A stretch of 64,000 nucleotides of DNA from Mytilus galloprovincialis. Its lineage: Eukaryota; Mollusca; Bivalvia; Mytilida; Mytilidae. How positions within the stretch are numbered: the first letter of the stretch is position 1; every line of letters starts with the position of its first letter. The notes beneath the pieces were generated by a model that worked only from the letters and a program-made list of their open reading frames with translations, was not told where the DNA came from and ran no database searches. This document shows positions 1 to 64,000 of this stretch, one piece after another. The DNA lies in the NCBI RefSeq assembly GCF_965363235.1, contig NC_134843.1, positions 44,649,035-44,713,034 of the forward strand, written 5' to 3'. Both the position numbers and the translations under genes were made by a program.

Positions 1-1039
1 TAGATAGGAATATTATATTTATTTTCATTTTAATTTGTTTGAAGAATTATTCTTATTTGACCGGCATCTTTTTTTCTTTTTTTTTCTTTTTTTTTTTTTA
101 TCAAAATGCGATAACAAAAAATAGTTTGGGGTAAATCTGAGTATGAAACTTCATCACTTTAGTTGACTCTGGATTAGCATCCATTTGTCTAGCACTCTAT
201 GGCAAATAAAGAGACAGATAAAAATTGAATAAGAACACAATTGAAAGAAAACAACTATTGCTGAAGGTTCCAGTTTCATTTAAGTGTCAGTTATACATGT
301 TTTTACGATTAATTGAGATCCAGCCCTTTTATTTTAAATTATCTCAGTATTTTTTGTCCTACTGATTTTTTTTTACATTCTGATTTTCTTTGTTATACAC
401 ATTGCAATACTTTACCCATTTCAATAAAAATATATTTTCAAATCCACAAAGCAGCATACATAACAACAGCACTTACCAACAATTCCATACAACCTGTCCT
501 TCATTATCTATTAACATAGCGTCAAGACAGCACACATCCTAAATACAAATAAAGCATATAAAGTTCAAGTCATATAAAAGAAATCATTGAACGGTCTCTA
601 CATTATTAAAATATTTTCCATTTTCTGATTATATATTTTACAGTCATGCTGTCAGCAGCTAGAGAAAAATAATAAAAAATGGGTCAAGGTCTCAAAAGGC
701 AAGTTTGCAATATATGGACTCATCAATGTAAATTATTTACAATTAGTTGCAATAATGTGAAAATTGTACCATTTGTAAGATAAAAAATAAGTTCATAAGT
801 CTTGAAAAGTGTGATTTTTCGAGATTCCATAATAGCAGGAGCACAATTTCAACATAATTGCATTTCAGGGAGTTTTGTTGAAAACAGTAGGTGTTTTTGC
901 ACAAAATTAGGTAATCATTTTCCATGCCAACACACCTGCTATAAGTGGGTTTTTGGACACTGTGCAACCTGTTACTAGAAAATGACAATAAGGATAAGCA
1001 TTTTAAGAAAATGCTCTTTGTATTTTACTTTTGCAATGT

Positions 1040-1170
1040 CAGAGCTGTTTAAAGCTTGCTGTGTGGGTTTTTCTAATTGTTGAAGCCCTACATATATAGT
1101 GACCTATAGCTGCTAACTTTTACATAATTTGGTCTCTGGTGGTTAAATGTCTCATTGTGAATCTAACCAC
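1040..1170. repeat. dispersed repeat, family R1 fragment
   Basis: This matches the family recurring at 21.1, 23.8, 25.3, 29.4, 32.3 and 56.7 kb. Shared words here are 'gcttgctgtgtgggttt', 'gaagccctacat' and 'tgtctcattgtg'. It lies just 3' of the last FBXO15 exon found. Confidence 0.55.
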
Positions 1171-1318
1171 ATTTTTTATTATTTTCATTAGTTAGAATAT
1201 TTGTTTCTTGTCACGAGTAAAATTTATTAATGAGAACTTCAAATACATTAAATACAATTTTATTACCCTCTTAGACATGAAATCCTGAAAATGTGTTTTA
1301 AGCATCAAAATAACAAAC

Positions 1319-4300
1319 CTTTATCTTATTTTTGAAAGCATCAGTCTTCCATGGAAATTCAAGTTCTTTTTGAAGTATCTGTCTATCAGTTTCCTTCATA
1401 AGATGAAATTGTGCAAAACCATTTCCTAAAACGAGTATTAAAATAATATCAAACATGTTTCTTTTATAATGAACTAGCTTCATTTATATTATACAGAATA
1501 TGATGTTGCATTTTGTTTTACATAAAAGCTATAACATCTTTTATATAATCAAGCAAATAAATTTCAATTGCAAAGCAATAGAGACATAACTGGGAAAATG
1601 TTGAAATAAGGAATTTTAGGCAGTTTAAAGAAATGGAAATAAAAAAAAAATTAGACGAACAGATCAAAAAGACATACCTTTTGTAGGCAGACATAAAAGA
1701 TAAATTGTGTGTCCCTTCTTCACAAACTATAACCATTCGGCTAAGAATGGATCGGAAAGTAATTCACATTTTTTCAAACAATATCTGACTAAAATTCACT
1801 ATTTATGTTCTTCTACTGGATAAACTTACTAATATCTGAGTTTGGACATTCTACATTTGTGAACTGTTGGTCCCAAATTTCTTGCTTCATTGTTCTAAGC
1901 TGTATAGTACAACTGTAGCCATATAAACCTGTATATATTCAATTTTTTTTTGTTACTCACACACATAAAATACAAAACAAAAGTTACAAATATCAATTGA
2001 AAAATGATAAAATCAAGCATGATTAAAACATCTAATTCTTCATCTAATTGAGACTTTAAGTGCCTGAATGGTTTAACTAACTACCCCATAGATATGAATT
2101 GTAACAAGAACTCAAAGTTAGAACAACTTTTAATAATATGTTTTTATACGGTATGAATTATTCATCTTATAATACTGCCCTTGAAACAAACATCATCTAC
2201 AGACCGTTGGGAATGTTGATTTTATGTGATTTTTTTCTACCTTCCTGGAACAAGCATATATTGACCCTGCTTTTCAAATTGTGTGCTGTCCTTTATTTCT
2301 GTGTTCAAATAATTGGGTATCCTGTTGGTAGCTTCACTGCATTTTTTAAAAATTATGGATTAAGAAAAAGCCTGCATATCTTTTGTAGACAGATATAAAA
2401 GATAATGAAATTCTGATAATTGTTTGCAGATGTGACCTTTTATGCTGGATGTCTTCTGTTTAATTTATTGTATGTAACAAAACACTTACATGACTGATTT
2501 ATTACACATTTCAAATTTCAACTCCTTTTTGTGAAAGAGTCTACACCAATAAGTACTACCATTATTTTTGTCTTCCTGAGATTAACTAAAAATTATTTCA
2601 AATATTTATGTTGGCAACATCAAACCTCCAATGACTCTCAACATTCAGGGGAATAAAACTATTTAACATACCATATGTAGACTCAGGTAAACAGGCAAGA
2701 CTTTTTTCCTTTGGTGACTGATACATCCTTTAATAGAAAGAAATCAACTGTTTATCAAACAAAATATATCTTCTTATGCTGCACTAATATTTATGACTAA
2801 ACAATAATTTGTAAAGGGTTCCACAGAAACCAGTGTCTCGCATGTGATTGCTGCAGTCAGTGAAAAAGTGTAATGCTGACCATAAAAACTTAAAAGTATG
2901 TAGATTCATCAGTAAAATGCAGAATTTGTATTTAAGGTGGATTCATGGTATACTGCCATCTTGGATTGTACAATCACAGTACACAATTGGTCTAGATCTT
3001 TGACCAATCTGCAAAATTGGAGACAAATTGGATAAGTTAGGCTGTTTATTCATAGAAAGAAAACATAGTGATTTATTGCATTATCCAAAATGTTTAAATA
3101 AATACCAAATATTTGTGTTTTTAGAAAAATAACACTGTGACCCATACTTTTTATTATATTTTTGGAAAAAGCATAGAAAAATCTTTATTTTGGCAAAGTA
3201 TAAAAAAAATCTATCTGAGAAAATATATACCTATGATCTACCTTAAATCAAAAACTCCTGCTTCATATGCTATTTTTTATATCTTAAAGATAAACTACTG
3301 TCAATGTTTCATAACAATCAATGAACATTAAAAATTAAATTTATTAAGTCATAAACATGTATTAATTCCAGATTGTCTGTTAATGTCATTTTAAAACTTA
3401 TTCCAGACATCTTTCAGTAAAATATTGAAAAAAAAACCAAAGTTTTGCTTCACACATTATCCTTTTACAAACTTTAACTGTATCTATAAAATCAATGTCA
3501 AAAAAATAAAATCTTAATAACATTGAAGTATAAATCAAATGGATGTTGAATGTGTAAAAAAACAACATTTACTAACTTTGATGATGTTCCCATGATACAT
3601 TTTTTCACCAAACCAGGAAGCCCAGCAGCTATTGCAATAAAAGCAATTTCTCCACCTTCCTAAAAAGAAAGATACTACATAAACTTCAGAAGTATGTTAT
3701 AAATTAAAGTCATTAATGAATTCCTAATATGGTTGTCACAAAAATAAATAAATATAATATATTTTAAGCATCTGTTTGATATGTAACATTATACATTTTA
3801 TACATTTTTCAACATACACATACAAGAGATAAATTTATTTTAGTGCCTAAATGCCTCTATAGTGCATTTTTGATGCTTTTATAAATGAGTAATGTGATAG
3901 ATTTATTTGTGGAGATAAAGAATAACTAGAATTGCCATTGCAAGCAATAGCAGATGTCACCCTTCCCCTATTGCCACTAAGCGGCAGCCATTTCAAAACA
4001 ATTTAATGGTGAATGCAGATCTATGCATTGCAATATATCTTGCTGTAAATTTTCAGTACATTTAGAGCATTGCCAAAAGTTTCACATTTCTGCTGTTTCC
4101 ATGGCAACGGCAGCCATTTTGAAAATTCCAAAGTCAAAAGTCTCATTTATACATGCCAGTTAACAATAATATTAAGTTTCATTAAGTTTGGAGCATTTTA
4201 AAAATATTTGACATTTTCCCAGTTTCCATGGCAACGGTGGCCATTTTGGAAATTCCAACTTCAAAAGTCTTATGCAGACTTGACAGTGAACAATCATATA

Positions 4301-7300
4301 AAGTTTCATCAATTTTGGAGCATTTTGAAATTTTTGAAATTTTTGACATTTGTGATGGTTCCTATGGCAACAGAGACCATTCCCAAAATTTAATTGCATA
4401 AACCACATTGGTACATGGGAGGGAACATACCATCAAAGTTTCGATGGATTTGACCTACCATTTTAAGAAAGTAAATGCCACTTTAAGGTTTTTGGATCAT
4501 TTTGACCTGTTTTGCATTGTTTCCATGGTAACGGCAGACATTTTCGAAATTCCAACGCCAAATTCCAGGGCTCACACTACTTCAGAATTATAGGGAGAAG
4601 TGACTTCTCTTTTTGAAACTGATAGGGAGAAGTGGTGAGATTTGAAAGAGAAGTGCTCATTCGCGCGGTGCGCTACAATGTTTGGATTTTACTATAGTTT
4701 AAAGGGTCATATATAAATGATGTTCTTTTTATATTATTCAATTCATATCTGAGTATACAATTAAAGTAACATTTCAAATTAAAAGTTGTTTAAGTTTTAC
4801 TAAGGTTCTTGTGAGAAACTACCAACTAAATATTTAATATCAAGCACTAAAAAAAAACTTTTTTTATTTTAAAAAATGTAAAGAAATTATAATATATCAA
4901 TTACAATTTAATTCAAATCTATCATGTGTATGAAATTCAGTGTTTCTCATCAAAAAATATAAAAGTTATTAAGCTGGGCCATAATATAATTAATAGTCTC
5001 AGAGTTAAGCCACTTTGAAACAATCCTTAAAAAATATAGGGAAATATATACACCAATCAATTAGATGTAACTAAAAGTCTCTTAATGCGTGTGGAATACG
5101 TAATTTTTCCCTTTGGAATGAATATTTTTCTGTCAGCTGTTCCATCTGTGCGTAGTAATTATTGTAAAAGTACGGATTTCGGTCATAACTGGTCCGGTTC
5201 AGATCCGTAGTTTAGAAGTCGGTCAATGGCGGACGAATGCAAGAAAATTTACAAAAATAAACGATGTTTGACAAGTTATTTGGAAAGGAACATGACGTTT
5301 TTAATGCAATAAATGGATTGAACATTTACTGGAGGCAACTTTTATCATGTTTAAATGAAGTAACAAACTTATTTTGCTGCCGAAATTTAGGTTGATGTAC
5401 GTTTTCGAGTAACAAGCACCGGAACTTGCGGAAATGCACGTAGTGATAAAAAGTTGTATTTTTATCAAATAACCTGCTACAAACTGCAAAGACAATGCTT
5501 CAACCTCTTTTCTTAAGATAATGAATCGTTTATGTCTAAATTTCTTTAACTATCAATAAAAAATTGATGTTTCATCAACTTGGTAAAAATTGAAAATGTC
5601 CGATGACGGAAGCGACTGAAAGCGAGTATCGTCAAGAACAGGGCGACTTGTTTTCGCTTTTGGGGGTCGGGGAAAGCGAAGTGACGGTCGGAAAAGCGAC
5701 TTCTTCGCCCAAGTTGCCTGGTAGCGTGAGCCCTGAATTCCACATCTACCAATGTTGCTCATCGTTACTGTGAAGTTTCAAAAAATTTGGAGCATTTTGA
5801 TATTTTTGAAATTTTTGGTGCAGTTTCCATGGCAACATAGTAGTTCCAATGATTGCCAAAATCATCCAAAAACCTGTATATGCCGGGCACCTACATTGTA
5901 TTAAAATATAATGATTCTAAGTTTAAGCATGTCATAATAATTCACCAAAACCAAAAACAGGAATTTTTCACATTTGTTCCGTTTCCATGGTAACGGCAGC
6001 CATTTTTAATGGTCTTAAGACCTACAGTTACCCAAAATTTTGTGTTCCCTATTATACTTAACTATCATTAAGATTGGTTCCATTGGCTCCAAGAAAACTG
6101 GACGACAAAATAGGTGGAAGAATAATAATAATAATACAGAAAAAGAAACAGAGGAAAAGCAATATGTCACCCGACATTGTCGATCGGGTGAAATAAATAG
6201 ATTAAGACTGTGGATAACAAAAGGAAACATGTTAAATCAACAGCAGGTTTAAAATAACAATAAAAAATATAGAGTGAATGTCAAGAAGACAGTAATACTG
6301 TAGAAAACTAATTTTAATATGTGTTCATACATTTTTGCATCTTTACATCATAATGAATGTGTCGAACTTAGATTTTTTCTTATATTCATTCACGAACAAA
6401 CATAGAAAATCAGAAAAATGAATTGGTGAAGAAGGCAGATCATAAGTCAGAAGTAAAAAAAAATATGATTTGACAAATATTCTACAACATATTCAATCAT
6501 AATTTTACTATACCTTCCATACACCAATTGTAATACCATCTTCAAGTGCAAACACTTTTAGATTTTCATCAGTACCAACAGGCTTTAATTTGTCTATTGC
6601 TGAACTAAGTTTGTGATCCATTGAGTATAAAAGTGACCTTTGATATGGCCTGAAAAGAAAATGATATTTTGATATCATAAGAAGAATTAAACTTAACTGT
6701 TTTAAATCAAGCTGCTTAATCATCAAAAGTATAACACTTCATCACAACAGTTACAATTAATAAATCTCTGTTATTAGACTAGGTGAGATATTACCATACA
6801 CCTCTCAAAATTATACTTTTTCATTAGATATATACTTCCTATAGATTTTTTTATTGGGAATATGACTTTTGAGTTTCATTCAAATATCTCATAAAAAGTA
6901 GAACAAAAATTAAGAAGTTGTTTCACTTAAGTGAGACAATTACCACTAATATTGAAATAAAAACATAATTATCTCCCCTTTCATATTTAAAACCAATATT
7001 TTATTTCTTTAGACACATCAAATAGTAATAATATAATAAATATAGGAAACAAATGCAGTAACTATTAAAGTCTCCACATAATTCCTTTTTTTTTGTTGGC
7101 AGATTTTGATGACAAAATAATTACCCATTTGAGACAACTTTTCCTGTTTTACTGTCATGAAACAGTGGGTTACAGGAATACAGTGAGAGTTTTTTCACAT
7201 TATTAGCGGGTATCATCTTTAGTGAGAACCATCTGACTGACACAGACATAAGATGATAACTGATATCCTGGTGTTGTAAACAATGTTCATTCCCACTTGT

Positions 7301-10300
7301 GTCTGTCATAACTATCTGCCAAGATATTCCACCAAACCTAATATCAATCAAAATCACAAAATTCAACAAGCATATATAATACATCTTTTAAAAACATAAC
7401 TACTGTAAATTAGGATATTTTGGTTGTGGTATTATTTTTTGGTTCTTATGTTAGATGATCCCTCTTACTTGATTACCAGATCAACAGAAATTGTGACTAA
7501 AATTTTAGTTTTCATTCAATAAACTGGAAAATTTTAAGGACAAATAAGAAGTGATCACAAGTTAAAAAACTTGTCACTGTCAAACTGCTGACAAACTATA
7601 AATCAGGCTTTCCAGAGGAAAGTGTGACAGAAATAATGTTGGGAGCCCCTATAGAGTGAGGGTGTAATGTCAATTATGCTTAAAGAGTACCTATTGGACT
7701 TGGATGGAAATTTGTCAAAAACTCTTAGTATCTGTGAAAATAAATGAATCTACAGTAGACTTATAACGTGTTCTTATTAAGTTGAATACAGATGGCGGTT
7801 GGAATCTGTTGTGGTGTCCAATACCATTTGTTAATTATGAAATACTTCATGGAAGCCATAGATTGTTGGAAATTTACACATGGCCTGGGCCGTGATATTC
7901 GTTGATTTTATCCCTCGCTTACGCTCAGGATAAAATTCGAATACCACGGCCCAGGCCATGAGTAAATTTCCAACAATCTATAGCTTCCATGAATTATTTC
8001 GATTCTAATAGGACAAATACGGTCATTAAAAAACTGAAGCGAGGGCGGGTATGCTGTGTGTGTGGCTGTTCTTTTTTACTCCCTGTTAGATAAAGCTCAA
8101 ATATCTTTATAAATATGAAGCTTGTATAGGTTATTTCGTGAATAACTGCTAGAAAAACCTTTTTAATTCTTTAAATTCTCAAACCCAACATTTGCCATTT
8201 TTAATTAACATGTTTTGTTCGTAAGCTTCCGTCAAATCCAAAGTTGACATTTTGTAACTAAGGAGCTGCCATGTTGATTTGCTGAAATGAGTAAATATGC
8301 AAATAATGCAATAGAATAGAAAATAAAACAAAACCTACGTCAAAAATCAGTTTTAATACAATATCACAGTGTTGTTTACAAAGCTAAAGAAGCACGTCAT
8401 ATTAGAATCCTGCTTTTTAATAAATTTTAAGAAAACCATCTTACCAACAGTTGAAGTTATTTGCATCAAGTTTTTACTAAAAAAAAAATATATGTAAACT
8501 AACTTATTCTCGTGGATACTTTATATTGCATTTAGCCCTTTTAAGACTACTGCGTGTTAGTTTTTTTGGTTTCTGTTTTCTTATATTCTTGATGGATTGA
8601 TTTGAAGGTAGAGTCCGGTTATATATTTTTCCAAAGACTTAATTTGCATGTTTGTCTTACTCGCCAAACTCAACAATATATTAATCTTTTTCTTACTTGA
8701 AGGCATTTTCGACATCCTTGCAATGAATTACACCTGTATATGGGTTCTTTTTCTTCAGAAGTTTTAGAATTCTTTTGTTTCTCATCTCTATACACCTTAA
8801 ATAAATAAAAAAATATATAGAACTAACAAGAATTTGTGTCTCTAGGACAATATGTCCTAGCACTTTTCTTTGATTGGTAAATCTTGAAATTTGGATAAAA
8901 CTTCCAGTTTGGCATATATAATATCTGTATTAGTTGGTTAATGTGGATAGTTTTTCAAATCATACCTCATCTTCTTATTTTTACACTTTGTGGTCTGTTT
9001 AAAAATAGTTTGACCAAAACAATCTTAAATGAAATCTCAAACCTGATATGGAACAATTACAAACAAATTTTAAATTACTGGGGGTATAATATTGAAATTT
9101 ATTATATAAAGTTAGTTAGATATATTTAATGCAACAGTGTTACATGTAGGTAGTTAGTTGGTACATTTTGTAGTCCTGACAAATGGCAAATGGAAAAATA
9201 TAATTTTGTTACTATAACATACAATTTTAGACCTAAACTGAGCATGTTCTGTTACTGTAATTGCATTTCAGGCATGATATATAAGCATGATAAGTGGATT
9301 TGAGGAACACAAAAAAGAATAAATATGATACAAATTGGAAAGTATATATATATATCATTGTAAATATAAAACTATATAGCAGACAAGCATGTCTTTTCTT
9401 AAATTAATATGATATTTAAAAAAAAAAAACTTTAAAAACTAAATAATACTATTCGTAACAACCTCTGCATAAAACTAGATTTCAGATTGGATGACTTCAG
9501 GTCTCCAAGCTGTTGACTGCCTACTTGGGAAGGAACACATGCTTGTAGCAATGGCTTCCATAATAAACTAAAATACAAAAGACAGCATAATTAATCATGA
9601 ACTCATTTCACATATTTTTTACATGATTTCATTCTTATAGTAATGACTTCCACATTTGACTAATATAATAACAAGATGCTCAAAAGGGCCTGGGATTAAC
9701 TTGACACAAATATGTAGTGGAACATTATTTTTATAATATGATATAGACTCTCCTGTTTAATTCAATTTCAAGTAGAATTTTACATTTTTTTTATTTTGAT
9801 TCTGTGAAACAAATACAGGGGAAATTGGCCTTTGTTATCATGGTTATGAAATATAATCAAATTTCATAAATCACATTAAATAATGTTAAAAATTTGTAAA
9901 CTGATCTTATAAAAGGATAAAAATATTTGTTTGATAAAATATGCATGCAGCAAATAACTATAATTACTTGTCAGATGAAAGCAGGTGCCACAGATGACAA
10001 ACTTGAGCCACAGATAATAATTCTCCTATTGACAGATATCCAAATATCTTTAGTATGATTTCATTTGGTAAACTGAAAAGTAAATGAAAAACATTGTGTT
10101 ATCAGTTTTACACAGCAGTGAATGAATATTAATTGCTAACTAAAACTTACTTGTGCTAAAAAAGTCAAATATGTGAGTTGATTTTGCCAATTGATTAGGG
10201 ACTTTTCATTTTGACTTTTCCTTAGAATTCAGTATTTTTGTTATTTCAATTTTTATGATACATGACATGTATGAATTACCTACAGTTTGTAGAAATGAAG

Positions 10301-11531
10301 TACTGCTTAATTCACTTGCCCAGTTGAAATACAGATACTAAAATAAAGTAACTACAATCTCTGGTTGATAAAGAATGACTATTGAATGAGATCTCCTTAA
10401 GAAAGAGACATTTAAATAAAACGATGCTCATTCAAGCCAAAAATCAATGGTTAATTTAATTTAGCAATGGTAATTCCTATTCATTGCAAAGTAAATAATC
10501 CTGTTCCCCAAAATCAGATGGTGTTTGAAATGGTATTTAGTTTTAGCAAGGTTAACTGCAAGAGGTTTTCAATGAGAACTTAATTTCTCATGGACTTTAT
10601 TTTTGTGTGCAGCAGAAGTAATTACTGAATGATTGCTTTTCAAGGAAAATTACAAGTTTCCATTGAATCAACTCAACAGAAGACAAAATGGAAGACAAGA
10701 CCTATTTCATCAATTCAATAAGACAGTTCACGTTCCACGAATTTAGATACTCTGATCAATACCAACTTAATCCCATGAAAGGTTTAATTTGCTTTGTAAT
10801 AAGACTATATTTAATGTAATGCATCACACAAGCAAATGCACAATTAATTCAAAATTAACTTACTCATATATTGTTGCTGTTTTTAGCCTCCTTGCATAGG
10901 TTTTCACTGCAGTCTTTCTGCTGGCTGGTACTCTATAAAACAGTAATGTTTTTTTACAATTATGGGCCAAGTAAACTTAACAATCCTTTGAGCAAACTTA
11001 TTCTTCCAAGTTATCACACCCCAAGAGGTGTCAAATACTGAAAACAAGCTAACTTGTAGTATAACACACTAGTCCTTTCTCGCATGAGTTTTTATTACTA
11101 ATAAATAGTCAACTTGTGCCCATCATGCCCATAGCAAATCAGTAATTACTTATGCAAACTTATTCAATTTTCATTGTCATCAACTTGTATGACTAAATAA
11201 TAATATATCAAACATAGGATTAATTAGAATATTTAGCTGGTCAGATAATTATAGCAACAAAAACTGTCCTAAACAAACAGTCAAACAAACAAAAAGAAAA
11301 AAAAAGAAAACAACTACCGGCATTAAAGCACAAATATATTTATTCATGATCCATGCACAAAGTTGAACATTATTTGGATCTCACGTTTGTTAAAGTTTTT
11401 TTGATTTTTTTGACAAAAGATGTTTCCATGTGACAGCTCATTCCAGATAAATTTGAGCATCATCAAAATGAGCAAATTTCAAACCATACCTGCTAGTTCT
11501 GACTCTTGGGGGAACTGCTGTTTCCTGTGAT
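1319..11531 (-). CDS. fbxo15: F-box only protein 15-like (FBXO15), partial gene
   Basis: F-box proteins bring substrates to SCF (SKP1-CUL1-RBX1) ubiquitin ligases. Exons read on the minus strand, 5' to 3': 11490-11531, 10864-10932, 9968-10072, 9463-9567, 8697-8795, 7125-7337, 6514-6649, 3577-3659, 2672-2727, 1830-1928, 1678-1726, 1319-1425. All junctions are AG/GT and phases agree except around 1678-1726. Exon 9968-10072 encodes the F-box (LPNEIILKIFGYLS..). Downstream blocks follow FBXO15 in order as I recall the human protein: NPYTG then a FGGISWQI block, ITIGVWKEGGEIAF, YGLYGY, and FPWKTDAF. About 387 codons are recovered; human FBXO15 is about 510 residues. The start exon (upstream of 11,531) and about 100 C-terminal residues (left of 1319 or outside the window) were not found. 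The 49-nt exon 1678-1726 is one base out of phase with one neighbour whichever frame is used. Orthology is my reading of the motif order, not an alignment. Confidence 0.85.
2379..2405 (-). other. decayed duplicate of an FBXO15 exon end
   Basis: About 27 bases match the 3' end of exon 1678-1726 at 24 positions. The codons for L-S-F-x-S-x-Y-K-R are kept, but the splice donor GT reads AT here. It lies in the intron between exons 2672-2727 and 1830-1928, so it looks like a local exon duplication that lost its donor. Confidence 0.4.
3950..6190. repeat. tandem-core element, type A (about 130-bp units), interrupted
   Basis: Diverged units carry the core 'tttccatggcaacggcagcc' followed by 'attttgaaaattcc'. 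Copies are near 4097, 4226, 4357, 4520, 5825 and 5988, with about 130 bp between the first three. The right end has an (AAT)n tract at 6121-6135 and then a palindrome, CACCCGACA..TGTCGATCGGGTG, near 6168-6191. An inserted element (4566-5735) splits the array. It lies in an FBXO15 intron. Tandem core, microsatellite and terminal hairpin match the plan described for bivalve pearl / Helentron-type non-autonomous elements; that assignment is inference. Confidence 0.6.
4566..5735. mobile_element. hAT-like non-autonomous element with terminal inverted repeats
   Basis: The left end CAGGGCTCACACT and right end GCGTGAGCCCTG are inverted partners. The element interrupts the type A tandem array. AATTC directly abuts both ends (4561-4565 and 5736-5740). 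hAT elements usually give 8-bp duplications, so the visible 5 bp make the class tentative. No transposase reading frame is seen. The right arm (about 5630-5735) is clearly GC-richer than its surroundings. Confidence 0.55.
7840..7999. repeat. near-perfect hairpin, arms about 73 bp
   Basis: The arms 7840-7914 and 7927-7999 are reverse complements with only a few mismatches. They are separated by a short loop, cgcttacgctc. The stem includes GGCCTGGGCCGTG. It lies in an FBXO15 intron between exons 8697-8795 and 7125-7337. The plan resembles the hairpin at 57,958. Confidence 0.8.
10160..10245 (+). repeat. dispersed repeat, family R2 fragment
   Basis: It shares the order 'gattttgccaattgatt', 'gggactttt', 'ttcagtatttttg' with copies at 18.96, 50.67 and 60.6 kb (plus strand) and 52.33 kb (minus strand). 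The function of the family is not known to me. Confidence 0.6.
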
Positions 11532-11984
11532 CTAAAATTAAAGTTCTGAATTTTACAATTCTTGTAGATAAGTTGGTCTTTTTTAAAGAATAGTTTCAAA
11601 TATTTCTGTGACAAAAGTTATAACTCTCCTTATTTTTAAAGAACATAATTTTGATTTTACTCTAGAGCAGCGGTTTATCATAATTCATAGATGAATTTAA
11701 GAGTTCTTTCTTGAACTTTGTCCATTGTAACAGAACTTAACGTGTGACTCCTCCATGAAAATTTCACCAACGTAAAAATGTTTTTACCTTAAATTACATT
11801 TCAGTAAAAATTATCAATTATTATGTCAAATATGTTTATATAGAGTAGAATAGAATATTTTTATTTCCAAAATTACAGGGCCCATCAAGAGCATAAAATC
11901 AGATACAATTGATTGACATAATTGGTAACTACAACAATAAAAGTCACAGAGTACATTTAAATATATAATAAGTATATTAGCATT

Positions 11985-12910
11985 GGTCAGTCAATTGACC
12001 ATTTTGGTCATGTTGAATTATTTTTAGGTCGTCCTTTGCTGTACATTATTGCTGTTTACAGCTTATCTCTATCTATAATAATATTCAAGATAATAACCAA
12101 TAACGGCAAAATTTCCTTAAATTACCATTTCAGGGACAGCAACCTAACAACGGGTTGTCCGAATCATCTGAAAATTATAAAGGGCAGATAGATCTTGACC
12201 CGATTAACAATTTTACCCCTATAGCAGATTTGCTCTAAATGCTTTGGTTTTTGAGATATAAGCCAAAAACTGCATTTTACCCCTATGTTTTATTTTTAGC
12301 CATGGCAGCCATCTTGGTTGGTTGCCCGTGTCACCGGACATATTTTTTCAACTAGATACCTGAATGATGATTGTAGCCATGTTTGGTTTAATTTGGCCCA
12401 GTAGTTTCAGGGGAGAAGATTTTTGTAAAAGATTACTAAGATTTATGAAAGATGGTTAAAAATTGACTATAAAGGGCAATAACTCCTTAAGAGGTCAACT
12501 GACCATTTTGGTCATGTTGACTTATTTGTGAATCTTACTTTGCTAAACATTATTGCTGTTTACAATTTATCTCTATCTATGATAATATTCAAGATAATAA
12601 CCAAAAACAGCAAAATTTCCTAAAAATTACCAATTCAGGGGCAGCAACCTAACAACGGGTTGTCCGATTCATCTGAAAATTGCAGGGAAGATAGATCTAG
12701 ACCTGATAAACAATTTTACCCCAGTCAGATTTGCTCTAAATGTTTTGGTTTTTGAGATATAACCCAAAACTGCATTTTACCCCTATGTTCTATTTTTAGT
12801 CATGGCGGCCATCTTGGTTGGTTGGCCGGGTCACCAGACACATTTTTTAAACTAGATACCCAATGATGATTGTGGCCAAATTTGGGCCAGGTGAGCTAAA
12901 AAGCCATATA
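11985..12910 (+). repeat. tandem-core element, type B, two about 507-bp units
   Basis: Two diverged units begin near 11,988 and 12,495 with 'gaccattttggtcatgttga'. Each carries 'cagcaacctaacaacgggtt' and 'gcggccatcttggttggtt' or close variants. The right end is 'ccaggtgagctaaaaa', the same end as the fuller copy at 34.0-35.8 kb. Confidence 0.75.
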
Positions 12911-13224
12911 TATTGTGAAAAAAGAATAAAATTATGTTATATGCATTCATTCTCTAATCATTTACTTGACTGAGTGTCAATATTTATACCTGATCTCCTA
13001 ATTAAGGTTCATCATAATCTTTTGCCAAAAATGACCATATTTACACCACAAATTTTACTCTGAGTAACAGACACACCTGTGCACCTGCGATAGTTTTAAG
13101 GCATGAATGGACATAGATTATTTTAAATGCATTTTATGGTTCAGAAAATTATAAACTTTTCTTGATTTTGCTATTCATTTTTTTTCATTCCTGCAGAAGG
13201 TACAAAAATAAACTCAGTCAGTCA

Positions 13225-13907
13225 GGGGTGCTACTTAAACAAGTGATTTCATTATCACCTATTTCAATGATTTGATAAATTCAGTTATCACCTATTTAAG
13301 TGATTTTGGTGTTTCCTTTGATCTTCAAATGCTAATTTCATTGATTTTCCATATTTTCACAAACTTTTCTATAATTTTCCTACATAGATCAATTATCCCT
13401 TTATCTATGGATATTAACTTCACCAGTGCGCTTGAGCAGTAAGTTAGTGCGCTAAAGCATTTAAAAGTACCCTTGGGAATTGTTCTGTAATCAAATATTC
13501 ATTAACTACTCTGACTATCAGACAAAGGTCAACAATATTAGGTAACCTGATTGGTTTTCTTTAGAGTTAGAATGATATACTTCAAGGTTATGTCCTACCA
13601 ACTATTCCAGAAAATGCATATTTTAAATAAATTGTAAAAACTGACAGGCTTATCAAGCAAAAGACAATTTCTAGATGTACATAGTTGTTTTTTCAATGGA
13701 ATTCTTTTCTTTTTACCAATAAAAAAATCAAGCTTGTGAGAAAAATATCAAGAAAAAGTTATAAACACTTATTGAAGTGATCTTCTCAAATTACTTGTTT
13801 CAGTGATTTTAAAAAGTCTGTGTCTATTTATAGATTTTTTTTTAATATTTCACAGTCAAAATCACTTGAAGAAGTGATTCTGAAATCACTTGTTTAAGTA
13901 GTACCCC
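13225..13907. mobile_element. inverted-repeat element, about 680 bp, non-coding
   Basis: The left end GGGGTGCTACTTAAAC and the reverse complement of the right end GGGGTACTACTTAAAC match over about 25 bp with one difference. Inside are repeated copies of 'aagtgattt' in both orientations. The flanks contain similar cagtcagt / ctgtcagt words, but no clean target duplication is visible, so I cannot name a superfamily. Confidence 0.55.
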
Positions 13908-14164
13908 GGACTGTCAGTTGGGAAAACTTTGAGAAGTTCCCCTCATTAATCGCTGTTGTGAGTAGTATTGATTTAAATGGACAATAGATACCTGTAAATA
14001 ATAGGTTATTTAAACTGTGTAACTGAGTGGACCGTATCAAATGAAACTTGTGTGTTTGTTTATTTTGCTATCTTCTTCAGACTGAAAATAAATGGTCCTA
14101 CCATGCATTAAAACTTTCCTAGATGCATCAGTTTGTCTGTATTCATAGTAGATTTTTGAGTAAA

Positions 14165-14330
14165 AAACGGCCATATCAGATTTGCTCTAAATGCTTTGGT
14201 TTTTGAGATATAAGCCAAAAACTGCATTTTACCTCTATGTTCTATTTTTAGCTATGGCGGCCATCTTGGTTAGTTCTCCGGGTCACCAGACATAATTTTT
14301 CAACTAGATACCTGAATGGGATCATGTTCA
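14165..14330 (+). repeat. type B element fragment
   Basis: It repeats the 'cagatttgctctaaatgctt', 'aactgcattttacc', 'atggcggccatcttggtt' segment of the type B unit. It is isolated from the array ending at 12,910. Confidence 0.7.
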
Positions 14331-14553
14331 TGATGTTGATGGAACACTCCTTCGCTTTATCGATTTTCAAGGGAAAGGTCAAATAGGGCAAGTGTATTGG
14401 TATGTTTGGGCTTACTTTTTCATTACAATGGTAAAAATAAGATTATATATCTCGGATGACAATAATATTGATTATAATGCTCCAGAGTAGTTATATAAGA
14501 AACAACTGCGCACTTTAATTTATCCAGTGAGCTCTTGTGCATTGCATTGTGCA

Positions 14554-14987
14554 TAGTCTGAGATTACTCTGACGTCCAACGGCTGTTTTGCCAGACAAGC
14601 TAGGGCCGTGGGACGTCAGAGCTCGTCCCATATCAAAAAGTGGATATTTGCCCACCCAAAATAGATGCGCTGCTTCGTCGCTTCTGGTGCCGACTGGCGG
14701 CCTTGAAATTATATCAATCGGGCATCAATCTGTTCATTTTTCATTTATCTATTCATTTATGTAAATTTCACCTACATGTACCTGCCAACCTTTATTTTTC
14801 CATATTTAGACAGATTTCACTGTGACCCATCGATTCAGACATTTTTCTTTTATTTTCAAATGGACTTCAAATTACGAAGGATTTCGCGACCTCGAGACTC
14901 AAATATGCAAATAATTATACTTTTATGTCCCACAGCCCCAGCTTGTCTGGCAAAACAGCCGTTGGACATCAGAGTAATCTCAGACTA
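14554..14987. mobile_element. MULE-like MITE with about 62-bp TIRs and 9-bp target duplication
   Basis: The element starts TAGTCTGAGATTACTCTGA and ends with the inverse. The arms match over about 62 bp with few differences and include 'aacggctgttttgccagaca'. The 9-mer CATTGTGCA stands at 14545-14553 and again at 14988-14996. Long TIRs with a 9-bp duplication are typical of Mutator-like elements. At 434 bp with no transposase it is a MITE. Small reading frames inside are not convincing genes. Confidence 0.8.
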
Positions 14988-15260
14988 CATTGTGCATAAC
15001 AGTCCACATTTTGGTTTCTGAAACGTATAGATATTATCTTGTATTCGGTTCTTTCCTCTAGAGTTTTCTATGCCCATTACTTAACATGAACTGGATGCAA
15101 TATTATATCAATCACTGAGGATATATGTGTATTTCGGGATCCTGGAATTCTTTTTTTTCGAATTTCATGATGTCTGTTTGTCAGGATTTAAATTTCTTTA
15201 AATTGGGACCTACTGATTTCATGTTTTAAAGCCTGGGATTTCAGGATCAGGACCCCTCTG

Positions 15261-15261
<1 letters not shown>

Positions 15262-15292
<31 letters not shown>
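15262..15292 (+). repeat. homopolymer run of 31 C
   Basis: An uninterrupted C run in an otherwise AT-rich region. Its length may be unreliable in the assembly. Confidence 0.9.
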
Positions 15293-15295
<3 letters not shown>

Positions 15296-16080
15296 CGGTC
15301 CTCTATGGTTGGGTTGTTGTCTCTTTTGACACATTCCCCATTTCCATTCTCAATTTTAATTTTACCAATATATCATTAGTAGATAATTTAGACATAAGCT
15401 TATTTTGAAACAATTTCCTAGTTTTCATGAGTTTTCTAGCACAGCATAGGTGTTACATTTGTACCTAACTGTGGTTTGCTTTTGTTTGTTGGTTAGATAT
15501 TCTGCAAGCTGCTTTCTGTGATTTTTGACATCCATTACTTTTACAAATTACTGATCAAAATCCATTCCTCACGTTGTAGTTAACCTTATTTTTCTATTTA
15601 ATCGAAAGTGCTGTGCGTGGTTTCGAGTATTGAAGAGCAAAAGTAAGGGTTGAAAGTTGTTTACATGTTGATAAGTGGGAAAAGTGTAGGCTTTATTTCG
15701 TTCCCATTATATTTTCGCCCTAGATCGGTTCGCCCCTTGAAGTGAATCCGAATAGAATATATTTCAAAGATATACACCTAAATGATTCGTCATCATACAA
15801 TTTCATATGCTTTTTGTTTGTTTTTACATATATATCAATGAGAATATCGGGTTATAAACCATCGACATTCTTCGAAGGTATCTAAGAAAATACTGGTACG
15901 AGTTGACATAAATCTAGAGCGGAAAGGCAACCATCAATGATTTACCGTTTAGTGTATTCCACAAATTTCCGGTATGAACTCCAATGCCAGAATTATTTGC
16001 ATTAACTCAGAAAATGTCAATGGTTAGTTCCCGCTAAGTATAATACGAAACAAAGTATTTAATTATAGTAAACACAGGCT

Positions 16081-16983
16081 ATTATCTAACATCGTGGGAA
16101 ACTACTTGGAAAATGGCATTCCACCCAGATAAGTGTAATGTAATTTCAGTCACCAGAAATAAAAAAACAATCACATTTAACTACACATTACACAATCATT
16201 CATTAGAACATGTAACAACAGCAAAATATCTGGGGTCACCATCAGTTCCAACCTTAAATGGGATGTGCATATTAACAACATATGCAAGAAAGCTAATAGC
16301 ACACTAGGCTTTCTAAGGAGGAACCTGAACATAAGTTCAACATCCATTAAAGAGCAAGCATATAAGTCCCTAGTAAGACCATCACTAGAGTATGCTTGCT
16401 CTGTTTGGGATCCATACTTACAACAAGACATAGATAGCATTGAAAAAGTTCAAAGGAGGGCTGCACGTTTTTTTACCAACAAATACAGAAACACCTCAAG
16501 CGTTGGTAACATGTTACAACATCTTGAATGGCGCAGTCTCTCTGACAGAAGAAAAGACTCCAGATTGGTAATGCTTTACAAAATTGAACACGAAAAGGTT
16601 GCAATTCCTAAAAATAATAAATTAATTCCTCAAAAAAGACAAACAAGACATTCTAATTCGAACAGCTTCCAAATTCCATCCTGCAAAACACAGTACAGAA
16701 AAGAATCATATTTTCCAAGAACTATTACCGACTGGAACAAACTACCAGATAACATTGTAAATTGCACTTCAGTAGACTCCTTCAAATCTTCAATCTCAAA
16801 GCATCAATATTAATTACAACATCTTACTTTATTATACAAAACATTTTATATTTTTAATTTTTCATATTTTTTTTTAAAACTTGTACATTTTTTCAATCTA
16901 TGTCTTGTTGTAAGTTTCCTCCTGTGACATAATCTTCAATTTGTTGAAGGCGGTCACTATATGGTAGAAGTAGAAGTAGAAGT
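16081..16983 (+). mobile_element. 5'-truncated LINE, CR1/jockey-group reverse transcriptase 3' end
   Basis: The C-terminal part of a non-LTR reverse transcriptase: W..W.M.FHPDKCN, then the KYLG block, KANSTLGFLRRNL, SLVRPSLEYACSVWDP and a basic RRAARFF block. It stops at 16,813. One frame break lies near 16,235-16,265, between the two reading frames 16113-16307 and 16265-16813. A 3' UTR of about 150 bp ends in a (tagaag)n-like tail at about 16,963-16,982, as many LINEs end in short tandem repeats. The copy is dead: it is truncated and frameshifted. The exact clade is not resolved. Confidence 0.85.
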
Positions 16984-17022
16984 CTGACAATTAACATCCA
17001 CATGTATAAAATATAAATCCAT

Positions 17023-18170
17023 AACAAATCGCCCCACACCTAATCGCCCCAATTTTTTATAAACTCGTCCCAATTTGGTTTACCAACTCGCCCCACTTAT
17101 AAAAAGGGTAAAATCCTATTGAAAATAGTTTGGATTAATTACCCCAATTATGAAAAGGGTTAAAATCCCACTAAAATAAGGTCTGCCAACTCGCCCCACT
17201 CATAAATTTTTCATTTTTGTTTGTTTTCATTTTCAAACCATAATCCGAACTTACCAATCAATTTTCTAACAACAATAAAACCTGCTTAGACTACTTTTAC
17301 TACCAAAAACAAGACGCACACTTATTGGAAACATTGTTAGTAAATGAATGAACAGGCATTCTCTTTGATAATTACTTGAAAGTAACATTTGCCTTTCAAT
17401 GATAGGTCGATAGTGTTGTACTGTTGAATACACCTAATCGCTATTTATTCCATTCCGGATAAGTTCTAAAATTACACAACTTTTTCATCCAGTTGAAGCT
17501 ATCTGAGACCCTGTTTAAACAATTCACCATGCATGATACTTTTTAATGAGACCTGTTTAAACTACCGTAAATACTTCAAACAAAATATTTTTTACTTCAA
17601 TTTTAATTTCGAAAAAAGTGGATCATACTATATCAAAGTTTCTTGATGATCACTTTCTAAAGTTTTTTCTCCCTCAGCTCACTACTGATGACCTCCATTT
17701 TTCGGCCGGTGACCCAAACAGGAAGTTGTATAAATGACTGTTTTTCCCGGAATGGACTAAATAGCGATAAGGTGTATTATTCTTAATTCAAAGACAAAAG
17801 TAACCAATTTGGTAAGTGCTATGATAACCAAGCTTTTAATTGAAATCCTTTATATCTATAATTATCATTTCAGATTTAGTGAAACATCATTTATTTCAAT
17901 AATAATAATTTTTCGTTTTTTTGTATTTTGTGTAGATTAGTTTTCATTTAAGCAGTGGGGCGAATTAGCAGACATGACAATTATATATTCTTGTAGATAT
18001 TACCATTTTTCATTAAGTGGGGCGAGTTGGCAGGAGTAATATTAACAGGATTTAACCCTTTTTCACAAGTGGGGCGAGTTGGTAAACCAGTTTGGGGCTA
18101 TTTCTTTAAACATTGTTAAAAGTGGGTTGAGTTGGTGAAGAAGTAGGGCGATTTTCCAGTGGGCGATTTG
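17023..18170. mobile_element. fold-back element with GGGGCGA-rich inverted termini
   Basis: The left terminus (17023-17215) contains several 'cgccccac' motifs; the right terminus (17945-18170) holds the inverse 'gtggggcga' motifs, so the ends pair as imperfect inverted repeats. An inner inverted pair lies at about 17432-17460 and 17745-17775 (aatacaccTaatcgctattt and its complement). Outer ends read ACAAATCGCCC and the inverse. The word TCCATA lies just outside both ends and may be a target duplication. There is no coding sequence. Confidence 0.7.
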
Positions 18171-18949
18171 TCCTGCTTCCATAAAATCTCTTGAATACTT
18201 TTAATAGATCAACTTAGAACCTCTTCTTTTTTTTGTGTTGCTGTCTAATTATAACAAAATTGATCATGAGTTTTTTCCCAGTACAAATTCAGTATTAATT
18301 CAGCCCATTGTCTTTGATAAAACGTGTCAATACAACAACCTGTCTAAATTTGATAGTTTCTGCAAAGGTAACATTTCCTTCTGCAACAATGAACCGATCA
18401 GGAAATTATGAACTATAATTTGCATATAAAGCACCATAATTCAGTTACCTTGTTTTGTAACCCCCATTGACATAATGGTTACATTGGTACATCATACAAA
18501 CTATCATAAATCATCATATTCAGAAATTCTCAAATCCTGGTTCATTTGTAACCTCTGTTGACTCAAAGAAGAGGCTGAGCCTTCTATGACCTGTGTTTTG
18601 TATCCATTTAGATCTCACTTGTTATGCCATTAACATCAAGAGGGCTGAGGAAAACCCTAGTTCTATGGGGCCATCATTCTACAGAAATAACTGATCCTGA
18701 TTTCAGTGATTTTTTTAGAGGGTTTAAAGTTTAAATTCTGGCCCCCTTATCCTTTCAGTTAAATCCTCATCTTTAAAAATAAATTCTAAGGAAAAACTGT
18801 ATCCTAACAGGTACCAATAAGAACAAAATTAAATTATCTTCAGCATTGTTAAATATCTTATTGCATCTTAAAATGAAACACACCATCAGAGAATATTTGC
18901 TCTGATTGGAAGAAATTGCAGGTGTAGTCAAAATTTGTTTTTGGCTTGC

Positions 18950-19050
18950 CTGTCCATTCTTTTGATGTGTTTTATCATTTGATTTTGCAATTTGATTAGA
19001 GACTTTCTGTTTTGAATTTTTCTCGGAGTTCAGTATTTTTGTGATTTTAC
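18950..19050 (+). repeat. dispersed repeat, family R2 fragment
   Basis: It shares 'gatgtgtttta', 'tttgattttgcaatttgatt' and 'ctcggagttcagtatttttg' with the other R2 copies in the window. Confidence 0.65.
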
Positions 19051-19240
19051 TTTTTGCTGCTCACATTTTTATGGTAGCAATTTTTATATAATTTAATGTA
19101 ATTGCATAACCCCTTTTATATAAAAATTAAAAAAAGGTTCTTGATCTTGATGACCTGAGGGATATAGGGCTAGTTATCACTAATTACTTATACACTTATG
19201 AAGATCGACACACAGGAAAAAAAGATGGATCAAGATAAAT

Positions 19241-20267
19241 CAGGGTTAGCAAAGTATTACCCGCCCGGGAAAACCCAGGCGGGAATTCCAGTGTTTTCCC
19301 AGGCTGGGCAATACTCCAAGAAATGGGTAACACTGGTCAATATGATTTTTTAAGCATATTTCAACACAAAATAGTAAAGACTTGTTGTAGTTTCATAGTA
19401 TTATAGCTAAATATATACATTTTATACAGATAACCATAGAGAGTCACTTCTAGAAGATTGAAATTCAATTTCATTCTTTTCTCCACTACTTCTATAATGG
19501 AAAAGGCCTCTCTCAATAATTCTCCTAAAAGTCTATTAAATCGCCAATGTAGGCAGAATACAAAATTTGAACATTTTAGGATACCTTAATTTCCTTGAAT
19601 TGTTTCAATAATCCAAAAAAAATGCAGTGTATATGTGAACTATGAATTTAAATTTCTTAACTTATGCAATCATATTGCTAAAAAAACACCCTACAGGGTC
19701 AAGTCATTAACACTTATAGAAATGAAAAGGTTGAATATTGTTATATAAAAATATTTCTGACTTTATCTAAATAATTACTCATTAATTAGTGATGTACATA
19801 TAAATTATGCAAAAGTAATTTTTCTTACATTTTCTTATTAATTCTTAACATGCTTAATGTAAGTTATATACATTTGAAAAAATGAATTCTTTGAATTTAT
19901 GTTAGCAGTTTGACCAATCTAGATGGGAGGGCGATTTAATAGACTTTTAGGAGAATTATGGAGAGAGGCCTTTTCCATTAATATTTGTCTAATGTGTGTC
20001 TACATGTTAACTTGTCTCATAGTTGCTAGAATAGTACTTTTTCAAATGTACATTGTATGACACTTGTATTATCAGACTCTCAAACAAGTAAACTTATTTA
20101 TAAATCAAAATGTTCTTTATAAATATCTTAAATGTATTGCATTTGAGTTTGATCACTAAATCCTTTTTAAAATTCAGGTCAATATTTTATATTACCCAGT
20201 ATTACCCAGTAAAACTCGGGTTTTCACAGTATTTCCCACTGGGCTGGGCAATACTCATAAAACCCTG
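19241..20267. mobile_element. hAT-like non-autonomous fold-back with 8-bp target duplication
   Basis: The ends CAGGGTT / AACCCTG are inverted and flanked by the identical 8-mer AGATAAAT (19233-19240 and 20268-20275), the duplication length of the hAT superfamily. Subterminal regions carry 'ctgggcaatact' motifs. Inside, an almost perfect inverted pair of about 50 bp lies at 19,486-19,542 and 19,930-19,981. There is no transposase frame, so it must have been mobilised in trans. Confidence 0.85.
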
Positions 20268-20657
20268 AGATAAATAGAAGATTAATTGCATCACTCAAAC
20301 TGAATCACTTTACAAATGTAAAAGTAAAAACACAAAAATTAACTGCAACTTGCAATTGACAATCTGAAGATATTTTGAAGTTTATAATAAAATTGTTAAA
20401 TGTATCCAGATAACATTCAGAATACAAAAAATGTAAAAAGATGCATGTTGAATGGTCTATTTTTACGTCATTTCCAATTTATGTACATTAAAAACTTTTC
20501 AGTTTTAAACTATGGTCCTTCTCAAATACCTTTTCAATGCTTTACAAATATGGATATGAAACTTTAATGTAGTGCTTATCATCAATCCAAAAAAATCATT
20601 TTGTTTATCTGTAAACAACCATGTTTATTAGTTAATATATTCCATAATTTTTGACAG

Positions 20658-23600
20658 GTGAGAATGGGCAAGTTGATGTTCTGGTACATAGTACAGACGT
20701 GTTCACATGTGGTATTTGTGAGCATAATGAAGAAAACCTTATAGATTTTTTAAAACACAAGATACAACGTAAGTAATAAGTATTAATATTGTTAAATGTT
20801 ATTTTGAGCTTTGCCTTAAGAGGTATTACATGTAGCTATGTTATATATGAGATATATGAAAATAAAGATTTATTTTTTTGTTCATTCATTAATGAAAGTC
20901 GTGAAAGTGAAATAGTGAATTTATAATGTTAAACAAGCTTTAAGCAGCCAGTTTGGTTCTATTTTATCAAACATTTCTGATGAACTTTTCACTTGCAAGT
21001 GAATATTTCAATCTCTTTAATCTGTATGCCTATGACCTAAGTCCTTCAATTAAACCCCTTAAGCTGGAGATGGATTATATATATATATATATATATAAGA
21101 AGATGTGGTATGAGTGCCAATGAGACAACTCTTCATCCAAGTCATAATTTGTAAAAGTAAACTATTATAGGTCAAAGTATGTTCTACAACAGATAGCACC
21201 TTGACTTAAACAGAACAGCAAACTATAAAGTGCCCCAAAAAAAGACTTGTGTAAAACCATTCAAACAGGAAAACCAACGGTCTAATCTAGATGAAAAACA
21301 AGAAACATTAATGAACCACATCAACAAATAACAACCACTGAACATCAGGTTCTTAACTTAGGACGGTGCAAACAAACACAGTGGGTTTAAACATACCAAC
21401 CTTCACCCTTACCTTGAACAATAGTGTAACATCACAACACTATAAAATATCAATTGAAATGGCTTAACTCAATCAAAAGACATATGAAAACAAACAAGTG
21501 GATATACACTGAATGGATGAATTTGATCTATGACACATGTATTCAGCTAAAAAAGGAAAAGAATGTTAACATTGAAAGTGAAACAAGGATGGACCATTTG
21601 GTTAACTGATTCTATCCATAAAACAATCAATCTTTATATACAGGTTAAAACATTGTTAAACATACTTTTAAACTTACAATATGAAATCAAACAGACCTAG
21701 AAAAATTCAATTGCATGTGACCGTTATCTTACATTTAGTATTTATATTTATCATGTTTATGTTTATATTGGGTTATATGACTGTCTGCAGGCCTCAGAGG
21801 TCAAAACATTTTATTGACGATGTACGTTATTGTATGACAAAGGGACTTTTTTCTTTTGTTTTAGATCAAGGACCAGGAAACTGCTATGTTTGTCAGCTAT
21901 GTAAGATTTCATATACTAAAGACTCCTCGCTCATTCAGCATTATAAAGTTAAACATAAAGTGTCATTGGTTCCAAGGAAAAAAAGGAGAAATAATTTTCA
22001 TGAGAAAGAAGATATTCAAGACATAACAAACATCATAGAGGAAAAAGGAAATGATTATGATCTTCAAATTGTAAATATGGAAAACCTTGATGTTGTCAGT
22101 TTATTAACCAGTGAAGGTTCTGACAACAGTAAATGTGACCCTAGTTATGAAAAAGACAGTAAAACAGATGGGCCTCAAACTGTTACACCTGATTGTGATA
22201 TTATTAATTATTGTGAAGAAATTCCTGCCTCAGTAACTGTTAACACAGCCATTGAAGATTCTTTGCCAATGGATCAAAGTGATGGGACAACAGAGATTGG
22301 ACATTTAGATCTAAAATCCGACAATGACTTGTCATTATCTTATACAGGACCAGTTGCTATCAAAGATAATCAGGAAATTGTGCAAACAAATTCATCACAT
22401 GAAGAAAACAGTGTTGTCACTTGCAATATTGAAATAATAAGCTTGGATGAACCCAATAATGATCTTTTTATTGATGATGACGAATCACAGGAAAGAAATT
22501 TAAAATATGAAAATGATGATAAAACAGATGAAAATGATTTCTTTTTTTGTGTGAAAACAAATTTAAATGCCGGAAAAACTATTATTTATGAAAGACAAAA
22601 TTTGTGCTGTATATATTGTAATTACCAAGATATGGTATTGGCAAACTTGTATCAACACATGTCTGATCAGCATTTAGATCACATGAATACCAAGGAAGAA
22701 CTCAAGCTGGAAAACACAAATGACAATATAAAGCTGATGAAGTTTTCTGAATATAAAAGGATTTGCTTAAAATATCACATGGGATCTAGCAGGAAGAACA
22801 GAAATACCGAAATGCAAGACCAAGCAGGAGAATTTCCCTGCAGTAAATGTGATAAAATATTTACTAGATTGCGTTATTTGAAAAAACATATCACCCTCCA
22901 TAAACCTGAAAAACCTTTTCTCTGTGATTTTTGTGGGAAATCGTTTAAAACTCAAACCTACCTTACTATACATCATCGCTCACATTCCAAGAAGTCGTAC
23001 GAATGTGAACAATGTGATTTCTCATCATCAAATACTGCCTTAATACATATACACAGGCAACAGCATAACAATGGGTGTGTTTTATGTGATATCTGTGGAA
23101 ATGCATACTCTGATAAATCAACCTTAACAAAACACAAACGTGTTCATGATCCTAATCGTCCATATCAGTGCAACTACCCAGGATGTACTTGGCGGTTTTT
23201 AACAGAAGTTATGTGCCGGGCACATCAAAGGAATCATGACACAGAAGGAAAATTTAAATGTTCCCATTGTGGTTATGTCTTTCGACACAAACATCATGTC
23301 AAAAGGCATGAAGCTCAAGTGCATGGTATTAAAAATCAACCTATTAAGATTGATGATAAAACAGATAGTGGATTAGAACCATCAAGTATGAACAACATAC
23401 AGAGTATTAATGAAGTCAAAAACACAAATGAATTGCAGGAAAAAGATACATCTACAGTTAACGTTATAGTAGAATCGACAGAAGAAAGCACTTGTTTACA
23501 GGAGTCTGTGTCTGGTGGTCAGTTAGTAATTACAACAGACACTGAAGGGAATGCCTTGAATTATCAACTCACAGAAATTTCCAATATAGCTTTAATGGAC

Positions 23601-23726
23601 TCCGGAGGAGGGAGAACAATTATTATTCCTCAAATTGACTATGGAAACGTTGTTTTGCAGAGGGTGGAAAATGCAGTTGGTGATTCACCCATGATTAAAG
23701 TTACAGAATTAAAAGAGAATATATGA
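20658..23726 (+). CDS. C2H2 zinc-finger protein, 3' two exons
   Basis: A probable nuclear DNA-binding transcription factor. Exon 20658-20768 (after ttttgacag, before gtaagt) reads ENGQVDVLVHSTDVFTCGIC.. and joins in phase to exon 21865-23726, which starts after tttgttttag and ends TGA. The large exon has eight C2H2 modules. One is at about 21.89 kb (CQLC..H..H) and one at about 22.61 kb (CIYC..H..H). Six are clustered at 22.83-23.33 kb, the seventh with C-x4-C spacing. Acidic, low-complexity stretches separate the first two and the cluster, and a 100-residue tail follows. The short exon, with its VLVHSTDVFTCGIC opening, resembles the ZFP64 N-terminus; orthology is not shown. The apparent start at 21,681 with a hydrophobic leader is intron read-through. 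The first exon was not found upstream of 20,658. Confidence 0.85.
21098..21540 (+). repeat. dispersed repeat, family R1 copy in a zinc-finger gene intron
   Basis: It begins 'agatgtggtatgagtgccaa' and continues with 'gagacaactct', 'aaaccattcaaacaggaaaacc' and 'accactgaacatcaggtt'. The closest copy in the window is 56.66-57.19 kb. An (AT)n tract (21,075-21,097) sits at its left edge. Confidence 0.75.
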
Positions 23727-24179
23727 TATTTTGTGTCAATTGTTTTAGTATTTTATCATTATTTTTATTTCAGGGCCTCTTACATGTTATAACTGACTAT
23801 ATATGCAGAAAGGGTTTAACTCATTGTTGAATGCTGTTTAGTAGCCTATAGTTGTAAATTTCTGTGTCATTTGATCACTTTTGGAGAGTTGTATCATTCT
23901 TATTCATATCTTCTTATTCTCATAGGATCATGTACCCAATACAAGATTGCATGAACCATTATAAACAGGGATTCCGCTTTAAGATTTTTTAGCAATGGCT
24001 TCATGAAAAGATATTAATTAGTTTTAAATTCAGTTATCATTGTCATCTGGCTTACAGTTGTCAGCCATATAAATTTTTAACTTGATGACAGAATGCATCT
24101 AAGTAGAATACTAGCTTGCATCAACAAAGATATTTCACTCTTGCCTACTTTTTATTGTTTCAGAAATTTTAGAAAAACT

Positions 24180-24510
24180 TAACAACAAAAAGACAAACAA
24201 GTCCACAAAATACTTCATAGAAAACTAAAGAAGTGAGCATCACAAACCCCACGCAGGTCTCAGGTGCTCTGGATTGTTGACAGACACTAGGCCTACTCCA
24301 CAAAATGTCCCTATCATTCTGATGGCCAGTACAAATTCAATGATCAGTCTCATTAAGTGACAAGGTGACAACCCTATTCAGTAAGAGGACATGATTGTGG
24401 GCATCAGTGGCACAGGTTAGGGTTAACAGCTGATATCCAGAAAGGTTAATAACCAACATGAGATGGCCTCTGTAAAACTGTCGAATGAATGACTTGAACT
24501 TCAATACTTA
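24180..24510 (-). mobile_element. old copy of the 3' part of a reverse-transcriptase element
   Basis: A diverged relative of the copies at 30.1, 51.55 and 52.7 kb. Shared words in order are 'aaaagacaaaca', 'atagaaaactaaag', 'aaccccac', 'tctcaggtgctc' and a final block ending 'cttgaacttca'. Divergence suggests it is older than the others. Confidence 0.55.
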
Positions 24511-25319
24511 GATCCTTGATTCATTGGGTTTATTTTAAGTGTCAACCCATGGCCACAATCAAAGAAATCCTATAAATGCATTATGTATAAATAGTAAACA
24601 CAATCTCTTGAATATTGCTCAACTGGGTACTATGTATATATACTCAATATGCAGGGGCTAAAAATCCATTATCTGATTTATTTATAATAGTTTCCATGGT
24701 TTCCAGTGATCTATGTTATTATGTATGACTGTCAAGTCAATGACACAGGATGGCAAAGGACAAGGTACGATAAGGCCTGTTTTTGGCCCCCCTATTTTCT
24801 CATTTTTCAAATTCTGTTTTTGAAAGCTGCTTATTATGTCAAAATATTCCCTAATGCTTGAAGTTTGTTAGGATGAACTTCAAAACCACTAATTCTAGCA
24901 TCTGGGTGAGGTGAGGGATGTTAACTTTCTGTTATTATTCAAATATTGTAATGATTATTCACTTTCCAGGTGTTTTGTACAATATTTTTTTAGTTTTTAA
25001 GTGCCTGCGCCAACGTCACCCAGGAATTTTTTTATTCGGATGTATTTAGCACTGTAATTTTTCTGTTTAAATCGACGTAATTTTCTCTGGGTCTTGTAGA
25101 CTCACCCTAATAAATTTTAAGAAACAATGACAAAAAATAGTAGTTTTTCTTTGTTTTGGCTTTTTTGGTGCCCTTTAAGTTAACCCCTCAAACCTCACCC
25201 ATTTTCTGAAATTAATGGTTTTGAAGTTCTGCCAAACAAACTTCTGATGTACGGTAGTTGTCGATTGTTTATGTAATTTATACCTGTTTCTCGTTTTTCG
25301 GTTTTTTATTTTATATAGA

Positions 25320-25490
25320 TTAGACCGTTGGTTTTCCCGTTTGAATGGTTTTACACTAGTAATTTTGGGGCCTTTTATAGCTTGCTGTTCGGTGTAGGCC
25401 CTACATTGACCTATAATGGTTTACTTTTTTGTTATTTTGATGGAGAGTTGTCTCATTGGCAGTCCCACCACATCTTCCTATGTCTATCCA
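25320..25490 (-). repeat. dispersed repeat, family R1 copy
   Basis: Reverse orientation to the 21.1-kb copy: 'gaccgttggttttcccgttt', 'gaatggttttacac', 'ggagagttgtctcattggc', 'ccacatcttc'. Further R1 pieces are at 26,640-26,690, 29,420-29,585, 32,255-32,450 and 32,495-32,610. Confidence 0.7.
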
Positions 25491-25829
25491 AACCGTAGGA
25501 AATATTTTAGCGTGATAAGTAGCTTTCCAAAGCAGAATAGGGGGGGCCAATAACTGTCCTTATGCTACCTTGTCCTTTAATATTGAATTAAGTGACTGAT
25601 TGATTAACAATTTCCAGTATAAATCAAAAGCAGACCACCAGGGTTCTGTTTTATCTTTAACTCTTTCACTAAGTTTTTATTGACATTAATTATTCAGAGA
25701 ATTATGAATGCAAATTTCAGGATTCAAAATAATTATGAGGAATCAATTTTGTACATACTGTAATAGAAATGAATGGAATGTATAGTATATTACCTTTTGT
25801 TAGCCTTAATTCAAAACGTACAAAATGTA

Positions 25830-26480
25830 TACACTCAAGCCTGCAAAAATAAGTTTAAGGGGTATACAGAAATCACCATGTCTGTTTGTCTGTCCATCCC
25901 ACTTCGTGTCAGATGCACAACTGTTGTATTGTAAAACTTTACTGCTGCAGCATGGGCAGGGGTAGTGTCAAATACCACATGCAAGGTAATTATGACCTTG
26001 ATTTTAACCCCCAAAAAACCTTGTACAATTTGTGTTTGGTGCATATTTTTTGTACTGTAGACCAAACTTAATCAGTTGCATCATATAAATGGAGTTAGTC
26101 TTATACCAAATGCAAGTAACTCTGACCTTGACCTTTGACTCCTATGATAGTTAGACCTTTTACATGGTACAATTCATTTCTAATGCATAACTTTTGTACC
26201 GTAAGACAGATAAATCAAACTTAGTCTGCAGTTGCATCATCTGCTGTCAAATTCTATCTCGGGTCACTGACCTTGAACTATGACCACTATGATATAATAT
26301 TCTATCCAACTGTTGTCCAGTTCGTAACTTCTGAATTTTAAAACCTCAGTTACAAAACTTGGTATGCACATGTGTACATACATCATGAGCTTGGGTTTGT
26401 TATATGCAAAAGCCAGATAACAGATTCACTTTGACCTTTCACCCTTATTAGATAAACTGCATGTGTCAGCCACAGCTTGA
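25830..26480 (-). repeat. tandem-core element, type E, reverse orientation
   Basis: Loosely repeated blocks contain 'accttgacctttgactcc'-like words and 'gtaaaacttt', spaced 130-160 bp apart. The left edge, with 'aaggggtatacagaaatcac' and 'tgtctgtttgtctgtcc', is the typical end of such elements in mussels. Diverged. Confidence 0.45.
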
Positions 26481-26559
26481 TTTTTTTGTCCTGTGAAATA
26501 CTCACTCTATTTGGAATAAAGGTTTTTAAACATCTACATGATTGTCAAACAGAGTTAAC

Positions 26560-27300
26560 CTGACCTTGACCTTATTTCATGTTTAAGTTTTTGATGTCAA
26601 GTCCACCTCCTATACTTCCAGCAATATTCTTCTGACCGTTTGGTCTCTTCTGGAGAGTTGTCTCATTGGCAATTATACCACATCTTTTTTTATATTGACC
26701 ACAATTTCATGATTCATTGGACAATTTTTTTTTCTGGTCTCTTTCTCATGATTTTATATATAGCAGAGGGATATTTTCATTTAGTGTATGGAACATTTGA
26801 TGTATGTTGAACATATCAAACTGACAGGTTTCATCTTACCTTGACTTCATTTTCATGGTTCATTGAAAGTTTTTGTAATTTGGGTTAGTTTTTAAATACT
26901 ACAGTATATGCTATAGGGCAACTTTAATTTGTTAATGGAATGATTGTAAGGTGTACACATCTGTCTGGCAGATTTCATAACCTTGAACTCATTTTCATGG
27001 TTTATAGGTCAATGTTAAGATCTTATAGTATTCAGTTCTTCAGATACTATAAACAATAGGTAAATTATATTTGGTGTATGGAATAATTGTTTGGTGTTTA
27101 TGTTTGATAGGCAGAGTTCATATCACCTTGACCTCATTTTCTTGGTTCATTGGTCAGTGATTCGTTTTCAGTGATTGTCAGTTTTTCAGATATAATAAGC
27201 AATGGGTAAACTATATTTGGTGTATGGAATGATTGAAAGGTGTAAATGTCACTGTCAGGGTTCATATGATCTCGACCACATTTTCACGGTTCATCATTTG
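26560..27300 (-). repeat. tandem-core array, type C, reverse orientation
   Basis: Units marked by 'ccttgacctcattttcatgg' or variants stand near 26,568, 26,850, 26,982, 27,127 and 27,267, that is 130-145 bp apart. Units also carry 'tttggtgtatggaatgattg'. This is the reverse complement of the array starting at 27.59 kb, so the two face each other. Confidence 0.7.
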
Positions 27301-27309
27301 TCGATGTTC

Positions 27310-27440
27310 AGAAAAAATATAAAGACAACAGTAGTATACCGCTGTTCAAAAGTCATAAATCGATTGAGAGAAAACCAATCCAGGTTACAAACTAAAACCG
27401 AGGGAAACAAATCAACTACAAGAGGAAAACAATGAAGGAA
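27310..27440 (+). repeat. dispersed repeat, family R3 copy
   Basis: It contains 'acaacagtagtataccgctg' and 'cgattgagagaaaaccaatc'. Other copies are at 61,535-61,660 and, reversed, at 63,200-63,235. Confidence 0.7.
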
Positions 27441-27465
27441 CAAAACAACATACACAGAAAACAAG

Positions 27466-28945
27466 AGTGCACACGCTGAAATGTCTCGCCTTCTATACTA
27501 ATCATTGATATTATGTTGATAGTCCTAAGTATAAAGCTTTATTACAACTGTCTCATAAACTTAACATTAACCAAGATAACTAAACAAAGACCAATGAACC
27601 ATGAAAATGAGGTCAAGGTCAGATGAACTATGCCAGGCAGACATGTACAGCTAACAATGCTTCTATACAACATATATATAGTTGACCTATTACTTATAGT
27701 TTAAGAAAAATAGACCAAAACACAAAAACTTAACACTGTGCAATGAACCGTGCAATTGAGGTCATGGTCAAAAGAAACCTGCACTACTGACAAAGATCAT
27801 AAAATATTTCCACACACCAAATATAGTTGACCTATGGCATATAGTATTAGATAAAAAGACCAAAACTCAAAAACTTAACTTTGACCACTGAACCATGAAA
27901 ATGAGGTCAAGGTCACATGACATCTGCCCGCTAGACATGTACACCTTACAATCATTCCATAAACAAATATAGTATAACCACTGAACCATGAAAATGAGGT
28001 CAAGGTCACATGACTTCTGCCCGCTAGACATGTACACCTTACAATCATTCCATACAACAAATATAGTAGACCTATTGCATATAGTATGAAAAAAACAGAC
28101 CAAAACACAAAAATTTAACTATAACCACTGAACCATGAAAATGAGGTCAAGGTCACATGACATCTGCCCTCTAGACATGTACACCTTACAATCATTCCAT
28201 ACAACAAATATAGTAGACCTATCGCATATAGTATGAAAAAAACAGACCAAAACACAAAAATTTAACTATAACCACTGAACCATGAAAATGAGGTCAAGGT
28301 CAGATGACACCTGCCAGTTGGACATGTACACCTTACAGTCCTTTGATACACCGAATATACTAGCCCTATTACTTATAGTATCTGAGATATGGACTTGACC
28401 ACCAAAACTTAACCTTGTTCACTGATCCATGAAATGAGGTCGAGGTCAAGTAAAAACTGTCTGACAGACATGAGGAACTCAGTCTGCACCAAAATTTTTT
28501 TCAACTACTAGTCCGAAGACCAATATTCTGACATTTTTCTTATTGGGCCAAACAAAATTTGGCAAAAACTTACAAGTCCGAATGAAATTTTACTAGTCTG
28601 GGGCATCGGACTAGTGACTAACCGTGCATACTGGGACCTTGCAAGGTATGCACATATTAAATATATTTATCCTATTAATTATAATAAGAGAGAATTCAAC
28701 ATTACAAAAAAATTGAACTTTTTTTTCAAGTGGTCACTGAACCATGAAAATGAGGTCAAGGACATTGGACATGTGACTGACGGAAACTTCATAACATGAG
28801 GCATCTATATACAAAGTATGAAGCATCCAGGTCTTCCACCTTCTAAAATATAAAGCTTTTAAGAAGTAAGCTAACGCCGCCGCTGCCACCGGATCACTAT
28901 CCCTATGTCAAGCTTTCTGCAACAAAAGTTGCAGGCTCGACAAAA
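27466..28945 (+). repeat. tandem-core element, type C, 146-147-bp units
   Basis: It opens with 'gagtgcacacgctgaaatgt'. Units marked by 'ccatgaaaatgaggtcaagg' start near 27,599, 27,745, 27,892, 27,986, 28,132, 28,279, 28,428 and 28,741. The usual spacing is 146-147 bp; one unit is short (94 bp). The right end has a small hairpin, GCAACaaaaGTTGC (28,919-28,932), followed by aggctcgac. Apparent open frames here are by-products of the repeat. Confidence 0.85.
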
Positions 28946-29809
28946 ACTATTAGATAACAACTGCCATATTCCCAACTTGGTACAGGACATTTTAAGAAAA
29001 AAAAAGTGGGTTGGACCTGGTTTTGTGGCAAGCCAAACATCTGTGCATTATCATGATTATGGCAACGTAAATATAAGTTTTTTTTCAGTTTTTCAGATAC
29101 TATAAGCAAAAGGTCAAATTTATTTGGTGTGTGGAATGATTGTAAAGTATATATGTCTGTGTGACAGAGTTCATGTGAACACAACCTTATTTTCTTAGTA
29201 AGATGTACTGTGGATTCATTATAATTAGTTTGATACTGGTACCAATTTTTGTGGATTTTGTGGATACAGGCCTAGGAAAAACACAAATTTAAATGTTCCA
29301 ACGAATTTCGAATTTGCTGTATGATACAGATTTTTGAAAAACCCCAAAATCACATATCTATGAAAGTGCAAGTTTTCTCCATTCCATGAAAATTGGTACC
29401 CACGAAAATTAATGAATCCACAGTACATCATTTTTGGGACCCTCTATAGCATGCTGTTCAGTGTGAGCCAAGGCTCCATGTTGGACCACACTTTGACCTA
29501 TTATGGTTTACTTTTACAAATTGTGACTTGGACGGAGAGTCGTCTCATTAGCATTCATACCACATCTTCTTATATCTATGCCAGTCTGTTTCTTAGGTAA
29601 CATAAATGATAGTAGCCCTTTATTTGGTGTATGAAATGATTATAAGCTGTACATGTTACTCAGTCTCGCATATCTCATCAGATCAATAATTTTCATGGAT
29701 CATTTATGAGATACATGTAGTAAAACCTTCATATTACAGACTTGCAACATAAATTCAATCAAGTTAAGCAGGAATAAATTTCAGTGTGCGAACTTTTGCT
29801 TTTTGTTTA

Positions 29810-31080
29810 TTAATTTGTACTTGATATGTGTTTTATGGTATCAACAATTGTCTATCAAGTCTCATAACATTTGGTTGAGGCAACTTAAGTAAGAGAACGG
29901 AAACCAATAATTCAGCAACCGTTATACAACCGCAAAAATTAAAAATTTGTCAGTCTTATATTGGTATCACGTTGTCGTCGTTGATTACTAGATCTGTTTT
30001 CATTATTATCACAGCCAAATGTAAACAAAATAAATGCTTGATCACTGTTTAATGTACTGTTATGTTAAAACACACAAGTGACTTTCAATGCATGTGTAAA
30101 AGAGGGACGAAAGATACCAAAGGGACAGTCAAACTCATAAATCTAAAACAAACTGACAACGCCATGGCTAAAAATGAAAAAGACAAACAAACAACAGCAC
30201 ACATGACACAACATAGAAAACTAAAGAATAAACAACACGAACCCCACCAAAAAACTAGGGGTGATCTCAGGTGCTCCAGAAGGGTAAGCAGATCCTGCTC
30301 CACATGCGGCACCCGTCGTGTTGCTTATGTGATAACAAATCCGGTAAATAGTCTAATTCGGCAGGTCACATTCATGAAAGGGAAGGGGATTGTAGTTACG
30401 ATGTAAGGAACATATCCGATATCATTTGTGAAACGGTTATTCCATAACGGTCAACCAACTCGTGATGGCGTCCGTAAAATTTACGAAGGGATGATTTCAA
30501 CTTCACCATTTGGAACTCTTAAGAGTTGTCTTCCATATACCAGGTCTATCCCCTTAAGTGATGCCATAAATATTCACATTTGATCTGTATTTTGTTGTAA
30601 TAAGCATTCTGTACAAGTTTCATAGCATTTGGTTAAAGCAAACTAAAGTTTAGAGAATGGAAATGAAATATTCAGCAAATTTTTCATTTGGAAAGGGGAT
30701 GACTCTAGAACATTAAAAGTGACACCCTTTAAATTCTAACTTTATCTGTATTTTGTGATAATTAATAAGCGTTGTGTTTAAGTTTCATGGCACATATTTG
30801 AGGCAAACTTATGTAAGAGAATGGAAACAAAAAAATTAGCAATTTTTCAAATTGTAAAGGGACATGACTCTAGAACAATTAAAGTGATAGCCCAAAAATT
30901 CTTACTTGATCTGTATGTTGTGGTTATAAACATTGTGTATAAGTTTTATTTCATTTGGTTTAGGCAAACTAAAGTGAAAGAATGGAAACCAACTTTGGGA
31001 CGTACGGTACACAGCACGTACAGACAGACAAGGATAAACCTTAATGCCTCCTCTGCTACTGCCGGGGCATAAAAATACTT
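29810..31080 (+). repeat. tandem-core element, type D, about 160-bp units, interrupted
   Basis: Units carry 'aagtttcatagcatttggtt' and 'agagaatggaaa'. Copies are near 29,860, 30,618, 30,782 and 30,942, and the last three are 160-164 bp apart. The right end is 'cttaatgcctcctctgctac' then 'gccggggcataaaaa', a weak stem (ATGCC..GGCAT). The reverse-transcriptase element 30,098-30,520 sits between the first and second units. A core of about 160 bp is what has been described for bivalve pearl elements. Confidence 0.65.
30098..30520 (-). mobile_element. 3' fragment of a reverse-transcriptase element
   Basis: The same sequence as the 52.7-kb copy, which retains coding sequence. On the minus strand this is the end of the coding part plus the 3' UTR. 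The element's 3' edge is marked by 'aaaagagggacgaaagatac' at 30,098. It is inserted inside the type D array and is a truncated fossil. Confidence 0.7.
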
Positions 31081-31265
31081 ATCTACATCTACATCTGCGA
31101 CTCAAAAAAGGTACTTTGTCCCATCACTCAAGTATAAATTTTAATTTGACGTCTTCCAACATGTGCAGTATTTATTATTCTCTGCTTTCCTTGGACGAAT
31201 GCTATGTGGGTGACCAACACATACTGTTTAACAGTGAATAACTCAATACCACAAACCAGAAATGA

Positions 31266-31271
31266 ATTTAT
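31266..31271 (-). promoter_or_regulatory. possible PFDN4 poly(A) signal
   Basis: AATAAA on the minus strand, 38 bases after the PFDN4 stop codon (31,310-31,312). Confidence 0.4.
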
Positions 31272-31309
31272 TTATAAATGGTCTCAAATTATACGAGTGA
31301 GTTCGATGG

Positions 31310-34300
31310 CTATGAATCATCTTCAGCCTCTAAATTAATCTCATTTCCAAATTTAGCGTAAAGCTCAACTTTCAGGTCCTGAAGTATCTTTTTGTGAAAT
31401 TCAGCCTGGTTTTCTATGGTTTTGATCTCTTCTTCTAAAGTAGCTTTGGCTTTTTCTAACATTTCTCCTACTCCATCTGTTGTAAAACTTACAAATACTT
31501 CACCAATCTGATATGTAAGACATGTTAAGGAGGAATGCATTGTTATCTTGATGACAGAAGGATCACTTATAAAACTTTTGTGTTACAGATTTTCCTCGGT
31601 ATTTAAACGTTATACCAGATGATATTGCTTAAGTTCCAGTGGCAAATAGCTCGTGTGTATTCAGGACGAGTTCAAATGAATAACATATGCAATAGGGCCC
31701 CATAAACTGATCTAACAACAAACTAATACATTGTTCAAGTCAAAGCAAAAAAAAACAAAAAAAATTATCCTTGGTGAGACAAAATCTTTTGAGTTATTTT
31801 TTTTAGAGATCTATACCATCTAATATCTAACAGTATGAATAGATTATGTTATTAAAAAATCATCATAAACAAAACTAGTAACGACAGGATTTTGAACTTC
31901 AATGTTGCTTTCTATGCTGTAATGTTTTATGTTTTACTACTGTTTCATAAGAGAGTGAAGTTTGCACCTGTCCTAAATCAGGAACCTGTTGATCAGTGAT
32001 TGTCTTTTGTTGATGTGTTTCTCTTTTTTCGTTTTTTATATATATACATGTAGATTAAACCAAAAGCTCTTTCAAGTAATATTTTATAGTGTGTCTTTCT
32101 ATGTTGTCATAAAATGCACTATTGTTTCGGGTAAGGTTGGTACCTATTATAACGTTTAAACCCACTGCATTTGTTTTCACCTGTCCTAAGTCAATATTCT
32201 GATGTTCAGTAGTTGTTGTTTGTTGATGTGGTTCATAAAAGTTTCTCATTTTTTATATAGATTAAACCATTAGTTTTCACCTTTGAATGGTTTTACACTT
32301 GTCATTTTTGGGCCCTTTACAGCTTGCTGAGCCAAATCTCCTTGTTGAAGACCATACTTTGAATTATAATGGTTTTTCTTTTACAAATTGTGACTTGGAT
32401 GGAGAGTTGTCTTATTGGCACTCATACCACATCTTGTTATATCTATAAATGTTGTTTTTTTATGTGTGAATTGTTTCACATTCATTGTCATTTTTGGGGC
32501 CCTTTATATCTAGCTGTTCAGTGTGAGCCAATTCAAGGCTCCGTGTCGAAGGCCGTACTATGATCTATGAGTCTCATTGGAACTTATCCCACATCTTCTT
32601 ATAATATTTAATTAGCAGTTACATTGTATCTCCCCTGAACTATAGACTCCTGTTAACAATTTTAAAATGTAAATTGTATATTTAAAGGATATGGAACAGG
32701 TTCTGTATCGTCTTCTCTCATCAAAAGATCATTTTCTGCATCCTCTACATTTTGGAGCTCTTTCTACAAAAACATGTCAGAAATTTATATTATACTTGTT
32801 TCAAAAACATTAACAAACTAAATTAAACTCAAAAATTTCAATATAGAGTCTATGGAATCACACTCTTGTTCCACTCTAGATAAATAAATTTTGAAACTTT
32901 ATAATCTGAGGTTTACAATTTAACAATCCATAGAAGATAACTAATAAATCAAACTGTGTAATGTCTCAAATGATATTTATTCATTATTCCTGTGATACCC
33001 ATTTTTGTGGGTACAGGTACAACAAATTCAAATGCTCAATGAAGTACAAATTTTCTAAAGACTTGTTTAAGAAATAATTCTTTCATGCCATGCTTTATCT
33101 TTATACTGAGCTTAGCCAAGCTTAAGGTGTTAAATGTTGACAAACATAATGCCTACCCATGTTTAAATTCATATAGAGCATGATAGAATTATTTCTTATC
33201 TAACAGGAAAATTTGGAACTTTTGTACTTCGAATTGGACTATATAATATGTGTTCAAAAGCAATCCATTTTGTTTTTATGATGCCAAAACGTTTTAGAAA
33301 ATCAACTGTTACATGAGAATAAAATGAACAAATACATGTACATGTTAACTTACTTTTAAAATGATTTTCTTTTATTTTCTAGTGAACAACACCAAAAACA
33401 AATGTCTATTTTGATTTCCGGATTTGTTCAAATAGAGTTGACGTTGCAAGTTAAGTTTTAATAACATGTATATTTATTAATTACAAATTACAAAATCATG
33501 AAAATATTACATGCAAAATTGGAATTAATTGATTGAAAATTTTCAGGTCAACATAAATAACTTTTGAGTCAATAATTGACATATATATGTATAATAAATA
33601 CTATCGTGACTGTTCTTTTACCTTTTTGTTTTTCACCTCTTCTTTGTAATCTTGAAGTCTTGCATTATTTCTGGCAAATTTATTGATCTTTTGTTGGTCT
33701 TCGAAAGTTACTTTGATGTCTTTATCCTTACAAAATAAAAAGAATTTAAATCATATATTAAGAAATACTAATATAAACAAGACATTCATTGTTATCTTTA
33801 GTTCAAATGATTTATGGAGATGTGCCTGATGTGGGGTAAATGTATTTTAAATTTAGTGCATATTCCAACAACACAAAAAAAGCTTAATCATATATATACA
33901 TGTAACAACAAATTAATGTATTTAAAAGATTTGAAAACCTTAAAGATTACTCACATTACGCACAGGTAAATTTGCTCTTTCTGTTAGCTCTCTATTGTAA
34001 AAACTAGAGGCTCTAAAGAGCCTGTGTCGCTCACCTTGGTCTATGTGAATATTAAACAAAGGACACACTGTTAGATGGATTCAAGACAAAATTGTGGTTT
34101 GGTGTTGGTGATGTGTTTGTAGATCTTACTTTACTGAATATTCTTGCTGCTTACAATAATCTCTATCTATAATGAACTTGGCCCAGTACAAAAATGTAGT
34201 TACAGTGGAAAATGTTAGTAAAATTTTACAAATTTTGTGAAAATTGTTAAAAAATGACTATATAAAGGGCAATAACTCCTTAGGGGGTCAATTGACCATT

Positions 34301-37300
34301 TTGGTCATGTTGACTTCTTTTCAGGTTTTACTTTGCTGTACATTATTGCTGTTTACAGTTTATCTCTATCTATAATAATATTCAAGATAATAACCAAAAA
34401 CAGCAAAATGTCCTTAAAATTACCAATTCAGGGGCAGCAACCCATCAAAGGGTTGTCCGATTGGTCTGTAAATTTCAGGGCAGATAGATCTTGACCTGAT
34501 TAACAATTTTACACATGTCAGATTTGCTCTAAATGCTTTGGTTTTTGAGTTATAACCCAAAAACTGCACTTTACCCCTTTGTTCTATTTTAGCCGTGGCA
34601 GCCATCTTGGTTGGAAGACCGAGTCACTGGACACATTTTTTTTTAACTAAATACCCCAAAGACGATTGTGGCCAAGTTTGGATTAATTTGGCCCAGTAGT
34701 TTCAGAGGAGAAGATTTTTGTAAAAGATTACTAAGATTTACGAAACATGGTTAAAAATTGACTATAAAGGGCAATAACTCCTAAAGGGGTCAACTGACCA
34801 TTTCGGTCAGGTTGACTTATTTGTAAATCTTACTTTGCTGAACATTATTGCTGTTTACAGTTTATCTCTATCTATAATAATGTTCAAGATAATAACCAAA
34901 AACAGCAAAATGTCCTTAAAATTACCAATTCAGGGGCAGCAACCCAACAAAGGGTTGTCCGATTCATCTGAAAATTTCAGGGCAGATAGATCTTGACCTG
35001 ATAAACAATTTTACACCATGTCAGATTTGCTCTAAATGCTTTGGTTTTTGAGTTAAAACCCAAAAACTGCATTTTACCCCTTTGTTTAATTTTAGCCGTG
35101 GCGGCCATCTTGGTTGGAAGACAGAGTCAACGGACACATTTTTTTAACTAGATACCCCAAAGATGATTGTGGCCAAGTTTGGATTAATTTGGCCCAGTAG
35201 TTTCAGAGGAAAAGATTTTTGTCAAAGATTACTAAGATTTACGAAACATGGTTAAAAATTGAATATAAAGGGCAATAACTCCTAAAGGGGTCAACTGACC
35301 ATTTCGGTCATGTTGACTTATTTGTAAATCTTACTTTGCTGAACATTATTGCTGTTTACAGTTTATCTCTATCTATAATAATGTTCAAGATAATAACCAA
35401 AAACAGCAAAATTTCCTTAAAATTACCAATTCAGGGGCAGCAACCCAACAACAGGTTGTCCGATTCATCTGAAAATTTCAGGGCAGATAGATCTTGACCT
35501 GATCAACAATATTACCTCTATCAGATTTGCTCTAAATGCTTTGGTTTTTGAGTTATAAGCAAAAAACTGCATTTTACCCCTATGTTCTATTTTTAGCCAT
35601 GGCGGCCATCTTGGTTGGTTGGCCGGGTCACTGGACACATTTTTTAAACTAGATACCCCAATGATGATTGTGGCCAAGTTTGGTTTAATTTGGCCCAGCA
35701 GTTTCAGACGAGAAGATTTTTGTAAAAGTTAACGACGACGGACGCAAAGTGATGGGAAAAGCTCACTTGGCCCTTCGGGCCAGGTGAGCTAAAAAATGAA
35801 TGTCCCTCATAAGGGAGACAACTAAAGAAGGGATCTCTTATTACAGGGTCAATTACGGGATTTGGACTATTATGAATGTAACAATAACATGTGTGTCTAT
35901 AGTTACCTTGTGTTATATATTGTTCATGTTATCATTGTTACATTATGTTGTAGACCTGGAGATATTAAGATAGTCTGCTAGTTAAGTTAAGGAAGATCTT
36001 CTTTGGCTCAATCAATTGGTTAGAGCGCTGACTTTAGATCCTGAGGTAGCAATACACAGTTAGAAGTTTAGTTTCGCATTATGGCCCCTGTGAATTTTTT
36101 AAATCTGAAAGTTTTTGTACAATAAAATTGATTTTTAGATAATTGAAGAAAAATATAGCCTTCTTAGTGGGTTTATATGAACATTAAGATTGTTTTTAAC
36201 ATGTTTTATAGGCCATTTATATGATTGACAGTCCGTATTTTCCTATCCGTACCGTTCATAGGTCCATACATTATTGTAGTGTTTATCAACAAAGATTTTG
36301 CGCTCGATCTTTTCAATTCAATTTTATGGAAAAACGAGCAGATAAGCATATGATTTTTTTGGGACCACTTGATAGATATAAACCTATGGATTCAGGAAAG
36401 GTATTACTGTAATTGATTGAAATTTTCCTTTAGACCAAATTTTGGAGACTTTTGTGACATGTTCACCCCCCTTTTTTGCTATATTTTGTATCTAAGAAAT
36501 GCAGATTGTTGCCATGGTTACACCCAAGAGGGATTATATTTCACCCTTATGACCATTAGAAATGAAATCTATGGAAGATTCTCTTTCTATAAGTATATAC
36601 ATGCATAACACACATATAAAGCCTGAAGGGGAAAGAGGGTGTTTAAAAATTATGAGTGTCAATTTTAAGTTTTTTTCCTAACTGTGTATTGCTACATTTG
36701 TACCTTATGGCATTTGACAAAGCAAAGAATTGCTTTTTTTAAGACAAATCATACCACAAATCTATTGATAACTAGGTTATAGATACAATTCTGAGGGAGA
36801 AACAACCTTTAGAATGACAATATATGTTAGTTTTGTTGTTTATTGTCCTTAGCAACCAATATAGACATTTTGACAAAAAGACTTGGTTCCGTCATAAATT
36901 GAAACTTTATTGGCTACCCCTTGGAAAAGAAGATTGCGCGTTATGTAGAAACCTTAGAAGGGAACGCTTTATATTTTTTCATGCGACTAAATCAAATTTA
37001 TTATTTTAGCAAGTATAAAGTCACAATTTAGCATGAATTAAGCCTAAATTTTTTCCCGCTATTATAAATGAATTCAGTATTTACTAAATTTTAACCAAGG
37101 CTTTGGTATGGTAATACACAACAAAATTGACATTCTAGAGCTTTAAAATAGCTTAAACTTGTAAAATTTGTCTACTGTTAAGGTTAATTTAAGTTTTTAA
37201 ACAAGAAAAGACAGGCTTAGAAGGTATAGTTTTAGAAATTTGACTAAAAAAGGAGAAAATGCACTTTGACATGGCATGTTTCATAAAATCACTTTTTTGT

Positions 37301-40300
37301 TGCATTTCAGTGTCAACTGCTAACCTTCATAAAATATTTATTTCTGAACCGATTTTCAAAACTAGCAGGCCAATTTGCTCGTTTTAGCTAGTAGAAAACA
37401 GAAATCCATTTAAAGTGGAATTGGGAAAAAAAATGTTAATCCTTAAGGTAGCAATACACAGTTAGAAGTTTAGTTTCGCATTATGGCCCCTGTGAATTTT
37501 TTAAATATGAAAGTTTTTGTACAATAAAATTGATTTTTAGATAATTGAAGAATAATATAGCCTTCTTAGTGGGTTTATATGAACATTAAGATTGTTTTTA
37601 ACATGTTTTATAGGCCATTTATATGATTGACAGTCCGTATTTTCCTATCCGTACCGTTCATAGGTCCATACATTATTGTAGTGTTTATCAACAAAGATTT
37701 TGCGCTCGATCTTTTCAATTCAATTTTATGGAAAAACGAGCAGATAAGCATATGATTTTTTTGGGACCACTTAATAGATATAAACCTATGGATTCAGGAA
37801 AGGTATTACTGTAATTGATTGAAATTTTCCTTTAGACCAAATTTTGGAGACTTTTGTGACATGTTCACCCCCCTTTTTTGCTATATTTTGTATCTAAGAA
37901 ATGCAGATTGTTGCCATGGTTACACCCAAGAGGGATTATATTTCACCCTTATGACCATTAGAAATGAAATCTATGGAAGATTCTCTTTCTATAAGTATAT
38001 ACATTCATAACACACATATAAAGCCTGAAGGGGAAAGAGGGTGTTTAAAAATTATGAGTGTCAATTTTAAGTTTTTTTCCTAACTGTGTATTGCTACATT
38101 TGTACCTTATGGCATTTGACAAAGCAAAGAATTGCTTTTTTTAAGACAAATCATACCACAAATCTATTGATAACTAGGTTATAGATACAATTCTGAGGGA
38201 GAAACAACCTTTAGAATGACAATATATGTTAGTTTTGTTGTTTATTGTCCTTAGCAACCAATATAGACATTTTGACAAAAAGACTTGGTTCCGTCATAAA
38301 TTGAAACTTTATTGGCTACCCCTTGGAAAAGAAGATTGCGCGTTATGTAGAAACCTTAGAAGGGAACGCTTTATATTTTTTCATGCGACTAAATCAAATT
38401 TATTATTTTAGCAAGTATAAAGTCACAATTTAGCATGAATTAAGCCTAAATTTTTTCCCGCTATTATAAATGAATTCAGTATTTACTAAATTTTAACCAA
38501 GGCTTTGGTATGGTAATACACAACAAAATTGACATTCTAGAGCTTTAAAATAGCTTAAACTTGTAAAATTTGTCTACTGTTAAGGTTAATTTAAGTTTTT
38601 AAACAAGAAAAGACAGGCTTAGAAGGTATAGTTTTAGAAATTTGACTAAAAAAGGAGAAAATGCACTTTGACATGGCATGTTTCATAAAATCACTTTTTT
38701 GTTGCATTTCAGTGTCAACTGCTAACCTTCATAAAATATTTATTTCTGAACCGATTTTCAAAACTAGCAGGCCAATTTGCTCGTTTTAGCTAGTAGAAAA
38801 CAGAAATCCATTTAAAGTGGAATTGGGAAAAAAAATGTTAATCCTTAAGGTAGCAATACACAGTTAGAAGTTTAGTTTCGCATTATGGCCCCTGTGAATT
38901 TTTTAAATATGAAAGTTTTTGTACAATAAAATTGATTTTTAGATAATTGAAGAATAATATAGCCTTCTTAGTGGGTTTATATGAACATTAAGATTGTTTT
39001 TAACATGTTTTATAGGCCATTTATATGATTGACAGTCCGTATTTTCCTATCCGTACCGTTCATAGGTCCATACATTATTGTAGTGTTTATCAACAAAGAT
39101 TTTGCGCTCGATCTTTTCAATTCAATTTTATGGAAAAACGAGCAGATAAGCATATGATTTTTTTGGGACCACTTGATAGATATAAACCTATGGATTCAGG
39201 AAAGGTATTACTGTAATTGATTGAAATTTTCCTTTAGACCAAATTTTGGAGACTTTTGTGACATGTTCACCCCCCTTTTTTGCTATATTTTGTATCTAAG
39301 AAATGCAGATTGTTGCCATGGTTACACCCAAGAGGGATTATATTTCACCCTTATGACCATTAGAAATGAAATCTATGGAAGATTCTCTTTCTATAAGTAT
39401 ATACATGCATAACACACATATAAAGCCTTCTTTGTAAGACTGAAGGGGAAAGAGGGTGTTTAAAAATTATGAGTGTCAATTTTAAGTTTTTTTCCTAACT
39501 GTGTATTGCTACCTGAGATAGAGGGGTCGAATCCCACTGGTACCATCCATGGATTTTCACAACAGGCGCTGGGAGCATCTGCTACTGGTACAAAAATTGT
39601 ATATAGAATATGGCCTGGCAGTGAGATGTTAGAATTGGTCATGAGGTTTGACCAGCCGGTCATACATGTAGGATAACCATGGCAATTCTAGGTGGCATCT
39701 AAGGAACTGGCCAGAGGATTTCCGAGTAGAAGTCTTGAGGTTGTACAGTAGTGGACCTGTGAGTTGGTCGGATGGATGGATGGTACGCAGCCCGAAAAAA
39801 GAAAAGGGGGAAGAGTGTTGTAGACCTTGAGATATAGGGGTAGTCTAACTAGTTGAGTTAGGGAAGATCTTCTTTGGCTCAATTGGTTAGAGAGCTGCCT
39901 TTAGATCTCGAGATATAGGGGTCAAATCCCGTTGGAACCATCCATGGACTTTCAAAAAACAGTTAGATTTATTAAACTTTTACCTACTATGGTTTAACAT
40001 TATATTTAATGACAAGACAAAAATTCATCATATGTTTATCCATAAAAATTGGGACAAAAAATATTTATTTCAAGAATAAAATTCACCAGAAGCATGGCAC
40101 TGACAGGCATCATGGACATTGAAAGTTGCTAGCCTATAACTTCAAAGGGGATATATTATATTGCAGAGTGTTTTGTCTACAAAACTAACGTGCACGTTAC
40201 AATACAGCATCACTCGTCTGTGAATTGAAATGCAAATGAAAATAATTCACTCAAAAGTTATATGTAAAAAATAAGCGATTATGAACCTGGATGATGAAAA

Positions 40301-40429
40301 CAAACAAATCAGATAGGACGATGCATTAATTAAAACTACTGTTGTTACCAGAGACATAGAAAAACAATGGTTTGTATATGTCCTTATTCAATATTGATAA
40401 AATACCTTTGGTTTGTTTGGGCTTGCCAT
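31310..40429 (-). CDS. pfdn4: prefoldin subunit 4 (PFDN4), complete gene
   Basis: A beta-type subunit of the hexameric prefoldin co-chaperone, which passes nascent actin and tubulin to the CCT chaperonin in the cytosol. Exons on the minus strand: 40406-40429 (MASPNKPK), 33622-33726 (DKDIKVTFEDQQKINKFARN..), 32693-32763 (KELQNVEDA..EPVP) and 31310-31514 (YQIGEVFV..LYAKFGNEINLEAEDDS, stop). Phases agree at all joins. The product is 134 residues, the length of human PFDN4 as I know it. The two coiled-coil helices flank the central YQIGEVF hairpin, the usual beta-prefoldin layout. The start ATG is the only one in exon 1. Intron 1 is 6.7 kb and holds a type B element and a nested transposon block. 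Intron 3 is U12-type. The next gene starts 635 bp away on the other strand. Confidence 0.95.
31515..32692 (-). other. pfdn4: U12-type AT-AC intron in PFDN4
   Basis: The intron begins ATATCCTTT (32,692-32,684) and ends AC (31,516-31,515). The branch-site word TCCTTAAC (31,531-31,524) lies about 10 bases before the acceptor. All three match the minor-spliceosome consensus. No GT-AG choice works: there is no GT at the exon end, while the AT-AC join gives GTT CC|A TAT CAG, encoding VPYQ exactly as in PFDN4. Confidence 0.93.
34000..35792 (+). repeat. tandem-core element, type B, full copy with about 501-bp units
   Basis: The left end is 'agaggctctaaagagcctgt' followed by 'gtcgctcacctt'. Three units start near 34,288, 34,788 and 35,290. 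The right end has the hairpin GGCCCTTCGGGCC, then AGGTGAGCTAA. The left 'gctcacctt' is inverse to the right 'aggtgagc'. A hairpin about 7 bases before CTAA resembles a Helitron 3' end (hairpin then CTRR). No Rep/helicase frame is present, so if this class is right the copy is non-autonomous. It lies in PFDN4 intron 1. Confidence 0.75.
35940..36044 (+). mobile_element. tRNA-derived SINE, left half (interrupted)
   Basis: A tRNA-like A box, 'ttggctcaatcaattggtta' then 'gagcgctgactttagatcc'. It breaks off at the inserted block; the B-box half (gaggggtcgaatccc) resumes at 39,514. A preceding 'gttgtagacctggagatat' also precedes the second SINE (39,817). Confidence 0.7.
36045..39513. mobile_element. 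composite TIR element A-B-A-B-A, exact 1402-bp period
   Basis: It is bounded by GGTAGCAATACACAGTTAG and its inverse, and flanked by TGA on both sides (36,042-36,044; 39,514-39,516). Segment A (36,045-36,695; 37,447-38,097; 38,849-39,513) is itself a TIR unit of about 650 bp. Segment B (36,696-37,446; 38,098-38,848) is 751 bp. Repeats differ by only a few bases, so the expansion is recent. The last A has a 13-bp insertion near 39,428 that the others lack. The small frames repeated in each unit (63, 63 and 61 codons) show no domain and are probably not genes. A 3-bp duplication fits PIF/Harbinger best, but TGA is not their usual TWA, so the class is open. Confidence 0.9.
39514..39835 (+). mobile_element. 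tRNA-derived SINE, right half
   Basis: It starts 'tgagatagaggggtcgaatc' (B box) and directly continues the half ending at 36,044. The body has 'accatccatggattttc' and runs to about 39,835. A second SINE head follows. Confidence 0.65.
39840..39960 (+). mobile_element. second tRNA-derived SINE head, uninterrupted
   Basis: 'tttggctcaattggttagag' (A box) and 'aggggtcaaatcccgttgg' (B-box region). It is the same family as the split SINE and gives the empty-site reference for the TIR insertion. Confidence 0.7.
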
Positions 40430-40852
40430 GACGAGTTGAGAATGTAGAGTAAAAAGGGTACGGGGGAGAGAAACGTGTGAATCTATAGGTTTGTTTGCAT
40501 GGTGAATTCGGACCAAAACTTTTTGGACCTTCTATATAGTCATATCGGACTGTCTATAATGGCAACTCAGACCACAGGGTCTCGGTTAGCAGATTAAAAT
40601 TTTGTAAATCAATGTTTTTAATTTACTTTTTATTATTTCCTGTCTATTTGCATTACTTTATTAATGTATTTAACGTTGCCATCACTATTTCTTTGTTTTC
40701 TGGCAATGTGCAGTTTACTATCCATATCCGTATACTGGAATGTTGTTTTAACTATAAATTGAATTCAATGACAAAAAGAAATCATAAATTTGAATATGTT
40801 TAGAAGAAAAATAAACTCACAAAATTCCAAAATATAATTACGTAAACTCCGC

Positions 40853-40859
40853 TATAAAG
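40853..40859 (+). promoter_or_regulatory. possible TATA box of the 421-residue gene
   Basis: TATAAAG lies 205 bases before the chosen ATG (41,064), in the 635-bp gap between the divergent PFDN4 and this gene. A start of transcription about 30 bases later would give a roughly 180-base 5' UTR. Sequence only. Confidence 0.4.
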
Positions 40860-41063
40860 AGTCACAGCATTTTATATTATTGTCCACCAACCAACTAATA
40901 TTCGCTTTATCTGTGACGTTCTTCCTTTGTTCCAACGTCCAACAAGAAAACGTCCTGTTTATGACGTTACCCTTTCCATCATACGGGCTATCTTTCCCTC
41001 ACTACGAAGGAAAGTCAAGCAAGAAATTTCGGAGAAGCAGTCTTTTTAAAAGGAATCGAAGAA

Positions 41064-44000
41064 ATGAGAATGGATTGTGTCGTTTTTCCAGATATTTACA
41101 GAATTACTTCTGTTGCACACAGAACGTGAGTTATATTTTATTGAAAATGTTTCGCAATTATGTATAACTTTATTGCGTTGTCACTCTATCTACGCTTTCC
41201 CTTTTTAAAGTTCCATATCAAAATACTTATTTCTGTGACTACAACACCGATCCTTTAAGATATAGTTTTTAAATAATAAGCAACAAATTCATCTCAATGC
41301 ATAAAATATAATGTACTGTGTAACAACTCTAGATTATAATGAAATGAATAGGTAACACTAGGCCACCGAAAGCTAAACTCTTAATTCAGTCTAGGTGGCG
41401 GAAAGTCTAGAGTGCTAGCCACAATGCAGACGGTGTTGTCACAATATCCCAGTAGCATGTGTTCCCGACGAAGATAGAACAAACATTTGCTTTAGTAAAT
41501 TTGCAGATTTAATAGTGTTGTACTAATATTTAGATTAGGACATATTTACAACATAAAGCAAGTAAGTTCATTAGATTAACTGATGTCAAGAATTGTTTTT
41601 TTTTTCTCCAGAATTGACGTATTCGCTACAATTAGCGAAACCCTTGAGGTTAACTTAAATTCGGAAACTGCAGATTTCCCCGATCAACAAATACACAGCA
41701 TCACGAAGAAACTGATGGCATACAGACAAAATATGGGTAAGACTACATGAAGATTAAAATTAAAAAATCTATACCAGTAGAATGGATTCAAGTTGTCCAA
41801 AAAGAGAATTCTGTCAAAACTACAGTTAATATTCAGAGAAATAAAATCATATGGAAAAATAATTTAACCCAGACTACATCATTAACAAATAAAATGTTAT
41901 ATAACTTTTTGATAAGTATAAAACTAGAGTCGTCAATAGGGATAAACAGATGGCTTAGAATCCTACCAATACAAGAAACTCTTAATATGAATACATTGTA
42001 CAAATTTATTTTTGAATATATGACTGAAAATAAATTAAAAATATTTAGATGGAAATTATTACATTATATTGTTCCAACTAAAAAACTGTTATTGCAGTGG
42101 AAAGTAACTAAGACAGATAAGTGTAATTTTTGTAGGCAAGAAGAAGATTATGCTCACTATTTTCTGAGGTGTAGATATTTGAATAAATTTTGGCAAAAAA
42201 TCTATGAACTCTTTAAAAGAAGTAAAATAGATTTTGATATTAAATTGCAACATCTGGTATTTTGGATATAAAATTACAGAAAGTAAATATTATTTTTGAA
42301 TTATATACTAACAGTATTAAGTTTTTCTATTTATAAGTCATACTATGTATCCGAGCAGAGAACAAAAACTGTTGATGTCTTTAGTATTTTTGAAAATGAA
42401 TTTAATAAAAGAATAGATGCATATAAGTCAAGATGTCCAATGTTATTGTTAATTAGAAAGAATTTTTAGCATTGATAAATCTCTGCATAAGACAACTATA
42501 CATCCTTTAACAGGGCAAATCAAGAGAAGCTTGGACTCTTGGTGAAATTTGTAACAAGCAAGATTAGATGAATAGATATTATTATGTTGTTAAAAAAAAA
42601 GACTATATGAAGATCTATAGGCGAATAATATATATTTCGATATAAATAACATACATGTATTACAAAACTTGGAGAATCTTTCTTAGACATGAACTTCAAC
42701 GCCTGTGAACCCAATAGAGTACATAACACCGTTCTGCAGTGTTCGTTGTTTCTTTATTGTTCTACGATCTTAAATGATAAGTTTTTTTGTTATGATTTGA
42801 TATGAAAAAAATCAGAAAGCCACAAGAAACGGTTAAACATAACTTGCAATTATATTTTAGATATTAAATTTGCTAGCACATTCACATGAGAGTGACGTAG
42901 ATTATTTTCTTTTTTTTCACCCAGAATTTCCTGAAATAAACAAGTTGTTTAATCTACTGACTGGAATGGTGTTGGGTGTTGTTGGAGCACACGAAACAGC
43001 TTGCGAGAGTTATAAGAAGTCATTTACTGAAAGAATCCAGAACAAAATCGTCAAACTGGTTTCATCATCTGACAGCATTCTTCCAATTCCAACGTAAGTT
43101 GTTTGATTTTAAAATAGATTGTATATTTTGTTTTGCTGTACATTTTCATGTCAAAAAGCGATTCATTAACACGAAAAGCATCGATTTGTAAAATGCTCTT
43201 TCCTTAAACTCAAAACAAACTCGATAACTTTTTATCAACGATCGGCCTGCTGGCAAAAGACTAGCGTATATCCAAACTATACAGTACACCATATTGGTAG
43301 CTTTTATGTATTCAAAACGTAAAGTGATGAAGGCTTGCGTGTCTCCGAAATATAAAGTAATGGTGTCAATATACTTGTGTTAATACACTTAAAGCTTTAC
43401 AGACAAGCAGCTAATAAATCGTAACAGTGGAATTCTATACATTTTTCAGATTTGATCAAATAAAAACCAGTGAATACTATGTCAAGGTCGATGAAATGAA
43501 CAAACTGCTGAGAACACATACATATATTTACAAAGAACTTCAGCGACAACAAGAGGTAATATTTTACAGCAAAAGACACGCGTGTGATAATAAAATAACA
43601 TTTTTCACAAATCGGTGGTTCAATTTTATTATTTGTTCAAGATGTATATTTTATTTTTTTTTTAGTTTCGAGATAAATTTTTGCACCGGTAACATATAAT
43701 GCATTGGTTTTTAACGGTCAACGAAGCATATATTTTTCTCCAAACTCCAATACTATCAAAAACAAGAAACAAAGTACCGATTTTATATTATTTGCAGTTA
43801 TCGAAAGCTATTATTCACAGCCAATAGTTTCAAAGACTAAATTTTCATTCAGCCCTAATCGAAAAGACTCCATGCATTAACAGTCAAAGAGCACCATGAC
43901 GCCATTGGGAAAGCTATATATGGACATTTTCTCTCTTATCTTTAATGTTAGCACATGTAGATCTGTTTTTTAGCTAGCACTAAGAAAATTAAGTCTGTTA

Positions 44001-47000
44001 ACGTGCAAAATTTATATTTAAAGATGCGTTGGATTGCTGAAAGTAAGGTACAGAAATATGAGTTATGCCTGAAGACGGCCGAGTTGTCACGTAAGCACTT
44101 GGCGGACAAACTATCGAGTAAAGACCTGAGATCACGAGAAAACAGCATTCAACAGTTACAGAGGACACTAAACGATAAAAAGCTAAAAGCAGCGGAAACA
44201 GCGAAGATATACCAAACTTTGATATCAAAAGAAAAAATAACTAGAAATGCCTTGAGATTGGTTAGTTTAGCAATAATATTGTAATGGTTTAAAATTCTAA
44301 CCGTTCAAGAGTTATTAATCAATTAGAGAATATAATGGTTCAGTGTGTGCATGGTAAAGAAGTTGAATCTAAGAAAATCAAATGCAGGCTTGAGTCATTA
44401 GTGTATGCGAATCGAATTGATTTTACTGTAAAAAAAAAACAACAACAACAAAAAAACACAAATATCCGAGTCTCATCTACTTTCATTTAGATAACCGAAC
44501 TCCACCATTTCACAGTTCGTACGTTCCATCAGTTAAAAAGACATTTCAAATTTAAGACCCAAAGGAACACAATGAATACCATGTGTACGATGTAAAACAG
44601 CATTAAAATCTGCGTGAAATAATTTACTTGATACCTTAACTTGTATACAGTAGTCAATAATAGATGGATTGTCATAGTTTGTGATACATTTTTGTGAGTT
44701 TTATTTTTAATTTCGTCTTGATACAACTCCTAGTTACAATCATATATATTATCTAGCTTGAAAATGACCTGTTGGATGATATACGATTCAACTTAACAGA
44801 TCGTATACATAGTGGATTGGTGTCTATGAAGTATATCTTAGCAGCACACACTAACAAGTAAGTTATTCATTTCATATACACTGTAATGTGGATTAATTTG
44901 TTGTGTTATTGAGGACTGTCTGATTTCTGGTAAATTTTAACAGTACATATTGTTAAAAAAGTATCGGTTTGCCTCATTTTCTTCTTCTTTAAAAACCTCG
45001 CCTTAGATACTCATCAAACAGTTCAGGAAAACATAAAATAGAGAATGGATATGGGGAATGTGTCAAAGAGACAACAACCCAACCATACAACAGACAACAG
45101 CAGAAGGTCACAAATAGGTCTTCAATCCAGCGAGAAATTCACACACCGCACAGTTCATTTATCGGATTTTCTTATGTCTTGTAGGCTCTATGAAGTACTT
45201 CCACACATTGACGACTTTGACTGCAGATTAGCTGCAGAATCAATTATAGGGAAAATTAGCTCTAAATACCAGTTCAGTTCACCACAGGTAACTATTCAAA
45301 CACCAATTTTTTTCAGTATAGCTTCGAGCATTTGTCCCATTATTTCTCTCGGTAGTCTACCCTGTTCACATCTTTATCTAATTTAACAAAATTGAGTTCT
45401 CTTTTCCTTACAAGTCAATGTTTGTAATATTGCCCATTCTCTTTTTTATAAGTATTGTGTCAGATATTGTAATTTAATTGATAGCATGATTACTGTCACG
45501 GGAACCTCTCAGTAACATAGGCTATAAAAAGTTATAAATAAAAAATAAATAAAACGAAGGGATTTCATATCCGAGTAGCTTTTAAAAGTTTATTCCAAAA
45601 ACATATCAGTCTTCTGACGAGGCATAGGAATATTCCCTGAATTCAAAAATTATAGGAATATATCTTGTTGAGTTAAAAAAAAATAAACAGTAATGTCTTG
45701 GTACAAAATACAAAAATCTTATTTTATCTCATTTTGTTCAAAATGTACATACATATGAAACTACCGGGTATCACTTTTAAAGCGCTCGGACCTCTCTTTC
45801 TACACATTTTTTTTGGGGTCTTTGATAGCAGTATTGATAATAACACGGATTTTTATGTAGGAATTTCATACTGTAAATGGATTTAAAGCCAAGCTTCCAG
45901 ATACACAGTTTGTTAGTTACAAATCAGCTATGCAGATGATGAAGGAACAACCATCTAAAGCGACAAACGAACAACGCAGTAACAATAGTATGTCAGTTTA
46001 TAACGTTTGTTTTGATAGGATAACGCCGAAAATTTCAATGCATCAGTTTTCTGAAAGTGTATTAGCAAACACAGAGACTTTGTGAATGGTTTAACATTGA
46101 TTTATTATAGTTGCAATACAATTGTCTGTTTTGTGTATTTTAGTAAACGGAACCGTTTTCGGGATTGAACTTTTTTATTTTCTTATAAACATTATGATTC
46201 TCGAATTAGCCGTTAGACAAAAGCCTATATTAATCATCAATTCTTCACAAACGTACTTGGTCAGCTTCTAATTGTGATGTCAACCAGTATTCGATGAGTT
46301 CTATCGTCGGTTAAGTTCTTTCACATATATAATCAAGAGCAAATAGGTCAAACACATGCAATATCACTAAACTATTCTAGAGAATTTTTTTTCAATTTGC
46401 CATTTACTACTATTTCTGTGTAACAATCGGCCATTTGAATGATTGATATATATTAACGGTCCCAATAATTCATTTGCAGACGCCAGTTGCCCAGACAACC
46501 AGTTTGGTTTTTTAATCAACACTTATGTAAAGACAAAAGACTTGTCAGAAAAAACAAACGAGTGCTTTGTCAAAGTTAAGGAAGGTAAGAAAAACTGTTC
46601 CAAAGGTACACCAGGCATATATGATGACAACATGATATACCAATTTTACATTTTTTAAAGGTCAAGGAATAATCATTAAAATTGAGAATGGAAACGTATG
46701 TCAAAGAGACAACAACCAAACCAAAGTGCAGATAATATTTTGTTTGTATTCACATATATATTTGACGAGTTTTATACAATATTGCACTAATTTGTTTCTC
46801 ATAGCTATCTTTTAAATTTATTAAATTAAAGAATGCAAAAGGAAAAACCTCAACTCGATTCGTTTTAATTTTCAGGAATGATCGTTAAGTTGAAGATCAC
46901 TACAGACGAGTCAGAAGTTTCCTTTGGATGGTATAAGACAAACCCATGGAATCAAAAAAGATGGGGATTCTTTTGCAAATCAACAGAAAACATGAAGTTA

Positions 47001-47006
47001 ACATAA
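41064..47006 (+). CDS. unrecognised 421-residue helical protein, 10 exons
   Basis: Exons: 41064-41125, 41612-41736, 42925-43093, 43450-43555, 44024-44260, 44757-44857, 45185-45287, 45861-45987, 46480-46584, 46876-47006 (TAA). Every join is GT-AG and in phase, and the total is 422 codons including stop, so the model is strong although I do not know the family. Residues about 1-250 are helix-rich. Exon 5 (MRWIAESKVQKYELCLKTAE..) is highly charged and coiled-coil-like; this and the following LENDLLDDIRFNLTDRI block loosely recall BAR-type bundles, but that is weak. The C-terminal 90 residues look globular and contain several Cys and Trp (NASCPDNQFGF.., FGWYKTNPWNQKRWGFFC). No signal peptide or membrane span. 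The start was chosen because the exon 1 frame is closed upstream by TGA and this is its first ATG. Exon 2 is followed within 11 bases by a LINE fragment. Confidence 0.85.
41747..42470 (+). mobile_element. LINE ORF2 C-terminal fragment (L1-like) in intron 2
   Basis: A 174-codon frame (41747-42271) ends in a reverse-transcriptase-associated zinc motif, CNFCRQEEDYAHYFLRC, after FRWKLLHYIVPTKK and LLQWKV. This is the zf-RVT layout at the end of L1/Tx1-type ORF2. After a frame break near 42,270, further L1-like sequence (YVSEQRTK.., FENEFNKRI) continues to a stop at about 42,469. It is 5'-truncated and starts only about 10 bases after the exon 2 donor at 41,736. Confidence 0.8.
45035..45145 (+). 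repeat. dispersed repeat, family R4 fragment in intron 6
   Basis: It carries 'atagagaatggatatgggga', 'atgtgtcaaagagacaacaa' and 'ggtcttcaatccagcgagaa'. Related pieces are at 46,680-46,735, 47,525-47,860 and 63,373-63,610. Confidence 0.7.
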
Positions 47007-47508
47007 ACATTGGGAAGATGTTGACCTTATTGGTTTATTTTTTTTAAATGATTACACATTCAAGTATTCTTCGATAATGTTCCAGTAATGATGTGGTAGT
47101 GAATCTTGTGTCGGTCTATGTGAAAGAGTGAGAGACCGTGTGTTCAAGTTAGAGAGGGAGTGTTTGTGTGTTTATGTATGTGAGAGCCTGTTTGTCTATG
47201 CAAGTTGGAGTGAACATGACTTTCTGTGCAAGTGGATCTTGCGAAAGAGTGTGTGTATTTGTGTGTGTTACATGAGGGAGACGAGAGAGAATAGATGATC
47301 GATTTTCTGTTGTTTGTGTTGTATGGCAGTGTTTAATATATTGTGAGTTCATAGAATTTTTAATTAAATATTTATTTTTGTGCATTGATCTTATTTAGTA
47401 TTTCTGAACTTCATTCACAGTTCTCCTACAAGCTGATTTTTTTTTATCGAATAAGCTGTGTTAAAACTTGAATACTTGTTTCACTTCAGAATTGTATTTC
47501 GACTGGTA

Positions 47509-47514
47509 AATAAA
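47509..47514 (+). promoter_or_regulatory. possible poly(A) signal of the 421-residue gene
   Basis: AATAAA, 503 bases after the stop codon. A GT-rich low-complexity stretch (47,100-47,280) lies between. Weak evidence. Confidence 0.25.
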
Positions 47515-47524
47515 TATAACATAG

Positions 47525-47860
47525 AATTAAAGTTGAGAACAGAAATGGCAAATGTGGCAAAGAGAAAACAAACCGACCAAGGAACATAAAATAGTCCAAT
47601 GCCACCAATGGATCTTCAACACAGCAACAAAACCAGCACCTGGAAGCGGGCTTCAGCTAGCCCCTTAACAAAAATGTGTACTAGTTCAGTAAAAATGAAC
47701 GTAACCACTAATCTCTGAAACATACAAATGACTAAAATTTAAAAAAAACCAAAGACTAGAGGCTTCTGACTTGGACATGTCAGCATAGTACATCATAAAC
47801 AAAACACTGTAAGCATGTGTGACATAGAGCAGAAGTTTAAAAGTTCAAAATTACTAGACA
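47525..47860 (+). repeat. dispersed repeat, family R4 copy
   Basis: 'gttgagaacagaaatggcaa', 'aaccgaccaaggaacat', 'caccaatggatcttcaacac', 'gcacctggaagcgggcttca'. Same order as the 63.4-kb copy. Confidence 0.6.
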
Positions 47861-49605
47861 AAACTAGAGATCGAACTTAGGATGCATGGTACTTTTCTAT
47901 AAGTATTGATTTATGTGAATAAAAACACATAATCATTCATTCATAGTCTTTTTTAGTTCATGGCGTATTTCTTGGGTATAATATTGTATACGCCTTAAAT
48001 ATGCATAGCAAGAACTACACTTTTAAATGAAAGTATAATCTACAAGGTTATTTCTTACTTGTCTTTGTACTGGGAATTGACGAACCAATCTGTACTAAAT
48101 TGTCACTTGCTAGATGGGTAATCTCACATTCACCATTCTTGTTACTTTCTCTATCAGTAATTAATCATATTATTTGTCTCAGATAAAACAAGAACATGAT
48201 AAAATGTTCTTGCCTAAAATAAAAATCAATCATGCTGTATTTTCATTTACTAGCTATGTTTAGTATAATTCATATATTTAAAGCAGTAAAATTCAATTGA
48301 CACTTTATTTATACCTTATTGCGAAAAAATACATGCACAATGTGTATAAACACATATTTCATTGTTAATTTAAATTACCAATTTGAATATTCACCACACT
48401 TAACAGGTAGTAAAGTTAAAGTTTTTACCTGCTTTAATATTCTTCCTGGATACAAATCGTATCAAAACTGAAAAAAAGAATCGTAAAAGCAACAGAAAGG
48501 TAGGAAAAAGTAAGAACATACAACAAATACAGTTCCATATTAGAAAAAAAAACCACCACAACACTGGCAGTGATGAAGCTGGTTTAACTTAGTAAAAAAT
48601 AAGAAACAACAAAGTACACAAACACAATGGTAGGGGCATCAGGTACATGTACTGTCTACTGTATATAAATTTACAGTGGGAAATGAATCTCATTACCCTG
48701 CTAGATTTTTTCAGATCTGTTTGTGTGTGTGTTTGTTGAGGGTTCAGGGGGGAAATATTATAGCTTGCGTATTATTTAAACAAAAGCAGGAGAAAAATAA
48801 GACGCAATCGTTAGTCAAAGAAGGAAACATTTCTCATGTTTGCCACTGGAAGATAAGCAAACAACAATCAGTCATGCAAGCTCTTTATATATGACGACAT
48901 AAATATCACTGAGACTTAGGTCTTCATTGAAATCTGTTTATCTCGTGTACAGCTTCTGGATAGCACATCTTGTTTGATGTTGAAACGTTGCTTCTTTAGA
49001 CAAATAGAGCAATTATCATATCCAGTCATCTAAAAGTACGACTGCGTTTCAATATTTGAAATAAAATAATGTACAAATCGGTAAGTATTACAAATGTTAA
49101 TCGATCGTTTAGTAATGTTTTGCTTATTGTTGTGTATTAGGTTGAAAATGTTTTATCCAAATAATACGTTTTCTCCAAGCTTATAAATGCTAGTATAAGA
49201 AATTAGTAATCTGTATTTAAAGCGGATTTTTGCTTTTGCGACATATGTATTTCAAGCAAACTAAAAATATACAAAATGAAATCACCGTAAAAATAGCATA
49301 AACACAATGCAGTATCTGTTTCACTATGTAATAATCTTTCCAGTTTAAATGTCCTTACCGAATTATTACCTCAAATAAATAAATAAAAATGACACCTCCC
49401 CCCCCCCCCCCCAAAAAAGTAAAAAAAAATACCCCTACCCATTCCTTTGTCGATAACCTTCTCATTATCTTATGGGTTCTAACAGTGTCTAAATTATGAT
49501 CTTTTGACTGCGAAATATGTATTTATAAACATTTTGTCCCCTATGTAATTCAGAAGGAAATTGAAACTGAATAACATAATAAATTAAATACTAGTTCTAT
49601 TACAG

Positions 49606-49695
49606 GTAAGTGACGGTTTTAGTAAAAGTGAGTATGCAACTCGTCCATCGTATGCCATGGTTCAAATTTTGAAGGAGGAACCAGATGAAATATAA
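49606..49695 (+). CDS. orphan terminal exon similar to exon 8 of the 421-residue gene
   Basis: After 'gttctattacag' an open stretch reads VSDGFSKSEYATRPSYAMVQ then ILKEEPDEI and stops (TAA 49,693-49,695). It resembles exon 8 (45861-45987: TVNGFKAKLPD..SYKSAMQMMKEQP) and begins in the same phase (0). It could be an alternative last exon joined to exon 7, or the remnant of a duplicated neighbour. No other exons of a second copy were found between 47.0 and 51 kb. Confidence 0.5.
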   Translation, partial: VSDGFSKSEYATRPSYAMVQILKEEPDEI

Positions 49696-50439
49696 ATTGT
49701 ATGTGTGAATTAAAAAGTGAGAAATAATGTCATACATGGACCGCAATTCGGCAAAAAAACATTTGAAAAAGTGGCATCGACTTGAAGCCAGATCATTTAA
49801 TTATACTTATAATGTTCTTTACATTAACAATCAAACCTGGTCTGATTGGGTCCCAAACAATGTATCCTCTAGAACTATAAATAAAAGAAACAACAAACAT
49901 GGCTCCCCCTGCCTCATTTTTTGGCTTATACCTCGAATTTGACATAAGCGGTCATCTCAGTATCAGAATCTATGACAAACGAGAGGATTTTAATTTTGAA
50001 ATTATCAATTTCCCCAACCTTAGTAGTAGTATACGAACTTCAGCTAAAAAATGGGATATACATTTCTCAGCTCATTGAGTATTCATGAGCCCGAAGCTGC
50101 TACTCAGACTTCATAAAACATTACAAGTATCTGAGCAGAAAGCTGATGAACCAAGGTTATGTCAAATTACGTCTGTACTTCTTTTAATAAAGTTCATCGG
50201 AAGATACCAAGACATTCTTCATAAATATTCTATATTAACTTCACAAATAAGAACGATGGTCTAGAAGTATAAATTATAGGTACTGATATTGTTTATCATC
50301 TTAATCACCTCTTTTATTTGTCTTTTTTGTAAATACACCCGTCATTGTGTTATTGTGCTATGGTAAATTTTTGTATTTTGCTAATGTGCTTTGTCTATAT
50401 GCCTTTTTGTTTTTGTCTTTGTTGACATATTTGTTTGTT

Positions 50440-50780
50440 TTTATGATGATTAAGACTATAACATAATGCTAACAGCTGTACCCCTATTTTTGACATATGT
50501 AACTATTATGTCTGTTTGTTTTATTCACACATTTTTGTCAAGTAATTGAATTTTATGCCACTGTCATACAAATGAGAGTTTTAGTTAGCTAAAAAAAACC
50601 AAGCTTTTCATCATTTTCTACATTAGAAAATGTTCACCAAGTCAGGACTATGGCAAAAGTTATCTTTTCGATTGATGTGTTTGAGATTTTGATTTTGCCA
50701 TTTGAAAAGGGACTTTCCGTTTTGGATTTTCCTCGGAGTTCGGTATTTTTTTTTATTTACTTTTTTGGCAGTTCTATATG
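50440..50780 (+). repeat. dispersed repeat, family R2, long copy
   Basis: 'gctgtacccctatttttgac', 'gtgtttgagattttgatttt', 'ggactttccgttttggattt', 'cctcggagttcggtattttt'. It matches 60,470-60,690 in the same order. Confidence 0.7.
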
Positions 50781-51553
50781 TATAACCACGAAGCCACGTT
50801 CAATCGAAATCTGCTACCGCTGGTAATGAAAGTATCAAGCTCGTTGCACGTTTGTTAAAATCATGTAAAAATATCCATGTTTGGCCCGTAGGAGGCCTCC
50901 TGCAAGGTAAACTGTATGCTATATGAAACATATCCTCAATATTCCATTAACTGTCGCTCACAAACGTACAAACATTTTATAAATTGTTTTTCTTGAAATT
51001 GTTGATTGGCTCAGATCTAAAAAAAAAATAAATAAAAAAACCAACATATTTCATTCGTCAATATTCCCTTTTGGAGTAGTTACATACCATTTGCTATTTG
51101 TTTGGATTTCATTAAATTCTGACTATTTTCATGTCCATTTGTGTCTGTTTATGGGGTACATACAAAGTTTCAATCGTGGTATCTATGACGGCTCAATGTT
51201 TTATTGTTAAATTTTTTTTATTCAATAGTACTAGTACTCATAAACTGAAATACGCATCTCCTCATGTATCGCTGTATACAATTTAATTTATCAGAATATG
51301 CTAAAAAAATTCAAATCAAATACAAATCATCGAACCTAAAAAAGCCATTTTAACTGAGTTAACAAACTCACCATATAATCCAGGAATAAAATTTTGTCCG
51401 CCGGATCAAAAGAATTAAAAAGAGTACGAAGTAGAAGAGCATTAAGGACCCCAAATTGCGAAAACACTTGGCCAAATACAGCTAAGGCAAACTTTTCTTT
51501 GGATTGAAAATCATTAGCATTTCGAAAAATTCAACGCTTTGTTTACAATTAAT

Positions 51554-51772
51554 AAAAGAGGGACGAAAGATACCAAAGGGACAGTCAAACTCATAAATCT
51601 AAAACAAACTGACAACACCATGGCTAAAAATGAAAAAGACAAACAAAAAACAGCACACACGACACAACATAGAAAACTAAAGAATAAACAACACGAACCC
51701 CACCAAAAAACTAGGGGTGATCTCAGGTGCTCCGGAAGGGTAAGCAGATCCTGCTCAACATGCGGCACCCGT
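51554..51772 (-). mobile_element. 3' end fragment of a reverse-transcriptase element
   Basis: Close match to 30,098-30,315, including the 3' edge 'aaaagagggacgaaagatac'. It is shorter than the 30.1-kb copy, so it was 5'-truncated at insertion, as retroelements often are. Confidence 0.7.
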
Positions 51773-52324
51773 TTGTAGCTATTGAGTTGATCAATTACCA
51801 TATGGTGTATGCGGCATGATTAACTTAATTATATTGCTATTTTGGAATGACACATGTTGTCAAACATTGAACACACAATAAAACTAAAACATGCTTCCTG
51901 AATTCTTAAAGTTGTAATTCAAATTATTAACATTTGTAATATGCTTTCGGTATTCTGATTAAAAAAACTTGCCCTCCTATAAATATCATTGAAGTATTAT
52001 ATTATGAAACTTGGGTTCCTGTGTGTCGTTTTACGGTTATACCCTAGGATGTTTTAATATCCTTTTCGTGCCTACGAACTATATTGAGTGACATACAAAG
52101 GGTACACATTCTAGCATTTAACTTTCAAATATTGTTATTATAAATAAGTTCAACTGTATTTTGATACTTAAAAGTCTTGCTATTAAAATTGTATTTTAAA
52201 AACGTTTATAGTCACACTTAAAAATGCACACTGTTACTGGTTTATGTTGACATTTTAACAAATTATCGTAAGTTTCTATATTATGGACTATTAATTAAGT
52301 CATGGTATGTATAAAGTAAAATGA

Positions 52325-52420
52325 AAAATAACGAACTCAAAGGAAAATTCAAAACGAAAAGTTCCTTAACAAATTGCAAAATCGACAGCTTAAACACATC
52401 AAACGAAAGGAAATTACCTG
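52325..52420 (-). repeat. dispersed repeat, family R2 fragment, reversed
   Basis: Reverse complement of the R2 core: 'aataacgaactcaaaggaaa', 'aaaacgaaaagttcc', 'caaattgcaaaatcgaca'. Confidence 0.6.
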
Positions 52421-52707
52421 TCATATTCCTAACTTGGTATAGTCGTTTTCCCATGTAGAAAATGGTCTTTCTTCAAGTACTTGTCGACTGGATGGACCTT
52501 AAGTCTATCTCTACTTTTCAATTCAATTGCATTCCCATTCTCTGGTAAAAAAATAGGCAATTTTCCCTCAAAGTTTCACAGAACCATTAATTGAAAAGTT
52601 TATAGTTAATTGACATTTGTTATAATCCGAAAACGTTTGACAAATAATCTTTTATCTAAAATAAAGGTGATGATTCCAGTAAGCGTGGTCTATTTAGAAT
52701 TGAACTG

Positions 52708-53257
52708 ACTGAAAAAGACAAACAGAAAAACAATAGTACACATGACACAACATAGAAAACTAAAGAATAAACAACACGAACCCCACCAAAAACTAGGGGT
52801 GATCTCAGGTGCTCCGGAAGGGTAAGCAGATCCTGCTCCACATGCGGCACCCGTCGTGTTGCTTATGTGATAACAAACCCGGTAAATAGTCTAATTCGGT
52901 AGGTCACATTCAGGAAAGGGAAGGGGATTGTAGTTACGACGTAAGGAACATATCCGATATCATTTGTGATACGGTTATTCCATAACGGTCAACCAACTCG
53001 TGATGGCGTCCGTAAAATTTACGAAGGGATGATTTCAACTTCACCATTTGGAACTCTTGGTTTAATAGCTTCCTTGTGAGCAGCAACCCTCTATCAAGAA
53101 AATCATGATAGGAAATGCAAGCACGGGAATATCGTATCAATTGGGAGATATATACCCCGTATGCAGGTGCTGCTGGAATGTTTCCAAAATTTCCAATTCT
53201 GCCATATAATTCGTGTTTTACGGAACCCTTCAAGCATATTAATACATAACTTTGCAC
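52708..53257 (-). mobile_element. reverse-transcriptase element, 3' coding end plus UTR
   Basis: The longest copy of the family here. The minus-strand frame 52934-53257 reads ..GRIGNFGNIPAAPAYGVYIS.., then a SQLIRYSRA.. and a LRKFYGRHHELVDRYG block. I recognise this as the C-terminal region of a reverse-transcriptase protein common in aquatic animals, possibly Penelope-like. Only the 3' part is present; it is a 5'-truncated fossil and overlaps no host exon. It ends about 540 bp before the TRIM-like exon. Confidence 0.7.
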
Positions 53258-53801
53258 TTTTTCACTTAAATCTGGAAATACCGATTTAAAAAAAGAGATG
53301 AATTGTAATCATCATAAATCATTAGCAATATAAGATTAACAAAAAGGGAACGATAGATAAGTCTTTGAATAACAATTTTGGTTTAAATGCTTCTAAATAA
53401 CAATTGTTGACCAATTACAGCCTCCTTTGTTATGATCTTAATATTTATAATCACAATGGAAAAACTATCGACAGTCATCCTTTCCCGTAATTTAAAAATT
53501 TACTTTCTTTTTTCCGATTACCTGTGCTTCAAAACCCGAAGTTTTGTTTGTTCCTCAATATAACTCGTGTCAGTTGTAATTTACCTAATGGGCGACAGTT
53601 AAACAATACAGGAGAAGCAGTTTCAGAGCTCATATTGTATGATCTGTTATTTTGTAGTTGAAGCACAAAATTTGTAATATTTCTAAAAGATTTAGACGAA
53701 TTGTTTCACGAGGAAGGGCATTTGAAAAATGTTCTTTAAAATTTTCTTGTTTTATTTCTTATTTAAACACAAAAAAAGTTTATTATTTTTCTTTATTTCA
53801 G

Positions 53802-55569
53802 ACGCAAATGTACCGGGAAGATGTCAACCCCTCAAACATGCTTTCAACATTCTTCAGAAGAAATCAGATTCTTTTGCGAAGAATGTCATGTCTTTGTTTG
53901 TGATGACTGTGTTTCAGGACAAGGAAAACATATAAGATGTAAAAAAATTAAACTACGTGAATATGGTAATAAGAACAAAAATTGTTTGATTGGAAGTGTT
54001 GAAGAAATTACCAGTAAAAAACTTCCACATATTAAAAGAACGTTGGAACTAGCCAAAAATGTTAAAGGATCTTTTAACAAATCAATGGATGAAAACATTG
54101 CAGATGTTCGATCAAAAACACAAATGATAAAGACAATTATTGATGAACTACAGAAGGAAAATATACGAGCGTTAGAAGAATCTAGACTAAAAGGAAACAT
54201 GAAATTTGATGAATTTATAAATTATCATCAAAAACGATATAGTGAACTAACACACATAACAGAAGAAATTCAACAACAGAAATCGGACATACTGCCATCT
54301 GATGTTGTAAAATACGACTTCGAACTGAAAAAAAATTTGAATATAGAACACGATTCGGAAACCATACCGAAACTCGAACCATCTTGTTTTGAGATAGCTC
54401 AGCAGTACTTAGAGAAAGAATTTTATCAGGATATTTTTCTGTGCAAGCATATTCCGGAAGATGAGAAAACAGAATCGTGTGCACATGGAATGGAGAAAGA
54501 AGAACGAAGCTCTTCCCCATATTATCTAGAACCGGTTTCACATGCAAAAGAAACTAATTCAGATTTTACGGTGAATGAAAAAATAACAACTAAAAACTTC
54601 GAAGAAAACTCCAGTGACATTTATGTTTCAAAATCAACTGTTACAGGGGCTTCAGCAAGTTATAATAAAGAATTAAGCTACACGATCATTAAACAGTTTG
54701 AATGTAAAAAATCTATAACTTTCATTGTACCTAAGACGAATGTTTACGAGGCTTGGGTTATCGGAATGGATATCAGCGAGATAAATTTAAAACAACAAGA
54801 ACCAAAATTCACCACTCTCGTTCCACATATAGATGGAGAACCAATTACAGCTGGAAAATGTAAAAAGCATGGTTTACTTATAGGTCTTAGAAACAGAAAG
54901 TCAACCAAATTACTTCAAGAGATGACTGGAACTCAAAGAAGAACTTCGGTCATGAACAAATTGGTTTCTCATATACCTGCACATTATCAGAATTTGTCAG
55001 CTATTTGTACCGTATCAACCCAAGAGAAAAACAAAGATATCGCGTTATTACTACGTGACTACCAGTTGCCAGGAAGTAAAGAAAAGGGAGCAGTAATTCA
55101 ATGGTTTTCTGACAAAAAATCAAAAACGAATGAGCTAAAGATTTCCAACAATATTGAAATAGAAAACCCAGTATACATGGACGAGTATACAAACGGTAAC
55201 ATTTGTATTACATGTGCGCCAGACGATAAATCGTCGTGGATACAGCTTCTTGACAAACAAGGGAATCACAAGATGAGATATCCACCAAAAGATGAAAAAT
55301 CGTTTGAAGATAACATTGTATATTCATTTATTGGTGCAGGATTTCTGAGAGATGGCCGCATTACAATTTTGGATCGAGTTTGCTTTCGTCAGCATCTTTT
55401 AGATGACAATGGACAGCTTATCAAAATAGATCAATACCAAAATCAACCATCATCCTTTGCTGTTGATATACACGACAATATCTGGATCGGATTTGACGAC
55501 GGAACAGTTCAAGTCATGGAATATAAGGACGCGGACGGATGGTACGAGGACGTTGAAACTAAGGGTTAA
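53802..55569 (+). CDS. TRIM-like B-box / coiled-coil / propeller protein without RING
   Basis: The 582-residue frame starts at 53,821. An acceptor (ctttatttcag) ends at 53,801, so the exon runs from 53,802 with an upstream, probably non-coding exon. Residues 7-40 form a B-box zinc site: C7, H10, C19, C22, C27, C30, H37, with C40 where most B-boxes have His. Residues about 55-170 are Lys/Glu-rich coiled coil. After an acidic linker, residues about 285-575 have the short beta-strand rhythm and GFLRDGRITILD / DIHDNIWIGFDDG repeats of NHL-type propellers. The whole frame is one exon, typical of the large bivalve TRIM-like families often linked to innate immunity. Lacking RING, it is unlikely to be a ubiquitin ligase alone. 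The role is inferred from family only. Confidence 0.88.
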
Positions 55570-55638
55570 TATTTTAAAGAGATTATGGTTACTTTTAAAA
55601 CTTACATAGTTTTGATAACTAACACTTGTAATTTTGAT

Positions 55639-55644
55639 AATAAA
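55639..55644 (+). promoter_or_regulatory. possible poly(A) signal of the TRIM-like gene
   Basis: AATAAA 70 bases after the stop codon, followed by T-rich sequence. Confidence 0.5.
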
Positions 55645-56269
55645 TGTATAGAAATTTATATATTTTTCAGAAAATTTAGATACACTTTATTTATCTAGAA
55701 CGAAAATTTATCTTACATCCTATACATTTCTAGGAATATGATTAGTTAACTGCAACCGCATGGAGCGCGTGTATATTCCGTATAACGTTAGAAGGCGGGA
55801 CTTATTTCAATACATGGTTAGTACGTGTGTTACGTCCTTTAATAAAAAAAACAAAACGATACTGAAAAAATCTTAACGGTTTCAACAGACGAAGGAATTG
55901 ATGAAGAAAGATTGAAATACATTCATAAAACACATTTAAAGCCAACAAATTGTTATTGCCGGCATTTGTTTTCGTATGACCAATGCAAGTAGTTTCTTAA
56001 TGCTAATGGTATTGAAAACTTGCTCGCTTTGATATGTCACCAGTCTTGATACCACATGTTAAGACAGTCGGTAAAATAAATTAGTTACATGGTGTGTTTC
56101 GCTCTCACCCTATACGGAAATCACTGACCCAATATACACCGTATTAGGGTAGGTCACTAGCACACTATGTAACGAATACTTTATATTTGAGATTAAATCT
56201 AATAAATAGTCAGGAACACATGATTCATACTTTGTATAAAAGTTTTTTTGTTTTAACTTCTCGTCGGAT

Positions 56270-56340
56270 CATTAACTTTTAAATTATCCCGTTTCTTGAC
56301 ACAGTCAACCAGCTCGCGATGGCGTCCGTAACATTTACGC
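56270..56340 (-). mobile_element. short fragment of the reverse-transcriptase element UTR
   Basis: It shares 'cagtcaaccagctcgcgatg' and 'gcgtccgtaacatttacg' with the block at 30,446-30,485 and 52,987-53,025. Confidence 0.5.
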
Positions 56341-56654
56341 TTTATAAATTTGACAAATTATTTAAGAAAGATAATCCAATAAGTTAGCTTTATGCTTAAT
56401 CCACTTGCAGTCACTAAAGAATCATTTAGTTTTAAAAGAGAAACAATAATCATAGTTTTGCTTGAGTGATTGTTTTATTTTATTGATTAATTGTACCGTC
56501 ACCATATAATCAATGCTTCTTTTGTTCAGTATTCTGTTTCATGTGTAAACACACTTATATTAGTAGTATTATATTGATTAAGATGGAAAAGGTGACGAGA
56601 ACCTAGTTTTTAATGTGCCGAACAAACTAAGGAAGTATTTTAAGACTTGTATTT

Positions 56655-57190
56655 AATAGATATAAGATATGATATGACTACCAATGAGACAACTCTCCAT
56701 CATAGACACAATTTGTAAAAGTAAACCATTATACGTCAAAGAACGGTCTTCAACACCGAGCATTGGCTCTCACCGAACAGCACACTTTAAAGGACCCCTA
56801 AAATGACCAGTGTAAGACCATTCAAACAGGAAATCCAACAGTTCAACTTCTTACTTTATTTGGCCTTTTAAACATTTTTTTTTAAAGCGTCACTGATGAG
56901 TCTTTTGTAGAGGAAACGCGCGTCTGGCGTAAATATAAAATTTGAATCCTGGTTTCTATCTATGATGAGTTTATATATAAATAATCGAGAAACACTTATG
57001 ACCAACATCAACAAAAAGACAACCACTGAACATCAGATTCCTAACTAAGGACGGGTGCAAACAAATGCAGTGGGTTTAAACGTTTTAAAAGATACCTGAA
57101 ACAAAAGTGTAATATTACACACTATAAAATATCAATTGAAATGGCTTAACTCAATCAAAAGACACATTAGAACATACTCATCCCTTCTCG
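56655..57190 (+). repeat. dispersed repeat, family R1 copy with internal insertion
   Basis: Collinear with 21,098-21,500 (gagacaactct, attcaaacagga, accactgaacatcag, caaatgcagtgggtttaaac, ggcttaactcaatcaaaaga). About 56,850-56,965 is foreign. It contains 'gcgtcactgatgagtctttt' and 'gaaacgcgcgtctggcgtaa', a separate short mussel repeat inserted in R1. Confidence 0.75.
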
Positions 57191-57957
57191 TCCAACGAAA
57201 AGTCATTTTTTTGCCCTTTAATTTTTATAGTACAAGGTTTTCCATGCACTATGAAATTCTATACATGAATGACTTTTAATTGTCAGTTAATTATGAAAGT
57301 AAACTCTTAATAGCTTCACTAACGAAGTTTAAAATCCCCCGAGGCATTTTCAAAAGCCTACTGATTAAAGATGAAAGATTAAAACAAAAACATTTTCAAT
57401 TTTTCAATTCTGCAAAATTTCATACATTTTCTAATTGTACACATATATACTAAGAAAGACAAAAAAATGGTAAGGATGATGATAAAATGATATTTAATTT
57501 TCTTTTTCTTTCAAGAAAACAATGCCAGACTGCTGATATATAAAGCAAAATATTTTTTTGTGTGAGAAACACAATAGACATTCAATTTAAACAATAAAAA
57601 ATAAACATTTATGTTGAATGGTCTGAATTAAAATCTTCATACTGAGGGTTTTATATTTATAAAAAAAAATGAAATTTCAAAAAGAGGATATATATAAAAT
57701 TGTGTTGTCTTTTAAAATAAAAACAAATCTAAAGATATATAAATATTAAGAATTACCTGAAGCAGAAGAAAACAATTTATCCTTCACAAACTATGTCAGT
57801 CCTATTTCATTCCATCCATTGGAATGATCATTACCTATGTTTAACATTTAGTTTAGTCAGTTCATTAAAAAAGTGAACTCTTACTTAGGTTTGAATATAA
57901 CAATGGGAAAAGATAATTTTGTAAGGTCACTCGAAAGTGTGAATATGTTCTAAATTG

Positions 57958-58053
57958 GTCAGACAATACTTGGTCATGTTTTATGAAGATTTAAGCCCTC
58001 GGCTTCGCCTTGGGCTTAAATCTTCATAAAACATGACCAAGTATTGTCTAACC
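57958..58053. repeat. near-perfect hairpin, 42-bp arms
   Basis: The arms 57,958-57,998 and 58,012-58,053 are reverse complements with one visible mismatch. The loop, tcggcttcgcct, is the same kind of GC-rich loop as in the hairpin at 7,840. Apparent frames on both strands here are by-products. Confidence 0.85.
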
Positions 58054-58388
58054 TATTATTAGCACAAACAAGTGAACATACACTGAACGAATGAATTTGA
58101 TCTATGACACAATGCAAATATAAAAACAATAAAATAAAGGGTGAGATTTTAAATGATATCAGAAAGACAACGATAACCTTGGACAAAATGCTGCCAAATA
58201 AAATAATGTACACAGGTAAATGGAATACGGAAATATTTTTTGTTCATAGTAGGAGAACAGAAGTGAAATTTCATAGCCATATCAAACACTTATCAAAGCT
58301 GGTATAGAAAGACGAGAATAAAATCTAAATAAGTAAACATTAAATAACAAAAAAAGCATTACAAATAGTATCAAGAGGCTAAATTAAC

Positions 58389-59022
58389 ATCTTTCTTTAA
58401 ATTTTATAAATGAGGTACCAAAAGAAAGAAGAAGGATTAATCTTTCAAATTGTGATAATTTCATTATGACATAATTATAACATAATTGATTTTTATGTAA
58501 TTAGTATTTCATTATGACATAATTATAACATAATTGATTTTTATGTAATTAGTTGCCATTCTGTGATGTCCATACTTGAATGAATTTAGCTTCTTTATTC
58601 TTCATAGCATCCTAATTTTTTTTTATAGATTCTTGCACAACACAGTTTGACCTCCAAAACTGTGTCTCAGATTTTTCCAATTGTATTTCATTCTCTCATA
58701 AATCTTCAATGAAGTTTGCAACATCAATTCATTAGAGACCACTAAGTTCAATTGGGTATAAAATTTGTTCTATTGACGTTTTTGGAAATCTGAGACACAG
58801 TTTTGGAGGTCAAGCTGTGTTGTACAAGAATCTATAAAATATTTTGGGATGCTATGAAAAACAAAGACGCTAAATTCATTCAAGTGTGGACATCACAATA
58901 TAGCGACTAATTACATAATAATTAATAATGTAATAATTAAGTCATAATGAAATTATCACAATTTGAAAGATTAATCTTTCTTCTTTCTTTTGGTACCTCA
59001 TTTATAAAATATAAAGAAGGAT
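58389..59022. mobile_element. long fold-back element, arms about 270 bp
   Basis: Both ends read catc-ttcttta-attttataaatgagg and its inverse. The arms stay paired inward through 'ggtaccaaaagaaagaagaa', 'gattaatctttcaaattgtg', and the block 'acacagtttgacctcc' / 'ggaggtcaagctgtgt'. The left arm contains a 46-bp tandem duplication (58,461-58,552) absent from the right arm. No coding sequence. Confidence 0.8.
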
Positions 59023-59301
59023 GAAATGAATTACATCAGTTTAAAGTTGTCTGATTGGGAGAGAAAAATCTTTGTATTGTGCTACCTTAAGAGTACTTGC
59101 AGTTACTGACAGCTAGTCAAACATGTTAAAAGTAAAAAAACAATTAATAATAAAAAATCATGCACCAGAGTTTTTTTCTGTTTTCATGTTTGCGTTCCCT
59201 GATGTATATTTAATATTTTGGTGTTGATTGCAGATATAAAATTGTCCAACTTTTTATTAGACATGAGACAATTTAATGCTTGTAAAGGGAGATAAATACT
59301 G

Positions 59302-59505
59302 TTAGGAGAACCATATATTGACGTCAAGAGGATCGTTAGTTTTTATGTGTCGTTCGATTGCACTGTCTTTGAAATACGTGTATGCCTGAGTCCCTCTCTT
59401 TCTATTCAAGACATACAGATTTTCGACATAAGAATAATCAAGAATATAAAGACGATTGATTAATCCTATTGACACGCAGGTATACGATATGCTGTACTGG
59501 CACAT
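59302..59505 (-). other. possible coding fragment, 67 codons, unknown
   Basis: A frame starting MCQYSISYTCVSIGLINRLY with mixed, protein-like composition (VLNRKRGTQAYTYFKDSAIE) and more GC than its surroundings. No splice acceptor just upstream and no known motif. It could be a last exon, a pseudogene piece or chance. Confidence 0.25.
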
Positions 59506-60129
59506 TTCACAGTCCAGAAGTGTTTTTTAGTTTGCCAAGATAGCTTTAAATTTAAATGAAATTCTACTTTCAATATGATTTGGTATTAATATATTACCAT
59601 GAAATCTATTCTTTATAATTCCGCCTACAGGTTATTGGGTTTCGGAAGTACAACGAACAATTGACGTAATATATAGGTTACTTGAAATGATATGAATGTT
59701 ATTTTAAGATAAAATATGATGTGCACTGAACTTGAAAATCAAATTTAACGGTACGTTAACAAACGTATATAGTTTCAATAAAAATATTTTTAGAGGATGA
59801 ACTCATGCACATTTGCATTAGTCATCAGAGATAAATTACGAAAGACTTTAAAATGACCATAATTGTCATTTCCAAGCTAATGCAAGTAATCACCAGAAAA
59901 AAATGTATTAAGTAATATTTGTCCTTAAATTAACTTATTTTTATCACAGCATATTTGGAAAATTTCAAAAACCTAATAAAGAGTTTAAAGAGCTGACCAA
60001 AAGAAAAATGACATTTAGTATAGCCTAATTCGTACAAGAATTCGGGTCTTTGCGTGATTGAGAAATGTTTCTTAATTTAGAAATGTTTCAATTTGTTTTT
60101 TAAATTTCAATCGAACGATATTCATATTT

Positions 60130-60250
60130 TTATACCAATATTGAAGTACTGGCTACTGGATTGGTGATACCCTTGCGGACTTATCTAATGTCAGTATCGA
60201 AGTACTGGCTTCTAAGGCTTTGATACCCTCGGGGACTAATCTGATGCCAA
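60130..60250 (+). repeat. two tandem about 58-bp units
   Basis: The unit 'tcgaagtactggcttctaag' ... 'tgataccctcggggact' occurs twice with differences (60,140 and 60,198). It is a known-looking mussel repeat, incomplete here. Confidence 0.5.
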
Positions 60251-60469
60251 GTCTTGTATTCATTTTCACCTATTAATTTTCTATTTTCTTTTCATTTGAT
60301 AATTTCTAGAATAACGTCATTGTTCACGAACAAAGAATACCTGTTTATACAGAAAAACTTAAACGTTTTACAGAATTTATTGTCATATTGAATAGATGAC
60401 TATGATTTTCCTCATATCACAATAGGAAGGATAATAAGTAATTTGAAAATAAAAATCCGTATTGAAACG

Positions 60470-60690
60470 GGATGCCTTTTATTATAAAGATTAATAACAC
60501 AATGTTGACTGCTGTATCCCTATTTTTGACATCGTACCTATTAGACCTGGTGCTTTTGTTCCCACTGTGTTGTCAGGAATATAACATTTGTTATCCATAC
60601 GTTGGTGTGTTTGAGCTTTTAATCTTGTCATTTGATTATGGACCTTCCATTTTCATTTTCATTGAAGTTCGGTATTTATGTAGTTTTACT
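60470..60690 (+). repeat. dispersed repeat, family R2 copy
   Basis: 'ttgactgctgtatccctatt', 'gtgtgtttgagcttttaatc', 'gaagttcggtatttatg'. Collinear with 50,440-50,780. Confidence 0.65.
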
Positions 60691-61534
60691 TTAAACTTCA
60701 AATTTTAGTTCAATTTGAAAGTCTTTTGCATGTTTTAAGTCAATTTTTGTTCATTTTTCTAGTCCTGAAGATTGAGAACATGTGTTACAGTGGACGATTA
60801 TCAAATATCAATCAATATAAATCCAATGGTTATATTTTTATATTTTTATTTCTGATTATATGCTTGTGATCCTTTCACAAAATTATATCAGCTTCATCCT
60901 CTTTGTAACATTTGCATACATTTGTGTACCTTATAAATAATAAGTTATAAAATAAACAGGAATATCAAAATAACAAGGAAAGGTAAAAATACAATCTCAA
61001 AAACATGACTGAATTAGTAATCAGTTTTCACTAACTTAACTTAATTCATCGCATCCATCGAAATTTGTCTTTTTTACCCTACTTTTATTTAATTGTGCAA
61101 TATTTTCAGCAAGAAGCAGGCATAAGAAAAGAAACCGTCATTAAAAAGTATCATACTTCCACCAGTGTAAACTATCAGTCCTAAGATCAGACACAGAAGG
61201 TGTTTTTATTAGTCGCAATGGTATACTTCATTTTACAAATGATTCCAATCATTGATAACGATCAATTACAGGTCACCGTAAAGCCTTCAAGACAAAACCA
61301 ACGGTCAGATGAATTCTTCAGATTGAAAGAAAAACAAACGAATAGGAAAAAAAAACAACTTTTGGATCACGTGTTTCTTGCTAGCGACAATGAAATACAG
61401 AATGTGGCTATAGTGAACACGATTGTAAACCCTTAACCCTCCCATTATGTGCGATCTTGCAGTACCAACAACAACAAAAAAAAATGGAAAAATCAGATGG
61501 AAAAATATTCACTTAATATATCGGTACGCAAGAC

Positions 61535-61680
61535 TAAAATAAAGGCAGCAGTAGTATACCGTTGTTCGAAATTCATAAAACGATTGAGAAAAAAAAATCT
61601 GGGTTACAAACTAAAACATATCAAATATAAGAGGAAAACAAATAAAACAAATAGCAAGAAATGGCCAAAGTGTTAAATTA
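61535..61680 (+). repeat. dispersed repeat, family R3 copy
   Basis: 'ggcagcagtagtataccgtt', 'gttcgaaattcataaaacga', 'gggttacaaactaaaac', 'aaatataagaggaaaac'. Collinear with 27,310-27,440. Confidence 0.7.
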
Positions 61681-62869
61681 ACAAGAATTAAAAGCTCGAT
61701 CAAAGCATGATTTCAACAAAGAGTTAAACTATTTGTTATATTTATTATTAACAGACAAAAACAATATTACCAGTATGCTTCCATAAAAGTCTAAAAATGG
61801 CTTACTTCCAATATATGTTTGTGTTGTTTTTTTAAATGTTTGCCTTTTTTATCGTTTATATTTATTGCAATTCGTAGTTGCTGAACATTGTAGTTTGAGA
61901 GTCATCATTTAGCGTCAATGAATTGGCTTCATGTTGAGTAATACTTCATAATGTTGATATAATCTCATAGGTAAACGTAAAACTGTAATTCTGTTATTTT
62001 TTTAATCGCTCCGGTTTTAGATACTGATTTAACCTATGAATAATTCATGATAATAAAATACAGTCTCCGAATCAACAAGTTGAAACATTAACGTTATCTT
62101 ATATTACAGAAGGAGTTCATTACAACGGGCGCATTACATATATATTGATAAAAAATATTATTACCCTCATTACTAACACTGAGTTTCCCAAAATTATGTG
62201 ATTCACTACGTAATTTCCCGTTTAATATTTATAGGTATATAAGATATCAGACAGGTAACACTTCTATTGTTGTGCTAGGCATTGAAGACGTGATATGTGG
62301 AAGTAAGTAAATTTAATATAGATATGGGTTTAAACACATTATTATACAATGTAAAAATTAAAATCACAAAAATGTTGAACTCAGAGGAAAATCTAATCGT
62401 AAAGTATAATGACACAGAAAATTGCATAGTAATCTCAGGAATAATGGTAAAATCCACCAATTATAATGAGTATAAAACATGATCATAATGATATTGATAG
62501 GATATACACTTTTACAGAATACTTGATAACATCCAATATTATTTTTCTACAAATGAAACTCATACATATTATAAAACAAAGATACAAATATATCTTTACA
62601 AGTGTGCCTCCTATTCAAGAGAGCAATATGTAGGTAGCTCTTTTTGATGTCTGACTATATGATAATTTAATGCAAAATTCAATTATTATTCCTTTTTTCA
62701 TTATATTTTCATAATCATTTTTTTTTATGAATACGATTAAATATTTTAAGCTTTCTTGAAAAGTGAAACAATCTAATGAATATATATATGCAATATAGAG
62801 TTATGTTGACTGCAATCACAACCTAGCTTCTAAGCTATATTACAACATGGTGAGTGCGATATATGTTAT

Positions 62870-62935
62870 TGGACAGCGTCGGTGGTCTCGTGCTCGCCTC
62901 GAATGCGGGGTTTTAGATTCGATTCCCGACAATGT
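62870..62935 (+). mobile_element. tRNA-derived SINE head or tRNA pseudogene
   Basis: 'gcgtcggtggtctcgtgctc' followed by 'gcctcgaatgcgg' and a B-box-like 'agattcgattcccgac'. The ends can pair (GTCGG / CCGAC). The D-arm is shortened and the molecule is too short for a working tRNA. An A run follows. Confidence 0.5.
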
Positions 62936-63372
62936 AAAAAAAACGACTTGAAAATTGGTATTGATGATTGATGACTTTTCAGTTAATGTTCGGCGTCAAG
63001 GAGTAAGGTTAAGAACTGGTACGTTCAGAGTTAGAATTGTCGTTGGTTAAATCATTATTTCGGATCCTCATTTTTTCGTAGACAGAGTTGTGTACAGACA
63101 CGTAAATTTGTATAGGATCCGTGTAAAAAGATCTATTATAAAGGTAATCAATAAAGCAAATTTTGTGAAAAATTTAAATATTGTTTTTATAAGTTATAAC
63201 ATTTGAACAGCGGTATACTACTGTTGCCTTTATTTGGTCATTATAAATTAAAACAATAATTAATATGAATTTTGATACAGTTATGAACACTCACGGCCCC
63301 AAACATCGTGTCGGTATTCATATCTTATCTTTGCACGAGGTCAGTTTTCTCCAACCATTTGTGGCCAACTAA

Positions 63373-63610
63373 ATTGAGAATGGAAGTGAGCAATATGTCA
63401 TAGAGACAACAACCCGAGCAAAGAGCAGACAACAGTCGAAGGCCACATATGGGTCTTCAGCGCAACGAGAACTCTCGCACCTGGAGGTGGTCCTCAACTG
63501 TCCCATATATAAAACATACTCACAAATAAGTCCAAATAAGTCCTGTCATACTTTTGACCAATCAAAATCAAGACCCTGCATACTAAATAAAAGCCCAACA
63601 GTCCGCAATA
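63373..63610 (+). repeat. dispersed repeat, family R4 copy
   Basis: 'attgagaatggaagtgagca', 'agagacaacaacccgagc', 'cagacaacagtcgaaggcca', 'gggtcttcagcgcaacgaga'. Collinear with 47,525-47,860. Confidence 0.7.
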
Positions 63611-63868
63611 TTTACAACATTAAGTAAAGTTGGTATTGTATGGATTTGGTTATTCTTTAATGTCCCATTTATTCTTTTAGCTCCTAAATTTTGTATGTCT
63701 AAATACATCAAGGGGTTCTAAATGCTAAATGGTGAAGGTAAATCCAGAAAAGTCATTCGAACGTACAACTTTCAGAGAGCGTTATTTTCTGATAACCGCT
63801 ATCTTAATGTTTTTTTACATAAAAAAAACCCTCATACTGATTGCTTAATTGATTTGATTGTGTTTTAG

Positions 63869-63950
63869 GGAGCAGCTTGTGGAAAACATTGATGTCTCAG
63901 TATATCGTCCTATTTTGATTATTTGTTCGGCTTTGGTAGAACGATGGCAG
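63869..63950 (+). CDS. candidate internal exon at the right edge
   Basis: Between 'gattgtgttttag' and 'gtaagt' lies an 82-base segment open in one frame: EQLVENIDVSVYRPILIICS then ALVERWQ, ending in phase 0. Both splice sites are strong. No partner exon was identified to the left and the window ends 50 bases later, so the gene is unknown. Confidence 0.4.
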
Positions 63951-64000
63951 GTAAGTAACAAACCCATACTCGCTCTCCCTATAAGTAACCTAAAGCTTAA

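What the first reader, a model, noticed from the sequence alone, without database searches (positions are those of the whole stretch)
36045..39513. Recently amplified composite transposon A-B-A-B-A with one outer target duplication
Three copies of a TIR unit (A) alternate with two copies of a 751-bp segment (B) at an exact 1402-bp period, and only the outermost ends carry the TGA duplication. One reading is that two A elements moved as one composite carrying B between them, after which the A-B unit expanded. The last A has a private 13-bp insertion, so it is not simply a copy of the others. I know of no described bivalve family with this layout.
Basis: partly seen in the sequence, partly recalled or inferred. 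Interest (0 to 1): 0.75.

Follow-up and report, generated by a model that had tools for sequence, protein, structure and literature searches.

The report
Tandem KolobokP-like DNA transposon
This is a non-coding member of a known kind of animal DNA transposon (KolobokP) that is built like a sandwich of long repeats and often grows into tandem arrays; the layout is already described, but this copy shows signs of having grown in place, and its inner joints look like the cutting site of a known nuclease.

Summary
A (651/651/665 bp, own 18-19 bp inverted ends GGTAGC...GCTACC) alternates with B (742 bp plus a local 8-bp insert), and one TGA target duplication lies only at the outer ends, inside a tRNA-like SINE. 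The novelty claim fails. LTDR-INT-LTDR elements with ~660-bp LTDRs, RR/YY ends, short TIRs, 3-4 bp TSDs, solo LTDRs and (LTDR-INT)n-LTDR multimers are KolobokP, described in 2022 and rich in bivalves (PMC9587614). The element is best read as a non-autonomous KolobokP dimer. In this genome the family has about 2,460 A, 1,500 A-B junctions and 1,500 B, two subfamilies with the same layout (A ~73% identical), and matching outer TSDs in 14 of 14 A-B-A and 8 of 8 loci with 2-7 units. The 'private 13-bp insertion' is ancestral; A1 and A2 instead share a deletion and an 8-bp insert found nowhere else in the assembly, so the A-B unit was most likely duplicated in place. New, unproven: both LTDR/INT junctions resemble the I-PpoI site (TTAA|GGTAGC), and INT-INT joints keep one 4-bp overhang, which suggests that the KolobokP nuclease cuts there.

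The parts
35946..36044 (+). 5' part of the host tRNA-like SINE, interrupted by the element; last three bases TGA are the left TSD
   Evidence: joined flanks align to the SINE copy at 39816-39957, 84% over 146 columns; 'tRNA-like' is read from box-like motifs, no tool call
36042..36044 (.). left target-site duplication TGA
36045..36695 (+). A1 = left long terminal direct repeat (LTDR); lacks the 13 bp
36696..36703 (+). 8-bp insert at the A1/B1 junction, splitting the terminal CC of A1
   Evidence: junction with insert occurs 2 times in the genome, both in this element
36705..37446 (+). B1 = internal region (INT), 742 bp; its one ORF of 60 aa or more has no Pfam match
37443..37452 (+). TTAA|GGTAGC at the B1/A2 junction, like the core of the I-PpoI homing site
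   Evidence: best of all 15-mer positions in the unit, 11 of 15; site sequence from PMC6294500
37447..38097 (+). A2 = middle LTDR; shares the 13-bp deletion and the 8-bp insert with A1
38098..38105 (+). second copy of the 8-bp insert, A2/B2 junction
38107..38848 (+). B2 = second INT, identical to B1
38845..38854 (+). second TTAA|GGTAGC, B2/A3 junction
   Evidence: sequence; the scan covered the first unit only
38849..39513 (+). A3 = right LTDR, full 665-bp form
39428..39440 (+). the 13 bp that A1 and A2 have lost (exact placing ambiguous by a few bases)
   Evidence: bases present in 26 of 26 other same-subfamily A rows aligned
39514..39516 (.). right target-site duplication TGA
39517..39562 (+). 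3' part of the interrupted SINE

Best explanation
The element is a non-autonomous KolobokP-type DNA transposon: A is its long terminal direct repeat (LTDR) with its own inverted ends, B its short non-coding internal region (INT). A transposase supplied in trans, presumably by an autonomous KolobokP of the same genome (inferred), inserted an LTDR-INT-LTDR unit into a SINE and duplicated TGA. At this locus the left LTDR then lost 13 bp and gained 8 bp at its right end, and homologous exchange between LTDRs (unequal crossover, or repair of a break from the wrong LTDR) duplicated the marked LTDR-INT unit, giving A1-B1-A2-B2-A3. Shown here: anatomy, outer TSD, family-wide layout, and uniqueness of the marks to this locus in the assembly. 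Inferred: the source of transposase, the order of events, and crossover as against a circle-mediated route.
For: Anatomy fits PMC9587614 point by point: LTDR 665 bp (class '~660'), ends GG/CC, TIR 18-19 bp, 3-bp TSD, solo LTDRs, multimers, INT-INT joints missing 4 bp. Outer 3-bp TSDs: solo 12 of 14, A-B-A 14 of 14, 2-7 units 8 of 8, arrays of 12 and 32 units 0 of 2; 34 of 38 overall against a shuffled mean of 7.1, maximum 16 in 10,000. The 13-bp deletion and the 8-bp insert each occur exactly twice in 1.385 Gb (up to 2 mismatches), in A1 and A2 only; B1=B2. In the tree, the A copies group by locus in 8 of 9 loci with two or more A (L056/L057 as one; L004 weakly, 86/77; L005-L008 left out). Nearest relatives found for units of L050 and L058 are loci with 1 to 6 units at 97-99% identity, none as close as the sister units in the same locus (only 7 of 1827 and 10 of 1985 candidates scored). 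The genome has 150 scored matches (of 224 candidates) to the His-Me endonuclease family PF05551, against none in 14 control genomes; many stand in arrays spaced about 4,071-4,075 or 4,651-4,656 bp, others about 2,020 or 2,203 bp.
Against: No transposase was tied to this family: the only LTDR read from beside a nuclease array (L122) ends GGTTGC...GCAACC, is 460 bp and shares only short stretches with A (best 17 bp, E 0.007). No search with a Kolobok transposase was made. The two large arrays tested lack matching TSDs. The A1/A2 pair of L043 is not a sister pair. The two A1-only substitutions fit a crossover inside A2, but also two later mutations in A1. A donor with the same marks that has since been lost, or lies in unassembled sequence, cannot be excluded. 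Assembly collapse or expansion was not checked with reads.
Confidence: 0.83

Rival explanations
1. Still a KolobokP element, but the whole five-part array was made before insertion (copied through an LTDR-INT circle or taken from a tandem donor array) and inserted as such.
For: Units within a locus are nearly identical and differ between loci. Loci with 2 to 7 units carry clean outer TSDs (8 of 8). Large arrays exist that could be donors, and arrays of 2, 3 and 6 units are among the nearest relatives of L050 and L058.
Against: The marks of A1 and A2 exist nowhere else in the assembly and A3 lacks them, so a homogeneous circle alone cannot be the template. No locus as close as the sister units surfaced for L050 or L058, though few candidates were scored.
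Confidence: 0.12
2. A-B-A is a chance composite: two copies of an ordinary 650-bp MITE (PIF/Harbinger-like, 3-bp TSD) that trapped host DNA B and became mobile as a pair.
For: A occurs alone with its own TSD (12 of 14 solo loci). 19 of 34 matched TSDs are TAA or TTA. Inner A copies are flanked by TAA and TTA, as if from two separate insertions.
Against: Two subfamilies at ~73% identity share identical junctions. B counts nearly equal A-B junction counts. Length class, ends and microdeletions match KolobokP.
Confidence: 0.06
3. It is a small LTR retrotransposon (TRIM) in which A is the LTR, with solo LTRs and tandem copies as in Wukong.
For: Same overall forms: LTR-int-LTR, solo LTR, tandem LTR-int arrays (PMC4528315 passages). 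A copies mostly group by locus, as LTRs would.
Against: Ends are GG...CC with 18-19 bp inverted repeats, not TG...CA, and the TSD is 3 bp. A primer-binding site was not tested.
Confidence: 0.02
4. The tandem copies are an assembly artefact.
For: No reads were available.
Against: The copies differ at diagnostic sites, and the same forms recur at many loci with separate flanks and TSDs.
Confidence: 0.03

Closest known systems
KolobokP DNA transposons (Kojima & Bao 2022, Mob DNA 13:24, PMC9587614; seen: abstract, Results parts 1-2 of 3, Discussion, and found passages; Results part 3 and the supplements not read)
   Same: LTDR-INT-LTDR with LTDR ~660 bp, own TIR, RR/YY ends, TSD of 3-4 bp, solo LTDRs, (LTDR-INT)n-LTDR multimers, INT-INT joints missing 3-4 bp; the oyster's non-autonomous families are 1.7-3.3 kb (A-B-A here is about 2.07 kb); rich in bivalves, Mytilus included.
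   Different: No transposase or nuclease in this family's INT, and its autonomous partner was not found. One array here has 32 A-B units; the parts of the paper that I read mention none of that length. Identity with any of its 228 families could not be tested.
Bacterial composite transposons and IS26-type pseudo-composites (as discussed in PMC9587614)
   Same: Two direct mobile ends around a segment, moving together or alone.
   Different: The ends carry no transposase gene; eukaryotic; the layout is inherited over long divergence.
Wukong TRIM elements of maize (PMC4528315, abstract and passages)
   Same: Terminal direct repeats, solo repeats, tandem arrays ascribed to unequal crossing over.
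   Different: LTR retrotransposon, not a TIR element.
Coral CMITE tandem arrays (PMC2872659, abstract and section list only)
   Same: MITE-type elements in tandem.
   Different: Linked to piggyBac-like transposons; an A-B-A layout is not mentioned in the abstract.

Membership tests
[quoted passage not shown]
   same layout at 14 single-unit loci and at arrays
KolobokP | LTDR length ~450 or ~660 bp | tested here: met
   A = 665 bp full form, about 663 bp in subfamily 2
KolobokP | LTDR has its own short TIR (11-18 bp), ends 5'-RR...YY-3' | tested here: met
   GGTAGCAATACACAGTTAG, 18-19 bp, GG...CC
KolobokP | TSD of 3-4 or 4-5 bp outside the whole unit | tested here: met
   3 bp at 34 of 38 loci; the 4 misses are two solo A and two arrays of 12 and 32 units
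KolobokP | solo LTDRs and (LTDR-INT)n-LTDR multimers | tested here: met
KolobokP | INT-INT joints with 3-4 bp microdeletion | tested here: met
   one 4-mer kept in 23 of 23 and 12 of 16 joints; the other 4 are one array with another footprint; the patterns demand intact flanks, so larger losses are not seen
KolobokP | Kolobok DDD/E transposase in INT, or in an autonomous relative with the same ends | tested here: inconclusive
   three ORFs of A1 and B1 without Pfam match; autonomous partner with these ends not found; no search with a transposase profile
KolobokP | I-PpoI-like His-Me nuclease encoded by autonomous members | tested here: inconclusive
   PF05551: 150 scored matches in this genome, 0 in 14 control genomes, but none linked to this family's ends
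LTR retrotransposon / TRIM | LTRs ending TG...CA, no other terminal inverted repeat | tested here: not met
   GG...CC with 18-19 bp TIR; criterion as stated in PMC9587614
PIF/Harbinger MITE | 3-bp TWA target duplication (criterion recalled) | tested here: inconclusive
   19 of 34 matched TSDs are TAA or TTA, the rest ATA 4, TGA 3, TTT 2, TCA 2, TGT, AAA, TAT, CTT 1 each
Kolobok superfamily, classical | TTAA 4-bp TSD | tested here: not met
   3-bp TSDs of varied sequence; KolobokP itself departs from TTAA

The most novel reading that the evidence does not exclude
The LTDR/INT junctions of this family are the homing sites of the I-PpoI-like nuclease that autonomous KolobokP elements encode. Both junctions carry the half-site GGTAGC next to TTAA or ATAA, as in the rDNA site CTCTCTTAA|GGTAGC. 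Cutting at one junction would start LTDR-to-LTDR repair and add or remove LTDR-INT units. Cutting at both and joining the two 4-nt 3' overhangs (TTAA and TTAT) would remove an LTDR and leave INT-INT joints with exactly one 4-mer, as found in 35 of 39 joints and in both subfamilies. The element would then grow and shrink by its own nuclease, not only by its transposase.
Probability: 0.3. Interest if true: 0.7.

Novelty: new member of a known kind. Interest (0 to 1): 0.42.

Why it matters
As a transposon it is ordinary for its kind. Two things are useful. First, the dimer carries two marks unique to its locus, which makes it a good case for multimer growth in place, one of the routes that Kojima and Bao propose. 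Second, their paper suggests that the KolobokP nuclease may cut inside the LTDR or at its ends, but the parts that I read name no site. The junctions found here give a specific, testable candidate: a sequence very like the well-studied I-PpoI rDNA site. If right, it would explain multimers, solo repeats and missing repeats with one enzyme, and would link a ribosomal-intron nuclease to satellite-like array growth in animal genomes.

Tried and rejected
Autonomous partner by ends: a pattern for the same 19-bp end followed by C or T at base 22 (neither end of A has that) gave 41 hits; the inverted pairs among them are only 681-696 bp apart (C2:62.27, C4:18.14, C5:17.52), so no long element. It would miss a partner with A or G at that base. 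One LTDR beside a nuclease array was read (L122) and is another, 460-bp family. Coding content: the three ORFs of 60 aa or more lying within A1 and B1 have no Pfam match up to E 1. Rfam on 34-41 kb at gathering thresholds: nothing. The idea that B-B is the older state, a B satellite into which A jumped, cannot be excluded by sequence alone; the KolobokP description makes LTDR loss more likely.

Rows left out of the TSD count: L040, L042, L044, L047 (fragments), L054 (one end missing), L055 (duplicate of L053), L005-L008 (right end truncated), L061/L103 and L100/L101 (array ends not both read), and six candidate composites whose fetched edge windows missed one or both ends (C1:70.68, 87.35, 88.27, 26.75, 30.21, 25.94). 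The loci come from the first listed or best matches, not at random. One search used a start one base off for L003 and L004 and so showed 12 of 14; one search repeats it with the right start. The array at C1:95.67 Mb is labelled 36 units in the scripts; a recount of the list gives 32 exact A-B junctions.

Paper searches: layouts in general, 'KolobokP' (one paper), the I-PpoI site string, I-PpoI site papers (listing only, then passages of PMC3943268). In PMC9587614 the string GGTAGC occurs 0 times in the main text; its supplements were not open to me, so I cannot say the site is unreported there.
Full report
What is there. At 36045-39513 three copies of A alternate with two of B in direct order, start to start 1402 bp. 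A begins GGTAGCAATACACAGTTAG and ends with its reverse complement; in the window this 19-mer (up to 3 mismatches) is found six times, all here, against 0.01 expected in shuffles. TGA stands at both outer ends and at no inner end. Joining the flanks at one TGA restores a tRNA-like SINE that aligns at 84% with a second copy 300 bp downstream, so the whole five-part block sits in one insertion site.

All 26 other A rows of the same subfamily that I aligned have bases where the last A has its 13 bp (the tally covered 18 of them; rows of L005-L008 come from one array and partly overlap). A1 and A2 have lost them. A1 and A2 also share an 8-bp insert at the junction with B. Searched over 1.385 Gb with up to two mismatches, the deletion and the insert each occur twice, only in A1 and A2 of this element. 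B1 and B2 are identical. The simplest history is that an A-B-A insertion acquired both marks in its left A and that the marked A-B unit was then duplicated at the spot. A1 has two private substitutions in its first 107 bases where A2 agrees with A3, while further right A2 agrees with A1; this is what a crossover between the left and right A would leave, but two later mutations in A1 would look the same. A marked donor that was lost or not assembled is not excluded.

The family. The assembly has 4,926 ends (19-mer, up to 2 mismatches; reversed control 7), so about 2,460 A if each has two; 1,497 A-to-B junctions (18-mer, up to 2 mismatches; control 19); and 1,500 copies of a B core (24-mer, up to 3 mismatches; control 0). 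Loci show A alone, A-B-A, and (AB)nA with n from 2 to 7, 12 and 32; another array at C1:108.43 Mb was not followed to its end. There are two subfamilies with the same junctions, about 73% identical in A and 68% in B, so the layout is old. In the loci tabulated a matching 3-bp duplication lies outside the whole block in 12 of 14 solo A, 14 of 14 A-B-A, 8 of 8 blocks of 2-7 units (one of them with B-B joints) and 0 of 2 larger arrays (12 and 32 units); in all 34 of 38, against 7.1 on shuffling the right flanks (maximum 16 in 10,000). The A copies of one locus group together in a tree in 8 of 9 loci, L004 with weak support and L043 not at all.

What it is. A DNA transposon with long terminal direct repeats that carry their own short inverted ends, solo repeats, tandem multimers and missing repeats is KolobokP, described by Kojima and Bao in 2022 from seven animal phyla and especially bivalves, Mytilus among them (PMC9587614; abstract, Results parts 1-2 of 3 and Discussion read). 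Length class (~660), RR/YY ends, TIR length, TSD length, size of non-autonomous families and the 3-4 bp microdeletion at INT-INT joints all fit. The genome has 150 scored matches (of 224 candidates) to the I-PpoI-type nuclease family PF05551, against none in 14 control genomes; many stand in arrays spaced about 4,071-4,075 or 4,651-4,656 bp, as autonomous multimers might, and others about 2,020 or 2,203 bp. One repeat read beside such an array is 460 bp long with TATA|GGTTGC...GCAACC|TATA at its ends, the other published length class.

A possible nuclease site. In both subfamilies B ends in TTAA directly before GGTAGC of A. Of the inner B-to-A junctions found in the fetched loci by a pattern that demands GGTAGCAA (or GGTAGAAA), 34 of 34 read TTAA|GGTAGC; the pattern fixes the right half, so only TTAA was free to vary, and many of the 34 are units of the same arrays. 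The A-to-B junction reads GCTACC|TTATGG in 37 of 40 (2 of the other 3 are the window's own insert copies). The I-PpoI site is CTCTCTTAAGGTAGC (PMC6294500, passage) and is cut to leave 4-base 3' TTAA overhangs (PMC9587614). Scanning one A-B unit of each of five loci with the 15-mer, the B-to-A junction scores 11 or 12 of 15 and is the best or joint best position in all five; the A-to-B junction scores 11 in four, the window being the exception because of its insert. A best score of 11 or more anywhere arises in 36 of 200 shuffles, so the score alone is weak. The point is the place: at a fixed position 11 or more has probability 9e-5, and the 10-base core TTAAGGTAGC 1e-6. The idea arose after seeing the sequence, so these numbers are a guide only.

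Joints without A fit the same idea. In subfamily 1, 23 of 23 joints read AATCC-TTAT-GGCATTT; in subfamily 2, 12 of 16 read ACTA-TTAT-GGCATAC, and the other four are one array with TTTGA. By my grouping they fall into 7 and 7 places. Exactly one 4-mer is kept, as if TTAA and TTAT overhangs were joined. The search patterns demanded intact B tips with up to 20 bases between, so larger losses would not be seen. Deletion between the TTA repeats that flank A, or transposase excision with repair, gives the same product, so this is consistent and not proof.

Against the nuclease reading: the one nuclease-side family read has TATA|GGTTGC, which shares 7 of 10 bases with TTAAGGTAGC; and in the array at C6:49.42 Mb all but the first A lack their first 50 bases, so their TTAA|GGTAGC joint is gone and yet the units multiplied, though their other joint remains. 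The published paper already suggests that abutted repeat ends could form a symmetric target and that the nuclease may cut inside or at the ends of the LTDR; GGTAGC does not occur in its main text.

Verdict. The dimer is a good case of growth in place, and the junction motif is a worthwhile, testable lead on what the KolobokP nuclease does.

Noticed in passing
L060 1369-7285 (C1:95.71 Mb): About 5.9 kb of other DNA is inserted into the next-to-last A of the 32-unit array; about 10 bases of A (412-421) are repeated on both sides, like a 10-bp target duplication.
   Followed up: no
L005-L008 (C6:49.42-49.43 Mb): An array of six A-B units in which all but the first A lack their first 50 bases (period about 1354): the left inverted ends are gone but the unit still multiplied.
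   Followed up: partly
C3:64.26 Mb (L100, L101): A higher-order array in which A is followed by four B units (joint spacings 742, 742, 2151 bp).
   Followed up: partly
C7:20.15 Mb and C8:78.14 Mb (L062, L063): Two arrays with the same 10,587-bp spacing between B-B joints, 44 differences in 2,964 bases; shared descent or coincidence not settled.
   Followed up: partly
C10:72.89-72.94 Mb, C1:63.79-63.81 Mb, C61, C11:77.88-77.91 Mb: Tandem arrays of endonuclease-bearing units (PF05551), probably autonomous KolobokP multimers of several families.
   Followed up: partly
L122 558-574 and position 460-476 of a subfamily-2 A: A short stretch around TTGTTGCCATGG shared between the repeat of another KolobokP family and a conserved inner part of A; E 0.007, weak.
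   Followed up: no
window 21672-23726 (+): Open frame (stop to stop) of 684 codons with C2H2 zinc fingers (Pfam), probably a host gene.
   Followed up: partly
window 53767-55569 (+): Open frame (stop to stop) of 600 codons with a B-box zinc finger (Pfam), probably a host gene.
   Followed up: partly
window 41741-42271 (+): Fragment with the zinc-binding domain of reverse transcriptase (zf-RVT), a retroelement remnant.
   Followed up: partly
window 26935-28381: Tandem repeats of 93, 146-147 and 387 bp, partly overlapping.
   Followed up: no
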